From Rhodocyclaceae bacterium (GTDB lineage: Bacteria > Pseudomonadota > Gammaproteobacteria > Burkholderiales > Rhodocyclaceae), in assembly GCA_019455325.1 (NCBI GenBank), contig JACFMQ010000001.1, forward strand, positions 259,071 to 323,070: 64,000 bases of DNA, read 5' to 3'. The translations under genes were made by a program, and so were the position numbers. A model generated the notes under the pieces. That model did not search any database. It was not told where the DNA came from and saw nothing but the letters and a program-made list of their open reading frames with translations. How positions within the stretch are numbered: the stretch's first letter is position 1; each line of letters opens with the position of its first letter. Positions 1 to 64,000 of this stretch are shown here, piece by piece.

Positions 1-380
1 TCCATCGGTGAGGCCATGCTGAAGACCACGTCGGCCGGAATCAGGTCGCGCTTGATCAGCGCCGGAATTTCCGAGAAATAGTTCGGGATGAAGTCGATCC
101 AGCCCTCCTGGCCGCCGGGGCGCGAGACGCCGCCGTAGAAGTAGGCGGTGTGGCGGACGTGCTCGGCGGTCTCCGGGTCGAAGTAGCCGTACTTCCGGAG
201 CGGCAGGATCTGCACCACTTCCACGTCGCGGAAGTCGCGCCGCTGCTCGGAGAGCGCCGCGAGCAGCGCCGGCGGCTCGCCGACCCCGGTCGGCACGACG
301 ATGGTGTCGCCGTTCTGCACCTGGCGCACGGCGTCGGCCGCGCTCATTCGTTTTTGCTGGTACTGGGACTGGAAGGACAT
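1..380 (-). CDS. Acetyl-CoA hydrolase/transferase family protein (N-terminal part, runs off window)
   Basis: The minus strand is open from the ATG at 378-380 to the window edge, giving about 126 codons; the rest lies outside. The start is chosen for the AAAGGAG ribosome-binding site just upstream (about 387-394). The translation opens with a short basic N-terminus, then a glycine-rich strand segment (NGDTIVVPTGVGEPPALL), and later a PGGQEGWIDFIPNYFSEIP stretch. Both are typical of the acetyl-CoA hydrolase / 4-hydroxybutyrate CoA-transferase family, cytoplasmic enzymes that move or remove CoA on short acyl groups. The catalytic glutamate region of this family is not inside the window, so the exact substrate cannot be judged. 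It is transcribed divergently from the sensor kinase at 660. Family call is from motif recognition; specificity is unknown. Confidence 0.8.
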   Translation of the reverse strand, partial: MSFQSQYQQKRMSAADAVRQVQNGDTIVVPTGVGEPPALLAALSEQRRDFRDVEVVQILPLRKYGYFDPETAEHVRHTAYFYGGVSRPGGQEGWIDFIPNYFSEIPALIKRDLIPADVVFSMASPM

Positions 381-659
381 CTGCCGCGCTCCTTTGTTAC
401 AGGTCTCGATGGCGGACCGGGGAGCGCGTCCCGGCCGTCGCCCGCCCTGTGCGCGGACAACCGCCGGGCGGTATGCGGCGGCGGAACCGGAGTGTCTCCT
501 CGGCATTGCATTCTGCTTTTCCGGTCCCGGTCCGCCTGGATCGGCGTCCGAAACTCGTGGCGAAGGAGGATGGCAGGAGACCCTTGCACAACTATTCACG
601 AAAAGTAACGAATCGTTACAAGCCGGCGGCAGGCGGACCGGCTGGCCTAGAATCACGGG
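381..659. other. Intergenic region between divergent CoA-transferase and sensor kinase genes
   Basis: This 279-bp stretch separates two divergent genes and must hold both promoters. The open frames crossing it are continuations of shadow frames and lack ribosome-binding sites. A locally AT-richer segment at about 590-620 is a plausible promoter region for the kinase gene, but I see no convincing -35/-10 pair. Confidence 0.4.
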
Positions 660-2711
660 ATGAGCGAAGGGCGAACGAACGACGAAGAACGGCAGCGGCT
701 CGCCGCCGAGCGGCATCGCTACGAGATGCTGCAGGTCGGCCTCGACCTGCTCGACCAGGGGCTGACGGTGTTCGACGGCAACCTGCGGATGGCGGCGTGG
801 AACGACACCTTCCTGCGCCTGCTCGATTTCCCGCGCGAAATGGCCTTCGTCGGCGCCGACTTCGAGAGCTTCATCCGCTACAACGCCGAGCGCGGCGAGT
901 ACGGCCCGGGCGACTCCGAGGCGCAGGTCGCCCTGCGCGTGGACGCGGCGCGGCGCTTCAGCTCGCACGTCGCCGAGCGCGTCCGGCCGGACGGGCGGAT
1001 TCTCTTCGTGCGCGGCGAGCCGCTGCCGCACGAGGGCTTCGTCACGCTGTACACCGACGTCACCGAGCAGCGCAGCATCGACAAGCTGCTGCGCCACCAG
1101 ACCACCGAGCTGGAAGAACGCGTCGCCCGCCGTACCGCGCAACTGGAGAACGCCAACGCGGTGCTCTCGCGGGTGAACGAGGAAAAGACGCAGATCGCCG
1201 CGGCGCTCAGGCGCAGCGAGGAGCGCATCCGCCTGATCACCGACACCATCCCGGCGATGATCGGCTACTTCGACAAGAACGAGATCTTCCGCTACGCCAA
1301 CCGCGGCTACGCCGACTGGTTCGGCGTCGACATCGCCCGCTTCATCGGCTACACCATCCGCGCCGTGGTCGGCGAGACGGTCTACAACCGCGTCCGCGAC
1401 AACGTGCGGCTGGCGCTGACCGGCCGCCAGGTGACCTACGAGTACATCATCGAACGGCTCGGCCGGACCATGACCGCGCGCAGCACGCTGGTGCCGGAGA
1501 TCGGGGCGGACGGCGAGGTGCTCGGCTGCTTCGTCTTCGCCTACGACGTCACCGAGCAGAAGCGGATGCAGCTCGCGCTGGTGCAGGCGCAGAAGATGGA
1601 CGCCATCGGCCAGCTCACCGGCGGCCTGGCGCACGACTTCAACAACCTGCTGACGGTGGTCATCGGCAACCTCGCCGCGCTGCAGGAGCGCCTCGGCGAC
1701 CAGGCCGAGGTCCGCGAATTCACCGAGCCGGCGCTGCAGTCGGCGCGCCGCGGCGTGCAGTTGATCCGCCGTCTGCAGACCTTCTCGCGACAGCAGCCGC
1801 TGGAGCCGATGACGGTGGACGTCGCCCGCCTGATCGTCGAGCTGACGACGCTGATCGAGCGCTCGCTGCCGGAGTCGATCGAAATCTCCGTGGATCTGTC
1901 CGAGGCGCCGATGCACTGCCTGGTCGACCCCGGCCAACTGGAGAGCGCGCTGCTCAACTTCGCGCTCAACGCGCGCGACGCGATGCCCGACGGCGGCCGC
2001 CTGCGCATCGCCGCGGCGCCGCTCGGGCTGGCCGCGGACTCGCCGGCCGCCGCCGAATTCGGCGTAGCCGCCGGCGACTACATCCAGTTCGAGGTCGCCG
2101 ACGACGGCTGCGGCATGGACGCGGCGACGCTGGCGCGCGTCTTCGAGCCCTTCTTCACGACCAAGCAGCTCGGCCTGGGCAGCGGCCTCGGCCTGGCCAT
2201 GACGCAGGGCTTCGCCCGCCAGTCCGGCGGCGGCATCCGCATCGCCAGCGCGCCGGGGCAGGGCACGGCGGTGCAACTGGTGCTGCCGCAGTGCCAGCCG
2301 GAAGCGCCGGCAGCGGAGCAGGAAGGCGTCGCCGACGATGGCGCCGGCGGCCGGCTGGTGCTGCTCGTCGAGGACGATCCGGCGGTGCGCCGCGTCGTCC
2401 GCCAGCAGTTGGTCGAGCTCGGCTACGCGGTGATCGAGGCCGACGACGGCGCGCAGGCGCTGCAGCTCGCCGACGCCGTGCCCGACATCGCGCTGGTGCT
2501 GACCGACATGGTCATGCCCGGCGGCATCAACGGCCGCCAGTTGATCGAGCTGGTGCGGCAGCGCCGGCCGGGCGTCGGCGTCGTGCTCATGAGCGGCTAC
2601 GCCGAGGGCCTGGGCAGCCGCGAGGAGCGCACGCTGCTGCTGCTGGACAAGCCGTTTTCAACCCGCGAACTGGCCGAGGCGCTGCAGCGGGCGCAGAGGG
2701 AGAAAGCATGA
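660..2711 (+). CDS. PAS-domain hybrid sensor histidine kinase with C-terminal receiver
   Basis: A 683-residue soluble hybrid kinase. Order: N-terminal PAS domain (about 25-135, with DQGLTVFDGNLRMAAWN), a coiled-coil segment (about 140-185), a second PAS domain (about 190-300, TIPAMIGYFDKN), and a HisKA dimerisation domain with phosphoacceptor His325 in an AHDFNNLL motif. A HATPase domain follows (N box NFALNARDAMPDGG, G boxes DDGCGMD and GSGLGLAM), then a receiver domain (about 572-683) with likely phosphoacceptor Asp616 in LTDMVMPGG and a conserved Lys in DKPFS. No membrane segments are seen, so the signal is probably cytoplasmic. The stop overlaps the start of the next gene (ATGA), so the pair is translationally coupled. 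The ATG at 660 is chosen because the upstream frame carries no ribosome-binding site; the site here is also weak. The ligand is unknown. Confidence 0.92.
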   Translation: MSEGRTNDEERQRLAAERHRYEMLQVGLDLLDQGLTVFDGNLRMAAWNDTFLRLLDFPREMAFVGADFESFIRYNAERGEYGPGDSEAQVALRVDAARRFSSHVAERVRPDGRILFVRGEPLPHEGFVTLYTDVTEQRSIDKLLRHQTTELEERVARRTAQLENANAVLSRVNEEKTQIAAALRRSEERIRLITDTIPAMIGYFDKNEIFRYANRGYADWFGVDIARFIGYTIRAVVGETVYNRVRDNVRLALTGRQVTYEYIIERLGRTMTARSTLVPEIGADGEVLGCFVFAYDVTEQKRMQLALVQAQKMDAIGQLTGGLAHDFNNLLTVVIGNLAALQERLGDQAEVREFTEPALQSARRGVQLIRRLQTFSRQQPLEPMTVDVARLIVELTTLIERSLPESIEISVDLSEAPMHCLVDPGQLESALLNFALNARDAMPDGGRLRIAAAPLGLAADSPAAAEFGVAAGDYIQFEVADDGCGMDAATLARVFEPFFTTKQLGLGSGLGLAMTQGFARQSGGGIRIASAPGQGTAVQLVLPQCQPEAPAAEQEGVADDGAGGRLVLLVEDDPAVRRVVRQQLVELGYAVIEADDGAQALQLADAVPDIALVLTDMVMPGGINGRQLIELVRQRRPGVGVVLMSGYAEGLGSREERTLLLLDKPFSTRELAEALQRAQREKA

Positions 2712-3445
2712 GGAGCGCGGCCGAGGCGCAGGACGGGGCGCGGCTGATCGCGCTGGTCGAGGACGATCCGGAGGTCGCCCGCGTCATCGAGAAGACGCTG
2801 GCCGATTTCGCCTTCCACACGGCCTGGTGCCGCAGCGGCGGCGAGATGCTGCGGCGCCTGCCGAAGCTGCTGCCGGACCTGTGCATCATCGACCTCGGCC
2901 TGCCGGACATGGACGGGCTCGACCTGATGCGCCGGCTGCGCGAGCTGTCGCCCTGCGGCATCCTGATCCTGACCGGCCGGGCGCACGTCAGCGACCGCGT
3001 GATGGGCCTGGAACTCGGCGCCGACGACTACGTGCTCAAACCCTTCGAGCCGCGCGAGCTGGTCGCCCGCATCCGCAGCGTGCTGCGCCGGCGCGCGGCA
3101 GCGCCCGGTCCGACGAACGGCGGCCAGGCGAGCGTCGCCGAATTCGCCGGCTGGCGCTTCAACCTCGGCAACAACACGCTGGTTTCGCCGGCCGGCGTCG
3201 AGGAACTGCTCAGCGCCTCGGAGGCGGAGCTGCTGAAAGTCTTCGTCGGCAGCCCGAACCGCATCCTGCAGCGCGAGCAGCTGATGGGCCAGCGCGAGCT
3301 GTCGCCGACCGACCGCACGATCGACGTGCGCATCTCGCGGCTGCGCCGCAAGCTGGAGCCGGACCCGCAGAATCCGGTGCTGATCAAGACCGTGTACGGC
3401 GCCGGCTACCTGTTCCTGGCGACGGTGAACTGGTCCGGCGGCTGA
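2708..3445 (+). CDS. OmpR/PhoB-family response regulator
   Basis: A 245-residue DNA-binding response regulator. It has an N-terminal receiver domain (about 13-130) with acidic pocket VEDDPE, phosphoacceptor Asp62 in IIDLGLPDMDG, the T/S residue in LILTGRA, and Lys in VLKPFEPRE. A C-terminal winged helix follows (about 145-240; TDRTIDVRISRLRRKLEPD and TVYGAGYLF). The start overlaps the stop of the hybrid kinase by four bases, so they should be co-translated and form a phosphorelay: His325 to the kinase's own receiver and/or this Asp62. The longer open frame upstream is a shadow of the kinase gene. Target genes cannot be told from sequence. Confidence 0.93.
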   Translation: MRSAAEAQDGARLIALVEDDPEVARVIEKTLADFAFHTAWCRSGGEMLRRLPKLLPDLCIIDLGLPDMDGLDLMRRLRELSPCGILILTGRAHVSDRVMGLELGADDYVLKPFEPRELVARIRSVLRRRAAAPGPTNGGQASVAEFAGWRFNLGNNTLVSPAGVEELLSASEAELLKVFVGSPNRILQREQLMGQRELSPTDRTIDVRISRLRRKLEPDPQNPVLIKTVYGAGYLFLATVNWSGG

Positions 3446-3454
3446 GGGCAGGGG

Positions 3455-3478
3455 CCCCGCCTTCGGCCGAAGGCGGGG
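3455..3478. terminator. Perfect 24-nt palindrome between convergent genes
   Basis: A perfect inverted repeat (CCCCGCCTTCGG and its complement) lies 9 bases after the response regulator stop and 9 bases before the stop of the convergent hydratase. A strong GC stem at a convergent junction suggests a bidirectional terminator. No clear U-tract follows on either strand, so intrinsic termination is likely but not certain. Confidence 0.5.
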
Positions 3479-3487
3479 GATTGCGGT

Positions 3488-4264
3488 TCACTCGTGCCGG
3501 AACGCGGCGGCGCGCTTCTCGACGAAGGCGGCCATGCCTTCCTTCTGGTCGGCGAGCGCGAAGGCGGCGTGGAATTCGCGGCGCTCGAAAAGCAGCCCCT
3601 CGTTGAGGCTGCTTTCGTAGGCGCGGTTCACGCACTCCTTGATCATCATCACCACCGGCAGCGAGAAGGCGGCGATCGTCGCCGCGGCGGCGAGCGCCTC
3701 GTCGAGCAGCCGGTCGGCCGGCACCACGCGGGCGACCAGGCCGGCGCGCTCGGCTTCCTCGGCGCCGATCATGCGCGCGGTGAGGCACATGTCCATCGCC
3801 TTCGCCTTGCCGACGGCGCGCGGCAGGCGCTGCGTGCCGCCGGCGCCGGGCAGGATGCCGAGCTTGATCTCGGGCTGGCCGAATTTCGCGGTGTCGGCGG
3901 CGAAGATCATGTCGCACATCATCGCCAGCTCGCAGCCGCCGCCGAGCGCAAAGCCGGCGACCGCGGCGATGACCGGCTTGCGGCAGGTCTTCACCCTTTC
4001 CCAGTTGCGCGTGATGTAGTCGCCCTTGTAGGCGTCCATGTAGCTGAAGTCCTTCATCATGCCGATGTCGGCGCCGGCGGCGAAGGCTTTCTCCGAGCCG
4101 GTGACGACGATGCAGCCGATGCCGTCGTCCGCCTCGAAGGCGGCGAGCGCCGCGCCGAGTTCGTCCATCAGGCCGTCGCACAGCGCGTTGAGCTGCTTCG
4201 GCCGGTTCAGCGTGATCAGGCCGACGCGGTCCTTCCTGTCGACGAGGATGTAGGTGGTGTCCAT
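3488..4264 (-). CDS. Enoyl-CoA hydratase (crotonase family)
   Basis: A 258-residue crotonase-fold enzyme expected to hydrate 2-enoyl-CoA to 3-hydroxyacyl-CoA in the cytoplasm. Visible hallmarks are NRPKQLNAL at the N-terminus, the oxyanion-hole segment (AAGADIGMM), the first catalytic glutamate in [13 protein letters not shown], the second in the [22 protein letters not shown] region, and a typical C-terminal helix region. Length matches short-chain enoyl-CoA hydratases (about 257-260). A GGAGA ribosome-binding site precedes the start. It is monocistronic and convergent with the response regulator gene. It could serve fatty-acid, aromatic-CoA or polyhydroxyalkanoate metabolism; the CoA-transferase gene at the window edge fits acyl-CoA use but shows no direct link. 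Confidence 0.9.
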
Positions 4265-4380
4265 GCTTGGAGTCTCCGTTCAGTGGCTGAAGAATGGCGG
4301 CCGGGCGCCGCTTTCCATACGCGTACGTATGCTAGGGGCTCCGGCAGGAAAACGCCAGCCCGCTTTCGTCCGGATGCGGC

Positions 4381-5001
4381 CTATTCGTCGCGTCCGACGG
4401 AGAAGGACGGCAGCGTCAGGTGGAAGCGGATCGCCGCCATGCGCAGCGCCAGGATGAAGACCATGGTCGCGCCGCTGGCCCAGACCTCGGGCACGCCGGC
4501 CAGTTGCAGGCCGATCAGCAGCAGCGCGCCGAGCCAGGCGGCGGTGGCATAGAGCTCGCCGGCGCGCATCACCAGCGGCACCTCGTTGCACAGCACGTCG
4601 CGCACGACGCCGCCGAAGACGCCGGTGATCACGCCCATCAGCGAGGCGGCCAGCCAGGGCGTGTGCCACTGCAACGCCACCTGCGTGCCGATCACCGTGA
4701 ACAGCGCCAGGCCGACCGCGTCCGGAAAGAGGAACCAGCGCGGCGAGACCGTGCGATGGCGGATCAGGAAGAAACTGGCGATGCCGACGGCGACGGCGGT
4801 GATCAGGTAGGTCTGGTCGACCACCCAGAAGACCTTGCGGTCGAGCAGCAGGTCGCGCACCGTGCCGCCGCCGAGCGCCGTGGCCACTGCGACGAAGCTG
4901 GCGCCGATGATGTCGACCTCCTTGCGCTCGGCTTCCAGCACGCCGGTCAGCGCGTTGACCGCCACCGCCGCCATGCCGACCCAGTAGATGAAGTCGACCA
5001 T
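4381..5001 (-). CDS. Trimeric intracellular cation (TRIC) channel family protein
   Basis: A 206-residue, almost entirely hydrophobic protein with about seven predicted transmembrane helices. Two repeated glycine-rich motifs, GGGTVRDLLL (about residue 45) and GGVVRDVLCNE (about residue 130), mark the duplicated UPF0126/TRIC fold, in which the kinked glycine-rich helices form the ion pathway of a trimeric potassium-permeable channel. It sits in the inner membrane. It starts 19 bases after the smpB stop on the same strand, so the two are probably co-transcribed. The physiological role in bacteria is not settled; the family call is firm. Confidence 0.9.
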   Translation of the reverse strand: MVDFIYWVGMAAVAVNALTGVLEAERKEVDIIGASFVAVATALGGGTVRDLLLDRKVFWVVDQTYLITAVAVGIASFFLIRHRTVSPRWFLFPDAVGLALFTVIGTQVALQWHTPWLAASLMGVITGVFGGVVRDVLCNEVPLVMRAGELYATAAWLGALLLIGLQLAGVPEVWASGATMVFILALRMAAIRFHLTLPSFSVGRDE

Positions 5002-5020
5002 CGCCCGGCCGGGCGCGCGA

Positions 5021-5470
5021 TCAGCGCGCGCGCTCCTTCATCAGCCGGCCCTGTTCGCGCTTCCAGTCCTTGTCCTGCTCGGTGGCGCGCTTGTCGTGCA
5101 GCTTCTTGCCCTTGGCCAGGCCGATCTCGGCCTTCACGCGGCCGCGCGTGTAGTGCAGGTCGACCGGCACCAGCGTGTAGCCGGCGCGCTCGACCTTGCC
5201 GATCAGCTTCGAGATTTCGCGCTCGTGCAGGAGCAGCTTGCGCGTACGCACCGGGTCCGGGTGCACGTGCGTCGAGGCTTGCGAGAGCGGCGTGATGTGC
5301 ATGCCGAGCAGCCAGATCTCGCCGCCCTTGACGACGACATAGGCTTCCTTGATCTGCACGCGGCCGGCGCGGATGGCCTTGACCTCCCAGCCTTCGAGGG
5401 CGATGCCGGCCTCGTATTTCTCCTCGACGAAGTAATCGTGGAAGGCCTTCTTGTTGGTGGTGATGCTCAT
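5021..5470 (-). CDS. smpB: SsrA-binding protein SmpB
   Basis: A 149-residue protein that binds tmRNA and delivers it to stalled ribosomes for trans-translation. Recognisable SmpB segments are the N-terminal [18 protein letters not shown], the oligonucleotide-binding barrel with [14 protein letters not shown] and [23 protein letters not shown], and the basic C-terminal tail ([19 protein letters not shown]) that mimics an mRNA in the ribosome. Length is slightly under the usual 155-160. The start at 5468-5470 fits the conserved N-terminus; the open frame continues upstream without family similarity. It is divergent from ratA, a widely conserved smpB–ratA arrangement. The ssrA RNA gene is not in this window. 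Confidence 0.97.
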
Positions 5471-5539
5471 GTGCCCCGGGCTTCGCCGCAATTGCGCTAA
5501 AATGCGCCATTCTACAGGATTCACGGGGGTTGACGGGCG

Positions 5540-5989
5540 ATGGCCCTGGTCGAGAAATCGGTGCTGATCGCGCACTCTGCGCAACGGATGTTCGACCTCG
5601 TCGATCGCGTCGAGGACTACCCGCAGTTCCTGCCGTGGTGCAATCGCACCGAGCTGAAATTCCGCGACGCGACGAGGACGGCGGCGACGCTGTTCATCAA
5701 CTATCACAGCGTCAAGTCGCACTTTACGACCGAGAACGAGAAGTCGGCCGACGAGTCGCCGCTGTGGATGAAGATCCGCCTGGTCGACGGCCCGTTCCGG
5801 CGGCTGGAAGGCACCTGGCGCTTCCGGCCGCTGGCCGAGGACGCCTGCAAGATCGAATTCCAGCTCGCCTACGAGTTCTCCAGCCGGCTCTTCGAGAAGG
5901 TCATCGGACCGGTGTTCAGCAACATCGCGAACACCTTCGTCGACGCCTTCGTCAAACGCGCGGCGCAGGTTTATGGGGTGGAAGGATGA
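5540..5989 (+). CDS. ratA: RatA / COQ10-like START-domain protein
   Basis: A 149-residue single-domain protein of the polyketide cyclase/START superfamily. The N-terminus ([20 protein letters not shown], then [11 protein letters not shown]) is diagnostic for the RatA/COQ10 subgroup, and the closing helix ([19 protein letters not shown]) covers the lipid-binding cavity. In the literature the E. coli homologue was described as a toxin that blocks ribosomal subunit association, whereas the mitochondrial relative COQ10 binds ubiquinone. The conserved neighbourhood (smpB, rnfH) favours a housekeeping role, but the sequence cannot separate these. A GGGGG ribosome-binding site precedes the ATG, and the stop overlaps the start of rnfH. 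Confidence 0.9.
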
Positions 5990-6300
5990 AGGTCGAAGTG
6001 ATCTACGCACTGCCGCACGCGACGGAACGAGTCGAGCTCGACCTGCCGGAAGGCGGCACCGTGCTGCAGGCGGTCGAGGCTTCGGGGCTGCTGCAGAAGC
6101 ATCCGGAGATCGACGTCAAGAAGAACAAGTTCGGCATCTACGCCAAGCTGGCCAAGGCCGATGCCGTGCTGCGCGACCGCGACCGCGTCGAGATCTACCG
6201 GCCGCTGATCGCCGACCCGAAGGAAGTGCGCAAGCAGCGCGTGGCCGAGGGCAAGGTGATGAAGAAAGGCGCCGGCGACGAGGCCGGCGCGGCGGAGTAG
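5986..6300 (+). CDS. rnfH: RnfH family ubiquitin-like protein (RatB)
   Basis: A 104-residue protein with a beta-grasp (ubiquitin-like) fold. It opens with [20 protein letters not shown] and contains the family's [17 protein letters not shown] and [19 protein letters not shown] motifs. The C-terminal tail is rich in Lys, Gly and Ala. The function of RnfH is poorly known; the name comes from its position beside rnf electron-transfer genes in some bacteria. Here it overlaps the ratA stop by four bases, so the two are translationally coupled. The start at 5986 is fixed by this overlap and by the family N-terminus; the longer upstream frame is a shadow of ratA. Confidence 0.9.
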
Positions 6301-6309
6301 GCGCCGCGC

Positions 6310-6801
6310 CTACCTGCAGGCGTCGGCGATCATCCGGCGCGTGCGCTCGATCTCCGCTGTCCGCTGCACGTCTTCCAGGAAGACACGTTCGCCCTTTTCG
6401 TCGCGCAGGGCGATCCGCTCGCCGGATTCGAGCATCCGCAACTGACGCTGCGCGCGCTCGCAGTCCTCCTTGCGCCGGGCCTTGTCCGCGCTTTCCTTCT
6501 GCGCCTTCTCGGCGGCCTCCCGCTGCGCCTGCTGCCGTTTCCTGAACTCCATCTCGCGGTCGGCCAGCGTTTTCGGCGGCGCCGCCGCATTCGCACCGTC
6601 CGTCGCCGGCGGGTCTTCGGATGTCGATACGCCGTTTTCCGCCGCATGCGCCTTCGCCGGCAGCGCGCCGGCGGGCGGCGGTCGGTCCGAGATCACGGTC
6701 CTGCCGGCGGCGTCCTTGTACTGGTAGATCTGGGCCTGCGCCGGCAGGCAGGCGAACAGCGCGGCGAGCAGGGCGATGCGCAGGGGGGAGGCGGAAAGCA
6801 T
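6310..6801 (-). CDS. DUF4124 domain-containing periplasmic protein
   Basis: A 163-residue exported protein. It has a signal peptide ([17 protein letters not shown], cleavage after about residue 23), then a short DUF4124 beta-hairpin ([19 protein letters not shown]). An Ala/Pro-rich linker and a charged helical segment rich in Lys, Glu, Arg and Gln follow (about 80-140). DUF4124 proteins are common and functionally uncharacterised in beta- and gammaproteobacteria. The start at 6799-6801 is chosen because it is immediately followed by the signal peptide; the much longer open frame upstream is antisense to guaB. It is convergent with rnfH and divergent from guaB. Confidence 0.82.
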
Positions 6802-6828
6802 GGCTGTCCAACGGTCAGATGGCTTGGG

Positions 6829-6834
6829 TATAAT
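6829..6834 (+). promoter_or_regulatory. Putative guaB promoter -10 element
   Basis: A perfect TATAAT lies 28 bases before the guaB start codon, in the gap between the divergent DUF4124 gene and guaB. No good TTGACA match is found at the expected spacing, so only the -10 is called. Confidence 0.5.
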
Positions 6835-6862
6835 ACGTTTTTGTAACCCCGGAACAAAGGCC

Positions 6863-8323
<1,461 letters not shown>

Positions 8324-8341
8324 TCCACGGCGTTCCAACCG

Positions 8342-8366
8342 GGGCGGCTTTTCAGCCGCCCTTGTT
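8342..8366 (+). terminator. Stem-loop between guaB and guaA (terminator or attenuator-like)
   Basis: GGGCGGC and GCCGCCC form a 7-bp GC stem (8342-8348 with 8355-8361) around a TTTTCA loop, followed by a T-rich stretch. It sits 18 bases after the guaB stop and 20 bases before the guaA start, so it probably reduces read-through between the two genes. Confidence 0.5.
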
Positions 8367-8382
8367 CATTCAAGGCGTTAAA

Positions 8383-9948
<1,566 letters not shown>

Positions 9949-9961
9949 TCCGGCGCCAAGA

Positions 9962-11548
9962 ATGAACGTGCAGACGGAACAAGGGTTGGTAGCCCTGTGC
10001 CTTGCCCTCATCGGAGGGCAGGGCAGCCTGTCTGCGGCCGAGCGCAAGCTCGCGAAGATCGCGCCGGCATCCGCGCTCAAGCCTCGGGACATCGAGGCGA
10101 TCCGTAAGGCGATCTCGCACGGCGCCGACCCGCTCGGCGAAGCCTTTTCGTCGATCCGCCCGGCGGCCGAGCGTCGCGTGGCCGGTGCCGTCTACACGCC
10201 GGCGCCGATCGTCCGCTCGATGATGACCTGGCTGGCCAGCCAAGAAACGCCGGCCCGCATCGTCGATCCGGGGGCGGGCTCGGGCCGCTTCATCCTGGCC
10301 GCAGGCGAAGCCTTCCCCGATGCGCAGCTCGTGGCCGTGGAAATGGACCCCCTGGCCGCGCTGATGCTGCGCGCGAACCTGAGCGCTCGCGGCTGGACCG
10401 ATCGGGCGACCGTGCTGGTCAAGGACTATCGGGAGGTCAAGCTGCCGCGCTGCGCCGGCATGACCGCCTTTATCGGCAATCCGCCCTATGTGCGGCACCA
10501 CGGCATCGCCGAGAACTGGAAAGCCTGGTACGCCTCGACCTTCGCCGACTTCGGCATCAAGGCGAGTGCGCTGGCCGGCCTGCATCTGCACTTCTTCCTG
10601 CAAACGCGCCTGCTTGCCAAGGCGGGCGACGTGGGCGCGTTCATCACCTCGGCCGAGTGGATGGATGTGAACTACGGTTCGGCGCTGCGCCGACTCCTGC
10701 TCGACGAGCTGGGCGGGGTCGCCCTGCACGTGCTGGCGCCGACCGTCGAAGCCTTCCCCGACACGGCGACGACGGCTGCGATCACATGCTTCCGCGTCGG
10801 CGAGTCGGCCGAGCCGGTGCGCGTGCGCGCCGTCGACGAACTGGCATGCCTCGACGGCTTGAGCAAGGGGAGCGACATCCCGCGCGAGCGGCTGCACGCC
10901 GCGCCGCGCTGGTCGATCATCGTTCGGCCGTCGGAGCCGGCCACGGCCGGCGACATCGAGCTTGGCGAGCTGTTCCGCGTGCATCGCGGCCAGGTCACGG
11001 GCGCAAACGACATCTGGATCGCTGGCGAGCACGCGAAGGGCCTGCCCGACCGCGTCAAGCTGCCGGCTGTCACCAAGGCCAGGGACTTGATCCAGGCCGG
11101 CGCGCATCTGCACTCGGCCGAGGCCCTGCGCCGCGTCGTCGACCTGCCGGTCGAGCTGGACGACTTCTCCAGGGAAGAGCGCCGACGCATCAGCGCCTTC
11201 CTCTCCTGGGCGAAGCTCAAGGGCGCGGATCAGGGCTACATCGCACGGCACCGCAAAGCCTGGTGGTCCGTGGGCCTGAAAGCCCCGGCCCCGATCCTGT
11301 GCACCTACATGGCCCGCCGGCCGCCTCAGTTCACGCTCAACGCATGCGACGCGCGACACATCAACGTCGCGCACGGCCTCTACCCGCGCCAGCCGCTGGC
11401 CGATGACGCGCTGGTCCGCCTGGTGACGTGGCTCAACAAGAACATCGACACAGGCAGCGGCCGAACCTACGCCGGCGGGTTGACCAAGTTCGAGCCCAAG
11501 GAAATCGAGCGCTTGCGCATCCCGAGCCTGGAAACGCTTTCCGCATGA
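9962..11548 (+). CDS. Type II DNA adenine-N6 methyltransferase (XamI-type modification enzyme)
   Basis: A 528-residue gamma-class N6-adenine methyltransferase. The SAM-binding motif I is DPGAGSGRF (starting at Asp102), with an acidic loop VAVEMDPLA after it, and the catalytic motif IV is NPPYVRH (Asn173-Tyr176). The N-terminal helical region and the long C-terminal target-recognition part (about 300-528) match TaqI/Eco57I-like enzymes. The stop overlaps the start of a XamI-type endonuclease, so this is the cognate protective enzyme; XamI cuts GTCGAC, which is the expected target by family inference only. It starts 13 bases after guaA and may be transcribed from the guaA promoter. No controller-protein gene is seen. 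Confidence 0.9.
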   Translation: MNVQTEQGLVALCLALIGGQGSLSAAERKLAKIAPASALKPRDIEAIRKAISHGADPLGEAFSSIRPAAERRVAGAVYTPAPIVRSMMTWLASQETPARIVDPGAGSGRFILAAGEAFPDAQLVAVEMDPLAALMLRANLSARGWTDRATVLVKDYREVKLPRCAGMTAFIGNPPYVRHHGIAENWKAWYASTFADFGIKASALAGLHLHFFLQTRLLAKAGDVGAFITSAEWMDVNYGSALRRLLLDELGGVALHVLAPTVEAFPDTATTAAITCFRVGESAEPVRVRAVDELACLDGLSKGSDIPRERLHAAPRWSIIVRPSEPATAGDIELGELFRVHRGQVTGANDIWIAGEHAKGLPDRVKLPAVTKARDLIQAGAHLHSAEALRRVVDLPVELDDFSREERRRISAFLSWAKLKGADQGYIARHRKAWWSVGLKAPAPILCTYMARRPPQFTLNACDARHINVAHGLYPRQPLADDALVRLVTWLNKNIDTGSGRTYAGGLTKFEPKEIERLRIPSLETLSA

Positions 11549-12462
11549 CAAGCACGCCGCCTCGATGGACCGCTGCCGAACTTGCCGAAGAGGCCGCAAT
11601 CTCTGCCGCCCAATTCCGGGCCGAGCGCCTGGCCGTCACCGATTCCTGGGAGACGCACTACAACCAGGCGCGGAGCAAGTTCGAGCTGCTTTTCAAGAAA
11701 CTGAACGACCTCACCTCTGGCGCAATCACCGACGACAACCTGGCCGAAGCCTATGGCCTGGGCCTCGGCGAAGCGCTGCGCTACCTGGCCGGCCCGCCAA
11801 TCTCGGATGACGATCTGCAAGTCATCGCCGACGTCGATTCGATCGCCCCCGGCATCCTGAAGAGAGACCCCGCGGCGCTGCGCAAGGTGTTCGGGGTCAT
11901 CGAGCGCGTGATCGACCCGTACCGCTTCCCCTGGGTGGAAGCCGGCGGCGCGCCGACCGACCGGCAGCGCGAGGCGGCCTTGCTGGCGTCGTCCGTGCTC
12001 CTCGCCGCGCAGCGCATTGCGACCGAGCGGCGCAACGAGGGCAAGGAGAACCAAGAGACGAAGGTCAAGGACTACCTTCGCAGCCAAGGCTTCACCGACG
12101 CCCCGGCCGTGGCGATCAACACCATCGTTAAGGGGCCGCAGGCCATGCAGTTCTGCGCGGAATGCCAGCTCGGCGAGCGCAAGGCCGATGTCGTCGTGCG
12201 CTTGCACGACACGCGCCTCATGGCGATCGAATGCAAGGTGTCGAACAGCGCGACCAACAGCGTCAAGCGTCTGAACAACGACGCGGCCGTCAAGGCCGAA
12301 TACTGGATCAAGCAGTTCGGCGCTGCGCAGGTCGTGCCGGCCGCTGCGCTGGCCGGCGTCTTCAAGGTGCTGAACCTCGAACAGGCGCAGGCGCGCGGCC
12401 TCTCCCTTTTCTGGTCACACGATCTCGACAAGCTCGGCGCGTTCATCGACGCCACGAGGTGA
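11545..12462 (+). CDS. XamI-family type II restriction endonuclease
   Basis: A 305-residue protein closely resembling the XamI family. The conserved stretches FGVIERVIDPYRFPWVE, RRNEGKENQE, the D-x(n)-ExK catalytic core (Asp215 in RKADVVVRL; Glu229 and Lys231 in AIECKVSNS), TNSVKRLNNDAAVKA and GVFKVLNLEQAQ are all present. The PD-(D/E)xK residues appear intact, so the enzyme should be active. The family prototype recognises GTCGAC (SalI isoschizomer); the same specificity here is inference. Translational coupling to the methylase (ATGA overlap) ensures the methylase is made first. A strong terminator follows. Confidence 0.9.
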   Translation: MTSTPPRWTAAELAEEAAISAAQFRAERLAVTDSWETHYNQARSKFELLFKKLNDLTSGAITDDNLAEAYGLGLGEALRYLAGPPISDDDLQVIADVDSIAPGILKRDPAALRKVFGVIERVIDPYRFPWVEAGGAPTDRQREAALLASSVLLAAQRIATERRNEGKENQETKVKDYLRSQGFTDAPAVAINTIVKGPQAMQFCAECQLGERKADVVVRLHDTRLMAIECKVSNSATNSVKRLNNDAAVKAEYWIKQFGAAQVVPAAALAGVFKVLNLEQAQARGLSLFWSHDLDKLGAFIDATR

Positions 12463-12469
12463 GGGCATG

Positions 12470-12501
12470 AAAAACCCGCCGGTCGGAACGGGCGGGTTTT
12501 T
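12470..12501. terminator. Strong bidirectional intrinsic terminator
   Basis: AAAAACCCGCC and GGCGGGTTTTT form a GC stem flanked by A5 and T5 tracts, with a 10-nt loop. It lies between the convergent restriction gene and ettA and should end transcription from both sides. Confidence 0.9.
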
Positions 12502-12518
12502 CTCGGGCGCTTCGCCGA

Positions 12519-14183
<1,665 letters not shown>

Positions 14184-14320
14184 GGCTTTCCGTAAACGGG
14201 ATGGATTGCAAAGGGCGCAAGTTTACCCGACGGGGCAGGGCGGCGTCAGCCGGATCGGGGCGGTCGGCGGGGAACTCCGCTAAACTGCCGCCTCCGTCGT
14301 TTTTCCCGGACCGCCGCCCG

Positions 14321-15664
14321 ATGACTTCCCGCCAGCTCTTCCTCGTCGTCTTCATCGAAGGTTTCTGCTCGCTCGGCGCCGAGGTGCTGGCGCTGCGCCA
14401 GTTGATTCCGCACGTCGGCAGCAGCATCGTCGTCACCGCGCCGACCATCGGTCTCTTCCTGCTCGCGCTGGCGCTCGGCTATGCCTCGGGCGGGCGCATC
14501 GCCGGCGGCTACGTGGCGGTAGTGGCGCGCAACTTCCTGGTTTCCGGCTTCCTCGCTGCCGTCGGCCTGGCCGGCAACACTGTCGACGCGGTGTTCGCGC
14601 ACGTGCAGCCGGTGCCGCTCGCCTATCTCGTCTTCGTCGGCGGCGTGCTCTGTCCGATCGCCTGGCTGCTCGGCCAGACCGTGCCGGCGCTGACCAACCT
14701 GATGCGCCACGAGCGCGCCGGCGAGAAGGCCGGCTTCGCGCTCTACTGGTCCACGCTCGGCTCCTTTCTCAGCGCGGTGTCGCTTTCCTTGCTGGTCATG
14801 CAGTGGCTGGGCGTCAGCGCGGCGGTGGTGCTGGTGGCCGGGCTGCTCTTCGTCGGCGTCCTCGTCCTGTCCGGGGCGCGGCCGCGCATGCTGGCCTGGG
14901 TTGCCGCCGGCTCCGCCGCGCTGCTTTTCGCCAACCAGCGCCTGTGGGTGGTCGGCGAGACGGCCTACGCCACCTATGCCGTCGAGCCGGTGGCGCTCGA
15001 CTGGGCGAAGGACGCACAGGCCTTCAAGGTGAACAACTCGATCTCCTCGCTGATCGACGCCAGCGAGCCGCCGCACTACGCCGGCTACATCCGGCGCATG
15101 CGCCGGATCCTGCTCGAAGAGCTGGCCTACGACGGGCGCGACATCCTGGTCCTCGGCGCCGGCGGCTTCACGCTCTCGCACGACGAACCGAAGAACCGCT
15201 ACACCTACGTCGACATCGATCCGGCGATCCGCGGGCTGGCCGAGCGCCATTTCCTCAAGAGCGGGGCGAACGGCGAGTTCATCGCCGACGACGCGCGCCG
15301 CTTCGTGCGCGAGACCGAGCGCCGCTTCGACGCGGTGGTGGTCGACGTCTACACCGCCCGCATGTCGATCCCGTCGCACCTGGTGACGCGCGAGTTCTGG
15401 CAGGCCAGCAAGCGGGCGCTGCAGCCGGACGGCGTGATGCTCGCCAACCTGATCCTCGACGGCCGGCTGGCCACGCCTTACGCGCGCAATCTGCTCGCCA
15501 CCATCGAATCGGTCTACGGCCGCTGCGGCGTCGAGCTGCTGCATCGCGGGGAGCCGGCGAGCAACGTCGTCGTCGTCTGCCACAACGGCGAGTTATCGGC
15601 GCCCGCTGGTATCTATACCGACGAGCGCAACCGCGCCGACGCCGACGCGATTCTCGTCGACTGA
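14321..15664 (+). CDS. Membrane-fused spermidine synthase-like protein
   Basis: A 447-residue protein with two halves. The N-terminal ~210 residues contain about six to seven hydrophobic helices starting with EGFCSLGAEVLALRQLIPHVG, an MFS-like membrane region found in fused spermidine-synthase homologues. The C-terminal half has a Rossmann methyltransferase/spermidine-synthase fold: ILVLGAGGFTLSHD (nucleotide loop), YVDIDPAIRGLAERHFL (acidic residue that binds the ribose), FIADDARRFV, and VVVDVYTA. The usual catalytic Asp/Tyr set of true aminopropyltransferases is only partly evident, so the substrate is uncertain. It is monocistronic and divergent from ettA. The ribosome-binding site is weak. 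Confidence 0.8.
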   Translation: MTSRQLFLVVFIEGFCSLGAEVLALRQLIPHVGSSIVVTAPTIGLFLLALALGYASGGRIAGGYVAVVARNFLVSGFLAAVGLAGNTVDAVFAHVQPVPLAYLVFVGGVLCPIAWLLGQTVPALTNLMRHERAGEKAGFALYWSTLGSFLSAVSLSLLVMQWLGVSAAVVLVAGLLFVGVLVLSGARPRMLAWVAAGSAALLFANQRLWVVGETAYATYAVEPVALDWAKDAQAFKVNNSISSLIDASEPPHYAGYIRRMRRILLEELAYDGRDILVLGAGGFTLSHDEPKNRYTYVDIDPAIRGLAERHFLKSGANGEFIADDARRFVRETERRFDAVVVDVYTARMSIPSHLVTREFWQASKRALQPDGVMLANLILDGRLATPYARNLLATIESVYGRCGVELLHRGEPASNVVVVCHNGELSAPAGIYTDERNRADADAILVD

Positions 15665-15790
15665 CAGATCTTCGAACGAGGGACGTGAGTTGAAGCCTTA
15701 AATTCCAATCCTAAAATAATTTAACATAATACAAATTATGCGAACTATCGCAACGATGGGCGCGGCCCGTCGCAGGTTGCGCCTTGACCC
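15665..15790. other. AT-rich intergenic spacer with inverted repeat
   Basis: This short gap is conspicuously AT-rich against the surrounding GC-rich sequence. It contains the perfect inverted repeat CATAAT-ACAA-ATTATG at 15725-15740. It lies between two convergent genes, so it is not an obvious promoter; it could be a protein-binding or termination site. Confidence 0.4.
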
Positions 15791-16477
15791 TCATTGCCCC
15801 AGCATCCTTCTCGCCGACCCTCCCGATCCCTCATTCCGTTCCATCCACAGCAAGCCGTCCACATACGCCACGAAACGCCCCAGGTAATCCGGCGAAACCT
15901 CGCCCATCCGCTCCAGCGCACGCAGCGCGAGCAGGTGCGAGTTGAGAGGACCGGCGTTTTCCGGGGCCTGCGCCTGCGCCTCGGCCAGTTGCCGTTCGAC
16001 GCTGAGCCTCGACCAAGCGTCGCGGAAATAGCGCAGGGATTTCAACTCGGCGGCGGCTTCCGCCGGCTCGGGGTCGGCATGTTGTTCCGCGATGTGCTGC
16101 GCAAGACCTGCGGTCAGCGCGGCCAACGGCGCCGGCACGGGCGGATTCGCCAATTCGTCGATGCGCCGGCGCAGCCCGGCGAAATCTCCGGCGGCGAAGC
16201 ATTGCTGCAAGGCTTCGGCAGCGTCGGGATGGCGCGCCACCGCGCGGGCGAGCGCGCGCTCGGTCTCGCCCTGCGCCCGTGCGAAACGGGCCGCGTATTC
16301 CGCGACGGCCGCCGTCAGCCGCCCATCGAGCACGCGCCGAGCCTCGCCCCGCTGCGCCGCCGCACGGCGAGCCAGTGCTTCGAGAAAGCGGAAACGGACC
16401 GGATCGGCGCCCTCGGCGCCGCACGCGCGCAGCGCGGCCAACGGGTCGTCGCCGGTCGGTCGGGCAGCCTCAGCCAT
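15791..16477 (-). CDS. DUF2894 domain-containing protein
   Basis: A 228-residue, mostly helical protein without signal peptide or membrane segment. The C-terminal half carries the DUF2894 pattern: RYFRDAWSRLSVERQLAEA, PENAGPLNSHLLALRALERM and SPDYLGRFVAYVDGLLW. It is the last gene of a four-gene operon (DUF3348, DUF802/MotA-like, OmpA/MotB-like, DUF2894) and its start overlaps the OmpA-type gene by 8 bases. Function is unknown; the tight coupling suggests it is a cytoplasmic partner of the membrane motor-like pair. Confidence 0.82.
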   Translation of the reverse strand: MAEAARPTGDDPLAALRACGAEGADPVRFRFLEALARRAAAQRGEARRVLDGRLTAAVAEYAARFARAQGETERALARAVARHPDAAEALQQCFAAGDFAGLRRRIDELANPPVPAPLAALTAGLAQHIAEQHADPEPAEAAAELKSLRYFRDAWSRLSVERQLAEAQAQAPENAGPLNSHLLALRALERMGEVSPDYLGRFVAYVDGLLWMERNEGSGGSARRMLGQ

Positions 16478-17114
16478 CGCCTGCCGCGTGCGCCCTGGCC
16501 GTACGCGGCACCGGCGCCATTTCCACGCGCCGGTTCCGCGCGCGGCCGTCGGTGTCGGCGTTGGAGGCCACCGGCTGCTCGGCGCCGAACGCCGCGGCGA
16601 ACACCGACGACGACGGCACGCCGGCCTCGATCAGCGTACGCGTCACGGTCAGCGCGCGCTGCGCGGAGAGCTCCCAGTTGTCGGCGAAGCGGTGGTTGCT
16701 GTCGCGCACCGGGCGGTCGTCGGTGAAGCCGCTGACCATCAGCAGTTCCTCGCGCGCCGCGAGATAGGCACCGAGCGGCGGCGCCAGGCTCTTCAGCAGT
16801 TGCAGCCCCTCGGGCTGCAGCCGGTCGGAGTTGAGCGCGAAGAGCACGCTGCCGCTGATGCCGATGCGGCCGTCGTCCAGCGTCACGCGGCCGGCGGCGA
16901 GCGGCCCGGCAAGCGCCTTTTCCAGCGCCATGCGCCGCTGCTCTTCCATCTGCCGCTTCTTGACCTCGGCCTCCAGCGTGCTGGCCAGCTCCATCTGCAC
17001 GCCGAGCACGCCGACCAGGATCAGCACGAAGGCACCGAGCAGGCCGGCCATCAGGTCGCCGAACACGGCCCAGACCGGCGCCGCCCCTTCGACGCTGGCG
17101 TCCCCGTCTTCCAT
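16470..17114 (-). CDS. OmpA/MotB-like (ZorB-like) protein
   Basis: A 214-residue inner-membrane protein with a periplasmic OmpA domain. Near the N-terminus a single membrane helix follows an acidic residue (FGDLMAGLLGAFVLILVGV), the layout in which MotB, PomB and ZorB carry the Asp that conducts protons or sodium. A short coiled coil comes next (about 45-75), then an OmpA/MotB peptidoglycan-binding domain (FALNSDRL, VSGFTDDRPV, FADNWELSAQRALTV, GRARNRRVEM). Its start overlaps the stop of the MotA-like gene (TGATG), so the two should be made in a fixed ratio and assemble together. The long frame upstream of 17114 is antisense shadow. Confidence 0.88.
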   Translation of the reverse strand: MEDGDASVEGAAPVWAVFGDLMAGLLGAFVLILVGVLGVQMELASTLEAEVKKRQMEEQRRMALEKALAGPLAAGRVTLDDGRIGISGSVLFALNSDRLQPEGLQLLKSLAPPLGAYLAAREELLMVSGFTDDRPVRDSNHRFADNWELSAQRALTVTRTLIEAGVPSSSVFAAAFGAEQPVASNADTDGRARNRRVEMAPVPRTARAHAAGDG

Positions 17115-19039
17115 CAGCCTGCCTCGGCGGTGAGTGCCGCGTGTCGCTGCAGCCGCTGCAGGTCGCCGACGACCCGCTGCTGCGACATGACGCAGAGGTC
17201 GATCAGCTCGCGCGCCTGCGCCACGTAGTAGGCAAGCTGATCGTCGCTGCGGGCGAGCGATTTCCCGAGCGCGCCCTCGATGCGTTCGAGGCCGCCGACC
17301 AGCCTGTCGCCGGTCTCGCCGAAGCGCTGCACGGCGAAGGCGAAGGCTTCCGCGAGGCTGGCCACCTCGGCCGCGCCGCCGGTCACCTGCGCAACGGCGG
17401 CGGCGAGCGTCGCCGACTGGCCGTCGGCCGCCTCGGCGACGCGATCGCCGGCGCGGTCGAGCGCGGCCACGGCGGAAGCCGCCAGCGACGCGATCGCGGC
17501 CCGCTGTTCGGCGGCCGCGGCGTCGACCGTACCGAGCAGCGCCCCCAGCCCTTCCATGATGCGGCCGCGTTCGACGAGCAGTTCGTTGTCCCTGGCGACG
17601 CTCTCGGCAACCTGCTGGCGCAGTTCGCCGATGGCCTCGGCGGCGATGCGCGGCGCCTCGGCCGCGGTCTGCATCAGGCGGGCGATCTCGTCGATGGTCC
17701 TGCTTGCATGCCCCTGCGCGTGCTCGGCGATGCCCTGCGCGGTCGCTTCCAGCGTGCGGCAGATCGCCTGCTGCTGCGCCAGCGACTGCTCGCCGGCCTG
17801 CTGCCATTCCTGTCGCAGCGATGCGCCCATCGCTTCCACCGACTGCGCCAGCGCCGCCAATCGCCGTTCGTCGTGCGCGGCGAGATCGGAGCGCAAGGCC
17901 ACGTGCGCGTCGTTCACGCCGGCGAGCAATGCGGCCGAGCGCCGCTCGAAGCCCTCTGCGAAACCTTCCAGCGTCTGCCGCAGATCGCCGGCCAGCGCCT
18001 CGCTGCGCCGCTCGTGCCCGGCCAGCGCCGCGTTCCAGGTGTCGGCGACGGCGCCGGCGGTCGTGCCGAAACTCGCCGCAAGCCCGTCGAAGCGGGCCGC
18101 TGCGGTTGCCGCCATGCGCTCGTGCAGCGCCGTCGCCTCGCGCGCGAGGCCGGCCAGCGTCGCCTCGACCGCCGGCTGAATCGCCGCGCCGGCCAGCCGC
18201 GCGCTCTCGCCGAGGCTTTCCTTCAGCGAACGGTCGACGGCGCGCGCGAGTTCGCCGTAGGCCGCGCTCGCCTCACTCTGGAAGCGCGCCTGGTCGGCGA
18301 GCAGGCGCTCGTTCAGTTGCGCGTTCTGCCGCTCCAGCCGTGCCATCAGCGCGGCGAGCCCGTCGGCCACCTCGGGCAGCGCCCTACTCTGCGCCTGCAG
18401 CGCCTTGAAGGTCTCCTGCCGCTGGTGCACGAGCGAGAAGCCGCGCAGTTCGCCGGCGATCTTCGCATCCAGCGACCGGCCGACCAGCAGCCGCTCGCGG
18501 CGGCACAGCGCCGAGATCAGGCCGAGCATCGCCGACGCGGCGACGCCGGCGACCGAGGTGCCGAAGGCGAGGCCGAGGCCCTTCACCGGTGCGGCGAGCG
18601 CGGCGCGGATGGTCGGCAGGTCGGTCGTCGTCTCCAACGCGAGCACGGCGCCGTTCAGCGTCACCACCATGCCGAGGAAGGTGCCGAGCATGCCCAGCAT
18701 CACCAGCAGGCCGACGAGATAGGGCGCGACCGCCGGGCCGGGGAGACCGACGCGCTCGCCTTCGACGCGCAGACGCACGGCGTTCTGCAGCGAAGGATGC
18801 AGCCGGTCGAGCCATTCGCCGAGGCTCGCAAGGTTCGCGGGGATCGCGCCGAGCGCCGCTGCCAGCGAGTCGGTCGCCCGCTGGAAGCGCTGCAGTTCGA
18901 GCGCGCCGGCGACATAGACGGCGCCGATGATCGCGGTCATCGCCAGCGCCAGCGGGTGCGAGCCGGCATAGCCGACGCCGACCCAGACGATGGCGAGCAG
19001 ACCGGCCGCGAACGCGGCCAGGCAGATGTTCCTGTTCAT
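17114..19039 (-). CDS. DUF802 MotA/ExbB-like (ZorA-like) membrane protein with long coiled-coil tail
   Basis: A 641-residue protein. Four hydrophobic helices lie at about 5-25, 30-50, 104-132 and 150-180. The last two carry MotA/TolQ/ExbB-type motifs (LGMLGTFLGMVVTLNGA and LAFGTSVAGVAASAMLG). The remaining ~450 residues form an Ala/Glu/Arg/Leu-rich helical tail that should project into the cytoplasm. This layout, a MotA core plus a long tail followed by an OmpA/MotB partner, resembles ZorA of Zorya anti-phage systems. The DUF802 assignment is from family recognition. The operon partners are DUF3348 and DUF2894 rather than ZorC/ZorD, so the function is unknown; a proton-driven rotary complex is inference. 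Confidence 0.85.
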   Translation of the reverse strand: MNRNICLAAFAAGLLAIVWVGVGYAGSHPLALAMTAIIGAVYVAGALELQRFQRATDSLAAALGAIPANLASLGEWLDRLHPSLQNAVRLRVEGERVGLPGPAVAPYLVGLLVMLGMLGTFLGMVVTLNGAVLALETTTDLPTIRAALAAPVKGLGLAFGTSVAGVAASAMLGLISALCRRERLLVGRSLDAKIAGELRGFSLVHQRQETFKALQAQSRALPEVADGLAALMARLERQNAQLNERLLADQARFQSEASAAYGELARAVDRSLKESLGESARLAGAAIQPAVEATLAGLAREATALHERMAATAAARFDGLAASFGTTAGAVADTWNAALAGHERRSEALAGDLRQTLEGFAEGFERRSAALLAGVNDAHVALRSDLAAHDERRLAALAQSVEAMGASLRQEWQQAGEQSLAQQQAICRTLEATAQGIAEHAQGHASRTIDEIARLMQTAAEAPRIAAEAIGELRQQVAESVARDNELLVERGRIMEGLGALLGTVDAAAAEQRAAIASLAASAVAALDRAGDRVAEAADGQSATLAAAVAQVTGGAAEVASLAEAFAFAVQRFGETGDRLVGGLERIEGALGKSLARSDDQLAYYVAQARELIDLCVMSQQRVVGDLQRLQRHAALTAEAG

Positions 19040-19055
19040 TGCTGCGTGTTACCTC

Positions 19056-19736
19056 TCAAAACGATGCGCCGCCGTCGGCCGAGGCCGCGACCAGCCCGTC
19101 GACCGGCAGCAGACGAAATTCCAGTTCGGCGAGCAGTAGATCCCGCTGTTCGCGGCAAAACGCCGCCAGCCAGCCGTCGGACGCCGCTCCGGCATCGGCC
19201 GGCGGCGCCGCGCGCAGCCGCTCGAAGCGCCGTTCGAGCAAGTGCGGCACGCTCCCCAGCAGGGCGCGTTCGCGCTCGGCCAGCGCCCTTTCCATCACCG
19301 CGTCGAGCGCGGCGAGCCGCGCCAGCGCCGGCGAACGCGCCGCCAGCGCCTGCCGCGCCTGCGCGCGCAGCGGGCCGATGGCCGCCGCCATGTCGCGCTG
19401 GCGGGCGACGTAATGGCGGCGGAACGGCGCGAAGTCGGGCGCCGCAGACAGCGCGACGCCTCCCCTGCCCTCGTCGGCGGCGATCGAATCGGCCAGCGCG
19501 GCACGCACGCGCACCAGCGCCACGCCGGCGCCCTCCTCTCCCGGCGTCGCCGACTCGTCCCCACCACCGACAGCGAGGGCGCCGGAGAGCGCGATGGCAT
19601 CGGTGAGATTCAGCCATCCGCCCAGCCGCTCGGCCAAGGATCGCCTCGCCTCGGCGCCCTCCCCGGCGACCAGGCCGGCGAGAAGGCGGATGAGCCGCGG
19701 CCGGCCGAAACCGGTGTGCGGCGGCGGTCTTGTCAT
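19056..19736 (-). CDS. DUF3348 domain-containing protein
   Basis: A 226-residue cytoplasmic helical protein. The N-terminal RLIRLLAGLV, then RRSLAERLGGWLNLTDAIALSGAL, match the DUF3348 pattern known from betaproteobacteria; the central part contains an RRHYVARQRDMAA helix. It is the first gene of the four-gene operon and ends 16 bases before the DUF802 gene. No enzymatic motif is visible. Recurrent association with DUF802, OmpA and DUF2894 genes (recalled from other betaproteobacteria) suggests a structural or regulatory partner of the membrane complex. Confidence 0.82.
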   Translation of the reverse strand: MTRPPPHTGFGRPRLIRLLAGLVAGEGAEARRSLAERLGGWLNLTDAIALSGALAVGGGDESATPGEEGAGVALVRVRAALADSIAADEGRGGVALSAAPDFAPFRRHYVARQRDMAAAIGPLRAQARQALAARSPALARLAALDAVMERALAERERALLGSVPHLLERRFERLRAAPPADAGAASDGWLAAFCREQRDLLLAELEFRLLPVDGLVAASADGGASF

Positions 19737-19864
19737 GCCGTCGTGGAACCTGCAACTGATAGAAGGGGGCGCAGGCTACTACAAAGCGGCCGTCAGGTCA
19801 GCCCCACGGTGCGCGACCTGGAGCGCGGCGGACGAGATTGACGCCCAGGCACCGCAAACAGCAA

Positions 19865-19883
19865 AATAAGAACAATTCTCGAT
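19865..19883. promoter_or_regulatory. Putative Fur box upstream of the ECF sigma factor gene
   Basis: AATAAGAACAATTCTCGAT agrees at 14 of 18 scored positions with a palindromic Fur operator of the form AATGAGAAT-N-ATTCTCATT. It lies 56 bases before the GTG start of the FecI-like sigma gene, the expected place for iron control of a surface-signalling locus. Confidence 0.6.
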
Positions 19884-19938
19884 AGCCAGCCACCCTTCGG
19901 GCAGCCAGCCGACGCTTCCTACCTTTCCGGAGCCCCTC

Positions 19939-20436
19939 GTGTCCGCCGCCCATCCCGTCGCCGAACTCTACGCCGACCACCACCGCTGGCTGCATGCCTG
20001 GCTGCGCAAGAAGCTCGGCTGCACCCACCGCGCCGCCGACCTGGCGCACGATACCTTCCTGCGCCTGCTCAACCGCGAGGAGCCGGTCGCCATCCAGGAA
20101 CCCCGCGCCTTCCTGACCCGGGTCGCGCAAGGGCTGGTGTCCAACCACTTCCGGCGGCAGAAGATCGAACAGGCCTGGTTGGAAGCGCTCGCCCGATTGC
20201 CCGAGGCAGAGGCGCCTTCGCCGGAGAGCCGGGCGCTGATGCTGGAGACGCTGATCGAGATCGACCGGCGCCTGGACGCCCTCGGCCCCGCGGTCCGCCG
20301 GGCTTTCCTGCTCTTCCAGCTCGACGGCCTGCCGCAGGCCGAGATCGCCGCCCGCCTCGGGATTTCCGTTCCCACCGTCAAGCGCCACGTGGCCCGGGCG
20401 CTGGTCGCCTGCTGCTTTGACGATGCCGCCGGCTGA
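19939..20436 (+). CDS. fecI: ECF RNA polymerase sigma factor, FecI-type
   Basis: A 165-residue extracytoplasmic-function sigma factor. Region 2 (about 10-75: LYADHHRWLHAWLRKKLG, DLAHDTFLRLL, EPRAFLTRVAQ) binds the -10 and core enzyme. Region 4 (about 110-160: LDALGPAVRRAFLLFQLDG, EIAARLGISVPTVKRHVARAL) carries the helix-turn-helix for the -35. It starts with GTG; no earlier plausible start is present. FecR and an STN-domain TonB receptor follow, the standard cell-surface-signalling order, so the sigma factor likely activates the receptor gene when the matching siderophore or iron complex is bound. The symbol is by family analogy. Confidence 0.88.
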   Translation: MSAAHPVAELYADHHRWLHAWLRKKLGCTHRAADLAHDTFLRLLNREEPVAIQEPRAFLTRVAQGLVSNHFRRQKIEQAWLEALARLPEAEAPSPESRALMLETLIEIDRRLDALGPAVRRAFLLFQLDGLPQAEIAARLGISVPTVKRHVARALVACCFDDAAG

Positions 20437-21409
20437 AAAACCCGCCGCCGGCGGCGCACCCGACGCCCGCCAGCAGGCGGCGCTGTGGCTGATCGAGCTG
20501 CAGGACGACGCCGGCAACCCCGAACTGCGCGCCCGCTGGCAGCGCTGGCACGACGCCTCGCCGGAACACCGTGAAGCCTGGGCGAAGCTGGAAGCCTTCG
20601 GCGCCAGCCTGCGCCAGATGCCAGCCTCGTTGACCCAGGCCGCGCTGGCGCCCCGCAAGCCGGCCCGGCGCCGGGCAGTCAAGGCGCTGGCCCTGTTGAT
20701 CGCCGGCGGCGGCGCCGCCTTGCTCGCAGTCGGCCCGCAAAACATCCCGATCCATCTCGCCGGCCAGCGCACCGGCGCCGGCGAGCGCCGCCGGATCGTG
20801 CTCGACGACGGCAGCCGCATCGACCTCAACGCCGACAGCGCCCTCGACATCCATTTCAACGGCAGCGAGCGGCGCCTGCACCTGCACGCCGGCGAAATCC
20901 ACGTCGCCACCGCCCCCGACGACGCCCGGCGCCCGTTCTTCGTCGATACGCCGCACGGCCGCGCTCAGGCGCTCGGCACGCGCTTCACGGTGCGCACCGG
21001 CGACGGCAAGGACGGCAGCCGCGTGGCCGTCTACGAAGGCAGCGTGGCCATCCGCCCACGCCTAGCCACGGACGCCGAGCCGCTGATCCTCGCCGCCGGC
21101 CGGCAGGGCAGCTTCGGCGAACGCGCGACCGGCCCGGCAGGCGCCGCCAACGAAGCCGACGCTGCCTGGACGCGCGGCATCCTCGTCGCCGAAGACACGC
21201 CGCTGCCCGCCTTCATCGCCGAACTCGCCCGCCTCAGCGGCCGCCCGATGCACTGCGACCCGGCGCTCGCCGCGCTGAAGGTCAGCGGCACCTACCCGCT
21301 GGCCGACCCCGACGCCGTCCTCGCCCTGCTCGCCCGTGCCCTGCCGATCAGGATCGAACGTCGGCAACGATGGTGGGGCGCCGCCCGCCACGAAATTTTG
21401 CCGGCCTGA
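20423..21409 (+). CDS. fecR: FecR-family anti-sigma regulator
   Basis: A 328-residue inner-membrane regulator. The N-terminal cytoplasmic domain carries the DUF4880-type signature (AALWLIELQDD, RARWQRWHDASPEHREAW) that binds the sigma factor. One membrane helix (VKALALLIAGGGAALLAVG, about 90-108) follows, then the periplasmic FecR domain (RRIVLDDGSRIDLNADSAL, FFVDTPHGRAQALGTRF, VAVYEGSVAI). The C-terminal STN-like segment (DTPLPAFIAELARLSGRP) contacts the receptor's plug extension. The ATG at 20423 overlaps the sigma-factor gene; a TTG two codons earlier is less likely. It relays receptor occupancy to the sigma factor. Confidence 0.9.
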   Translation: MPPAEKPAAGGAPDARQQAALWLIELQDDAGNPELRARWQRWHDASPEHREAWAKLEAFGASLRQMPASLTQAALAPRKPARRRAVKALALLIAGGGAALLAVGPQNIPIHLAGQRTGAGERRRIVLDDGSRIDLNADSALDIHFNGSERRLHLHAGEIHVATAPDDARRPFFVDTPHGRAQALGTRFTVRTGDGKDGSRVAVYEGSVAIRPRLATDAEPLILAAGRQGSFGERATGPAGAANEADAAWTRGILVAEDTPLPAFIAELARLSGRPMHCDPALAALKVSGTYPLADPDAVLALLARALPIRIERRQRWWGAARHEILPA

Positions 21410-21501
21410 AAATTTTTTCGCAGACCTGATCCCTCTTCCGTTTTCGCGGGGCATGGATAACGAGAGCTTCGTTTTCCAATATCCAGCGAAAGGGGAAATT
21501 C

Positions 21502-23922
21502 ATGCGGAAAAACAATCATCCGTCGGCCGGCAACGCGAGACCGTGGCGTCAGCGCATCCTGGCCCGGAGCATCCACGGCCTGCTGCTCGGCGCCGCCGTA
21601 ACGACGATACTGCCCGCCACGGACGTCTACGCCCAAGCGGCGGCAACCCGCCAGTACGCCATCCCGGCCGGCAATCTGACGGACGTGCTCAAGCGCTTCG
21701 GCATCGAAAGCGGCCTGCTGCTGTCCTTCTCCACCGACCTCACTGCCGGCCGGCAAAGCCCCGGCCTCAACGGCACCTATACGACCGCCGCCGCGCTGCG
21801 CGAACTGTTGAAGCAGACCGGGCTGGAGGCGGTGCCGCAAGGCGGCGGCTACCTGCTGCGCAGGGCGCCGACGCCGGTCGGCGGAGAGGCGCAATTGGCA
21901 CCGGTAACAGTGACAGCGGTAGCACAGCAGGAAAGCGCCTGGGGACCGGTCAAGGGCTACGCCGCCAAGCGCAGCGCCACCGGCACCAAGACCGACACGC
22001 CGATTTTAGAAACGCCCCAATCGATTTCCATCGTCGGCACGGAGGAGATCAAGACCCGGGCGGTGCAGAACCTGTCCGAGGCGTTTCACTACGTATCGGG
22101 GGTAACCACCTCCGAAGGCTTCCAGAACGACAATGAGATGTACATCATTCGCGGTTTTTCCGCGCACAGCCAGGTCGGAAGCATCTACCGCGATGGCACG
22201 AAGTTCTCCGCCAACACCTACAACGCGCCCCAAGAACCATATGGGCTGGAACGCGCCGAAGTGCTCAAGGGCGCATCCTCGGTGCTTTATGGAACCGCCG
22301 CGCCGGGCGGCATCATCAACACCGTGACTAAACGCCCTCCGGCGGAGCCTCTGCGCGAAATCAGCGTTGAACTCGGCAACTTCGACCGCAAACAATTGGC
22401 TTTCGACCTGGGCGGCCCGCTGGACCAGGAAGGTGTGTGGTCCTACCGGCTGACAGCCCTCAAGCGTGATGCCGACAGCTTCCGCAAGCACTCCACCAAC
22501 AACCGCGACTTCGTCAGTTCCGCGCTCAAGTGGCAACCCTCCGCGCAAACCTCGCTCACCTTGCTGGGTGAGTACGTCAAGGACGAAACCACGCCGACCT
22601 ATGGACTGCCCATCGCGGTGACGCTCACCCCCGGTGCCAATGGCAAGGTCCGCCGCGATCTGTTCACCGGTGAACCTGGTTGGGACAAGAACGACCAATC
22701 GCGCTGGTCGGTCGGCTATCTCTTCGAGCACGAATTCAGCCCACAACTGAAGGTCCGCAGCACGGCGAGGCACTTCGAGGCCGATGCCAACCGCCCGGCA
22801 ACTTTCCTTGGAACCCTGGAAGCCGACGGGCGAACCATGAACCGTACCGCCAACATGAGCAGAGACCGGACGAAGGCATTCGTCATCGACAACTCCCTGC
22901 AATACGACTGGCAGGTCGGATCGGTCCAGAATACCAGCCTGGTGGGCATCGATTACACACGCCAGGAGCATGAGCAAGGCGTCTATCGCGGAACGTTGGC
23001 ATCTCTCGATCTTTTCAACCCGATATATGGCGCCACACCAGGGTCGATTTCCGCCAGCAACATCAATCATTTCCAGAAAAGGCAACTCGGTATCTATGCC
23101 CAAAACCAAGCCAAGTTCAACGAACGCTGGGTTGTAGCACTGAGCGGACGCTACGATTCTGCAGACTTGAAAAGCGGCAACCGCCTCACCAATCGCTACA
23201 GCTCTGCCGAGGACCATGCCTTCACCGGGCGGATTGGGCTGGTCCGGCTGTTCGAGAACGGATTCGCCCCGTTCATCAGCTACGGCCAATCCTTCGAACC
23301 GATCACCGGTATGGACCGGACCGGCAGTAAGTTTGACCCAACGGAAGGTGAACAATACGAAATCGGCATTCGTTACCAACCGCCAGGCTCGGATTTCTTA
23401 CTGACGGCATCAGCGTATCAACTGACACAGTTCAATCTGACCGTCCGCGATCCGGCTGACCAGAATTTCTCGGTGCAGGAGGGTGAGGTTCGCTCGCGTG
23501 GCTTCGAGTTCGAGGCGCGCGGCAAGCTCACCCGCCACGCCAGCCTGATCGCGGCTTATGCCTACACCGATGCCCGAACCATCAAAAGCAGCCCGCTGAC
23601 ACCGCAGAACGAAGGTCAGCGCACCAATAACGTGCCCTATCACAACGCATCCTTGTGGGCCGATTACGACTTTGGCGGTGTCGGAGTACCGGGCTTGCAG
23701 GCAGGGATCGGTGTTCGCCGCATCGGCCAAAGGCGCGCCAATGCCCTGCAGGCGCCAAGCTATACCCTGGTGGATGCCATGGTCGGTTACACCACCGGGC
23801 CTTGGCGGCTGGCGCTCAACGTGACCAACCTGACGGACAAGGACTACTTCGCGTCGTGCACCTACGGGTGCTTCTTCGGCGAACCTCGCAAGGTCATCGG
23901 CACCGTGACCTATCGGTGGTGA
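21502..23922 (+). CDS. TonB-dependent siderophore receptor with STN signalling domain
   Basis: An 806-residue outer-membrane receptor. It has a long signal peptide (basic start, cleavage near VYAQA, about residue 45) and an STN/secretin domain (about 50-120: YAIPAGNLTDVLKRFG, LNGTYTTAAALRELL) that talks to FecR. Then come a TonB-box-like segment (LAPVTVTA), a plug domain (about 165-275: TPQSISIVGTEEI, RGFSAHSQ, GLERAEVLKGASSVLYG, GGIINTVTKRP) and a 22-strand barrel ending in the terminal aromatic motif (KVIGTVTYRW). The sequence resembles FpvA/FhuE-type ferri-siderophore receptors; the ligand is not determinable. A strong AAAGGGG ribosome-binding site precedes the ATG. Third-position GC in the barrel region is lower than in neighbouring genes, as if it had a different recent history. 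Confidence 0.92.
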   Translation: MRKNNHPSAGNARPWRQRILARSIHGLLLGAAVTTILPATDVYAQAAATRQYAIPAGNLTDVLKRFGIESGLLLSFSTDLTAGRQSPGLNGTYTTAAALRELLKQTGLEAVPQGGGYLLRRAPTPVGGEAQLAPVTVTAVAQQESAWGPVKGYAAKRSATGTKTDTPILETPQSISIVGTEEIKTRAVQNLSEAFHYVSGVTTSEGFQNDNEMYIIRGFSAHSQVGSIYRDGTKFSANTYNAPQEPYGLERAEVLKGASSVLYGTAAPGGIINTVTKRPPAEPLREISVELGNFDRKQLAFDLGGPLDQEGVWSYRLTALKRDADSFRKHSTNNRDFVSSALKWQPSAQTSLTLLGEYVKDETTPTYGLPIAVTLTPGANGKVRRDLFTGEPGWDKNDQSRWSVGYLFEHEFSPQLKVRSTARHFEADANRPATFLGTLEADGRTMNRTANMSRDRTKAFVIDNSLQYDWQVGSVQNTSLVGIDYTRQEHEQGVYRGTLASLDLFNPIYGATPGSISASNINHFQKRQLGIYAQNQAKFNERWVVALSGRYDSADLKSGNRLTNRYSSAEDHAFTGRIGLVRLFENGFAPFISYGQSFEPITGMDRTGSKFDPTEGEQYEIGIRYQPPGSDFLLTASAYQLTQFNLTVRDPADQNFSVQEGEVRSRGFEFEARGKLTRHASLIAAYAYTDARTIKSSPLTPQNEGQRTNNVPYHNASLWADYDFGGVGVPGLQAGIGVRRIGQRRANALQAPSYTLVDAMVGYTTGPWRLALNVTNLTDKDYFASCTYGCFFGEPRKVIGTVTYRW

Positions 23923-23929
23923 TTCCCCG

Positions 23930-23987
23930 CCGATCAGGCGCCTGATCGGACCCTGTAGCACGCAAGGCCCGCGAGTCCGGGCCTTGC
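23930..23987 (+). terminator. Two consecutive stem-loops after the receptor gene
   Basis: A perfect 20-nt palindrome (CCGATCAGGC and complement, 23930-23949) is followed by a 9-bp stem (GCAAGGCCC / GGGCCTTGC, 23962-23970 with 23979-23987). They fill the gap between the receptor and the PepSY gene. There is no long T-run, so they may terminate only partly or protect the receptor mRNA. Confidence 0.5.
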
Positions 23988-24003
23988 AGAACTTTGATTC
24001 GTC

Positions 24004-25740
24004 ATGAACAAGTCCAAATCCTCCGCCCGCTGGTGGTTCCTTGCCCATAGCTGGCTGGCGCTGCCCATCTGGGTATTCCTGTTCTTCGTCTGCCTGACCG
24101 GCGCCATCGCCACCGTCAGCCAGGAGATCGTCTGGCTGGCCGACTCCAAGGTGCGGGCGAATCCGCCCTTGGATGAGGCGACGATGCTGAATTACGACAA
24201 AATCGTCGCGGTGATCGCGCGCGAACACCCGGAAGCGGTGATCCACGGCATCTCCCGGCCGGTCAAGTCGATGTTCGCCTGGACCGTACGCGCCAGCTAC
24301 CCCGACATGAGCACGGTCAACCACTACGTCAATCCCTATACCGGCCGCATCCAGGGCAGCGAACCAGAGGGCTTTTCCTTCCGCCAGTTCATCCGGGCAT
24401 TGCACGGCTGGCTGCTGATGCCCTTTACCGAGGGTTTCAACTTCGGCTGGTATGCCGTTTCCGCGCTCGCCCTGCCGCTGCTCGGTTCGCTGATCACCGG
24501 GCTGGTCGTCTACAAACGCTTCTGGCGCGGCTTCCTGAATCCGCGCCTGCGCCTCGACCGGGGCAGCCGGGTGTTCTGGGGCGATCTGCACCGGCTGGCC
24601 GGCATCTGGTCGATCCCCTTCATCCTGATCATGGCGGTGACCAGCCTGTGGTTCCTGGTCTTGGCAATCCTGCACGACACCCACATCGAACTTCCCTCGA
24701 CCAATCCCGAGGTGCCGATCCAGGTCGCCCGCAGCGACATTCCGGTCGTCGCCGCCGGCCAGCCGGCACCGCGCATCGGGCTGAATCAGGCTGCCGAACT
24801 GATGCGGGCGCATTTCCCGGACGTCGAACCCTCCTCGCTCAATTTCGGCGGCCATGCCTTCAGCACCATCACGGTACGCGGCCAGGGCGCCGGCTGGCCC
24901 TTGCTGAGCGAATTCGCCCAGGTCAATCCTTACACGGCCAAGGTGGAGCACGTTCGCCGGATTGCCGATCGTTCCGGGCTGGAATTGTTCACCGGCTCGA
25001 TGCGTCCTCTGCACACCGGCGACTTTGCCGGTCTGTGGCTGAAGCTGGTGTATTTCGTTTTCGGCGTGTTGTTGACCGCGATGGTGGGTTCCGGCCTGCT
25101 GATCTGGCTGAAACGCACCGTGAAAGCGACGGCCGCGGCGTTGAAGGGAAACAGGGCCGATGAAAACGGCATCGACGAAGCCATCGACAGCCCTTTGCCT
25201 GCTTCCCTGGCGCCGCCGGAAAAAAACACCGGGACCGGCTTCGCCCATTGCTGGAAGCGCTGGCGCTTCCATTTGAGCGCGCTGCTGCTGATCCTGCCGC
25301 TGGTCTGTTTGCCCGAATATCTGGAAGACCAGAAGCCGGCCAGCCGGCAAGGACTGGGCAAACGGGAAATCGGCCAATTCCAGGTCGGCCCGTGGCTGGT
25401 GAGGATGGGGGAATGGCGCATCGAAGCGCCCAAGTTCCACGACGGAGAGTACGAGAAGGGTTTCACGCTGGCCCTGTGCCGGGACTGCACGTCCCAGGTG
25501 AAAGCCGCCTATCTGCGCGTCGGCAAGCCGCGCGGCGACATCCGGACATCCGGCACACTGTTCACCGGCAGCCCTTATCGCCTGTTCACCAGCCTGCGCG
25601 TGCCGGAAGATCTCTCCCCTGACGCCGAGCTCTGGCTGACGCTGGAAGGCTGGGACGGTTCCGTACATCGCCTCGCCCTCCCGCTCGCCGACGCCTCGCC
25701 CGCCACCGTGAAGTGGGCACAGGAAGGGAAAGTGAAATGA
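24004..25740 (+). CDS. PepSY-associated transmembrane protein (iron-uptake accessory)
   Basis: A 578-residue inner-membrane protein of the PepSY-TM family. Membrane helices are visible at about 15-38 (LALPIWVFLFFVCLTGAI), 155-180 (YAVSALALPLLGSLITGLVVY), 200-225 (IWSIPFILIMAVTSLWFLVL), 340-365 (VYFVFGVLLTAMVGSGLLIWL) and about 420-440 (LSALLLILPLVCLPEYL). Two periplasmic PepSY-like segments lie between them, each with VNPYT motifs (NHYVNPYTGRIQG; QVNPYTAKVEHV). Conserved His residues near helix ends suggest heme binding, as in ferric-siderophore reductases of this superfamily, but this is inference. It lies downstream of the TonB receptor and overlaps the next gene by four bases. Confidence 0.85.
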   Translation: MNKSKSSARWWFLAHSWLALPIWVFLFFVCLTGAIATVSQEIVWLADSKVRANPPLDEATMLNYDKIVAVIAREHPEAVIHGISRPVKSMFAWTVRASYPDMSTVNHYVNPYTGRIQGSEPEGFSFRQFIRALHGWLLMPFTEGFNFGWYAVSALALPLLGSLITGLVVYKRFWRGFLNPRLRLDRGSRVFWGDLHRLAGIWSIPFILIMAVTSLWFLVLAILHDTHIELPSTNPEVPIQVARSDIPVVAAGQPAPRIGLNQAAELMRAHFPDVEPSSLNFGGHAFSTITVRGQGAGWPLLSEFAQVNPYTAKVEHVRRIADRSGLELFTGSMRPLHTGDFAGLWLKLVYFVFGVLLTAMVGSGLLIWLKRTVKATAAALKGNRADENGIDEAIDSPLPASLAPPEKNTGTGFAHCWKRWRFHLSALLLILPLVCLPEYLEDQKPASRQGLGKREIGQFQVGPWLVRMGEWRIEAPKFHDGEYEKGFTLALCRDCTSQVKAAYLRVGKPRGDIRTSGTLFTGSPYRLFTSLRVPEDLSPDAELWLTLEGWDGSVHRLALPLADASPATVKWAQEGKVK

Positions 25741-26060
25741 CACCCGCCCGATACGTCTTGGCCGCCGGCCTGCTGCTCGCTGCGACGTCGGCGCTGGCGC
25801 ACCATCCTTTTGGCGAATGCCGGCAGGTCGACGGCAAGACCATCCGCTGCACCGGCGGCTTCGACGGAAAACCCATCCCCGGCTTGCCGATCGACGTGCT
25901 GGACGACGACGACAAAATCCTGATCCGGGGCAAGCTGGATGCCGAAGCATCGTTCATTTTCGAGAAACCCGCCGTGCCGTTCTATGTGCTGATCGACGCC
26001 GGGCCGGGGCAGGTGGCGGAGATCGACGATGCGGAAGTCAAATCGCCGCCGCCGCGCTGA
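25737..26060 (+). CDS. Small exported protein with HHPFGEC motif, unknown function
   Basis: A 107-residue periplasmic protein. A signal peptide (YVLAAGLLLAATSALA) is followed directly by HHPFGEC, then CTGGFDGKPIPGLPIDVLD and the terminal FYVLIDAGPGQVAEIDDAEV. The compact beta-rich sequence resembles carboxypeptidase-regulatory/transthyretin-like single domains; the His-His and two Cys at the mature N-terminus could bind metal. Its start overlaps the PepSY gene stop (ATGA), so it is coupled to that protein and presumably acts with it in the periplasm. I do not know a characterised homologue. A terminator follows. Confidence 0.75.
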   Translation: MTPARYVLAAGLLLAATSALAHHPFGECRQVDGKTIRCTGGFDGKPIPGLPIDVLDDDDKILIRGKLDAEASFIFEKPAVPFYVLIDAGPGQVAEIDDAEVKSPPPR

Positions 26061-26070
26061 ACCGCTTCGG

Positions 26071-26095
26071 CGGGCAAAATATCCAGCCCGTTTTT
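26071..26095 (+). terminator. Intrinsic terminator of the iron-uptake operon
   Basis: CGGGC (26071-26075) and GCCCG (26086-26090) form a stem followed directly by T5. It lies 10 bases after the last gene of the FecI-FecR-receptor-PepSY operon and before the convergent vapC gene. Confidence 0.65.
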
Positions 26096-26106
26096 CTGGC
26101 TATTGA

Positions 26107-26523
26107 TCAGCCAGCGTTAGTACGCCAGTCTTCCAGCCGCAAACCACCGATACGCTGGAATTCCCGCGTGTTGGAAGTCACCACGCTCAGACCGTGTACC
26201 AGTGCGCAACCGGCGATCTGGCAGTCGTAAGGGCCGATCGGCTGGCCCGACTGGCGCAGCGCCGCCCGGATGGCGGCCGCTGCCTTGGCATCGGCATCCT
26301 CGAAAGGCAGGATGGTGATGGCAGCAAGGAAGGCGTCGAGTAGCGGCGCCAGCTTGGCGGCACGCTGCGGGTTGAGCAGCAGACCATATTCGATTTCCAT
26401 GCGCGTCACCGTGGAAATGGCGATTTGATCCGGTGCGGTCTGGCGGATGCGCATCAGCACGCCCGCTTCGCCCTTGACGAAATCGCTGACTGTACAGGTA
26501 TCGAGCAGGTACAGAAGGTTCAT
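26107..26523 (-). CDS. vapC: VapC-family PIN-domain toxin
   Basis: A 138-residue PIN-domain ribonuclease of the VapC/FitB type. The acidic active-site residues are visible in LLDTCTVSDF (Asp8), TRMEIEYGLL (Glu near 44) and IGPYDCQIAGCAL (Asp near 100), with the closing VVTSNTREFQRIGGLRLEDW typical of this subgroup. It probably cleaves tRNA or rRNA when freed from its antitoxin. It overlaps the upstream antitoxin gene by four bases (ATGA), so the pair is translationally coupled and co-regulated. The active site looks complete. Confidence 0.92.
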   Translation of the reverse strand: MNLLYLLDTCTVSDFVKGEAGVLMRIRQTAPDQIAISTVTRMEIEYGLLLNPQRAAKLAPLLDAFLAAITILPFEDADAKAAAAIRAALRQSGQPIGPYDCQIAGCALVHGLSVVTSNTREFQRIGGLRLEDWRTNAG

Positions 26524-26744
26524 GCCAGCGGATCGTCCCGCAAGCCGGCCAAATCCGCGCGTCCACTTTCGAAGGCCGGCATGTCGGGATCACCCAGATA
26601 CTCCCGGACCAATCGGGGCCATTGTGTCTGCTCGCCGTTTACGGCGTTTTCGAGCAGTTTGCGGATGGCTTGGGAGGAAAGCAGACCTTTGCGCGCAGCA
26701 CGTTCGGCGATCTCGTCAGAAATTTCGATGGTGATGGAAGTCAT
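26520..26744 (-). CDS. vapB: VapB-type antitoxin
   Basis: A 74-residue antitoxin that opens with TSITIEISDEIAERAARKG, an N-terminal DNA-binding/dimerisation segment, and ends in a flexible acidic tail (FESGRADLAGLRDDPLA) that would occupy the toxin's active site. The ATG at 26742-26744 is preferred because a GGGAG ribosome-binding site lies at a proper 9-base distance; an ATG three codons upstream (26753) abuts that site. It is the first gene of the pair with vapC. No clear operator palindrome was found upstream. Confidence 0.85.
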   Translation of the reverse strand: MTSITIEISDEIAERAARKGLLSSQAIRKLLENAVNGEQTQWPRLVREYLGDPDMPAFESGRADLAGLRDDPLA

Positions 26745-26822
26745 ATGGCGCATCTCCCGGTTGATTCGAGGCTTTTCGCCACTATAGCAATCGCACCCGG
26801 CGGCACCAAATTTTCAACGAAA

Positions 26823-27200
26823 TCAGGCCAGTTGCACGATCTGGTTGAGGATGGCGAGCACTTCGGCGAAACGGGCATCAGGGATGCGCTTGCCGGGGTG
26901 CGGCGCGCCGCCGCGCTGGCGCCAGTCGAAGGACTTGGGCTGGTGGCAGAGCACGTAGCTGATTTGCCCGGCCTTGCGCCCCCCGGCCGCGCCGACCGCC
27001 ACGGCAAAGGGGTTGTCGGCATTGTAGGCGGCGGTGGTCATGGGCAGGCCGATGACCAGCGAGGTGCGCTCGTTGAAAGCCCTGGGCGAGAGCACGAGAA
27101 AGGGATGTACGTCGCGCATTTCCTGCCCGCGCTGCGGATTGCAGTCGATCCAGATGACGTCCTGTCGATCCGGCACCCAGGATTTGGCGGCTTTCACCAT
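26823..27200 (-). CDS. mazF: MazF/PemK-family toxin
   Basis: A 125-residue endoribonuclease of the MazF/PemK family. The core begins with VPDRQDVIWIDCNPQRGQEM and runs through DVHPFLVLSPRAFNERTSLVIGLPMTT, matching the family's SH3-like barrel with the conserved Arg and Thr of the active site. The C-terminal helix (RIPDARFAEVLAILNQIV) is present. It overlaps the MazE-type antitoxin gene by 7 bases. Expected activity is sequence-specific mRNA or rRNA cleavage when the antitoxin is degraded. Confidence 0.9.
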   Translation of the reverse strand: MVKAAKSWVPDRQDVIWIDCNPQRGQEMRDVHPFLVLSPRAFNERTSLVIGLPMTTAAYNADNPFAVAVGAAGGRKAGQISYVLCHQPKSFDWRQRGGAPHPGKRIPDARFAEVLAILNQIVQLA

Positions 27201-27448
27201 TGTTCGGCGCCGAGCGTTTCATCCGTCGGCATGGCTTCGCCGCCGTGGCGCGCGGGGTCGAAGCGGGCCAAGCGCTGTGCCAGGCTGGGCGCTTCGTCGC
27301 GGAGGGGCGTGATGACGATCCGCTCGCCTTCCACGGTGATGCTGACGCGCTGGTCGGCATGCAGACGCGCGGCCTGGGCGATGGCGGCGGGCAGGCGCAC
27401 ACCGAGATTGTTGCCCCAGTGTTTGATGTCGAGAACGGTCGAGGTCAT
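27194..27448 (-). CDS. mazE: MazE/AbrB-type antitoxin
   Basis: An 84-residue antitoxin. The swapped-hairpin AbrB DNA-binding domain is evident in VLDIKHWGNNLGVRLPAAIAQ and VSITVEGERIVITPL; the acidic C-terminal tail (about 60-84) should wrap the toxin. The ATG at 27446-27448 has a GGAG ribosome-binding site; a TTG four codons earlier is open but less likely. Autoregulation is expected through the palindrome just upstream. Confidence 0.9.
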   Translation of the reverse strand: MTSTVLDIKHWGNNLGVRLPAAIAQAARLHADQRVSITVEGERIVITPLRDEAPSLAQRLARFDPARHGGEAMPTDETLGAEQW

Positions 27449-27466
27449 GGTCGACTCCAATCAATG

Positions 27467-27486
27467 TTTATACCAAGTTTAAACTT
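27467..27486 (-). promoter_or_regulatory. mazEF promoter -10 with adjoining operator-like palindrome
   Basis: Reading the minus strand, TATAAA (27467-27472) lies about 20 bases before the mazE start and is preceded by the perfect 12-nt palindrome AAGTTTAAACTT (27475-27486). An AT-only palindrome next to a -10 is a typical position for an AbrB-type autorepressor site. No good -35 is visible. Confidence 0.5.
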
Positions 27487-27622
27487 TTTTCCTTGAAAAT
27501 GACCAACACACCCGGCAATCATCCCGGCCAGGGGCGAATCGGCAACCATTCCGCTCCGGCGCTGTCTCTCAATCGACGGCCCCGGCCGCAACCGGGAACA
27601 CTCGACGAGATAGAGAAGGATC

Positions 27623-28399
27623 ATGAACAAGTACGGCACCGAGACGGTTCTCGACGTCCGCCACTGGAACGACACGCTGTTCAGCTTCCGCACCACGCGC
27701 GACCCTGGCCTGCGCTTCGACAACGGCCAGTTCGTGATGATCGGGCTGCAAATCGACGGCAAGCCGCTGACGCGCGCCTACAGCATCGCCAGCCCCAACC
27801 ACGAGGAGCACCTGGAGTTCTTCAGCATCAAGGTGCCGAACGGCCCGCTCACCTCGCGCCTGCAGCACCTGAAGAGCGGCGACCCGATCGTCGTCAGCAG
27901 GAAGCCGACCGGCACGCTGGTGCTGCGCGACCTGCATCCGGGCAAGCGCCTGTGGCTGTTCGGCACCGGCACCGGGCTCGCGCCCTTCCTGTCGCTGATC
28001 CAGGACCCGGAAACCTACGAGCGCTTCGAGAAGGTGGTGCTGGTGCACGGCGTGCGCCAGACCAGCGAACTGGCCTACGCCGATTTCATCGGACGCACGC
28101 TGCCCAACCATGAGCTCCTCGGCGAGCTGGTGCGCGACAAGCTGATCTACTACCCGACGGTGACGCGCGAACCGTTCCGCAACCGCGGCCGCGTCACCGA
28201 CCTAATCGAGTCGGGCAAGCTCTTCGCCGACGTCGGCCTGCCGCCGCTCGACCCGGCCGAGGACCGCGCGATGATCTGCGGCAGCCCGGCGCTGAACAAG
28301 GACATGTGCGAACTGCTCGACGCGCGCGGCTTCAAGGTGTCGCCGTACATCGGCGCGCAGGGCGACTACGTGATCGAGCGCGCCTTCGTCGAGAAGTGA
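27623..28399 (+). CDS. fpr: Ferredoxin/flavodoxin--NADP+ reductase
   Basis: A 258-residue flavoprotein. The FAD-binding barrel (about 1-100) shows the RAYSIASPN motif that holds the flavin and the FFSIKVPNGPLTSRLQHLK strand pair. The NADP domain (about 105-258) has LFGTGTGLAPFLSLI, VLVHGVRQTSELAYADF, MICGSPALNKDMCELLD and the C-terminal VIERAFVEK typical of bacterial subclass I Fpr. It exchanges electrons between NADPH and ferredoxin or flavodoxin and supports oxidative-stress defence and iron release. A GAGAAGGA ribosome-binding site precedes the ATG. It is divergent from mazEF and convergent with the small gene that follows. Confidence 0.95.
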   Translation: MNKYGTETVLDVRHWNDTLFSFRTTRDPGLRFDNGQFVMIGLQIDGKPLTRAYSIASPNHEEHLEFFSIKVPNGPLTSRLQHLKSGDPIVVSRKPTGTLVLRDLHPGKRLWLFGTGTGLAPFLSLIQDPETYERFEKVVLVHGVRQTSELAYADFIGRTLPNHELLGELVRDKLIYYPTVTREPFRNRGRVTDLIESGKLFADVGLPPLDPAEDRAMICGSPALNKDMCELLDARGFKVSPYIGAQGDYVIERAFVEK

Positions 28400-28593
28400 T
28401 CCTCCCCGACCGGTTCGGCGCGCACGAGCCGGCCGACGCGCGCCGGGTTGCAGCCCGGCGCCGTCCGCGTCAGCCGCGGACGAAAATTCTCCGTCGCTCC
28501 CTCCACGGCCCACGGCACCGGCGCCGCCTCGACGGCGATCAGGCCCGGCGCGACCAGGGCGAGCAGCTTTCCGCGCGTGCTGGCGATGTCCAT
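28366..28593 (-). CDS. Possible small gene (or RNA) behind a GlrR-type sigma-54 promoter
   Basis: An open frame of 75 codons starts at the ATG at 28591-28593 with an excellent AGGAG site 8 bases upstream (28602-28606). It runs into the 3' end of fpr on the other strand (34-base overlap). The product starts MDIASTRGKLLALVAPGLIA and is not recognised. The first ~35 codons nearly all end in G or C, like real genes here. About 50 bases upstream of the ATG lies the predicted start of a sigma-54 promoter with IHF and GlrR-type sites. Two GC-rich stem-loops lie within it, at 28440-28461 (8-bp arms) and 28463-28481 (7-bp arms). It may therefore encode a small protein, or the transcript may act as an RNA like the GlrR-controlled GlmY of enteric bacteria. 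Neither is proven. Confidence 0.4.
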   Translation of the reverse strand: MDIASTRGKLLALVAPGLIAVEAAPVPWAVEGATENFRPRLTRTAPGCNPARVGRLVRAEPVGEDHFSTKARSIT

Positions 28594-28653
28594 CCGTTTT
28601 TCTCCTGATTCGTTGATCGGACGCCCCGCGCCGCCGCGTGGCGAAGCGCTCAT

Positions 28654-28669
28654 AGCCACATTCGTGCCA
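28654..28669 (-). promoter_or_regulatory. Putative sigma-54 promoter facing the small gene
   Basis: On the minus strand TGGCACG-AATG-TGGCT matches the sigma-54 consensus TGGCACG-N4-TTGCW with one mismatch and correct GG/GC spacing. The predicted transcription start is near 28643, about 50 bases before the ATG at 28593. Confidence 0.6.
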
Positions 28670-28688
28670 GGCGGAAAATCACGAAAGG

Positions 28689-28701
28689 AATCAGCAGGTT
28701 G
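28689..28701. promoter_or_regulatory. IHF-binding site candidate
   Basis: AATCAGCAGGTTG fits the IHF consensus WATCARNNNNTTR at every defined position. It lies between the GlrR-like site and the sigma-54 promoter, where IHF bends DNA so that the activator can reach the polymerase. Confidence 0.55.
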
Positions 28702-28743
28702 GACGCAGGCCGCGGCAGCGCGGGCAGCACCGCCGCGCGTACC

Positions 28744-28761
28744 TGTCGCCGGCCGGCGACA
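28744..28761. promoter_or_regulatory. GlrR/QseF-type binding site TGTC-N10-GACA (downstream of glrR)
   Basis: An 18-nt perfect palindrome with TGTC and GACA separated by exactly 10 bases, the pattern recognised by GlrR (QseF) at the glmY and glmZ promoters of enteric bacteria. It lies 75 bases upstream of the sigma-54-type promoter on the minus strand. Confidence 0.65.
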
Positions 28762-28802
28762 ATATGCCAGCCGTCAGCCGCAAGTCCTTGTTTTAAGGGA
28801 AA

Positions 28803-30202
<1,400 letters not shown>

Positions 30203-30206
<4 letters not shown>

Positions 30207-30694
30207 TGGCCGCCTCCGCCGCCGGCCTTCGGCTGCGGCCGCGCCGGCAGGCTGCGCTCGATCGCCGTCAGTGCGTCGATCTTCTCCTGCAGTTCGTCGC
30301 CCCGCCGCTGCGCCTCGCGCAACTGCTGTTCGAGGCGCAGGCGCTCGTTGTATTGCTCGTGCAGCAGGCGCGCCAGCGAGGCGAGCCTGGCCGCGTCCGG
30401 GTGCGTGCTCTTCATCACGCTCTCCAGCAAGTTCGATGCCCGCGCCAGCTCCGGCGGCCGCGCCTGGCCGAGCTGGATCGCCTGCTGCAGCGCCGGGCAG
30501 GGATCGCCGGCCGCCCGGCGGCTGCGCGCGCTCGTCTCGGCCCGCGCCGGCGGCGGGCAGCGCAGGGGGAGCAGCGCCTCGTCGGCCACCGGCGGCAACG
30601 GTTCGGATGGCGGCGGCGCAGGCGGCACGGCGCAGGCGACGAGCACCAGACAGCAGGCGGCGGCCAGCGCGCGCCGCAAGGGATCAGTTCGCAT
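30203..30694 (-). CDS. qseG: QseG-like lipoprotein
   Basis: A 163-residue lipoprotein. The N-terminal signal ends in the lipobox LVAC (Cys about 21), followed by a Pro-rich stretch and a helical domain (about 65-150) with SNLLESVMKSTHPDAARLASLARLLHEQ and a Leu/Gln/Arg/Glu-rich coiled coil. A short Gly-rich tail ends the protein. It lies between the kinase and regulator genes, overlapping both by a few bases, exactly as qseG lies between glrK and glrR in enteric bacteria, where the outer-membrane lipoprotein binds the kinase and stimulates it. Sequence similarity is loose; the symbol rests on position and architecture. Confidence 0.75.
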
Positions 30695-32084
30695 CGGGCA
30701 ACTCCATCCTGAAATGCGCGCCTTGCGGCGACGGTACGAGAAAGACGCGGCCGCCCTGGGCGGCCACCAGCTCGCGCACGATCGACAGGCCGATGCCGCT
30801 GCCCGGCGTTGCCGCCGGCGGCCGCCGCGCGCCCTGCACGAAGGGTTCGAAGATGTGTTCGGCGTCCTCGGCGGCGACGCCGGGGCCTTCGTCCACGCAG
30901 TCGATCGTCAGCATGCCGCCAGCGACCGCCGCCGCCAGCCGGATGCGGCCGCCCTGCGGGCTGTAGGCGATGGCGTTGGCGAGCAGGTTGTCGAGGGCGA
31001 CGCGCAGCTTGTCCGGATCGAGCGTCGCCTGCCGCGCCTCGGCCTCGACCTCGGCGCGCAGCCCGCGCCCCTGCAGTTGCAGGCGCTGCGCGTCGACGCA
31101 GGACTGCAGCAGTTCGTGCAGCGACACGCGCCGGCGCTGCAGGCGCGCCGCGGCGAAGACCGTGGCGTGGTAGTCGAGCAGCGCCTCGATCTGCCGCTGC
31201 AGCGCGCGCACGTTGTGTTCGAGGATGCCGGCGACCTCGCGCTGGTCGGCGGCGAGCGGCCCGGCGACCTCGTCGCGGAGCAGCGCCACGCCCTCGCGCA
31301 GCGCGGCCAGCGGCGTCTTCAGCTCGTGCGAGACGTGGCGCAGCACGCGCACGCGGTCCGCTTCCAGTTCGGCCAGCCGCTGGCGCAGCCAGTCAAGGCG
31401 GTGACCGAGGCGCTGCAGGTCGTCCGGCCCGCGGATGGCAATCGGCGCGTCGAAGCGGCCGCTGCCGAGCTGCTCGATCGCCGCCTCCAGCCGCGTCACC
31501 GGCCGCACCAGCCACCAGCCGATGCCGCCGCCGATGGCCAGCGCCGCGACGATGGCCGTCAGCACCTGCGTCAGCAGGTCGAGCCGGTTCTCTTCCAGCG
31601 ACAGCAGCAGTTCGCCGTTGTGGCGGTCGATCCAGCGGCGGCCGGCCTCGGCGAGCAGTGCGTTTTCCGCGCCCAGGCGGGCGAGCGCGGCGAGCGCCGC
31701 CGGCCCGCGGCCGTCGGCCAGCGCCGCCGCCGCCTCGCCGGCCGCCTCGTCCCAGACCGCGGCCGAAGCGGCGATCTCGTCGACGCCGACCGCGCGCAGG
31801 CGCGCCAGCGCCGGCGCCGCCTCGTCGCGGACGGCGGCGAAGCGCTCGCGCAGCGCCGCGTCCTTGAGCACGAGGAACTGGCGGGCGCTGCGTTCGAGGT
31901 CGACGCTGCGCTCGGCGAGGCTCTGGACGTCGGCCGTGGTCTGCACCGCCAGCGCCGCGCCGGCGCGGCTGCGCGCGGCGAAATCCTCGAGCACGAAGAG
32001 GCCGCGCAGCGCCGCCGCGCCGAGCAGCAGCGCGACGAGAAGAAAGCCCAGCAGCAGGCTGAGGCGGAACGAGAGACGGGGCAT
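30684..32084 (-). CDS. glrK: Sensor histidine kinase GlrK (QseE)
   Basis: A 466-residue membrane kinase. It has one membrane helix at about 8-30 (LLLGFLLVALLLGAAALRGLF), a periplasmic four-helix sensor region (about 35-170) and a second helix at about 172-195. A HAMP domain follows (about 195-245), then HisKA with phosphoacceptor His253 in HVSHELKTPLAAL, and HATPase motifs (LDNLLANAIAYSPQGG, DEGPGV, GSGIGLSIVRELV). It is the first gene of the operon glrK–qseG–glrR and presumably phosphorylates GlrR in response to an envelope signal. The start at 32082-32084 fits the conserved N-terminus; the longer frame upstream is not supported. Confidence 0.93.
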   Translation of the reverse strand: MPRLSFRLSLLLGFLLVALLLGAAALRGLFVLEDFAARSRAGAALAVQTTADVQSLAERSVDLERSARQFLVLKDAALRERFAAVRDEAAPALARLRAVGVDEIAASAAVWDEAAGEAAAALADGRGPAALAALARLGAENALLAEAGRRWIDRHNGELLLSLEENRLDLLTQVLTAIVAALAIGGGIGWWLVRPVTRLEAAIEQLGSGRFDAPIAIRGPDDLQRLGHRLDWLRQRLAELEADRVRVLRHVSHELKTPLAALREGVALLRDEVAGPLAADQREVAGILEHNVRALQRQIEALLDYHATVFAAARLQRRRVSLHELLQSCVDAQRLQLQGRGLRAEVEAEARQATLDPDKLRVALDNLLANAIAYSPQGGRIRLAAAVAGGMLTIDCVDEGPGVAAEDAEHIFEPFVQGARRPPAATPGSGIGLSIVRELVAAQGGRVFLVPSPQGAHFRMELPDAN

Positions 32085-32143
32085 CGGCGAAGGGCTCGGG
32101 AAGAGCGCCGCAGCTTACGCGGACGCAGGCCGGCGGCACAAAC

Positions 32144-32161
32144 TGTCGGGAAACGGCGACA
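32144..32161. promoter_or_regulatory. GlrR/QseF-type binding site TGTC-N10-GACA (upstream of glrK)
   Basis: TGTC and GACA are separated by exactly 10 bases, and the arms extend to CTGTCG/CGACAG (32143-32162). The site lies in the glrK–bactofilin gap, about 145 bases upstream of a sigma-54-type promoter on the plus strand. It also lies at the expected start point of the glrK promoter, so it could serve both activation and autoregulation. Confidence 0.65.
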
Positions 32162-32167
32162 GGTGAA

Positions 32168-32173
32168 ATTATA
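32168..32173 (-). promoter_or_regulatory. Putative glrK promoter -10
   Basis: A perfect TATAAT on the minus strand, 84 bases upstream of the glrK ATG. The -35 region is poor. The GlrR-like palindrome overlaps the predicted transcription start. Confidence 0.4.
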
Positions 32174-32177
32174 GGCA

Positions 32178-32190
32178 AATCAACGGCCTG
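32178..32190. promoter_or_regulatory. IHF-like site upstream of bactofilin
   Basis: AATCAACGGCCTG matches WATCARNNNNTTR at all but one defined position and lies between the GlrR-like site and the sigma-54-type promoter. Confidence 0.4.
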
Positions 32191-32305
32191 CGCCGCAACG
32201 CCGGAAAAGGCGTCGGGCGGCGGCAACGCCGGCGGTCGGCGCCGGCCGCGAAGGAGCGGCCGACGACCGCCGGCAAGGCCCGGTTTTGCGCGCTTTCCCG
32301 GCGGC

Positions 32306-32321
32306 TGGCACGGACCTTGAT
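32306..32321 (+). promoter_or_regulatory. Putative sigma-54 promoter of the bactofilin gene
   Basis: TGGCACG-GACC-TTGAT matches TGGCACG-N4-TTGCW with one mismatch in the -12 element and correct spacing. The predicted start is near 32332, leaving a 28-base leader with an AGGAG ribosome-binding site before the ATG at 32360. Confidence 0.6.
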
Positions 32322-32359
32322 AGACAGGTTGCCGCACCCCACCCCCAGGAGATCGACCG

Positions 32360-32953
32360 ATGTTCACCAAGCCGAGCAATCCCTTTGCCCGCGACAGCAG
32401 CATGGGCGCCGCCCGCGACGCGCTCGCACCGGCCTCCCGGCCGACCGGCACGCCGGTCGCGCCGGCGGCCGCCAATCCGTCGCCACCGGCCGCGGCGCCG
32501 GCCAACGCCGACAAGGACAAGGCGCCGCCCGCGACCGCCAAGCCGGCCGCCGACGCCGGCAGCGCCACCGGCAGCCGTCTGATCGTCGGCCCCGACGTCA
32601 AGCTGAAGAGCGCCGAGATTCTCGACTGCGACACGCTGGTCGTCGAAGGCCGCGTCGAGGCGACGATGGACAGCCGCGTCATCCGCATCGCCGAGGAAGG
32701 CGTCTATTCCGGCAAGGTGAGCATCGACGTCGCCGAGATCCACGGCCAGTTCGAGGGCGAGCTGACCGTCCGCCAGCAGTTGATGATCCACGCCACCGGC
32801 CGCGTCAGCGGCAAGATCCGCTACGGCAAGATGCTGATCGAGGAAGGTGGCCGCATCTCCGGCGAGGTCCGCTCGCTCGCCGAGGAAGAAGCCGACGCCG
32901 CGCGCCCGCGCGGCGATCTCCTGGCCAGCGTCAAGGCGGCGGCCAACGGCTGA
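32360..32953 (+). CDS. Bactofilin (polymer-forming cytoskeletal protein)
   Basis: A 197-residue bactofilin. The N-terminal ~70 residues are a low-complexity Ala/Pro/Thr-rich segment that is likely disordered. The central beta-helix (about 72-175) shows the repeating hydrophobic pattern of the family: GSRLIVGPDVKLKSAEI, LVVEGRVEATMDSRVIRI, GVYSGKVSIDVAEIHGQFEG, RQQLMIHATGRVSGKIRYG, LIEEGGRISGEV. Bactofilins polymerise without nucleotide into filaments under the inner membrane and organise cell shape, appendages or peptidoglycan enzymes. It is monocistronic, divergent from glrK, with a sigma-54-type promoter and a GlrR-like site upstream, suggesting envelope-stress control. Confidence 0.92.
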   Translation: MFTKPSNPFARDSSMGAARDALAPASRPTGTPVAPAAANPSPPAAAPANADKDKAPPATAKPAADAGSATGSRLIVGPDVKLKSAEILDCDTLVVEGRVEATMDSRVIRIAEEGVYSGKVSIDVAEIHGQFEGELTVRQQLMIHATGRVSGKIRYGKMLIEEGGRISGEVRSLAEEEADAARPRGDLLASVKAAANG

Positions 32954-33150
32954 GGCCGCGCGCCGCCGGCCTGGCCGGCAAACCGTCCCTCCCCTTGCGC
33001 CGCGGGGTTCACGCATCTCCTCCGTACCTGCTCCGCGGCGCTCTTTTCCCCGCCCTTTCCCCTACTCCCGATCAGGTCATTTTCCTTGTGTTTACAAGGC
33101 TTGCGGGCCGTCGCACGCGGTACAATGGCGCCTTCTTCCGAAGCGACGCA

Positions 33151-33438
33151 ATGAACGCCCCCACGCCCACCGTCCCCATCGAAATCCGCATGCCCCGCTA
33201 CCCCGAGTGCTGGGACACCTGCGGCTCCTGCGCCAGCGGCGACATCTTCGTGCTGGAGGTCTTCGTCCAGCCCGGCGACCGCATCGAGCGCGAAGACAAC
33301 ATCATCAGCATCGAGACCGGCAAGGTCGCCCTCGACATCCCCTGCCCGTGGTCCGGCACGGTCCGCGAGGTGTTCGTCGAGGTCGGCGACAAGCCGGAAG
33401 AAGGCGCGCCGCTGATCAGCCTGCTGCGCGACGACTGA
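33151..33438 (+). CDS. Small stand-alone lipoyl/biotinyl-domain protein with Cys cluster
   Basis: A 95-residue protein consisting almost only of a lipoyl/biotinyl fold. The modification loop IISIETGKVALDIP places Lys58 at the hairpin tip; the ETGK context favours lipoylation over biotinylation, whose usual context is MKM. The N-terminal part carries Cys20-x3-Cys24-x2-Cys27 in a PRYPECWDTCGSCASGD segment, which is not part of normal lipoyl domains and could bind a metal or form disulfides. No enzyme partner gene is adjacent. The rlmJ gene starts 13 bases later. It may act as a free carrier of a swinging arm; the function is unknown. Confidence 0.8.
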   Translation: MNAPTPTVPIEIRMPRYPECWDTCGSCASGDIFVLEVFVQPGDRIEREDNIISIETGKVALDIPCPWSGTVREVFVEVGDKPEEGAPLISLLRDD

Positions 33439-33451
33439 CGCCGCCGCGCCC

Positions 33452-34315
33452 ATGCTCAGCTACCGCCACGCCTTCCACGCCGGCAACCACGCCGACGTCC
33501 TCAAGCACCTCGTGCTGGTGCAACTGATCGAGCACCTGAAGCAGAAGGACAAGCCCTTCTGGGTCATCGACACGCACGCCGGCGCCGGCCTCTACGCGCT
33601 CGACGCCGGCCACGCGACCAAGCTCGCCGAGCACGAAGGCGGCATCTCGCGCCTGTGGGGCCGCGACGACCTGCCGCCGGCCGTCGCCGCCTACGTCGAC
33701 GCGGTGCGCCCGCTCAACCCGAAAGGCACGCTGACCGCCTACCCCGGCTCGCCGTGGATCGCCTGGAAGCTGCTGCGCCCGGAAGACCGGCTGCGCCTCT
33801 TCGAGCTGCACCCGAACGACGTCAAGGTGCTCGCCGACAATTTCCGCGACGGCGGCCGGCAGGCGACGGTGACGCACGGCGACGGGCTGGCCGGCCTGAA
33901 GGCGCTGCTGCCGCCGCCGTCGCGGCGCGCGCTGACGCTGATCGACCCGTCCTACGAAACCGCCGCCGACTACCGCAACGTGGCGAAGGCGCTGGCCGAG
34001 GCGCTGCAGCGCTTCGCCACCGGCACCTACGCGGTGTGGTATCCGATCCTCGCCAAGCCCGAGGCGAAGGCGCTGCCGGAGAAGCTGAAGGCGCTGGCGA
34101 ACGCCGCCGGCAAACCCTGGCTCGACGCGACGCTGTCCGTGCGCCGGCAGCCGGCCGGCGTCTTCGGCATGCCGGGCAGCGGCATGTTCGTCATCAACCC
34201 GCCGTGGACGCTGGAAAAGACCCTGCGCGAGACGCTGCCCTGGCTGGAACAGGCGCTCGCCGAAGCACCGGGCGGCCGCGGCGCCGGCCACACGCTCGCT
34301 GCGCAGGCGGAGTAG
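33452..34315 (+). CDS. rlmJ: 23S rRNA (adenine(2030)-N6)-methyltransferase RlmJ
   Basis: A 287-residue Rossmann-fold methyltransferase. The N-terminus MLSYRHAFHAGNHADVLKHLVL is diagnostic. Further motifs are VIDTHAGAGLYAL (SAM-binding), YPGSPWIAWKLLRPEDRLRLFELHPND, the catalytic LTLIDPSYE (DPPY-like), YAVWYPI and the C-terminal GMFVINPPWTL. It methylates A2030 in 23S rRNA before ribosome assembly. Length matches the family (about 280). It lies 13 bases after the lipoyl-domain gene, probably in the same transcript, and is convergent with the LysR regulator gene. Confidence 0.95.
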   Translation: MLSYRHAFHAGNHADVLKHLVLVQLIEHLKQKDKPFWVIDTHAGAGLYALDAGHATKLAEHEGGISRLWGRDDLPPAVAAYVDAVRPLNPKGTLTAYPGSPWIAWKLLRPEDRLRLFELHPNDVKVLADNFRDGGRQATVTHGDGLAGLKALLPPPSRRALTLIDPSYETAADYRNVAKALAEALQRFATGTYAVWYPILAKPEAKALPEKLKALANAAGKPWLDATLSVRRQPAGVFGMPGSGMFVINPPWTLEKTLRETLPWLEQALAEAPGGRGAGHTLAAQAE

Positions 34316-34332
34316 GCGCGCGGAACAGGCCC

Positions 34333-35310
34333 CTAAGCGCGGCGCCCGCTGCCCAGGCCGCCTACCGTCGTCTCCGCCTCCGCCAGCAGCCAGGCGACGA
34401 AGCAGTCCACCTCCGGCCGCGACGGCGTCTGCGCCCGCAACAGGTAGTAGGCGCGCGCCGGCAGCTTCTCGCGGCGCACGGCCAGCGGCCGCAGCCGGCC
34501 GTCGGCGATGGCGCGCGCGACCAGCGGCCCGCGGCCGAGGGCGACGCCCTGCCCCTCCTCCGCCGCGCGCACCAACTGGTCGTACTGGTTGAAGCGCAGC
34601 ACCGCCTTCGGCCGCGCGCCGGCCAGGCCGAGGCCGGTCAGCCACGGTTCCCACGACAGCCACGGCGCGGCGCGGTCGTCGTCGTAGGCGAGCAGCACGA
34701 TGTGCGCGAAATCCTCGGCGCTGACGTGCTTCGGCAGGCTCGCCGCGAGCTGCGGCGAAGCCACCGGGAAGACCTCCTCCTCGAAGAGCAGCGTCGCCGC
34801 CGCCGGCACCTCGCTCGCCGCCAGGTAGCGCAGCGCCACGTCGAAGCCCTCGCGTTCCAGGTCGACGACGCGGTTGTCGGCCGAGATGCGCACGTCCACG
34901 TCCGGCTGCGCCTGCTGGAAGACGGCCAGCCGCGGCACCAGCCACAGCGAGGCGATGCCGACGGCGGCGGTGATGTGCACCTGCGGCCGGCGCTGCGCCG
35001 CGCGCAGGCCGGCGCAGACGTCGGCCAGCCGTTCGAGCAGTTCGCCGACCACGCGCAGCAGCGCCTCGCCTTCCGGCGTCAGCCGCAGCCGGCGCACCTC
35101 GCGCTGGAACAGGCGTACGCCGAGCTGCGCTTCCAGCGTCTGGATCTGCCGGCTGATCGCCGACTGCGTCAGGTGCAGCTCGTCGGCCGCGCGCGTGAAG
35201 CTCAGGTGCCGCGCCGCCGCCTCGAAGCCTTTCAGCGGGTCGAGCGAAGGCAGCCGGCGCAGGCGTTCGCGGCGACCGTCGCCGAATGCGTCCCCGACAA
35301 GTTCATCCAT
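34333..35310 (-). CDS. LysR-family transcriptional regulator (GcvA-like)
   Basis: A 325-residue LysR-type regulator. The winged helix is near the N-terminus (about 25-90: PLKGFEAAARHLSFTRAADELHLTQSAISRQIQTLEAQLGVRLF). The effector-binding domain (about 110-310) has the GcvA-group stretches VHITAAVGIASLWLVPRLAVFQ, REGFDVALRY, and AAEEGQGVALGRGPLVA. The N-terminal ~25 residues extend beyond the usual start, so an internal start is possible. It is divergent from a DUF2917 gene at 35419, a pairing recalled from other betaproteobacteria, so it may regulate that gene. The effector is unknown. Confidence 0.9.
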   Translation of the reverse strand: MDELVGDAFGDGRRERLRRLPSLDPLKGFEAAARHLSFTRAADELHLTQSAISRQIQTLEAQLGVRLFQREVRRLRLTPEGEALLRVVGELLERLADVCAGLRAAQRRPQVHITAAVGIASLWLVPRLAVFQQAQPDVDVRISADNRVVDLEREGFDVALRYLAASEVPAAATLLFEEEVFPVASPQLAASLPKHVSAEDFAHIVLLAYDDDRAAPWLSWEPWLTGLGLAGARPKAVLRFNQYDQLVRAAEEGQGVALGRGPLVARAIADGRLRPLAVRREKLPARAYYLLRAQTPSRPEVDCFVAWLLAEAETTVGGLGSGRRA

Positions 35311-35418
35311 GCGTTTTCCTCATCATCGACATGCGGAATTTCCGTTTGTCCGGCCATTTAACCTTGCCTAGATTGGCGTTACGGCACGGCCGTTCATGGA
35401 ATGGAATGAAATACACGC

Positions 35419-35766
35419 ATGGAGAATAGCATGAACACGACCCGCTACACCCTGGCCCGGCGCGAACTGCTGGCGCTCGAGCATCCGGAGGGCTTCGTCG
35501 TCGAATGCGTCGAGGGCGAACTGTGGATCACCGCCGACGGCGTCGCCGGCGACATCGTCCTGCACGCCGGCGAGCGCATGTGCCTCGCCGGCAGCCCGAA
35601 GGCGGTCGTCTCGGCGCTGCGCCCGGCGATCGTCGTTGCCCAGGCGTGCCGCAGCGGCGCGCCGATCCGCTCGCTGGTCGGCGCCGGCGTCGCGCTGCTC
35701 GCCGAGCGCATCCGCCGCTGGCGGCATGCGCCGCTCGCCAGCTACCCGGTGATCCGGCTGCGCTGA
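35419..35766 (+). CDS. DUF2917 domain-containing protein
   Basis: A 115-residue small protein with the DUF2917 pattern: an early beta strand (YTLARRELLALE), ECVEGELWITADG, DIVLHAGERMCLAG. The C-terminal part (about 85-115) is basic. This cupin-like small domain is common beside GcvA-type LysR regulators and is uncharacterised. Two in-frame ATGs (35419 and 35431) are possible; the second lies close to the family's usual start. It is divergent from the LysR gene and convergent with the pyrophosphohydrolase gene. Confidence 0.78.
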   Translation: MENSMNTTRYTLARRELLALEHPEGFVVECVEGELWITADGVAGDIVLHAGERMCLAGSPKAVVSALRPAIVVAQACRSGAPIRSLVGAGVALLAERIRRWRHAPLASYPVIRLR

Positions 35767-35791
35767 CGGCGGGAATGCCGAGGGCCCGCGC

Positions 35792-36145
35792 TCAGAGCCG
35801 GTCGTATTTCGCGCGCGAGCCGCGGGCCTTGTCGACCGGGTACTTGCGCGCGTTCTTCTCCAGCTTGGCGAGCGCCGCCGCGCGCAGGTCGATGCCGGCG
35901 GCCTCCGCAATCAGCAGCAGGTAGAGCAGCACGTCGGCGCATTCGTCGGCGAGCGCCTCGCGCTGCGCCGGGTCGCCGGGAATCGCGGCGATCTCCTCGT
36001 CGCGCTTCCACTGCGTCAGTTCGAGCAGCTCGCCGGCCTCCAGGTTGAGCGAGACGATCAGGTTCCTCAGCGAATGGAACTGCCGCCAGTCGCGCTCGTC
36101 GCGGAAGCGGACGATGGCCGCGCGCAGGGCGTCAATGTCGCTCAT
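35792..36145 (-). CDS. MazG-like nucleotide pyrophosphohydrolase
   Basis: A 117-residue all-alpha NTP pyrophosphohydrolase. The metal-binding motif is visible as SLNLEAGELLEL (ExxE) followed by LADECADVLLYLLLIAEAAGID (ExxD), with the helix pair FRDERDWRQFHSLRNLI in front. The size and the RxxRDWxQFH motif resemble the dCTPase/RS21-C6-like group that hydrolyses modified or canonical dNTPs to dNMPs, cleaning the nucleotide pool. Its start overlaps the upstream DUF3301 gene by 14 bases, so they share a transcript. Confidence 0.88.
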   Translation of the reverse strand: MSDIDALRAAIVRFRDERDWRQFHSLRNLIVSLNLEAGELLELTQWKRDEEIAAIPGDPAQREALADECADVLLYLLLIAEAAGIDLRAAALAKLEKNARKYPVDKARGSRAKYDRL

Positions 36146-36473
36146 GCGTGCCTCCGGCGACCAGCGTCAGTTGCGCGCGCAGGCGTACCAGCACCACGTC
36201 GTGGCCGAGCAGCGTGACGCCGCCCTGGCGGCGGTCGTCGCCGCTGTCGCTGTATTCGAAGACGTAGGTCCGCTGCAGGCGCAGGCGGCCGGCGTCGTCG
36301 CGGGCCAGCCGCAGGCTGCGGATGGCGACGGTGTCGTCGAGCAGTTGCAGCCCCTCCTCGGCGCAGGCGGCGCGCGCCTCGCGCATGCCCGCCTCGCGCG
36401 CCTTCAGGCTGTCCAGCCAGAGCCAGGCCAGCGCGCCGAGCGCGAGCAGGGAAAAGGTTTCGAAGAGCGGCAT
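36132..36473 (-). CDS. DUF3301 domain-containing membrane protein
   Basis: A 113-residue protein. One N-terminal membrane helix (FETFSLLALGALAWLWL) is followed by a small domain with KAREAGMREARAACAEEGLQLLDDTV and QRTYVFEYSDSGDDRRQGGVTLLG, the DUF3301 pattern. It probably sits in the inner membrane with the domain on one side. The start at 36471-36473 is chosen because it directly precedes the membrane helix. It overlaps the downstream pyrophosphohydrolase gene. Function is unknown. Confidence 0.8.
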   Translation of the reverse strand: MPLFETFSLLALGALAWLWLDSLKAREAGMREARAACAEEGLQLLDDTVAIRSLRLARDDAGRLRLQRTYVFEYSDSGDDRRQGGVTLLGHDVVLVRLRAQLTLVAGGTHERH

Positions 36474-36544
36474 GGGGCGGGCGGGAGATTCGGGGGAATT
36501 CGTCGGGGCGGTGCATCTTACTGCGAAAGGCGCCGGCCCGGCGC

Positions 36545-36784
36545 TCACGGGGGCGGCGGCCTGAGCAGTTCGAAGGTCGGGACGCCGAAGGCGCGGGCGA
36601 GCTTTTCCAGGTTGTCCAGCGAGATGTTGCGCGCCTGACGCTCGACGTGGGCGACGAAGGTCCGGTGCAGCCCGGCCTCGAAGGCCAGGTCTTCCTGCGA
36701 CCAATGGTGCTCGCTGCGCAAGCGGCGCAGATTCTCCGCGAGAACGCCGCGGGCGGACACCACGGGAGCACGGGGCTTGACCAT
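36545..36784 (-). CDS. XRE-family small DNA-binding protein
   Basis: A 79-residue Cro/C1-type regulator. The helix-turn-helix covers most of the protein: LAENLRRLRSEHHWSQEDLAFEAG, then RTFVAHVERQARNISLDNLEKLARAF and VPTFELLRPPPP. There is no ligand domain. It lies alone between the DUF3301 gene and the divergent chemoreceptor gene and may be autoregulated. This type resembles orphan regulators of restriction or toxin modules, but no such module adjoins it here. Confidence 0.87.
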   Translation of the reverse strand: MVKPRAPVVSARGVLAENLRRLRSEHHWSQEDLAFEAGLHRTFVAHVERQARNISLDNLEKLARAFGVPTFELLRPPPP

Positions 36785-36920
36785 AAGGCGCGATGGTCGG
36801 TCAATGCTTCTTTTACGTCAGCCGCTTTTATGTCACAATGGCGGCCGGCATATGCCCTGAACATTTCAGGTCGCTTCATGCCTCGACGAACAAGAACGAC
36901 GCACCAGGGGGATCTCCGCC

Positions 36921-38969
36921 ATGCCGAAGAACAACAGGAGCTTCGGCGATCTGCCGATCGCCGCCAAGCTCAATATCGTGCTGCTCGCCGCGATCGCCGC
37001 GATACTTTTCCTGGCGGGACTGTTCCTCAGCCACTGGCTCGGGCAGAAAATCGAGGAGCGCAGCCTGGCCGACCTGCGCCGCACCAATGCGCAGGTGATC
37101 GACATGATCGACGCCTACGCCTCGGTGCTGGAGCGTTCGGCGGAAATGCTCGGCGCGCAGTTCACGGCGACGCTGCCGAAGCGGCTCGTGCTGGAGCCGT
37201 CGCACCCGCTGTCGACGGCGGGCAGCGAGTTCCCCACGCTGCGTGGCGGGGAGCGGATTCTCAACAACGATTCCGCGCCGATGGACGCCTTCATCGAGGC
37301 CACCGGCGCCTTCGCCACGGTGTTCGTCCGCCATGGCGACGACTTCTTCCGCATCGCCACCTCGCTGAAGAAGGAGAACGGCGAACGCGCCCTCGGCACA
37401 CCGCTCGGCAGCGACCACCCCGCCTTCGGCCCGGTGTCTGCCGGCACGCCCTATACCGGCCGGGCCACCCTGTTCGGCCGCGAGTACATGACGCACTACA
37501 TCCCGCTCAAGGATGAGTCGAGGCGGGTCGTCGGCATCTCGATCATCGGCATCGACTTCACCGAGAGCCTGGCCGCCCTCAAACAGAAGATCCTGGCGCT
37601 CAAGGTCGGCGAGACCGGCTACGTTTTCGCCCTCGACGCCGCCGTAACGCCGGGCATGGCCGTGGTGCACCCGGCGGCGGAAGGCACGAACCTGATCAAC
37701 GCGAAGGACAGCGACGGCCGCAGCTTCGTCAGGGAAATGATCGAAACGAAGCAGGGGGTAATCCGCTATCCCTGGATGAACGCCGCCATCGGCGACAAGT
37801 CGCCGCGCCAGAAGATCACCGCCTTCGACCATTTCCCCCGCTGGGGGCTGGTGGTCGGCAGCGGCAGCTACCTCGATGAATTCACCCGCGACGTGCGCGG
37901 CGTGCAGACCCAGTTCGCCATCGCCGGACTGCTCGTCGTGGCGGTGCTGGTCATCGTCGTCTTCCAGACGACCCGCCGCTGGCTCAGCCGGCCGCTCGGC
38001 GAGGCCATCGCCGTCACCCGGCGCGTGGCGCAGGGCGATCTCACCGTCTCGGTGCAGGCCGCGAACCGCGACGAGGTCGGGCAACTGCTCGACGCCACCG
38101 ACCACATGTGCACGCAGTTGCGCGAGATGATCGGCGAGGTCAATGCCGGCATCGGCACCCTGGTCAGCGGCGCCCACCAGATGGCCTCCGCCTCGGCGGA
38201 GGTGGCCACCCGATCCGGCGTGCAAAGCGACGCCGCGGCCTCGATGGCGGCCGCCATCGAGGAAATGACCGCCAGCATCGACCGCGTTTCGCAACTGTCG
38301 CAGGAGGCCCGCGACATGGCGCAGAGTTCGGGGGAGATTTCCGACAACGGGGCGGCGGTGATCGACTCCGCGATCAACGAGATGAACACCATCGCCGCCA
38401 CCGTGCGCCAGTCGTCCGGCGCGGTGGCCCGCCTGGGCGAGCAGTCGCAGCGGATCACCAGCATCGTCAACGTGATCCGGGAGATCGCCGACCAGACCAA
38501 CCTGCTCGCGCTGAACGCCGCCATCGAGGCCGCCCGGGCCGGCGAGCAGGGGCGCGGCTTCGCCGTGGTCGCCGACGAGGTGCGCAAGCTCGCCGAGCGC
38601 ACCACGCAATCGACCCAGGAAATCGCCGACATGGTCACGCAGATCCAGGACGGCGCGGGCACCGCGGTCGGCAGCATGAGCATCGGCGTGAACCAGGTCG
38701 AGGACGGCGTGAAGCTGGCGAACGAGGCCGGCGGCAGCATCGCCGAGATCAAGAGCGGCGCGGCGCGCGTCGGCCATGCGGTCGTCGGCATCTCGGAGGC
38801 GCTGTGCGAACAGACCTCGGCCAGCCAGGACATCGCGCGCAACGTCGAGCGCATCGCACAGCAGGCCGAATGCAACCACGCGCAGGCCAGGCAGACCTCG
38901 GACGCGGCCAACGACCTGGAGGCGCTGGCGGAACGCCTGCGGCAAAGCATCGCCCGCTTCAGGACCTGA
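36921..38969 (+). CDS. Methyl-accepting chemotaxis protein with Cache sensor
   Basis: A 682-residue chemoreceptor. A membrane helix lies at about 17-40 (LNIVLLAAIAAILFLAGLF). The large periplasmic double Cache region (about 45-335) includes GAFATVFVRHGDDFFRIATS, GKDS-like segments (NAKDSDGRSFV) and FPRWGLVVGSGSYLDEF, the Cache_3–Cache_2 fusion pattern. A second helix (about 335-355), HAMP (about 357-410) and a signalling coiled coil with the hairpin tip IADQTNLLALNAAIEAARAGEQGRGFAVVADEVRKLAERT follow. It senses a small ligand and signals to CheA/CheW. No che genes are in the window. The start has a GGGGGAT ribosome-binding site. Confidence 0.95.
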   Translation: MPKNNRSFGDLPIAAKLNIVLLAAIAAILFLAGLFLSHWLGQKIEERSLADLRRTNAQVIDMIDAYASVLERSAEMLGAQFTATLPKRLVLEPSHPLSTAGSEFPTLRGGERILNNDSAPMDAFIEATGAFATVFVRHGDDFFRIATSLKKENGERALGTPLGSDHPAFGPVSAGTPYTGRATLFGREYMTHYIPLKDESRRVVGISIIGIDFTESLAALKQKILALKVGETGYVFALDAAVTPGMAVVHPAAEGTNLINAKDSDGRSFVREMIETKQGVIRYPWMNAAIGDKSPRQKITAFDHFPRWGLVVGSGSYLDEFTRDVRGVQTQFAIAGLLVVAVLVIVVFQTTRRWLSRPLGEAIAVTRRVAQGDLTVSVQAANRDEVGQLLDATDHMCTQLREMIGEVNAGIGTLVSGAHQMASASAEVATRSGVQSDAAASMAAAIEEMTASIDRVSQLSQEARDMAQSSGEISDNGAAVIDSAINEMNTIAATVRQSSGAVARLGEQSQRITSIVNVIREIADQTNLLALNAAIEAARAGEQGRGFAVVADEVRKLAERTTQSTQEIADMVTQIQDGAGTAVGSMSIGVNQVEDGVKLANEAGGSIAEIKSGAARVGHAVVGISEALCEQTSASQDIARNVERIAQQAECNHAQARQTSDAANDLEALAERLRQSIARFRT

Positions 38970-39004
38970 GCGAGGACACCGCCGCCAACGCCGCGCGGCC
39001 CCGG

Positions 39005-39010
39005 TATACT
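39005..39010 (+). promoter_or_regulatory. Possible srkA promoter -10
   Basis: TATACT lies directly before the ATG at 39017, within the short gap after the chemoreceptor gene. Such proximity would give a nearly leaderless transcript, so this is weak. Confidence 0.2.
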
Positions 39011-39016
39011 CGCCGC

Positions 39017-40021
39017 ATGATCGAACATGCTGCCGCGACCGCCGCCGAACACCCGTACGCCACGCTGACGCCGGACCGCGTCCTCGACGCGCTGGAGGCC
39101 GCCGGCCTCGCCCCGGACGGCCGCCTGCTGGCGCTGAACAGCTACGAGAACCGCGTCTATCAGGTCGGCATGGAGGACGGCCCGCCGCTGATCGCCAAGT
39201 TCTACCGTCCCGGCCGCTGGTCCGACGCGGCGATCCTCGAAGAGCATGCCTTCCTCGCCGAGCTGGCCGAGGCCGAGATTCCGGCCGTGCCGCCGCTGCC
39301 GCTCGCCGGCGGCGCGACGCTGACGCACCACGGCCCTTTTCGCCTCGCCCTCTTCCCGCGCCGCGGCGGCCGCGCGCCGGAACTCGGCGACCCCGCCACG
39401 CGCGAGTGGATGGGCCGCTTCCTCGGCCGCATCCACGCCGTCGGCGGCCGCGCGGCCTACGCCGCCCGCCCGACGCTCGACGTCGCCAGCTTCGGCGAGG
39501 AGCCGCGCGACTGGCTGGTCGAGCACGAGGCCGTGCCGCGCGAACTGTTCGCCGCCTGGAAGGGCACGATCGACATGGCGCTCGCCGGCGTGCGCCACGC
39601 CTTCGCGCGCGCCGGCAAGGTCGCGGCGCTGCGCCTGCACGGCGACTGCCACCTCGGCAACGTGCTGTGGACCGACGACGGCCCGCACTTCGTCGACTTC
39701 GACGACAGCCGCATGGGGCCGGCGGTGCAGGATCTGTGGATGCTGCTCTCCGGCGAACGCGCCGAGATGCAGACGCAGTTGCAGGACGTGCTCGCCGGCT
39801 ACGAGGATTTCCGCGAATTCGACCGGCGCGAGCTGCACCTGGTCGAGGCGCTGCGCACGCTGCGCCTGATCCACTACGCGGCGTGGATCGCCCGCCGCTG
39901 GGACGACCCGGCCTTCCCCGCCGCCTTTCCGTGGTTCGGCACGGCGCACTACTGGCAGTCGCGCATCCTCGAACTGAAGGAGCAGATCGCGGCCATGGAC
40001 GAGCCGCCGCTCGTCGCCTGA
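39017..40021 (+). CDS. srkA: Stress response serine/threonine kinase SrkA (YihE)
   Basis: A 334-residue protein of the aminoglycoside-phosphotransferase/choline-kinase fold. Recognisable SrkA segments are LTPDRVLDALEAAGL, LNSYENRVYQVGMEDG, IAKFYRPGRWSDAAILEEHAF, the catalytic LRLHGDCHLGNVLW, the metal-binding FVDFDDSRMGPAVQDLW and HYAAWIARRWDDPAFP. SrkA phosphorylates Ser/Thr and protects cells from stress-induced death in E. coli. Length matches the family (about 328). It is followed after 30 bases by the carbonic-anhydrase gene in the same direction, probably one transcript. Confidence 0.93.
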   Translation: MIEHAAATAAEHPYATLTPDRVLDALEAAGLAPDGRLLALNSYENRVYQVGMEDGPPLIAKFYRPGRWSDAAILEEHAFLAELAEAEIPAVPPLPLAGGATLTHHGPFRLALFPRRGGRAPELGDPATREWMGRFLGRIHAVGGRAAYAARPTLDVASFGEEPRDWLVEHEAVPRELFAAWKGTIDMALAGVRHAFARAGKVAALRLHGDCHLGNVLWTDDGPHFVDFDDSRMGPAVQDLWMLLSGERAEMQTQLQDVLAGYEDFREFDRRELHLVEALRTLRLIHYAAWIARRWDDPAFPAAFPWFGTAHYWQSRILELKEQIAAMDEPPLVA

Positions 40022-40051
40022 GACAAACTCACCCATCCGAAGGAGCACGCC

Positions 40052-40576
<525 letters not shown>

Positions 40577-40587
40577 ACGGCAGCGCC

Positions 40588-41016
40588 TCAGCGGGCGCGG
40601 CAGAGCAGCGTCGGATGGAACTCGCGCAGGACCTTCTGCATGCCCAGCCGCGCGCGCAGGTTGAGCACCAGCGGCGAGCGCGTGCTGGCGGCGACGCGCC
40701 CCTCGTCCGCCGCCTCGCGGTAGAGGATGACGACGACCGCGGCCTCGGCCGGATCGCGCAGCTCGATCAGCGCGCAGTCCTCCTCGCTCAGCTCCATCTC
40801 GTACTCGATGTCGATTGCTTCCGGCGGCACGACCGAGAAAGCCAGTTGCGGGTCGTCGAGCGACTGCAGCCAGAACACCGTCGGCCGGTCCTCCTCGTGG
40901 AACAGCGTGAAGCGCCTGGCGTCCTCGAAGCCGACCAGCCCCCGCGGAAAGCTGAAAACGGTGTCCGGATTGACCGGCACATCCTTGAGGCCGAATTTGG
41001 CGATGTCGATTTTCAT
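40588..41016 (-). CDS. fliW: Flagellar assembly factor FliW
   Basis: A 142-residue FliW. Key motifs: TVFSFPRGLVGFEDARRFTLF, FWLQSLDDPQLAFSVVPP, LRDPAEAAVVVILY, STRSPLVLNLRARLGMQKVL. FliW binds newly made flagellin and releases CsrA from it, coupling flagellin translation to secretion. The start at 41014-41016 fits the family N-terminus; a longer open frame (to 41067) lacks similarity. No flagellar genes adjoin it, but its presence implies a motile organism, consistent with the chemoreceptor nearby. It is divergent from the PAS-kinase gene. Confidence 0.93.
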   Translation of the reverse strand: MKIDIAKFGLKDVPVNPDTVFSFPRGLVGFEDARRFTLFHEEDRPTVFWLQSLDDPQLAFSVVPPEAIDIEYEMELSEEDCALIELRDPAEAAVVVILYREAADEGRVAASTRSPLVLNLRARLGMQKVLREFHPTLLCRAR

Positions 41017-41111
41017 GGCGGCGTTCCCGTCGTCGAGGCCGGCCTTACAAGCGCGGCGGTTCATCATGCAGAATAGCGGCTAATTTAACCCGGGCGGAGG
41101 GTGCGCGAAAG

Positions 41112-44100
41112 ATGCAAATCGAGTTCTCCCTGCAGACCGCCATCCTCGGCTCGCTCGGCTGCTCGCTGATCCTCGCCGGCACGCTGTTCTACCTGTGGCG
41201 CCTCGACCCGGCGCAGCGCGTGCTGCTCGCCTGGGCGGTGGCCTTTCTCGCGCAGACCGCGCGCATGGGCGCACAGCTCGGCGTCACGCTCGGCATCGCC
41301 GGCCTGTCGGTGGTCGCCGACCTGCTCTTCGCCGGCGTCGCGCTGCTCGTCTGGCTGGGCTGCCGCGAGCTGTCCGGCGCCGCCGGCCGGCCGCGCGCGG
41401 TCGCCGTCCTGCTGCTGCTCGCAGCGCTGTGGAGCGCCTTCGCCGCCGACGTGCCGTTCACGCTGCGCACGCTGCCGCTCTACGCCATTTCCGGCGGCCT
41501 GCTGATCGACGCCGGCCGCCGCCTGCACCGCCTCGGCAAGGCGCAGCCGGGCGTCGGCTACGGCGCGCTGGCGCTCCTCTTCGCGCTGCTCGGCGTCCAC
41601 TACCTCGACTATCCCTTCCTGCGCCAGGCGCCGTGGTTCGCGCCGATCGGCTTCGCCATCGCCGCCACGCTGATGCTCGGCATCGGCGTCGTCATGCTGG
41701 TCATCATGCAGCGCCGACAGCAGCGGCAACTGGCCGAGCTGGCGGAAAGCCTGCGCCGCGAGACGATCGAGCGGCGCGAATCCTCCGAGCGCTTCCAGGC
41801 GCTGGCCGAGAGTTCCGAACTCGGCGTCGTCGTCGCCGACGCGCGCGGCGATTTCATCTACTGCAACCCGCGCTACCTGACGCTTTCCGACGCGACGCCC
41901 GAGGAGGTGAAAAACGGCCGCTGGATCGAGCACGTGCACCCGGACGACCGCGAGCAGATGCGCCGGCGCTGGCAGCAGGCGGTCGCCACGCGCACCGGCT
42001 TCACCATGGAGCGCCGCGTCGTCCGGCGCAGCGGCGGGACGCTCTGGGCGCGCGCGCACATCGTGCCGATCCGCGCCGACGACGGCGGCTTCCGCGGCTT
42101 CGTCGCCACCGTCGAGGAAGTGACCGCGCTGAAGGAGGCGGAGCGCGCGCTGCGCCTGTCGGAGGCGAAGTTCGCCGGCGCCTTCCACGCCAGCCTCGAC
42201 TACGTCACGCTCAGCGACCTCGACAGCGGCGAGATCCACGAGGTGAACGAAGCCTTCGAGCGCATGAGCGGCTGGACGCGCGCCGAAGCCATCGGCCGCA
42301 CGGTGACGGAACTCGGCATCTGGCCGGAGCCGGCGATCCGCGACGAGGCCATCCGGCGGCTGCGCAACGCCGGCCGCCTGCACGAATACCCGGTCGAGTT
42401 CGGCACGCGCGACGGCCGGCGCATCGCCTGCCTGCTCAACGCCTCGCTGCTCGACGTCGACGGCCGGCGCTACCTGCTCAGCGTGGTCCGCGACGTGAGC
42501 GCGCAGCGGCGCGCCGAGGCCGGGCTGCGCGCCAGCGAGGAACGGTTCCGCGCCATCTTCGACCAGGCCTTCCAGTTCACCGGCATCCTCGACGTCGACG
42601 GCACGCTGCTCGACGCCAACCAGGCCTCGCTCGCCTTCGTCGGCCAGCCGCGCGAGGCGGTGATCGGCAAGCCGTTCTGGGAAGTGCCGTGGTGGCGCGA
42701 CGACGACGTCCGCGACCGGCTCCAGCAGGCGGTGCGCGAGGCCGCGGCCGGACGCCTGGTCCGCTTCGAGGTCGCCCAGCGCACCGACGGCGGCCAGATC
42801 CGCCACATCGACTTCTCGCTGAAGCCGGTGTTCGACGGCGACGGCAAGGTGCGCATGCTGATCCCCGAAGGCCGCGACATCACCCCGCTGAAGGCGGCCG
42901 AGGAAGAGGCGCGGCTTTCCGAGCGGCGCTTCGCCATGGCCTTCCACGCCAGCCCGGACTACATCACGATCAGCGACATCGACAGCGGCGAGATCGTCGA
43001 CGCCAACGAAGCCTTCGAGCGCATCACCGGCTGGACGCGCACCGAGGCGGTCGGCCGCCGCAGCGTCGAACTCGGCATCTGGCGCGACCCGGCGCAGCGC
43101 GCGCAGGCGGTGGCGAAACTGAAGCGCGACGGCTTCCTGCGCGAGTTTCCGATGGCGCTCGGCATCCGCGACGGCAGCCACCTCGACTGCCAGCTCAACG
43201 CCACGCCGATCGCCCTCGGCGAGCGGACGCTGATGTTCGCCATCGTCCGCGACGTCACCGCGCAGAAGGCGGCGGCGGAAGCGCTGCGCCGGAGCGAGGA
43301 GAAATTCTCGCGCATCGTGCACTACTCGCCGGCGCCGCTGATCATCACCGACGCCGAGGCCGGCACCGTCGTCGACGTCAACCGCGCCTGGCAGGATCTG
43401 TTCGGCTACAGCCGCGACGCCATCGTCGGGCGCAGCTCGCAGGATTCCGGCCTGTGGGTCGATCCGGCCGACCGCGACGCGCTCTACCGCGCGCTGCAGG
43501 CCGGCGGCGGCGAGCTCGACCGCTACGAGTGCCGCTACCGGCGCGTCGACGGCAGCCCGCTGTTCGCCCTCGTCTCCTGCCGCCGCTTCGACATCGGCGG
43601 GCGCCCCTGCTATCTGTGGAGCATCACCGACATCACGCTGCGCCACCGCCTCGAAGAGCGCATGGCGCAGATCAACAGCGAGCTGGAAGCGCGCGTCGAG
43701 GAACGCACCGCCGAGCTGCGGCGCGCCCAGGACGAGCTGATCCGCTCGGAGAAGCTGGCGGCGCTCGGCGCGCTCGTCGCCGGCGTCGCGCACGAGCTGA
43801 ACACGCCGATCGGCAACAGCGTCACCGTCGCCAGCACGCTGCACGAGCGGACGCAGGAATTCGCCGGCGAGGTCGCCGCCGGCGCGCTGCGCCGCTCGGC
43901 GCTGAACGCTTACCTCGAAGCCGCGGGCACGGCCAGCGACCTGCTGCTGCGCAGCCTCGGCCAAGCGCGCAACCTGGTCGCCAGCTTCAAGCAGGTGGCG
44001 GTCGATCAGACCAGCGACCAGCGCCGCCGCTTCGACCTGCGCGAGGTCGTCGGCGAGGTGCTGACGACGCTGTCGCCGACCATCCGCAAGACGCCGTTCA

Positions 44101-44507
44101 CGGTGACCATGGACATCCCCGAGGGCATCGTCCTCGACAGCTATCCGGGGCCGCTCGGCCAGGTCGTCACCAACTTCGTCACCAACGCGCTGGTGCATGC
44201 CTTCGAGGGGCGCCGGCAGGGCGGCGTCGTCATCCGCGCGGCGGCGCCGGCAGACGGCCAGGTGACGATGAGCGTGCAGGACGACGGCATCGGCATCGAC
44301 CAGGCGCACTTCCGCCGCATCTTCGATCCCTTCTTCACGACCAAGCTCGGCCAGGGCGGCAGCGGACTCGGCCTGCATATCGTCTACAACATCGTCACGC
44401 GCGTGCTCGGCGGCCGGATAGCGATCGACAGCCGGCTTGGCAGCGGCACGACGTTTATGCTTACAATGCCGCTGTGTGCACCCACCGGCGATAACGACAC
44501 CCCCTGA
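41112..44507 (+). CDS. Multi-PAS membrane sensor histidine kinase
   Basis: A 1,131-residue kinase. The N-terminal ~205 residues form about seven membrane helices. About five PAS domains follow (roughly 225-345, 355-465, 475-590, 600-715, 720-840); the second and fourth are clearly related (FHASxDYxTxSDxDSGEI, AFERxxGWTR), indicating internal duplication. A coiled coil (ERMAQINSELEARVEERTAELRRAQ) leads into HisKA with His894 in GVAHELNTPIGNSV, then HATPase with NFVTNALVHAFEG, DDGIGID and GSGLGLHIVYNIV. It ends four bases before the next start, so it forms an operon with the REC–GGDEF–EAL protein. The signal is unknown; PAS domains could bind heme, flavin or small molecules. Confidence 0.93.
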   Translation: MQIEFSLQTAILGSLGCSLILAGTLFYLWRLDPAQRVLLAWAVAFLAQTARMGAQLGVTLGIAGLSVVADLLFAGVALLVWLGCRELSGAAGRPRAVAVLLLLAALWSAFAADVPFTLRTLPLYAISGGLLIDAGRRLHRLGKAQPGVGYGALALLFALLGVHYLDYPFLRQAPWFAPIGFAIAATLMLGIGVVMLVIMQRRQQRQLAELAESLRRETIERRESSERFQALAESSELGVVVADARGDFIYCNPRYLTLSDATPEEVKNGRWIEHVHPDDREQMRRRWQQAVATRTGFTMERRVVRRSGGTLWARAHIVPIRADDGGFRGFVATVEEVTALKEAERALRLSEAKFAGAFHASLDYVTLSDLDSGEIHEVNEAFERMSGWTRAEAIGRTVTELGIWPEPAIRDEAIRRLRNAGRLHEYPVEFGTRDGRRIACLLNASLLDVDGRRYLLSVVRDVSAQRRAEAGLRASEERFRAIFDQAFQFTGILDVDGTLLDANQASLAFVGQPREAVIGKPFWEVPWWRDDDVRDRLQQAVREAAAGRLVRFEVAQRTDGGQIRHIDFSLKPVFDGDGKVRMLIPEGRDITPLKAAEEEARLSERRFAMAFHASPDYITISDIDSGEIVDANEAFERITGWTRTEAVGRRSVELGIWRDPAQRAQAVAKLKRDGFLREFPMALGIRDGSHLDCQLNATPIALGERTLMFAIVRDVTAQKAAAEALRRSEEKFSRIVHYSPAPLIITDAEAGTVVDVNRAWQDLFGYSRDAIVGRSSQDSGLWVDPADRDALYRALQAGGGELDRYECRYRRVDGSPLFALVSCRRFDIGGRPCYLWSITDITLRHRLEERMAQINSELEARVEERTAELRRAQDELIRSEKLAALGALVAGVAHELNTPIGNSVTVASTLHERTQEFAGEVAAGALRRSALNAYLEAAGTASDLLLRSLGQARNLVASFKQVAVDQTSDQRRRFDLREVVGEVLTTLSPTIRKTPFTVTMDIPEGIVLDSYPGPLGQVVTNFVTNALVHAFEGRRQGGVVIRAAAPADGQVTMSVQDDGIGIDQAHFRRIFDPFFTTKLGQGGSGLGLHIVYNIVTRVLGGRIAIDSRLGSGTTFMLTMPLCAPTGDNDTP

Positions 44508-44511
44508 CCCG

Positions 44512-46752
44512 ATGTCAGCCAGCCCTCTCAGCGACGAGCTCAACATCATCGACGACCTCGGGTGCGAACCGCCCGCGGCGCCGGCCGAACAAGCCCGTCC
44601 CTGGCGCATCCTGGTGGTGGACGACGATCCCGAGGTGCACAACGCGACCGCCTTCGCGCTGCAGGACATCCGCATCGACGGCCGCCCGCTCGCCTTCATC
44701 CACGCCCACTCCGCCGAAGAGGCCCTGGCCGCGATCGTCGCCGACGAGGACATCGCCGTCGCTCTCCTCGACGTCGTCATGGAGCGCGAGAGCGCCGGCC
44801 TCGACCTCGTCCGCAAGGTGCGCCAGGATCTCGGCCGCAGCGCCATGCGCATCATCCTGCGCACCGGCCAGCCGGGCTACGCGCCGGAGATGCGCGTCAT
44901 CCGCGAATACGACATCAACGACTACAAGACCAAGTCCGAGCTGACCCGCGTCCGCCTGCTGACGACGCTGACCACGGCCGTCCGCTCCTACGAGCAACTG
45001 TGCACGATCATGAACGCGCGGCGCAGCCTGGCGCTGATCGTGGACACCGCCGCCGACCTGCTGTCGCGCCGCGATCCCGGCGACTTCGCCGCCGCCGCGC
45101 TGGCCGGCGCCCGCAAGCTGGCCGGCGTCGACGGCGACGGCTTTCTCTGCGCACAGCGGCAGCGCTTCGCCCACTATCCCGGCGACACGCCGCTCTTCGT
45201 CGTCGGCGCCAACGGCCGCTTCGCCGACAGGCTCGGCCAGCCGCTGCGCGAATGCGGCGCGCCCGGCGAACTGGCGGCGCAGGCCGCCGCCGAGCGCCGC
45301 AGCGTCGACGGCAGCGGCGAGACAGCGTTCTTCATCGCCGGCGAGAACGGCCACGACGCCGTCCTCTACCTGGAGACGAAGGCGCCGCTGACGGCCGAGG
45401 CGCGGCAGATCATCGAGGTGTTCTGCGTCAACATCGGCGTCGGCCTGGAAAACGCCGGCCTCATCGCCGACCTCAGCTTCTCCGCCTACACCGACCGCCT
45501 GACGCGGCTGGCCAACCGCAGCGGCTTCGTCGCCCGCATCGACGACCACCTGCGCTCCGGCACCAGCGGCTGGGCCGTCGCCCTGCTCGACATCGACCAC
45601 TTCTCCGAGCTGAACGACGCCCTCGGCCACCACAAGGGCGACCAGTTGCTGATCTCGGTCGCCCGGCGCCTGTGCAACGCGCTGACGCCGGGCATGGTGC
45701 TGGCGCGCGTCAGCGGCGACGTCTTCGGCCTGCTCGGCCCGGACGAGACGCTCGACCCGCGCCTGCTGCTCGAACATTTCAAGACGCCCTTCCTGGTCGA
45801 CGAATACTCGCTGCCGATCAAGGCCACGCTCGGCCTGACGCGCCTCGACGAGGCCGGCGACAGCGACGGCATCGACCTGCTGAAGGCCACCAACATCGCG
45901 CTCAACCGCGCCAAGAGCGGCGACCGCGGCCGCTGGCACTACTACACCGAGGACATGGCGCGCGAGACGCGCGGCCGCCTCGACCGCCTGCACGACCTGC
46001 GCGTCGCCGTCACGCAGCAGCGCGGGCTGGAACTGCACTACCAGCCGCAGATCGAACTGATCAGCGGCCGCCTGATCGGCGCCGAGGCGCTGATCCGCTG
46101 GCGCGGCCCGGACGGCGAGTTCATCCGCCCGGACCTGTTCATCTCGCTCGCCGAGTATTCCGGGCTGATCGTCGAACTCGGCGCCTGGGTCTTCAAGACC
46201 GCGGTCGCGCAGTTGCGCGACTGGGAGACGAAGGGGCTGCCGAAGGGCATGCACATGGCGATCAACGTCTCCCTCGTCCAGTTCCGCGACCCGCTGTTCA
46301 TCGACCGGCTGCGCCAGGCGCTGGCCGAGACCGGCATCGCGCCGCAGCGGATCGAGCTGGAGATCACCGAGAGCGTCGCCATGCTGGAGGCGGACACGGT
46401 CATCGGCATCCTCTCCGAGCTGAAGGAGATCGGCATCCAGATCGCCATCGACGACTTCGGCACCGGCTTCTCGTCGCTCGCCTACCTGCACCGGCTGCCG
46501 ATCGACCGGCTGAAGATCGACCGCGCCTTCGTCCGCGACCTCGATTCGCGGAGCGGCTCCGGCGCCAGCATCGCGCAGACGGTGATCGGGCTGGGCCGCT
46601 CGCTCGGCCTGTCGGTGATCGCCGAGGGCGTCGAGACCGAGGCGCAGGCGAAGCTGCTGATGGACCTCGGCTGCCCGCTGGCGCAGGGCTTTCTCTACTC
46701 GCGCCCGGTGGCCCCTGACGCCTTCCTCGCCTGGGTGCAGGCGCGCAGTTGA
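44512..46752 (+). CDS. Response regulator with DUF3369, degenerate GGDEF and active-looking EAL domain
   Basis: A 746-residue protein. Receiver domain (about 32-160) with Asp87 in VALLDVVMER; a DUF3369 linker domain (about 170-310, RRSLALIVDTAADLLSRRD); a GGDEF domain (about 315-460) whose signature is SGDVF (Ser401-Phe405) and therefore probably lost diguanylate cyclase activity; and an EAL domain (about 480-735) with intact GAEALIRW (Glu525), INVSLVQFRD, LEITESVAM, IDDFGTGFSSLAYL and LKIDRAFVRD. It should act as a c-di-GMP phosphodiesterase switched by the five-PAS kinase encoded four bases upstream. A terminator follows. Confidence 0.93.
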   Translation: MSASPLSDELNIIDDLGCEPPAAPAEQARPWRILVVDDDPEVHNATAFALQDIRIDGRPLAFIHAHSAEEALAAIVADEDIAVALLDVVMERESAGLDLVRKVRQDLGRSAMRIILRTGQPGYAPEMRVIREYDINDYKTKSELTRVRLLTTLTTAVRSYEQLCTIMNARRSLALIVDTAADLLSRRDPGDFAAAALAGARKLAGVDGDGFLCAQRQRFAHYPGDTPLFVVGANGRFADRLGQPLRECGAPGELAAQAAAERRSVDGSGETAFFIAGENGHDAVLYLETKAPLTAEARQIIEVFCVNIGVGLENAGLIADLSFSAYTDRLTRLANRSGFVARIDDHLRSGTSGWAVALLDIDHFSELNDALGHHKGDQLLISVARRLCNALTPGMVLARVSGDVFGLLGPDETLDPRLLLEHFKTPFLVDEYSLPIKATLGLTRLDEAGDSDGIDLLKATNIALNRAKSGDRGRWHYYTEDMARETRGRLDRLHDLRVAVTQQRGLELHYQPQIELISGRLIGAEALIRWRGPDGEFIRPDLFISLAEYSGLIVELGAWVFKTAVAQLRDWETKGLPKGMHMAINVSLVQFRDPLFIDRLRQALAETGIAPQRIELEITESVAMLEADTVIGILSELKEIGIQIAIDDFGTGFSSLAYLHRLPIDRLKIDRAFVRDLDSRSGSGASIAQTVIGLGRSLGLSVIAEGVETEAQAKLLMDLGCPLAQGFLYSRPVAPDAFLAWVQARS

Positions 46753-46787
46753 GCGCGGCCGGCCCCACGGCGCAGGGGTAAAACGAA

Positions 46788-46812
46788 AAAGGCCGGGAGC
46801 TCCCGGCCTTTC
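46788..46812. terminator. Bidirectional intrinsic terminator
   Basis: A perfect 24-nt palindrome (AAAGGCCGGGAG and complement, 46788-46811) is flanked by an A-run on the left and T-run on the right. It lies between the convergent EAL-domain gene and the DUF1640 gene. Confidence 0.85.
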
Positions 46813-46830
46813 GTATTCAGCGTTCGGTTT

Positions 46831-47094
46831 TCAGAGTAGCTTCACCAGCGCGGCAACGACGCCGATGGAGCCGGCCATCAATGCGCCGAGCTTGATGGTG
46901 AGACGCAGCTCGAGTTCGCGGATATCTCGTCGTGTCGCCTCTTCGAGCGCCTTGAGGTCGCGCACGGTAGCGACCTCTGCGACTTGCAGCGCGTTTTTCA
47001 GGGCGTCGTTGATGCCTTCAGCCTGATCGGGGGTGAATCCCTTGGCTTGCAACGCCTTGACGAACTGGTGAGTATCGAACGTGACGGTGCTCAT
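46831..47094 (-). CDS. DUF1640 (CCDC90-like) coiled-coil membrane protein
   Basis: An 87-residue protein. The N-terminal segment [23 protein letters not shown] is typical of DUF1640. A coiled coil follows (about 38-68), then a C-terminal membrane anchor ([18 protein letters not shown]). Small proteins of this type are common next to, or inside, mobile or toxin-like regions but are uncharacterised; distant relatives regulate the mitochondrial calcium uniporter. Monocistronic between a terminator and tex. Confidence 0.85.
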
Positions 47095-47241
47095 GCTTGT
47101 GCCTCCTATGCGTCAAAGGATACCGGCGATCCGGCGAAGTTCAAAGCCGGCCGGCGGCCTCGACCGGCCGAGCGCCGCCGGCCCTTGAACTTTCATCCCC
47201 GTTTCTGCATAGTTCGCCCCTTTCCCCGTCGCCGTACCCGA

Positions 47242-49563
<2,322 letters not shown>

Positions 49564-49844
49564 TCCGGGCCGGCCGCCGCAAGCCCGAACCGGCGGCCCG
49601 TCCTCCATCTCCCCTCCCCGGCACATAGCCGGCGGCGCCCCACCTTTCCCGATCCTACCGGCACGCCGCGCGGCCGTCGCCGGCCTCCGCCCCGTCCACG
49701 GCACAAAAATTTCATGAAAATGTCCTGTCAAGAATCTGGACACCCGCATGGCATTCATAGAAAATTTCACACACCTGCCTGCGTTTCAGGTTCAGAATCA
49801 CCCGGACGTACTACCCCAACAACATGTAAATCGCGAGACAGAAA
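49564..49844 (+). other. Intergenic region before the secretion/adhesin locus
   Basis: About 280 bases. The first part is GC-rich without features; from about 49700 the sequence turns AT-rich (ACAAAAATTTCATGAAAA), a likely promoter region for the outer-membrane-protein gene. A TGTC-N9-GACA near-palindrome lies at 49726-49742 (see rejected items). Confidence 0.4.
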
Positions 49845-51395
49845 ATGAAAAACATGCCAACAACACCAACCCCACTTCGTCTCCGCACCCCCACCCTCGC
49901 GCTGGCCGCCCTGCTGCTCGCCGGCTGCGCCACCCTGGAACCCCAGGCCCTGAACCCGGCCGAGATCAAGGCCGCGGTCGACGGCGACAGGATCGGCCTG
50001 AGCAAGGACGTGGAACCCCTCGCCGGCCCCCTGACGCTGGAAGAAGCCGTGGCCCGGGCCATCAAGCACAACGCCGAGCGCCGCCTCAAGGCCATGGAGG
50101 AAGCCGTCGCCCAGGGCACCTTCGACGCCGGGCGCTTCGACATGCTGCCCAAGCTCGTGGCCGCCGCCGGCTACCGCTACCGCGACAAGGACCTGATCAC
50201 GCGCAGCGAGGATTCCGTCACCGGCCTGCCGTCGCTCGCCAACCCCTACATCTCCTCCAGCCGCGAAGCCGTCACCACCGACCTGGGCTTCTCCTGGAGC
50301 CTGCTCGACTTCGGCCAGAGCTACTTCGCCGCCCGGCAGAACGCGGACCGCGTGCTGATCGCCGCCGAGCGCCGCCGCAAGGCCGTCCATACGCTGATCC
50401 AGGACGTGCGCACCGCCTACTGGCGCCTGGTCGCCGCCGAAAAGCTCGGCGCCACGCTCAAGCGCACCATCGGCGACGCCGAGGCCGCGCTGGCCGACGC
50501 CCGCCGCGTCGAGGACGAAAGGCTGCGCTCGCCCATCGAGCCGCTGCGCTACCAGCGCCAGTTGCTGGAAAACCTGCGCCTGCTGGAAATCATCGAGCAC
50601 GAACTGTCCACCGCCCGCGTCGAGCTGGCCGCCCTCGCCAACCTGCCCCTGGGCCAGCCCATCCGCGTCGTCGAACCGACCGGCACCGTTAACACGGCCT
50701 GGCTGGAACTGCCGATGGAAGAGATGGAAGCGCACGCCCTGATGCTCAACCCCGACCTGCGGGAAAGCCTCTACAACGCCCGCATCGCCCAGCAGGAGAC
50801 CCGCCGCGCCCTGCTCAGGCTCTTCCCCGGCCTGTCCTTCAACTACGCCCTGAAGACCAGCAACGACGACTACCTGATCCACGACACCTGGAAGGAAGCC
50901 GGCGCCCAGATATCCTTCAATCTCCTCGGGCTGCTCGCAGCGCCGGCCCAGATGCGGCTGGCCGAGGCCGGCGTGGCGCTGGCCGACCAGAAGCGCATGG
51001 CCACCCAGATGGCGGTGCTCACCCAGTTGCACCTGGCGCGCCTGCACTACGCCAACGCCGCCCGCCAGTTCGCGCGGGCCGACGCCATCGCCGGCGTGGA
51101 CACCCGCATCGCCGAACACGTCGCCCACCAGGAGCAGGCCGAGAAGCAGACCCGGCTGGAACGCGTGTCGCAGCAGACCGCCGCCATCCTCTCCGTGCTG
51201 CGCCGCTATCAGGCGCTGTCCAACGCGCAGGCCGCGGCCTCGCGCCTGCAGGCCACGCTCGGTCTGGAACCGGTGGTGGCGGGCAGCGACGCCCAGCCTC
51301 TCGCCGAACTCACCGCCGCCGTCGCCCGCGCCCTGGCGGCCTGGGAAAGCGGCAGGCTGCCGCCGCTGCCGGAAGCACCGCTCGCCGCGGACTGA
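49845..51395 (+). CDS. TolC-family outer-membrane lipoprotein
   Basis: A 516-residue TolC/NodT-type efflux protein. A lipoprotein signal ends in LLLAGC (Cys28). The duplicated TolC repeat is visible: LTLEEAVARAIKHN with SWSLLDFGQSYFAARQNADRVLIA in the first half, and ALMLNPDLRESLYNARIAQQETRRALLRLFPGL with ISFNLLGLLAAPAQMRLAEA in the second. It should form the trimeric outer-membrane channel of a secretion or efflux system. It begins the locus and is followed by a short adaptor gene. No inner-membrane pump is present in the window, so the substrate is open; the giant adhesin downstream is the best candidate. Confidence 0.9.
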   Translation: MKNMPTTPTPLRLRTPTLALAALLLAGCATLEPQALNPAEIKAAVDGDRIGLSKDVEPLAGPLTLEEAVARAIKHNAERRLKAMEEAVAQGTFDAGRFDMLPKLVAAAGYRYRDKDLITRSEDSVTGLPSLANPYISSSREAVTTDLGFSWSLLDFGQSYFAARQNADRVLIAAERRRKAVHTLIQDVRTAYWRLVAAEKLGATLKRTIGDAEAALADARRVEDERLRSPIEPLRYQRQLLENLRLLEIIEHELSTARVELAALANLPLGQPIRVVEPTGTVNTAWLELPMEEMEAHALMLNPDLRESLYNARIAQQETRRALLRLFPGLSFNYALKTSNDDYLIHDTWKEAGAQISFNLLGLLAAPAQMRLAEAGVALADQKRMATQMAVLTQLHLARLHYANAARQFARADAIAGVDTRIAEHVAHQEQAEKQTRLERVSQQTAAILSVLRRYQALSNAQAAASRLQATLGLEPVVAGSDAQPLAELTAAVARALAAWESGRLPPLPEAPLAAD

Positions 51396-51398
51396 GCC

Positions 51399-52175
51399 AT
51401 GCTCTCCCACCGCCTACCCGCCTTGGGCGCTACGCTCCTCGGCCTGGCGGCTGGCGCGAGCCTAGCGGCCGAACCGCTCCCAGCCTCCGCGCCGGCTCCC
51501 GCGCTCGAACAGCGCGAAATCCGCGCCCAGCTCTCGCCCCGGCGCTACGCCACGCTGGCCGCCGAGATCGGCGCCCGCATCAGCCGCCTGCCGGTGCCCG
51601 AGGGCGGCGCCTTCAAACAGGGCCAGACGCTGATCCAGTTCGACTGCACCCTGCAGCAGGCGCAGATCGGCAAGGCCCGGGCTGCGCTCGCCGCCGCCGA
51701 GAAAGTCTGGCAGGCCAACCGCCGCCTGGCCGAACTCGATTCGGTGGGCCGGCTGGAACTGGAAACCTCGGAGGCCGAGATGCACAAGGCCCGCGCCGAG
51801 GTCGCCGCCGGCAACGCCATCCTCGACAAATGCCGGGTGGCCGCGCCCTACGCCGGCCGCATCGCCGAGCAGCGCGCGCGGGAACAGCAGTACGTCCAGC
51901 CCGGCCAGGCACTGCTCGACATCATCGACGACTCGGCGCTGGAGCTGGAATTCATCGTTCCCTCGCGCTGGCTGGCCTGGCTCAAGGCCGGCGCCGGCTT
52001 CGAGGTGCGCATCGACGAGACCGGCCGGACCTACCCGGCCAGGGTGCAGCGCATCGGCGCCCGGGTCGATCCGGTCAGCCAGTCGATCAAGCTCAACGCC
52101 GTCATCGACGGCCGTTTTCCCGAACTTGTCGCCGGCATGAGCGGTCAAGTGCTGATGGCGCCGCCGGTTCGGTGA
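51399..52175 (+). CDS. HlyD/RND-type periplasmic adaptor, short
   Basis: A 258-residue periplasmic adaptor. A signal peptide (ALGATLLGLAAGASLA) is followed by a barrel-sandwich (lipoyl-like) domain split by a single short helical hairpin: RYATLAAEIGARISRLPVPEGGAFKQGQTLIQFD ... AAPYAGRIAEQRAREQQYVQPGQALLDI. A beta-barrel domain (WLAWLKAGAGFEVRIDE, VSQSIKLNAVIDG) and GMSGQVLM close it. It is shorter than most HlyD or MacA proteins and starts three bases after the TolC-family gene. It probably docks onto that channel, but its pump partner must be elsewhere. Confidence 0.88.
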   Translation: MLSHRLPALGATLLGLAAGASLAAEPLPASAPAPALEQREIRAQLSPRRYATLAAEIGARISRLPVPEGGAFKQGQTLIQFDCTLQQAQIGKARAALAAAEKVWQANRRLAELDSVGRLELETSEAEMHKARAEVAAGNAILDKCRVAAPYAGRIAEQRAREQQYVQPGQALLDIIDDSALELEFIVPSRWLAWLKAGAGFEVRIDETGRTYPARVQRIGARVDPVSQSIKLNAVIDGRFPELVAGMSGQVLMAPPVR

Positions 52176-52216
52176 TTTTCCGTAGTGCCCTTCCACACCA
52201 AGAAAGGAGAAGCACC

Positions 52217-53014
52217 ATGAAGCAACGCAACAAGCGCCATATCAGGTCATCGGCGGCGGCTGTCGGCATGGCCGCCCTGCTCGGGAGCATACCGTTGACG
52301 GCCCAGGCGTGCGGCGAGGATGCCTACATGGGCACCGTCTGCACCGTCGCTTTCGACTGGTGCCCCAGGAACACAATGCCCGCCAAAGGCCAGCTTCTGA
52401 ACGTCAGCCAGAACGCAGCGCTGTTCTCGCTGCTCGGCAGCGTCTACGGCGGCGATGGCCGCACAACTTTTGCCCTGCCGAATCTGCAGGGCCGGGTCGT
52501 CGTGGGTGCCGGCACCGGGACCGGACTTACCCCCGTCCCACTGGGGCAAGCGAGCGGCAAGGAACGCACGACACTGACCGCTGCCAACCTGCCGCCCCAG
52601 ATCGCCGCCACCATCAGCGGCAAGGCCACCGGGCCGCTCGAACTGGCCCTCTCGGATACGGCCATCACGGGGCAGACCATCGCCGGCAACGTTACGGTCA
52701 ACGCCTTGAACGGCGACAGCTCGCCCAGTGGCGCAGTCAATACGCCCACCGCCACCGCCAACACGGTCGGCAGGGCTGGTCCGACTATCTTTTCCCCTCC
52801 CGGCACCACCAAGGTCGCCGTTCCCACCACCCACAACCTGAGCGTCACCGGCGGCACCGTCACCGGCAAGGCCAGCGGCAATGCCGAATTGTCCGTCGCC
52901 GGCACGGTGGCCATAACCGGCGGCGGTGCCGCTCCCGTAGACACCATTCCTCCGCGCCTAGGCATGACGGTCTGCATCGTTACCGCGGGGATCTACCCGC
53001 CCCGCCCCGATTGA
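52217..53014 (+). CDS. Secreted tail-collar (microcystin-dependent protein-like) domain protein, copy 1
   Basis: A 265-residue exported protein. A signal peptide (SAAAVGMAALLGSIPLTAQA) is followed by a Cys-rich start (CGEDAYMGTVCTVAFDWCP) and a phage tail-collar/MdpB-like domain: QLLNVSQNAALFSLLGSVYGGDGRTTFALPNLQGRV, then a Gly/Thr-rich beta-repeat region and a closing PPRLGMTVCIV. Such domains come from phage tail fibres but here carry a Sec signal and sit in a secretion/adhesin operon, not a prophage. An AAAGGAG ribosome-binding site precedes it. A second copy follows, near-identical in the last two thirds. Confidence 0.85.
   Translation: MKQRNKRHIRSSAAAVGMAALLGSIPLTAQACGEDAYMGTVCTVAFDWCPRNTMPAKGQLLNVSQNAALFSLLGSVYGGDGRTTFALPNLQGRVVVGAGTGTGLTPVPLGQASGKERTTLTAANLPPQIAATISGKATGPLELALSDTAITGQTIAGNVTVNALNGDSSPSGAVNTPTATANTVGRAGPTIFSPPGTTKVAVPTTHNLSVTGGTVTGKASGNAELSVAGTVAITGGGAAPVDTIPPRLGMTVCIVTAGIYPPRPD
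52475..52980 (+). repeat. Repeat segment of the tail-collar genes, copy 1
   Basis: This stretch recurs at 53389-53894 (offset 914 bases) with only a handful of mismatches, most near the ends; about 300 bases in the middle (52583-52887) look identical even at synonymous sites. The 5' thirds of the two genes differ much more, so the similarity pattern points to recent gene conversion or partial duplication. Confidence 0.85.
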
Positions 53015-53142
53015 TCAGCCCAATCAAATCATGGGCCGCTCGTGATGAAGATGCCGAAATGGCACCGCATCGGGAAACGGCCCTGTCCATCTTTACTGCA
53101 TTTTTTGGCATACCTCGATACCAAGGAAGAAGGAGAAAATTG

Positions 53143-53925
53143 ATGAAGCACAATTCCAGATTTCTGGCGCTCCACCTCTCTGTCGCAGCCCTGCTCGGCA
53201 CCGTGCCGATGGCCGCTCATGCGTGCAACATGGAGAGTTATATAGGCACCATATGCACCGTCGCCTTTAATTTCTGTCCCCGAGGCACCCTGCCCGCCAA
53301 TGGCCAGACTCTGAACATCAGCGGGAACGAAGCCCTTTATGCACTGCTCGGCCCCCGCTATGGCGGCAACGGCCAAACCACCTTCGCCCTGCCGAATCTG
53401 CAGGGCCGGGTCATCGTGGGCACCGGCACTGGGACCGGACTTACCCCCGTCCAACTGGGGCAAGCGGACGGCAAGGAACGCACGACACTGACCGCCGCCA
53501 ACCTGCCGCCCCAGATCGCCGCCACCATCAGCGGCAAGGCCACCGGGCCGCTCGAACTGGCCCTCTCGGATACGGCCATCACGGGGCAGACCATCGCCGG
53601 CAACGTTACGGTCAACGCCTTGAACGGCGACAGCTCGCCCAGTGGCGCAGTCAATACGCCCACCGCCACCGCCAACACGGTCGGCAGGGCTGGTCCGACT
53701 ATCTTTTCCCCTCCCGGCACCACCAAGGTCGCCGTTCCCACCACCCACAACCTGAGCGTCACCGGCGGCACCGTCACCGGCAAGGCCAGCGGCAATGCCG
53801 AGTTGCCCGTGGCCGGCACGGTGGCCATAACCGGCGGCGGTGCCGTTCCCGTAGACACCATTCCTCCGCGCTTGGGCATGACGGTCTGCATCGTCAGCGA
53901 GGGCCTCTATCCATCGCGCCCCTGA
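53143..53925 (+). CDS. Secreted tail-collar (microcystin-dependent protein-like) domain protein, copy 2
   Basis: A 260-residue paralogue of the preceding gene. Signal peptide FLALHLSVAALLGTVPMAAHA, mature start CNMESYIGTICTVAFNFCP with conserved Cys positions, tail-collar domain (NISGNEALYALLGPRYGGNGQTTFALPNLQGRV) and the same repeat region and C-terminus (PPRLGMTVCIV). The N-terminal third differs from copy 1 at many residues whereas the rest is almost the same. It is preceded by an AAGGAGAA ribosome-binding site and a 128-base gap. The two may form a heteromeric surface structure or act as alternative forms. Confidence 0.85.
   Translation: MKHNSRFLALHLSVAALLGTVPMAAHACNMESYIGTICTVAFNFCPRGTLPANGQTLNISGNEALYALLGPRYGGNGQTTFALPNLQGRVIVGTGTGTGLTPVQLGQADGKERTTLTAANLPPQIAATISGKATGPLELALSDTAITGQTIAGNVTVNALNGDSSPSGAVNTPTATANTVGRAGPTIFSPPGTTKVAVPTTHNLSVTGGTVTGKASGNAELPVAGTVAITGGGAVPVDTIPPRLGMTVCIVSEGLYPSRP
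53389..53894 (+). repeat. Repeat segment of the tail-collar genes, copy 2
   Basis: Partner of 52475-52980; see that entry. Direct orientation, so recombination between the copies would fuse the two genes and delete 914 bases. Confidence 0.85.
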
Positions 53926-53938
53926 TTCCCCGGAATAC

Positions 53939-53963
53939 GGCGGCGCGGACAGTGCGCGCCGCC
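53939..53963 (+). terminator. GC-rich stem-loop before the adhesin gene
   Basis: Perfect 9-bp arms (GGCGGCGCG and CGCGCCGCC) enclose a 7-base loop, 13 bases after the second tail-collar gene. There is no T-run, so it may be a weak terminator or an mRNA-stabilising element that sets the ratio between the secreted proteins and the adhesin. Confidence 0.4.
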
Positions 53964-54006
53964 GAACGGACTGGAACAGCCGTCCGACATCCACAGGAGT
54001 ATCGCC

Positions 54007-57000
54007 ATGAAAACCCTCCGCCACCCCGTTCTGGACAAGATCGACCGCCATGCCGGCAGCGTGCCCGCGTCTTCCGCCGCGAAACTGCCCCGCCTCGGCA
54101 TCCGTCCCCTGGCGCTGGAGCAGCGCTTCATGTTCGACGGTGCAGCGGTGGCTGACGCGGCCCATGCCGCAGCGGATGCGGTCCAGCCCATTGCCGACGC
54201 AGCGCCTCTGCCCGACGCGCCGGCCGCGGTGGAAACGCGAGCGGCGGACGCCTGCCAGAACCAGGGCCGTAGGGAAGCGGTATTCATCGACACCACGCTG
54301 GCCGACTGGCAGACACTGGCCAACGGCGTGCGCGCCGGCGTGGCCGTCGTCACCTTCGACGGCAACCGCGACGGCCTGGCGCAGATCGCCGCCTGGGCGG
54401 CGGGCAAGGAGGGCTACGACGCCTTCCACATCCTCTCGCACGGCTCCGAGGGCGGGGTCAACCTGGGCACCACGTATCTGAGCGAGGCTTCGCTGGTCGG
54501 TGCCGTCGTCCGGGCGCAACTGGCCGACATCGGCCGGGCGCTGACGGCCGACGGCGACCTGCTGCTCTACGGCTGCGACGTGGCGGCGAACGAGGCCGGA
54601 GAGCGCCTGATCGCCGCGCTGGCGGCAGCCACCGGCGCCGACGTGGCGGCCTCGACGGATGCCACCGGCGCGGCTGCGCTGGGCGGCAACTGGACGCTCG
54701 AGCGCACCAGCGGCGACATCGAAAGCGGGCTGGCGCTGACCGAGGCCGGCGCAGCGGGCTATGGGGCGTTGCTGGAGACGGTGACGTTCACGGGCAGCGA
54801 GTCCTACGGCGATCCCTCATTCACTCGCCCCATCGAGGGAGCGACATTCACCTTCTCCAATGGTTCGTCGGCCTACCCTGGAGACTATTGGTACTTCGCC
54901 TATTCCGGTGCCGACAGTTCCACCGGCATCGCGTCGCAGTCCGCGCGTAACGGAGGAAGCGGCATCGATTTCACCATCACCGTCCAGCCCGGTTACACCT
55001 TCGACCTGACGGGCTTCAAGGCGTATGCAACCGATCGTGACTTCGGCATCTATTTCAATGGCAATGCCGGGGATTCGTATCCCTTCAGTTCGCCTCTCGA
55101 CGATACCCAAGGCACATGGTCTGGCCTGACCACCTTCAACGACATCACCTCCATCACCTTCTTCTCCAACGGCTACGCCTCATTCCAGGATCTCGTCATC
55201 ACCGACGTCAAGCCCCTGGCCCCGGCCATCACCAGCGCCAGCTACAACGCCCTCACCAACGTGCTCACGGTCACCGGCAGCGGCATGACGATGGGCGACA
55301 GCATCGACGTCTCCAAGCTGACGCTGACCGGCGAGGGCGGCGCCAGCGCCAGCTACACGCTGACCTCCGACAACGTCACCGCTACCAGCGCCACGAGTTT
55401 CTCTATCACCCTAAACGCCGCCGACCAGCTCCACGTCGAGGGCCTGCTCAACAAGGACGGCACGACTTCCGTCGGCGGCACGGCCTTCAATCTGGCTGCG
55501 GCCCAAGGCTGGGACGCCACCTGGCTTTCGCCGACCTCGCAACCCACCCCCGACGACCTCACCGGCAACACCGTCACCGTCACCAACGTGCAGACGCCCA
55601 CCATCACCAGCGCCACCTACAACGCCGTCACCGGCGTGCTCAGCGTCACCGGCGACGACCTGGTGAAGCTGCCCGGCGCCAACAACGACATCGACGCGTC
55701 CAGACTCACCTTCACCGGCGAGGGCGGCGAGACCTACACGCTGACCGACACCGCGGACGTGGAGATCGCATCCAAGACCGGCTTCACGCTGACGCTCTCC
55801 ACCACCGACCGCGCCGCCGTGAACCTGATCCTCAACAGGGACGGCCCGCAGTCCACCGGCAACACGACCTACAACCTGGCCGCGGCCGACGACTGGAACA
55901 CCAACATCGGCGACACGAACATCGCCGACGCGGCCGGCAACGGCATCACCGTGAGCGACGTACCCGCGCCCGTCATCACCGGCGCCAGCTACGACGCCGT
56001 CGCCGGCACGCTCACGGTCGACGGCAGCGGCTTCGTCAGGAAGGCCGGCGGCGCCAACGACGTCGACGCCTCGCTGTTCACGCTGACCGGCGCCGGCGGC
56101 GCTTCCTACACGCTCACCACCACGGCGGACGTCGAAATCGTCGACGGCACCCGCTTCGTCCTCACCCTGTCGGAGGCCGACCGCCTGCATGTGAACGGCC
56201 TGCTCAACAAGAACGGCACCGTGGCCGGCGATGCCGCCGCCTACGTTCTGGCCGCCGCCGACAACTGGCTGGGCGGCACCGACGCCGCCCTGAACATCGC
56301 CGAGGCCGGCAAGGGCATCACCGTCGCCAACGTGCAGACGCCGACCGTCACCTCCGCCATCTACGACTCCGAGACCGGCGTGCTCACCGTCACCGGCACC
56401 GGCCTGTTCAGGAAATCCGGCGCCGCCAACGACATCGACGTGACGAAGCTCATCCTCACCGGCCAGGGCGGCGCCAGCTACACGCTGACCGCCGACACGG
56501 CCAACGTGGAGATCACCTCCGCCACCAGCTTCACCCTCACCTTGGGCAGCGCCGACCGGGCCGCCGTGGAAACCCTGCTCGACCAGTTCGGCACCACCTC
56601 CAGCGACAGCACGCCCTACAACCTGGCCGCCGACGACGACTGGCTGACCGCCGCCGACGCCGCCGTGGACATCGCCGACGCCAGCAGCGGCGTGACCGTG
56701 GCCATCAACCCCAAGATCACGTCCGCCACCTACGACGCCGCCACCGGCACCCTGGTGGTGACGGGCACCAACTTCCAGCCCAACGGCAGCGGCATGGACA
56801 TCGATGCGTCGAAATTCGCCCTGACCGGCGAAGGCGGCGAAACGTACACCCTGACCGACACGGCGGACGTGGAAGCCGCATCGCCCACGCAATTCACCCT
56901 GGTGCTCTCGGCCACCGACCGGACCGCCGTGAACCAGATGCTGAACAAAGCGGGCGACATCTCCACCGGCGGTACGCAATACAACCTGGCCGCAGCCGAC

Positions 57001-60000
57001 GACTGGAACACCGCCGTCACCAGCGGTGACATCGCCGACCTCTTCGCCAACGGCATCACGGTGAGCAACGTGGCCGCCCCCACCATCACCAGCGCCACCT
57101 ACGACATCACCACGGGCGTGCTCACCGTCACCGGCACCGGCTTCCTCAAGCTCGCCGGCGCCGGCAACGATATCGACGTGTCGAAGCTGCGCATCGATGG
57201 CGAGGGCGGCGAAAGCCGCACGCTGACCTCGGCCAGCGTGGACATCGCCAGCGCCACCAGCTTCAGCCTCACCCTCAACGCCGCCGACCGTACGGCCCTG
57301 GCCCTGATCCTGAACCGCAACGGTACCGATTCCACCGGCGGCGCGGCCTACAACCTGGCCGCCGAGGAAAACTGGGCGGCCGGCGCCGATTCCGCCGCCG
57401 TCGTCGCCGACCTCACCGGCAACGGCATCACCGTCGCCAACGTCGCCGCCCCCACCATCACCGGCGCCACCTACGACGCCGCCACCGGCGTGCTCACCGT
57501 CACCGGCACCGGCTTCCTCAAACTCGACGGCGCCGCCAACGACATCGACGTGTCGAAACTGCGTATCGATGGCGAGGGCGGCGAAAGCCGCACACTGACT
57601 TCGGGCAGCGTGGACATCGCCAGCGCCACCGGCTTCACCGTCACCCTCAACGCCGCCGACCGCGCCGCCGTCAACCAGATCCTCAACAAGAACGGCACCA
57701 CGGCCACCGGCGGCGCGACCTACAACCTCGCGGCGCAGGAAGACTGGGCCGCCGGCGCCCACACCGCCGTGGTCGTCGCCGACCTCACCGGCAACCCCGT
57801 CACGGTCGGCAACGTGGCCGCGCCGACGATCACCGGCGCCACCTACGACTACGCCAGCCATACGCTGGTCGTCACCGGCACGGACCTCCTCAAGCTCACC
57901 GGCGCCGGCAACGACATCGACGTCTCGAAACTGCGCATCACCGGCGCAGGCGGCGCCGGCTACACCCTGAGCAGCAGCGCCGTGGAGATCGATTCCGCCA
58001 CCCAGTTCACCGTGGTGCTGAGCGGCGCCGACATCCACAACGTCGCCGCCCTGCTCCACCAGAACGGCACCAGCGCCAGCGACGGCACCGACTACAACCT
58101 GGCTGCGCTGGAGGACTGGGCCGCCGGCGCCGACACCACCGTGATCGTGGCCGACCTCACCGGCAACGGCATCGCCGTCAGCAACTACACGCCGCCCACC
58201 ATCACCGGCGCCACCTACGACGCCAGTAACGGGCGGCTGGACGTCACCGGCAGCCATTTCGTGGTCCTCGCCGGCGGCGCCAACGACGTGGATGTCTCCC
58301 GGCTCAGCTTCGTCGGCGAAGGCGGCGTCTCGTACACGCTGACCGCCACGAGCAACGTCGAGATCGTTTCGGGTACGCAATTCACCCTGTTCCTGTCCGT
58401 CGCCGACCGGCTGAACGTGAACGGCCTGCTCAACAAGAACGGCACCAGCGCCACCGACAGCACGCCCTACAACCTGGCAGCGGCAGACGGCTGGATGGCC
58501 GGCAGCCCGGCGGCCGTGGACACCGGCGACCTCATCGGCAACGCCGTCACCGTGAGCAACGTGCAGACGCCCAGCCTCAGCAGCGCCCATTACGACGCCA
58601 ACACCGGCGTGCTGACGGTGAGTGGAACCGACCTGTTCGGCAAACCCGGTGCGAACAACGACATCGACCCGACCAAATTCACCTTCACCGGCCTGGGCGG
58701 CGGCACCCGTACCTTGAGCGACACAGGCGCAGTGGAAGTCCAGTTCGACGGTTCCACCTATTCGTTCAGCCTGACCCTGGGCAGCGCCGACAAGGCGGCC
58801 GTCGACGCCCTGCTCGACCAGCAGTGGTCCGATCGGGCCAGCGACAATGTCGTCTACAACCTGGCCGCCGCCGACGGCTGGCTGACCGGCGCCGGCAGCG
58901 CGCTCATCGCCGACGCCACCACCGGCATCCAGACCATCGCCAACCCCCGCATCACGTCCGCCGACTACGACGCCGCCACCGGCACGCTGGTCGTCACCGG
59001 CCAGAATTTCTCGGCCGAGACCGGCGACGACATCATCGCCGCGAAATTCACCCTGACCGGCGAAGGCGGCGCAACCTGGACGCTGACCGACACGCCGAAC
59101 GTGGAAATCGACTCGGCCACGCAGTTCACCCTGGCGCTCTCGGCCACCGACCGGACCGCCGTGAACCAGATGCTGAACAAAGCGGGCGACATCTCCACCG
59201 GCGGTACGCAATACAACCTGGCCGCAGCCGACGACTGGAACACCGCCGTCACCAGCGGTGACATCGCCGACCTCTTCGCCAACGGCATCACGGTGAGCAA
59301 CGTGGCCGCCCCCACCATCACCAGCGCCACCTACGACATCACCACGGGCGTGCTCACCGTCACCGGCACCGGCTTCCTCAAGCTCGCCGGCGCCGGCAAC
59401 GATATCGACGTGTCGAAGCTGCGCATCGATGGCGAGGGCGGCGAAAGCCGCACGCTGACCTCGGCCAGCGTGGACATCGCCAGCGCCACCAGCTTCAGCC
59501 TCACCCTCAACGCCGCCGACCGTACGGCCCTGGCCCTGATCCTGAACCGCAACGGTACCGATTCCACCGGCGGCGCGGCCTACAACCTGGCCGCCGAGGA
59601 AAACTGGGCGGCCGGCGCCGATTCCGCCGCCGTCGTCGCCGACCTCACCGGCAACGGCATCACCGTCGCCAACGTCGCCGCCCCCACCATCACCGGCGCC
59701 ACCTACGACGCCGCCACCGGCGTGCTCACCGTCACCGGCACCGGCTTCCTCAAACTCGACGGCGCCGCCAACGACATCGACGTGTCGAAACTGCGTATCG
59801 ATGGCGAGGGCGGCGAAAGCCGCACACTGACTTCGGGCAGCGTGGACATCGCCAGCGCCACCGGCTTCACCGTCACCCTCAACGCCGCCGACCGCGCCGC
59901 CGTCAACCAGATCCTCAACAAGAACGGCACCACGGCCACCGGCGGCGCGACCTACAACCTCGCGGCGCAGGAAGACTGGGCCGCCGGCGCCCACACCGCC

Positions 60001-63000
60001 GTGGTCGTCGCCGACCTCACCGGCAACCCCGTCACGGTCGGCAACGTGGCCGCGCCGACGATCACCGGCGCCACCTACGACTACGCCAGCCATACGCTGG
60101 TCGTCACCGGCACGGACCTCCTCAAGCTCACCGGCGCCGGCAACGACATCGACGTCTCGAAACTGCGCATCACCGGCGCAGGCGGCGCCGGCTACACCCT
60201 GAGCAGCAGCGCCGTGGAGATCGATTCCGCCACCCAGTTCACCGTGGTGCTGAGCGGCGCCGACATCCACAACGTCGCCGCCCTGCTCCACCAGAACGGC
60301 ACCAGCGCCAGCGACGGCACCGACTACAACCTGGCTGCGCTGGAGGACTGGGCCGCCGGCGCCGACACCACCGTGATCGTGGCCGACCTCACCGGCAACG
60401 GCATCGCCGTCAGCAACTACACGCCGCCCACCATCACCGGCGCCACCTACGACGCCAGTAACGGGCGGCTGGACGTCACCGGCAGCCATTTCGTGGTCCT
60501 CGCCGGCGGCGCCAACGACGTGGATGTCTCCCGGCTCAGCTTCGTCGGCGAAGGCGGCGTCTCGTACACGCTGACCGCCACGAGCAACGTCGAGATCGTT
60601 TCGGGTACGCAATTCACCCTGTTCCTGTCCGTCGCCGACCGGCTGAACGTGAACGGCCTGCTCAACAAGAACGGCACCAGCGCCACCGACAGCACGCCCT
60701 ACAACCTGGCAGCGGCAGACGGCTGGATGGCCGGCAGCCCGGCGGCCGTGGACACCGGCGACCTCATCGGCAACGCCGTCACCGTGAGCAACGTGCAGAC
60801 GCCCAGCCTCAGCAGCGCCCATTACGACGCCAACACCGGCGTGCTGACGGTGAGTGGAACCGACCTGTTCGGCAAACCCGGTGCGAACAACGACATCGAC
60901 CCGACCAAATTCACCTTCACCGGCCTGGGCGGCGGCACCCGTACCTTGAGCGACACAGGCGCAGTGGAAGTCCAGTTCGACGGTTCCACCTATTCGTTCA
61001 GCCTGACCCTGGGCAGCGCCGACAAGGCGGCCGTCGACGCCCTGCTCGACCAGCAGTGGTCCGATCGGGCCAGCGACAATGTCGTCTACAACCTGGCCGC
61101 CGCCGACGGCTGGCTGACCGGCGCCGGCAGCGCGCTCATCGCCGACGCCACCACCGGCATCCAGACCATCGCCAACCCCCGCATCACGTCCGCCGACTAC
61201 GACGCCGCCACCGGCACGCTGGTCGTCACCGGCCAGAATTTCTCGGCCGAGACCGGCGACGACATCATCGCCGCGAAATTCACCCTGACCGGCGAAGGCG
61301 GCGCAACCTGGACGCTGACCGACACGCCGAACGTGGAAATCGACTCGGCCACGCAGTTCACCCTGGCGCTCTCGGCCGCCGACAAGGCCGCCCTCGACCT
61401 GATGCTGAACAAGATCGGTACAACCTCCACCGGCGGCACTACCTACAGCCTGTCCGCCGCCGACGACTGGGGCAAGAACGTCGGCGACATCAGCGAGACC
61501 GGCAAGCCGGTCACGGTCGCCAACGTGGCCGTGCCCGCCATCACCAGCGCCACCTACGACGCCGCCACCGGCGTGCTCACCGTTACCGGCACCGGCTTCC
61601 TCCGGCTCGGCGGCGCCAACAACGACATCGACGTCTCCAAGCTCAGCATCAGCGGCGAAGGCGGCACCAGCCACACCCTGACCTCGGCCAGCGTGGACGT
61701 CGCCAGCGGCACGTCCTTCAGCGTCACTCTGAATGCCACCGACCGCGCCGCCCTCGATCTGATCCTCAACAAGAACGGTAGCGCTGCCATCGACAGCACC
61801 ACCTATAACCTGGCCGCCGACGAGGATTGGGCGGCCGGTGCGCACGCCTCCGTCATCGTCGCCGACATGGCCGGCAACGGCATCGTCGTCAGCAACTTCA
61901 TCCCCATCCCCGAAGTGACGGGCGTCACCTCCGCCACCGCCAACGGCACCTACAAGATCGGCGACACCATTTCGATCCAGGTGAGTTTCAGCGAGAACGT
62001 CACCGTCACCGGCACGCCGACGCTGGCGCTCGTCGGCGGCGGCACCGCCACCTACGCCAGCGGTTCCGGCACGGGCACGCTGACCTTCACTTACATCGTC
62101 GCCGCCGGTCATGCGTCGGGCGACCTTGATTTCACCGACACCGCGGCGCTGTCCCTGGCCGGTGGCACCGTCAAGGGCAGCACCGGGAAGGACGCCGTGC
62201 TGACCCTGCCCAGCCAGGGCGCTGCCGGTTCGCTGGGCGCCAACAAGGATCTGGTGGTGGACGGCATCGCCCCGGCGGTATCGGGCAACCTCTCGGTTCC
62301 GGCAAACAACACCTACGGCGCCGGTCAGACGCTGGACTTCACCGTCACCTTCGACGACACGGTGACGATCACCGGCACCGGCTCGACCCTGACCCTGGAC
62401 ATCGGCGGCGTCGCCCGCCAGGCCGCCTTCCTGTCCGCTTCCGGCACCTCCGTCACCTACCGCTATACCGTACAGGTCGGCGACAGCGACACCGACGGCA
62501 TCGCCATCACCGGCATCGCGCTGAACGGCGACACTATCCGGGACGCCGCCGGAAACGACGCCGTCCTGAGCCTTTCCGGACATCTGCCCAGCCTGGCCGG
62601 CGTGCTGGTCGACGCCGCCCTGCCCGAGCTGTCCGGCAACGTGACGGTGGCCGACGGCAGCTACAAGGCGGGCGACGTGCTGACCTTCACCGTGCCGCTG
62701 AACAAGGCCGTCACGGTGAACACCGGCGGCGGCTCCCCCACCCTGGACCTCACCATCGGTTCCACCGCCCGTTTCGCGGTTTACGACGCGTCGGCCAGCA
62801 CGGCAACGACGCTGGTGTTCAAGTACACCGTCCAGGCCGGCGAGACCGACAGCGACGGCATCGCCATCAACGCGCTCTCCCTGAACGGCGCGGTGATCCA
62901 GGACAGCCACGGCAACAATCTCGACGCCACGCTGACCGGGCACCTGCCCTCGCTGGCCGGCGTGCTGGTGGACACCACGGCGCCGACGGTCGCTTCGGTG

Positions 63001-64000
63001 GCGGTGCCCGCCGACGCCACCTACAAGGCGGGCGACCCCCTGTCGTTCACCGTCAATTACGACGAGGCAGTCACGGTAGACACCGCCGGCGGCACGCCGC
63101 GCATCGCCCTCACGCTGAATACCGGCGGCACGGTGTACGCGGACTACGTCTCGGGCAGCGGCACGACGGCCCTGACCTTCACCTATACCGTGCCGGCGGG
63201 CAACTACGCCGACAACGACGGCATCACCGTCGGCGCCCTGTCGGCGAACGGCGGCACGCTGCGCGACGCGGCTGGCAACGACGCCGGCCTGACGCTGAAC
63301 AGCGTGGGCGCCACTGGCGGCGTGCTGGTGGACGGTCGGGCGCCGGTGGTGACCTCGGTATCGGCGCCGGCCAACGCCACCTATACGCAGGGCCAGACCC
63401 TGTTGTTCACGGTCAATTTCGACATGGCGGTGACGGTCGCCGGCACGCCGCGCCTCGCCCTGACGCTGGACACCGGCGGCACCGTGTACGCCGACTTCGC
63501 CTCCGGCAGCGGCAGCACGGCACTGGTGTTCACCTACACCGTGGCCAGTGGCGACCAGGACCACGACGGCATCGCCGTCGGCGCGCTGTCACTGAACGGC
63601 GGCACGCTGCGCAACACGGCGGGCAACGACGCGGTGCTGACGCTCGACAACGTCGGCGCCACCGCCGGCGTGCTGGTCGACGCCAGGGCACCGGCCTTCG
63701 TCGCCGCGACCGTCAACGGCGCGACCCTGACACTGACCTACGACGAAGCCCTCGACGCGGCGAACCCGCCCACGGCGGGCGACTTCACCGTCACCGTGGC
63801 CGGCAGCCCGGTCGCCGTCACCGGCGTGGCGGTGAACGGCCCCGCCGGCACCGTCACGCTGACCCTGGCCGCCCCCGTGACCGCCGGGCAGGCGGTGACG
63901 GTCGCCTATGCCGACCCCGGCGTCGGCGACGACGTTCAGGCCATCCAGGATCTCGTCGGCCAGGATGCCGCATCCCTGGCCGCCACGGCGGCGACCAACC
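54007..64000 (+). CDS. Giant DUF4347 repeat adhesin (5' part; no stop within window)
   Basis: One uninterrupted frame of at least 3,331 codons runs from the ATG at 54007 (CAGGAG ribosome-binding site) to the window end. Order: a LEPR-like motif (LALEQRFMFDGAA, about residue 36) and a DUF4347 domain (about 90-255, HILSHGSEGGVNLG, LLLYGCDVAANEAGERL). A unique beta-rich domain follows (about 260-400), then about 18 repeats of ~124 residues (TSATYDAxTGVLTVTGTG ... NLAAADDW). Five Ig-like repeats of ~115 residues come next (PANATYTQGQTLLFTVNFD ... GSGTTALTFTYTV), and the start of an SWM-type repeat (VNGATLTLTYDEALDAANPP). Such proteins are exported by type I systems and mediate surface adhesion or biofilm. 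The TolC and HlyD-like genes upstream fit this. Six repeats are duplicated exactly. Confidence 0.9.
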   Translation, partial: MKTLRHPVLDKIDRHAGSVPASSAAKLPRLGIRPLALEQRFMFDGAAVADAAHAAADAVQPIADAAPLPDAPAAVETRAADACQNQGRREAVFIDTTLADWQTLANGVRAGVAVVTFDGNRDGLAQIAAWAAGKEGYDAFHILSHGSEGGVNLGTTYLSEASLVGAVVRAQLADIGRALTADGDLLLYGCDVAANEAGERLIAALAAATGADVAASTDATGAAALGGNWTLERTSGDIESGLALTEAGAAGYGALLETVTFTGSESYGDPSFTRPIEGATFTFSNGSSAYPGDYWYFAYSGADSSTGIASQSARNGGSGIDFTITVQPGYTFDLTGFKAYATDRDFGIYFNGNAGDSYPFSSPLDDTQGTWSGLTTFNDITSITFFSNGYASFQDLVITDVKPLAPAITSASYNALTNVLTVTGSGMTMGDSIDVSKLTLTGEGGASASYTLTSDNVTATSATSFSITLNAADQLHVEGLLNKDGTTSVGGTAFNLAAAQGWDATWLSPTSQPTPDDLTGNTVTVTNVQTPTITSATYNAVTGVLSVTGDDLVKLPGANNDIDASRLTFTGEGGETYTLTDTADVEIASKTGFTLTLSTTDRAAVNLILNRDGPQSTGNTTYNLAAADDWNTNIGDTNIADAAGNGITVSDVPAPVITGASYDAVAGTLTVDGSGFVRKAGGANDVDASLFTLTGAGGASYTLTTTADVEIVDGTRFVLTLSEADRLHVNGLLNKNGTVAGDAAAYVLAAADNWLGGTDAALNIAEAGKGITVANVQTPTVTSAIYDSETGVLTVTGTGLFRKSGAANDIDVTKLILTGQGGASYTLTADTANVEITSATSFTLTLGSADRAAVETLLDQFGTTSSDSTPYNLAADDDWLTAADAAVDIADASSGVTVAINPKITSATYDAATGTLVVTGTNFQPNGSGMDIDASKFALTGEGGETYTLTDTADVEAASPTQFTLVLSATDRTAVNQMLNKAGDISTGGTQYNLAAADDWNTAVTSGDIADLFANGITVSNVAAPTITSATYDITTGVLTVTGTGFLKLAGAGNDIDVSKLRIDGEGGESRTLTSASVDIASATSFSLTLNAADRTALALILNRNGTDSTGGAAYNLAAEENWAAGADSAAVVADLTGNGITVANVAAPTITGATYDAATGVLTVTGTGFLKLDGAANDIDVSKLRIDGEGGESRTLTSGSVDIASATGFTVTLNAADRAAVNQILNKNGTTATGGATYNLAAQEDWAAGAHTAVVVADLTGNPVTVGNVAAPTITGATYDYASHTLVVTGTDLLKLTGAGNDIDVSKLRITGAGGAGYTLSSSAVEIDSATQFTVVLSGADIHNVAALLHQNGTSASDGTDYNLAALEDWAAGADTTVIVADLTGNGIAVSNYTPPTITGATYDASNGRLDVTGSHFVVLAGGANDVDVSRLSFVGEGGVSYTLTATSNVEIVSGTQFTLFLSVADRLNVNGLLNKNGTSATDSTPYNLAAADGWMAGSPAAVDTGDLIGNAVTVSNVQTPSLSSAHYDANTGVLTVSGTDLFGKPGANNDIDPTKFTFTGLGGGTRTLSDTGAVEVQFDGSTYSFSLTLGSADKAAVDALLDQQWSDRASDNVVYNLAAADGWLTGAGSALIADATTGIQTIANPRITSADYDAATGTLVVTGQNFSAETGDDIIAAKFTLTGEGGATWTLTDTPNVEIDSATQFTLALSATDRTAVNQMLNKAGDISTGGTQYNLAAADDWNTAVTSGDIADLFANGITVSNVAAPTITSATYDITTGVLTVTGTGFLKLAGAGNDIDVSKLRIDGEGGESRTLTSASVDIASATSFSLTLNAADRTALALILNRNGTDSTGGAAYNLAAEENWAAGADSAAVVADLTGNGITVANVAAPTITGATYDAATGVLTVTGTGFLKLDGAANDIDVSKLRIDGEGGESRTLTSGSVDIASATGFTVTLNAADRAAVNQILNKNGTTATGGATYNLAAQEDWAAGAHTAVVVADLTGNPVTVGNVAAPTITGATYDYASHTLVVTGTDLLKLTGAGNDIDVSKLRITGAGGAGYTLSSSAVEIDSATQFTVVLSGADIHNVAALLHQNGTSASDGTDYNLAALEDWAAGADTTVIVADLTGNGIAVSNYTPPTITGATYDASNGRLDVTGSHFVVLAGGANDVDVSRLSFVGEGGVSYTLTATSNVEIVSGTQFTLFLSVADRLNVNGLLNKNGTSATDSTPYNLAAADGWMAGSPAAVDTGDLIGNAVTVSNVQTPSLSSAHYDANTGVLTVSGTDLFGKPGANNDIDPTKFTFTGLGGGTRTLSDTGAVEVQFDGSTYSFSLTLGSADKAAVDALLDQQWSDRASDNVVYNLAAADGWLTGAGSALIADATTGIQTIANPRITSADYDAATGTLVVTGQNFSAETGDDIIAAKFTLTGEGGATWTLTDTPNVEIDSATQFTLALSAADKAALDLMLNKIGTTSTGGTTYSLSAADDWGKNVGDISETGKPVTVANVAVPAITSATYDAATGVLTVTGTGFLRLGGANNDIDVSKLSISGEGGTSHTLTSASVDVASGTSFSVTLNATDRAALDLILNKNGSAAIDSTTYNLAADEDWAAGAHASVIVADMAGNGIVVSNFIPIPEVTGVTSATANGTYKIGDTISIQVSFSENVTVTGTPTLALVGGGTATYASGSGTGTLTFTYIVAAGHASGDLDFTDTAALSLAGGTVKGSTGKDAVLTLPSQGAAGSLGANKDLVVDGIAPAVSGNLSVPANNTYGAGQTLDFTVTFDDTVTITGTGSTLTLDIGGVARQAAFLSASGTSVTYRYTVQVGDSDTDGIAITGIALNGDTIRDAAGNDAVLSLSGHLPSLAGVLVDAALPELSGNVTVADGSYKAGDVLTFTVPLNKAVTVNTGGGSPTLDLTIGSTARFAVYDASASTATTLVFKYTVQAGETDSDGIAINALSLNGAVIQDSHGNNLDATLTGHLPSLAGVLVDTTAPTVASVAVPADATYKAGDPLSFTVNYDEAVTVDTAGGTPRIALTLNTGGTVYADYVSGSGTTALTFTYTVPAGNYADNDGITVGALSANGGTLRDAAGNDAGLTLNSVGATGGVLVDGRAPVVTSVSAPANATYTQGQTLLFTVNFDMAVTVAGTPRLALTLDTGGTVYADFASGSGSTALVFTYTVASGDQDHDGIAVGALSLNGGTLRNTAGNDAVLTLDNVGATAGVLVDARAPAFVAATVNGATLTLTYDEALDAANPPTAGDFTVTVAGSPVAVTGVAVNGPAGTVTLTLAAPVTAGQAVTVAYADPGVGDDVQAIQDLVGQDAASLAATAATN
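56904..59135 (+). repeat. 2,232-bp tandem duplication unit, copy 1
   Basis: Covers six of the 372-bp repeats. Every line I compared against the copy 2,232 bases downstream is identical. The same 10 bases (GCTCTCGGCC) stand at 56904, 59136 and 61368, marking the junctions. The sequence diverges immediately outside this block. Confidence 0.9.
59136..61367 (+). repeat. 2,232-bp tandem duplication unit, copy 2
   Basis: Second unit of the tandem; identity with copy 1 continues through 61377 because of the shared 10-base junction. The unit length is 744 codons, so the frame is kept and the protein gains six repeats. Confidence 0.9.
61894..63690 (+). repeat. Five Ig-like repeats in the adhesin gene
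   Basis: Diverged repeats of about 330-370 bp starting near 61906, 62272, 62620, 62983 and 63343. Each encodes P-A-x-x-TY-x-x-G-x-x-L-x-FTV at the front and a LVFTYTV...GD-x-D-x-DGI segment later, ending in GVLVD. They resemble Bap/VCBS-neighbouring Ig-like domains of large adhesins. Confidence 0.75.

Follow-up and report, generated by a model that had tools for sequence, protein, structure and literature searches.

The response regulator GlrR (QseF) is known mainly through its control of GlmY and rpoE in enteric bacteria, where GlmY acts as a decoy for RapZ and raises GlmS. According to the accessible part of one report (PMC6075780), glmY and rpoE have sigma-54 promoters at which QseF, helped by IHF, acts as activator, and the glmY promoter carries three sites of the form TGTN12ACA, with IHF assistance and sigma-54 control. 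The accessible part of another (PMC12691602) reports qseEGF clusters in Gamma- and Betaproteobacteria and in Acidithiobacillia. In a literature search whose scope mostly excluded subscription papers, we found no description of GlrR targets in betaproteobacteria, and none that places genes for bactofilin, BON or glycine-zipper proteins under GlrR. The window analysed here, a 64-kb stretch of a Rhodocyclaceae genome, contains a glr operon that is probably (at roughly 0.8) flanked by two GlrR-dependent sigma-54 promoters, the 3' one giving the mRNA of a 75-aa protein and the one on the glrK side serving a bactofilin gene.

The operon is transcribed leftwards and has the order glrK-qseG-glrR. The glrR (qseF) gene (28803..30206, minus strand) encodes an NtrC-type response regulator of 467 aa, identified by NCBIfam and by comparison with E. 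coli GlrR; its top NCBIfam match is the GlrR model NF011695 (605 bits, short of the cut-off of 763), over 444 aligned positions it shares 57% identity with GlrR of E. coli K-12, and both have the helix-turn-helix stretch RNRTEFY. A Propionivibrio MAG contains a 75% match to it. The sensor histidine kinase gene glrK (qseE; 30684..32084, minus strand) has HisKA, HATPase_c and HAMP domains. Between them, in the qseG position, lies a 163-aa open reading frame (30203..30694, minus strand) with a lipobox-like LVAC near its start, recognised by eye; it has no match in Pfam or NCBIfam, and its similarity to E. coli QseG is not significant (E 3.6). A ferredoxin-NADP reductase-like gene (27623..28399, plus strand; Pfam/NCBIfam) converges on the small gene described below, and a bactofilin gene (32360..32953, plus strand; PF04519 by Pfam) diverges from glrK.

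The stretch 3' of glrR contains all of the elements expected of a GlrR (QseF)-dependent sigma-54 promoter, namely GlrR sites, a -24/-12 promoter downstream of them and an IHF-like site in between. The proximal GlrR site, TGTCGCCGGCCGGCGACA, is a TGTC-N10-GACA palindrome located by pattern scan at 28744..28761, in a position conserved in relatives, and a distal site with one mismatch, TGTCGCCGTTGGGCGACG, lies 66 bp from it within the 3' end of glrR (28810..28827, minus strand). The putative sigma-54 promoter, TGGCACGAATGTGGCT, occupies 28654..28669 on the minus strand, with a predicted transcription start near 28643; the pattern match itself, TGGCACGAATGTGGC, spans 28655-28669, and adding base 28654 gives TGGCACG-N4-TGGCT. 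It retains the GG and GC, and the -12 element TTGC reads TGGC in the genus of the window. The IHF-like site, AATCAGCAGGTTG (28689..28701, plus strand), sits between the proximal GlrR site and the sigma-54 promoter. The first-pass annotation had reported this palindrome and sigma-54 element, and both are present where it placed them; its perfect fit to the IHF consensus holds for the pattern WATCARNNNNTTR, with which the stretch is compatible, and fails for the stricter pattern WATCAANNNNTTR, which has no match within the 64-kb window. It overlooked the site at 28810-28827 and also a putative GlrR/sigma-54 promoter that diverges from glrK. We infer GlrR binding, IHF binding, sigma-54 dependence and the start point from the sequence.

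None of these elements is significant singly, and each is near chance in this genome. The window has three occurrences of the palindrome pattern where 0.70 are expected, and the genome has 45 against 28 for the backwards-read pattern; the sigma-54 pattern occurs once in the window against 0.24 expected. The ordered combination of palindrome and sigma-54 site at 50-80 nt spacing is found once in the 4.46-Mb genome, and it is the conservation of this ordered pair in relatives that shows it not to be a product of chance.

At a threshold of 1e-100, 68 of the 121 genomes searched contain a GlrR match, with 72 match rows in total, of which 8 weaker ones were left out. The 64 loci used comprise the window and 63 loci of relatives, one of which was excluded from the counts, having no stop codon before the contig end, so that n=63. 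The search covered the 450 nt that follow the glrR stop codon, on the strand of glrR, and a pair was scored where a palindrome with no more than one mismatch had, 20-150 nt downstream, a sigma-54 site with invariant GG and GC and no more than one mismatch elsewhere. By these criteria the pair is present at 33 of the 63 loci, the window included, compared with none of 63 on the opposite strand, none of 63 with reversed patterns, 2 of 189 chunks of glrR coding sequence, 1 of 236 chunks further downstream, and 1 of 1260 mononucleotide shuffles. It is missing from the other 30, several of which keep one partner only (for example two palindromes in L160, and the promoter in L170). The first-pass annotation had proposed that glrR has a GlrR target next to it with an IHF site and a sigma-54 promoter, and had named the absence of these elements from related genomes with conserved glrR as a refutation; the 33 loci bear the proposal out, and relatives do have the elements, though nearly half of the loci lack the pair.

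The finer architecture is conserved as well. At 22 of the 33 loci the first palindrome is preceded, at 63-68 bp, by another; second sites at other spacings number three. An IHF-like site with at most one mismatch separates the proximal site from the promoter at 25 of the 33 and is perfect at nine, where reversed spacers give 6 and 1 and shuffles 3.4 and 0.2 respectively. Applied to the glr region of E. coli K-12 as a positive control, the scan picked up the glmY promoter, whose two sites are 63 bp apart, and nothing else. Judged by sequence and position, a real and conserved predicted GlrR/sigma-54 promoter follows glrR.

A stricter pattern matched 21 of the 121 relatives with one control match, and 35 of 399 genomes across the order with no match in the control table. 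Among the 42 loci of both strict searches, 17 have a glrR of at least 60% identity, nine have glrK and/or the bactofilin gene beside the site, three have a GlrR-like protein of ~40% identity and 13 have none of these. At L122, L128 and L261, NtrC-type regulators ~40% identical to GlrR have a palindrome and sigma-54 promoter directly downstream, and the open reading frames behind these promoters resemble multihaem cytochromes (CxxCH motifs, by eye). At L259, L260 and L262, strict pairs in a locus without glrR precede similar small secreted-looking proteins.

The other end of the operon has a counterpart. A GlrR site found by pattern scan (32144..32161) separates glrK from the bactofilin gene transcribed away from it, and is followed by a sigma-54-like promoter, TGGCACGGACCTTGAT (32306..32321, plus strand), with TTGA instead of TTGC, as this promoter reads in the genus of the window. 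With the sigma-54 pattern relaxed to TTGN, a palindrome and sigma-54 pair is present upstream of the bactofilin gene at 14 of the 18 loci having that gene, and at none on the opposite strand or with reversed patterns; in any orientation away from glrK the pair occurs at 19 of the 63 loci, some preceding other genes. As predicted from its sequence and conservation, this is a GlrR/sigma-54 promoter divergent from glrK that reads into the bactofilin gene. Of the other perfect palindromes in the genome, 43 in all, not one has a sigma-54 site at a distance of 20-170 nt, so that the two operon-flanking promoters are the only ones found under these criteria.

Behind the promoter 3' of glrR, an ATG at 28593, preceded by AGGAG at 28606-28602, opens the 75-aa small protein gene (28366..28593, minus strand), which ends at 28366, in agreement with the frame and ribosome binding site of the first-pass annotation. 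Strong homologues occur in five of the seven genomes of the genus and nowhere else among the 121, and weak matches in six non-genus genomes (E 3.7e-4 to 0.0072). The frame, start, Shine-Dalgarno sequence and stop are retained in five genomes, with the ATG and its Shine-Dalgarno sequence at +52 to +54 in four; four of the proteins are 74-77 aa long, and the fifth, that of L170, has 90 aa and a remodelled N-terminus. In L169, of the same genus, neither promoter nor small gene is present 3' of glrR and the bactofilin promoter is retained.

The openness of the frame alone proves nothing, given that a second frame is also stop-free in four of the five genomes. In pairwise comparison dN/dS is 0.18-0.65 and below 1 in all ten pairs, indels are in-frame, and variable columns fall 20, 18 and 36 by codon position, a third-position excess (p 0.0045) that persists when L170 is added (24, 21 and 38, p 0.012). 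These data favour the small protein over the small RNA, the two products that the first-pass annotation had entertained; its proposed comparison of dN/dS with covariation gives, from the five genomes available, coding-like substitutions and also a conserved 3' hairpin. A five-way alignment has 37 invariant residues, the last of which overlap the reductase gene. The last ~11 codons (28366-28399) are antisense to the last codons of that convergent gene, and because of this overlap their conservation is uninformative on the protein. On these comparisons the small gene is a predicted ~75-aa orphan, restricted to the genus and under purifying selection.

The small protein has no match in Pfam, NCBIfam or PHROGs, a profile comparison with the BON set gives an hhalign probability of 0, and its structure model is uninformative (pLDDT 50.6). 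The envelope role that we suggest for it rests on analogy, because strong matches are confined to the genus, no family is matched and the model is uninformative. The analogy is with the genes behind the promoter in relatives. The first open reading frame and its start codon were picked by rule at the 33 loci (that of L194, perhaps with others, is probably miscalled), and 29 of the 33 were compared with Pfam, L194 and the genus homologues L166-L168 being left out. Six are BON proteins (one with EF-hands), nine have a glycine zipper (two under the curated cut-off), and there is one each of EF-hand, bactofilin, MdoG and glucosyltransferase; together, BON, glycine-zipper, EF-hand, bactofilin or glucan-synthesis proteins account for 19 of the 29, and the other ten, including that of the window, have no or no convincing Pfam family. 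At L178, L185 and L137 (the last by eye) a GlrR-type promoter precedes MdoG- or MdoH-like glucan synthesis genes. As far as sequence comparison goes, the predicted promoter 3' of glrR stays in relatives and the gene behind it changes, often encoding a secreted or envelope protein.

Three other readings of this locus need to be weighed. Co-occurrence of short motifs by chance, to which the near-chance frequency of every single element lends itself, is hardly credible against the excess of pairs over shuffles and the fixed tandem spacing. It is very unlikely that the transcript is a GlmY-like small RNA with the 75-codon frame incidental or secondary, even though E. coli GlmY is driven by a promoter of the same architecture and there is structure in the alignments. 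Both of the GC stem-loops that the first-pass annotation had seen are present, one read from the sequence at 28462-28482 and one at 28440..28461 in the 3' part of the small gene, where the conserved hairpin is more stable than column shuffles (alifold z -4.89, four genomes); the whole region gives z -4.34 in four genomes, against -0.02 to -2.94 for glrR control windows, and -7.4 in a gappy five-genome alignment with 60 shuffles (controls -1.2 to -3.8), the four-way figures being smaller. L170 has a different stem in the same place. The fold of the whole transcript of the window is nonetheless ordinary relative to dinucleotide shuffles (z +0.17), the 5' half (alifold z -1.56) is inside the control range, and alifold pairs are broken 62 times against 15 two-sided changes. 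The hairpin lies just past the convergent reductase stop (41-62 nt), and L169, without the small gene, folds a hairpin there too; it is probably a terminator or 3'-end hairpin of the reductase gene. An Rfam scan of the window gave no matches, the GlmY covariance model RF00128 matched neither the window nor the rest of its genome, and the place immediately upstream of glrK, where a glmY gene would lie, holds the divergent bactofilin promoter instead. RF00128 matched E. coli alone among 14 control genomes and one of 61 relatives at the bare cut-off, away from glrR; this lone match (L200, genome G030) is exactly at the gathering score, in a locus without a good GlrR/sigma-54 pair. The coding-like substitutions of the small frame and the protein genes at this place in relatives also speak against an RNA. 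The GlmY-like RNA was rejected on Rfam, RF00128, the single-sequence fold and the controlled alignment folds; the hairpin argues in part against a purely coding reading and is retained as a point for this rival.

We also consider it unlikely that the promoter is real and the small frame the decayed remnant of a former envelope gene, such as one for a BON protein, leaving the promoter idle in the genus. The small protein is genus-restricted and short and does not resemble the proteins encoded in its place in relatives; the entire unit is lost from L169, and the N-terminus is altered in L170. Set against this are the frame and its signals, held in five genomes, dN/dS values below 1 throughout, and the 37 residues invariant five ways, the last of them in the reductase overlap.

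In the reading that we prefer, with a GlrR-dependent promoter at each end of the operon, phosphorylated GlrR would occupy 28810-28827 and 28744-28761; with the DNA bent by IHF at 28689-28701, it would bring the sigma-54 polymerase at 28654-28669 into the open state, yielding an mRNA that begins near 28643 and encodes the 75-aa protein. The second promoter, of the same kind and opposite direction, would drive the bactofilin gene from upstream of glrK. Since the promoter is kept as the gene behind it changes, often to one for a secreted or envelope protein, GlrKGR of these betaproteobacteria may directly control genes for envelope proteins on either side of its own operon, in the place where enterics have the small RNA GlmY. 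Points against this reading are the 30 of 63 loci without the pair, the departures from TTGC in both promoters of the window's genus, and the ten of 29 frames behind the promoter that lack a convincing family. Going further, with somewhat less than even odds, the operon may in betaproteobacteria be framed by its own sigma-54 promoters, with bactofilin on the kinase side and on the regulator side a slot that swaps unrelated envelope proteins between lineages. The 75-aa protein would be its occupant here, new and specific to the genus, with a part in the envelope or in feedback on the GlrK-QseG sensor; the GlmY promoter of enterics would be an RNA version of the same idea.

The conserved promoters suggest that outside enterics the GlrR system directly controls envelope proteins, a bactofilin of the cytoskeleton and glucan synthesis, with no small RNA in between. 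It thereby becomes possible to test whether GlrKGR has a general part in maintaining the envelope; the regulation also singles out a group of envelope proteins that have yet to be studied, and the locus offers a case of a fixed promoter with a replaced gene.

Compared with known systems, the promoter resembles that of enterobacterial glmY in its tandem TGTC-N10-GACA sites, IHF-like site, TGGCAC promoter and position beside the glr operon, but the latter lies 5' of glrK and gives a small RNA, whereas that of the window lies 3' of glrR and reads into a protein gene. The QseF-dependent sigma-54 promoter of E. coli rpoE likewise serves a protein gene of envelope homeostasis (PMC6075780, accessible part), although it is not beside glrR and its product is a sigma factor rather than an envelope or orphan protein. 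The betaproteobacterial qseEGF clusters of PMC12691602 share the gene order of the window; the accessible part of that source deals with QseG, QseE and glmY as a target and describes no betaproteobacterial target promoters flanking the cluster. With a genus-only small protein here, and often envelope genes behind the same switch in relatives, the switch behind glrR looks like the protein-gene counterpart of the enteric GlmY switch and not like a GlmY-like RNA.
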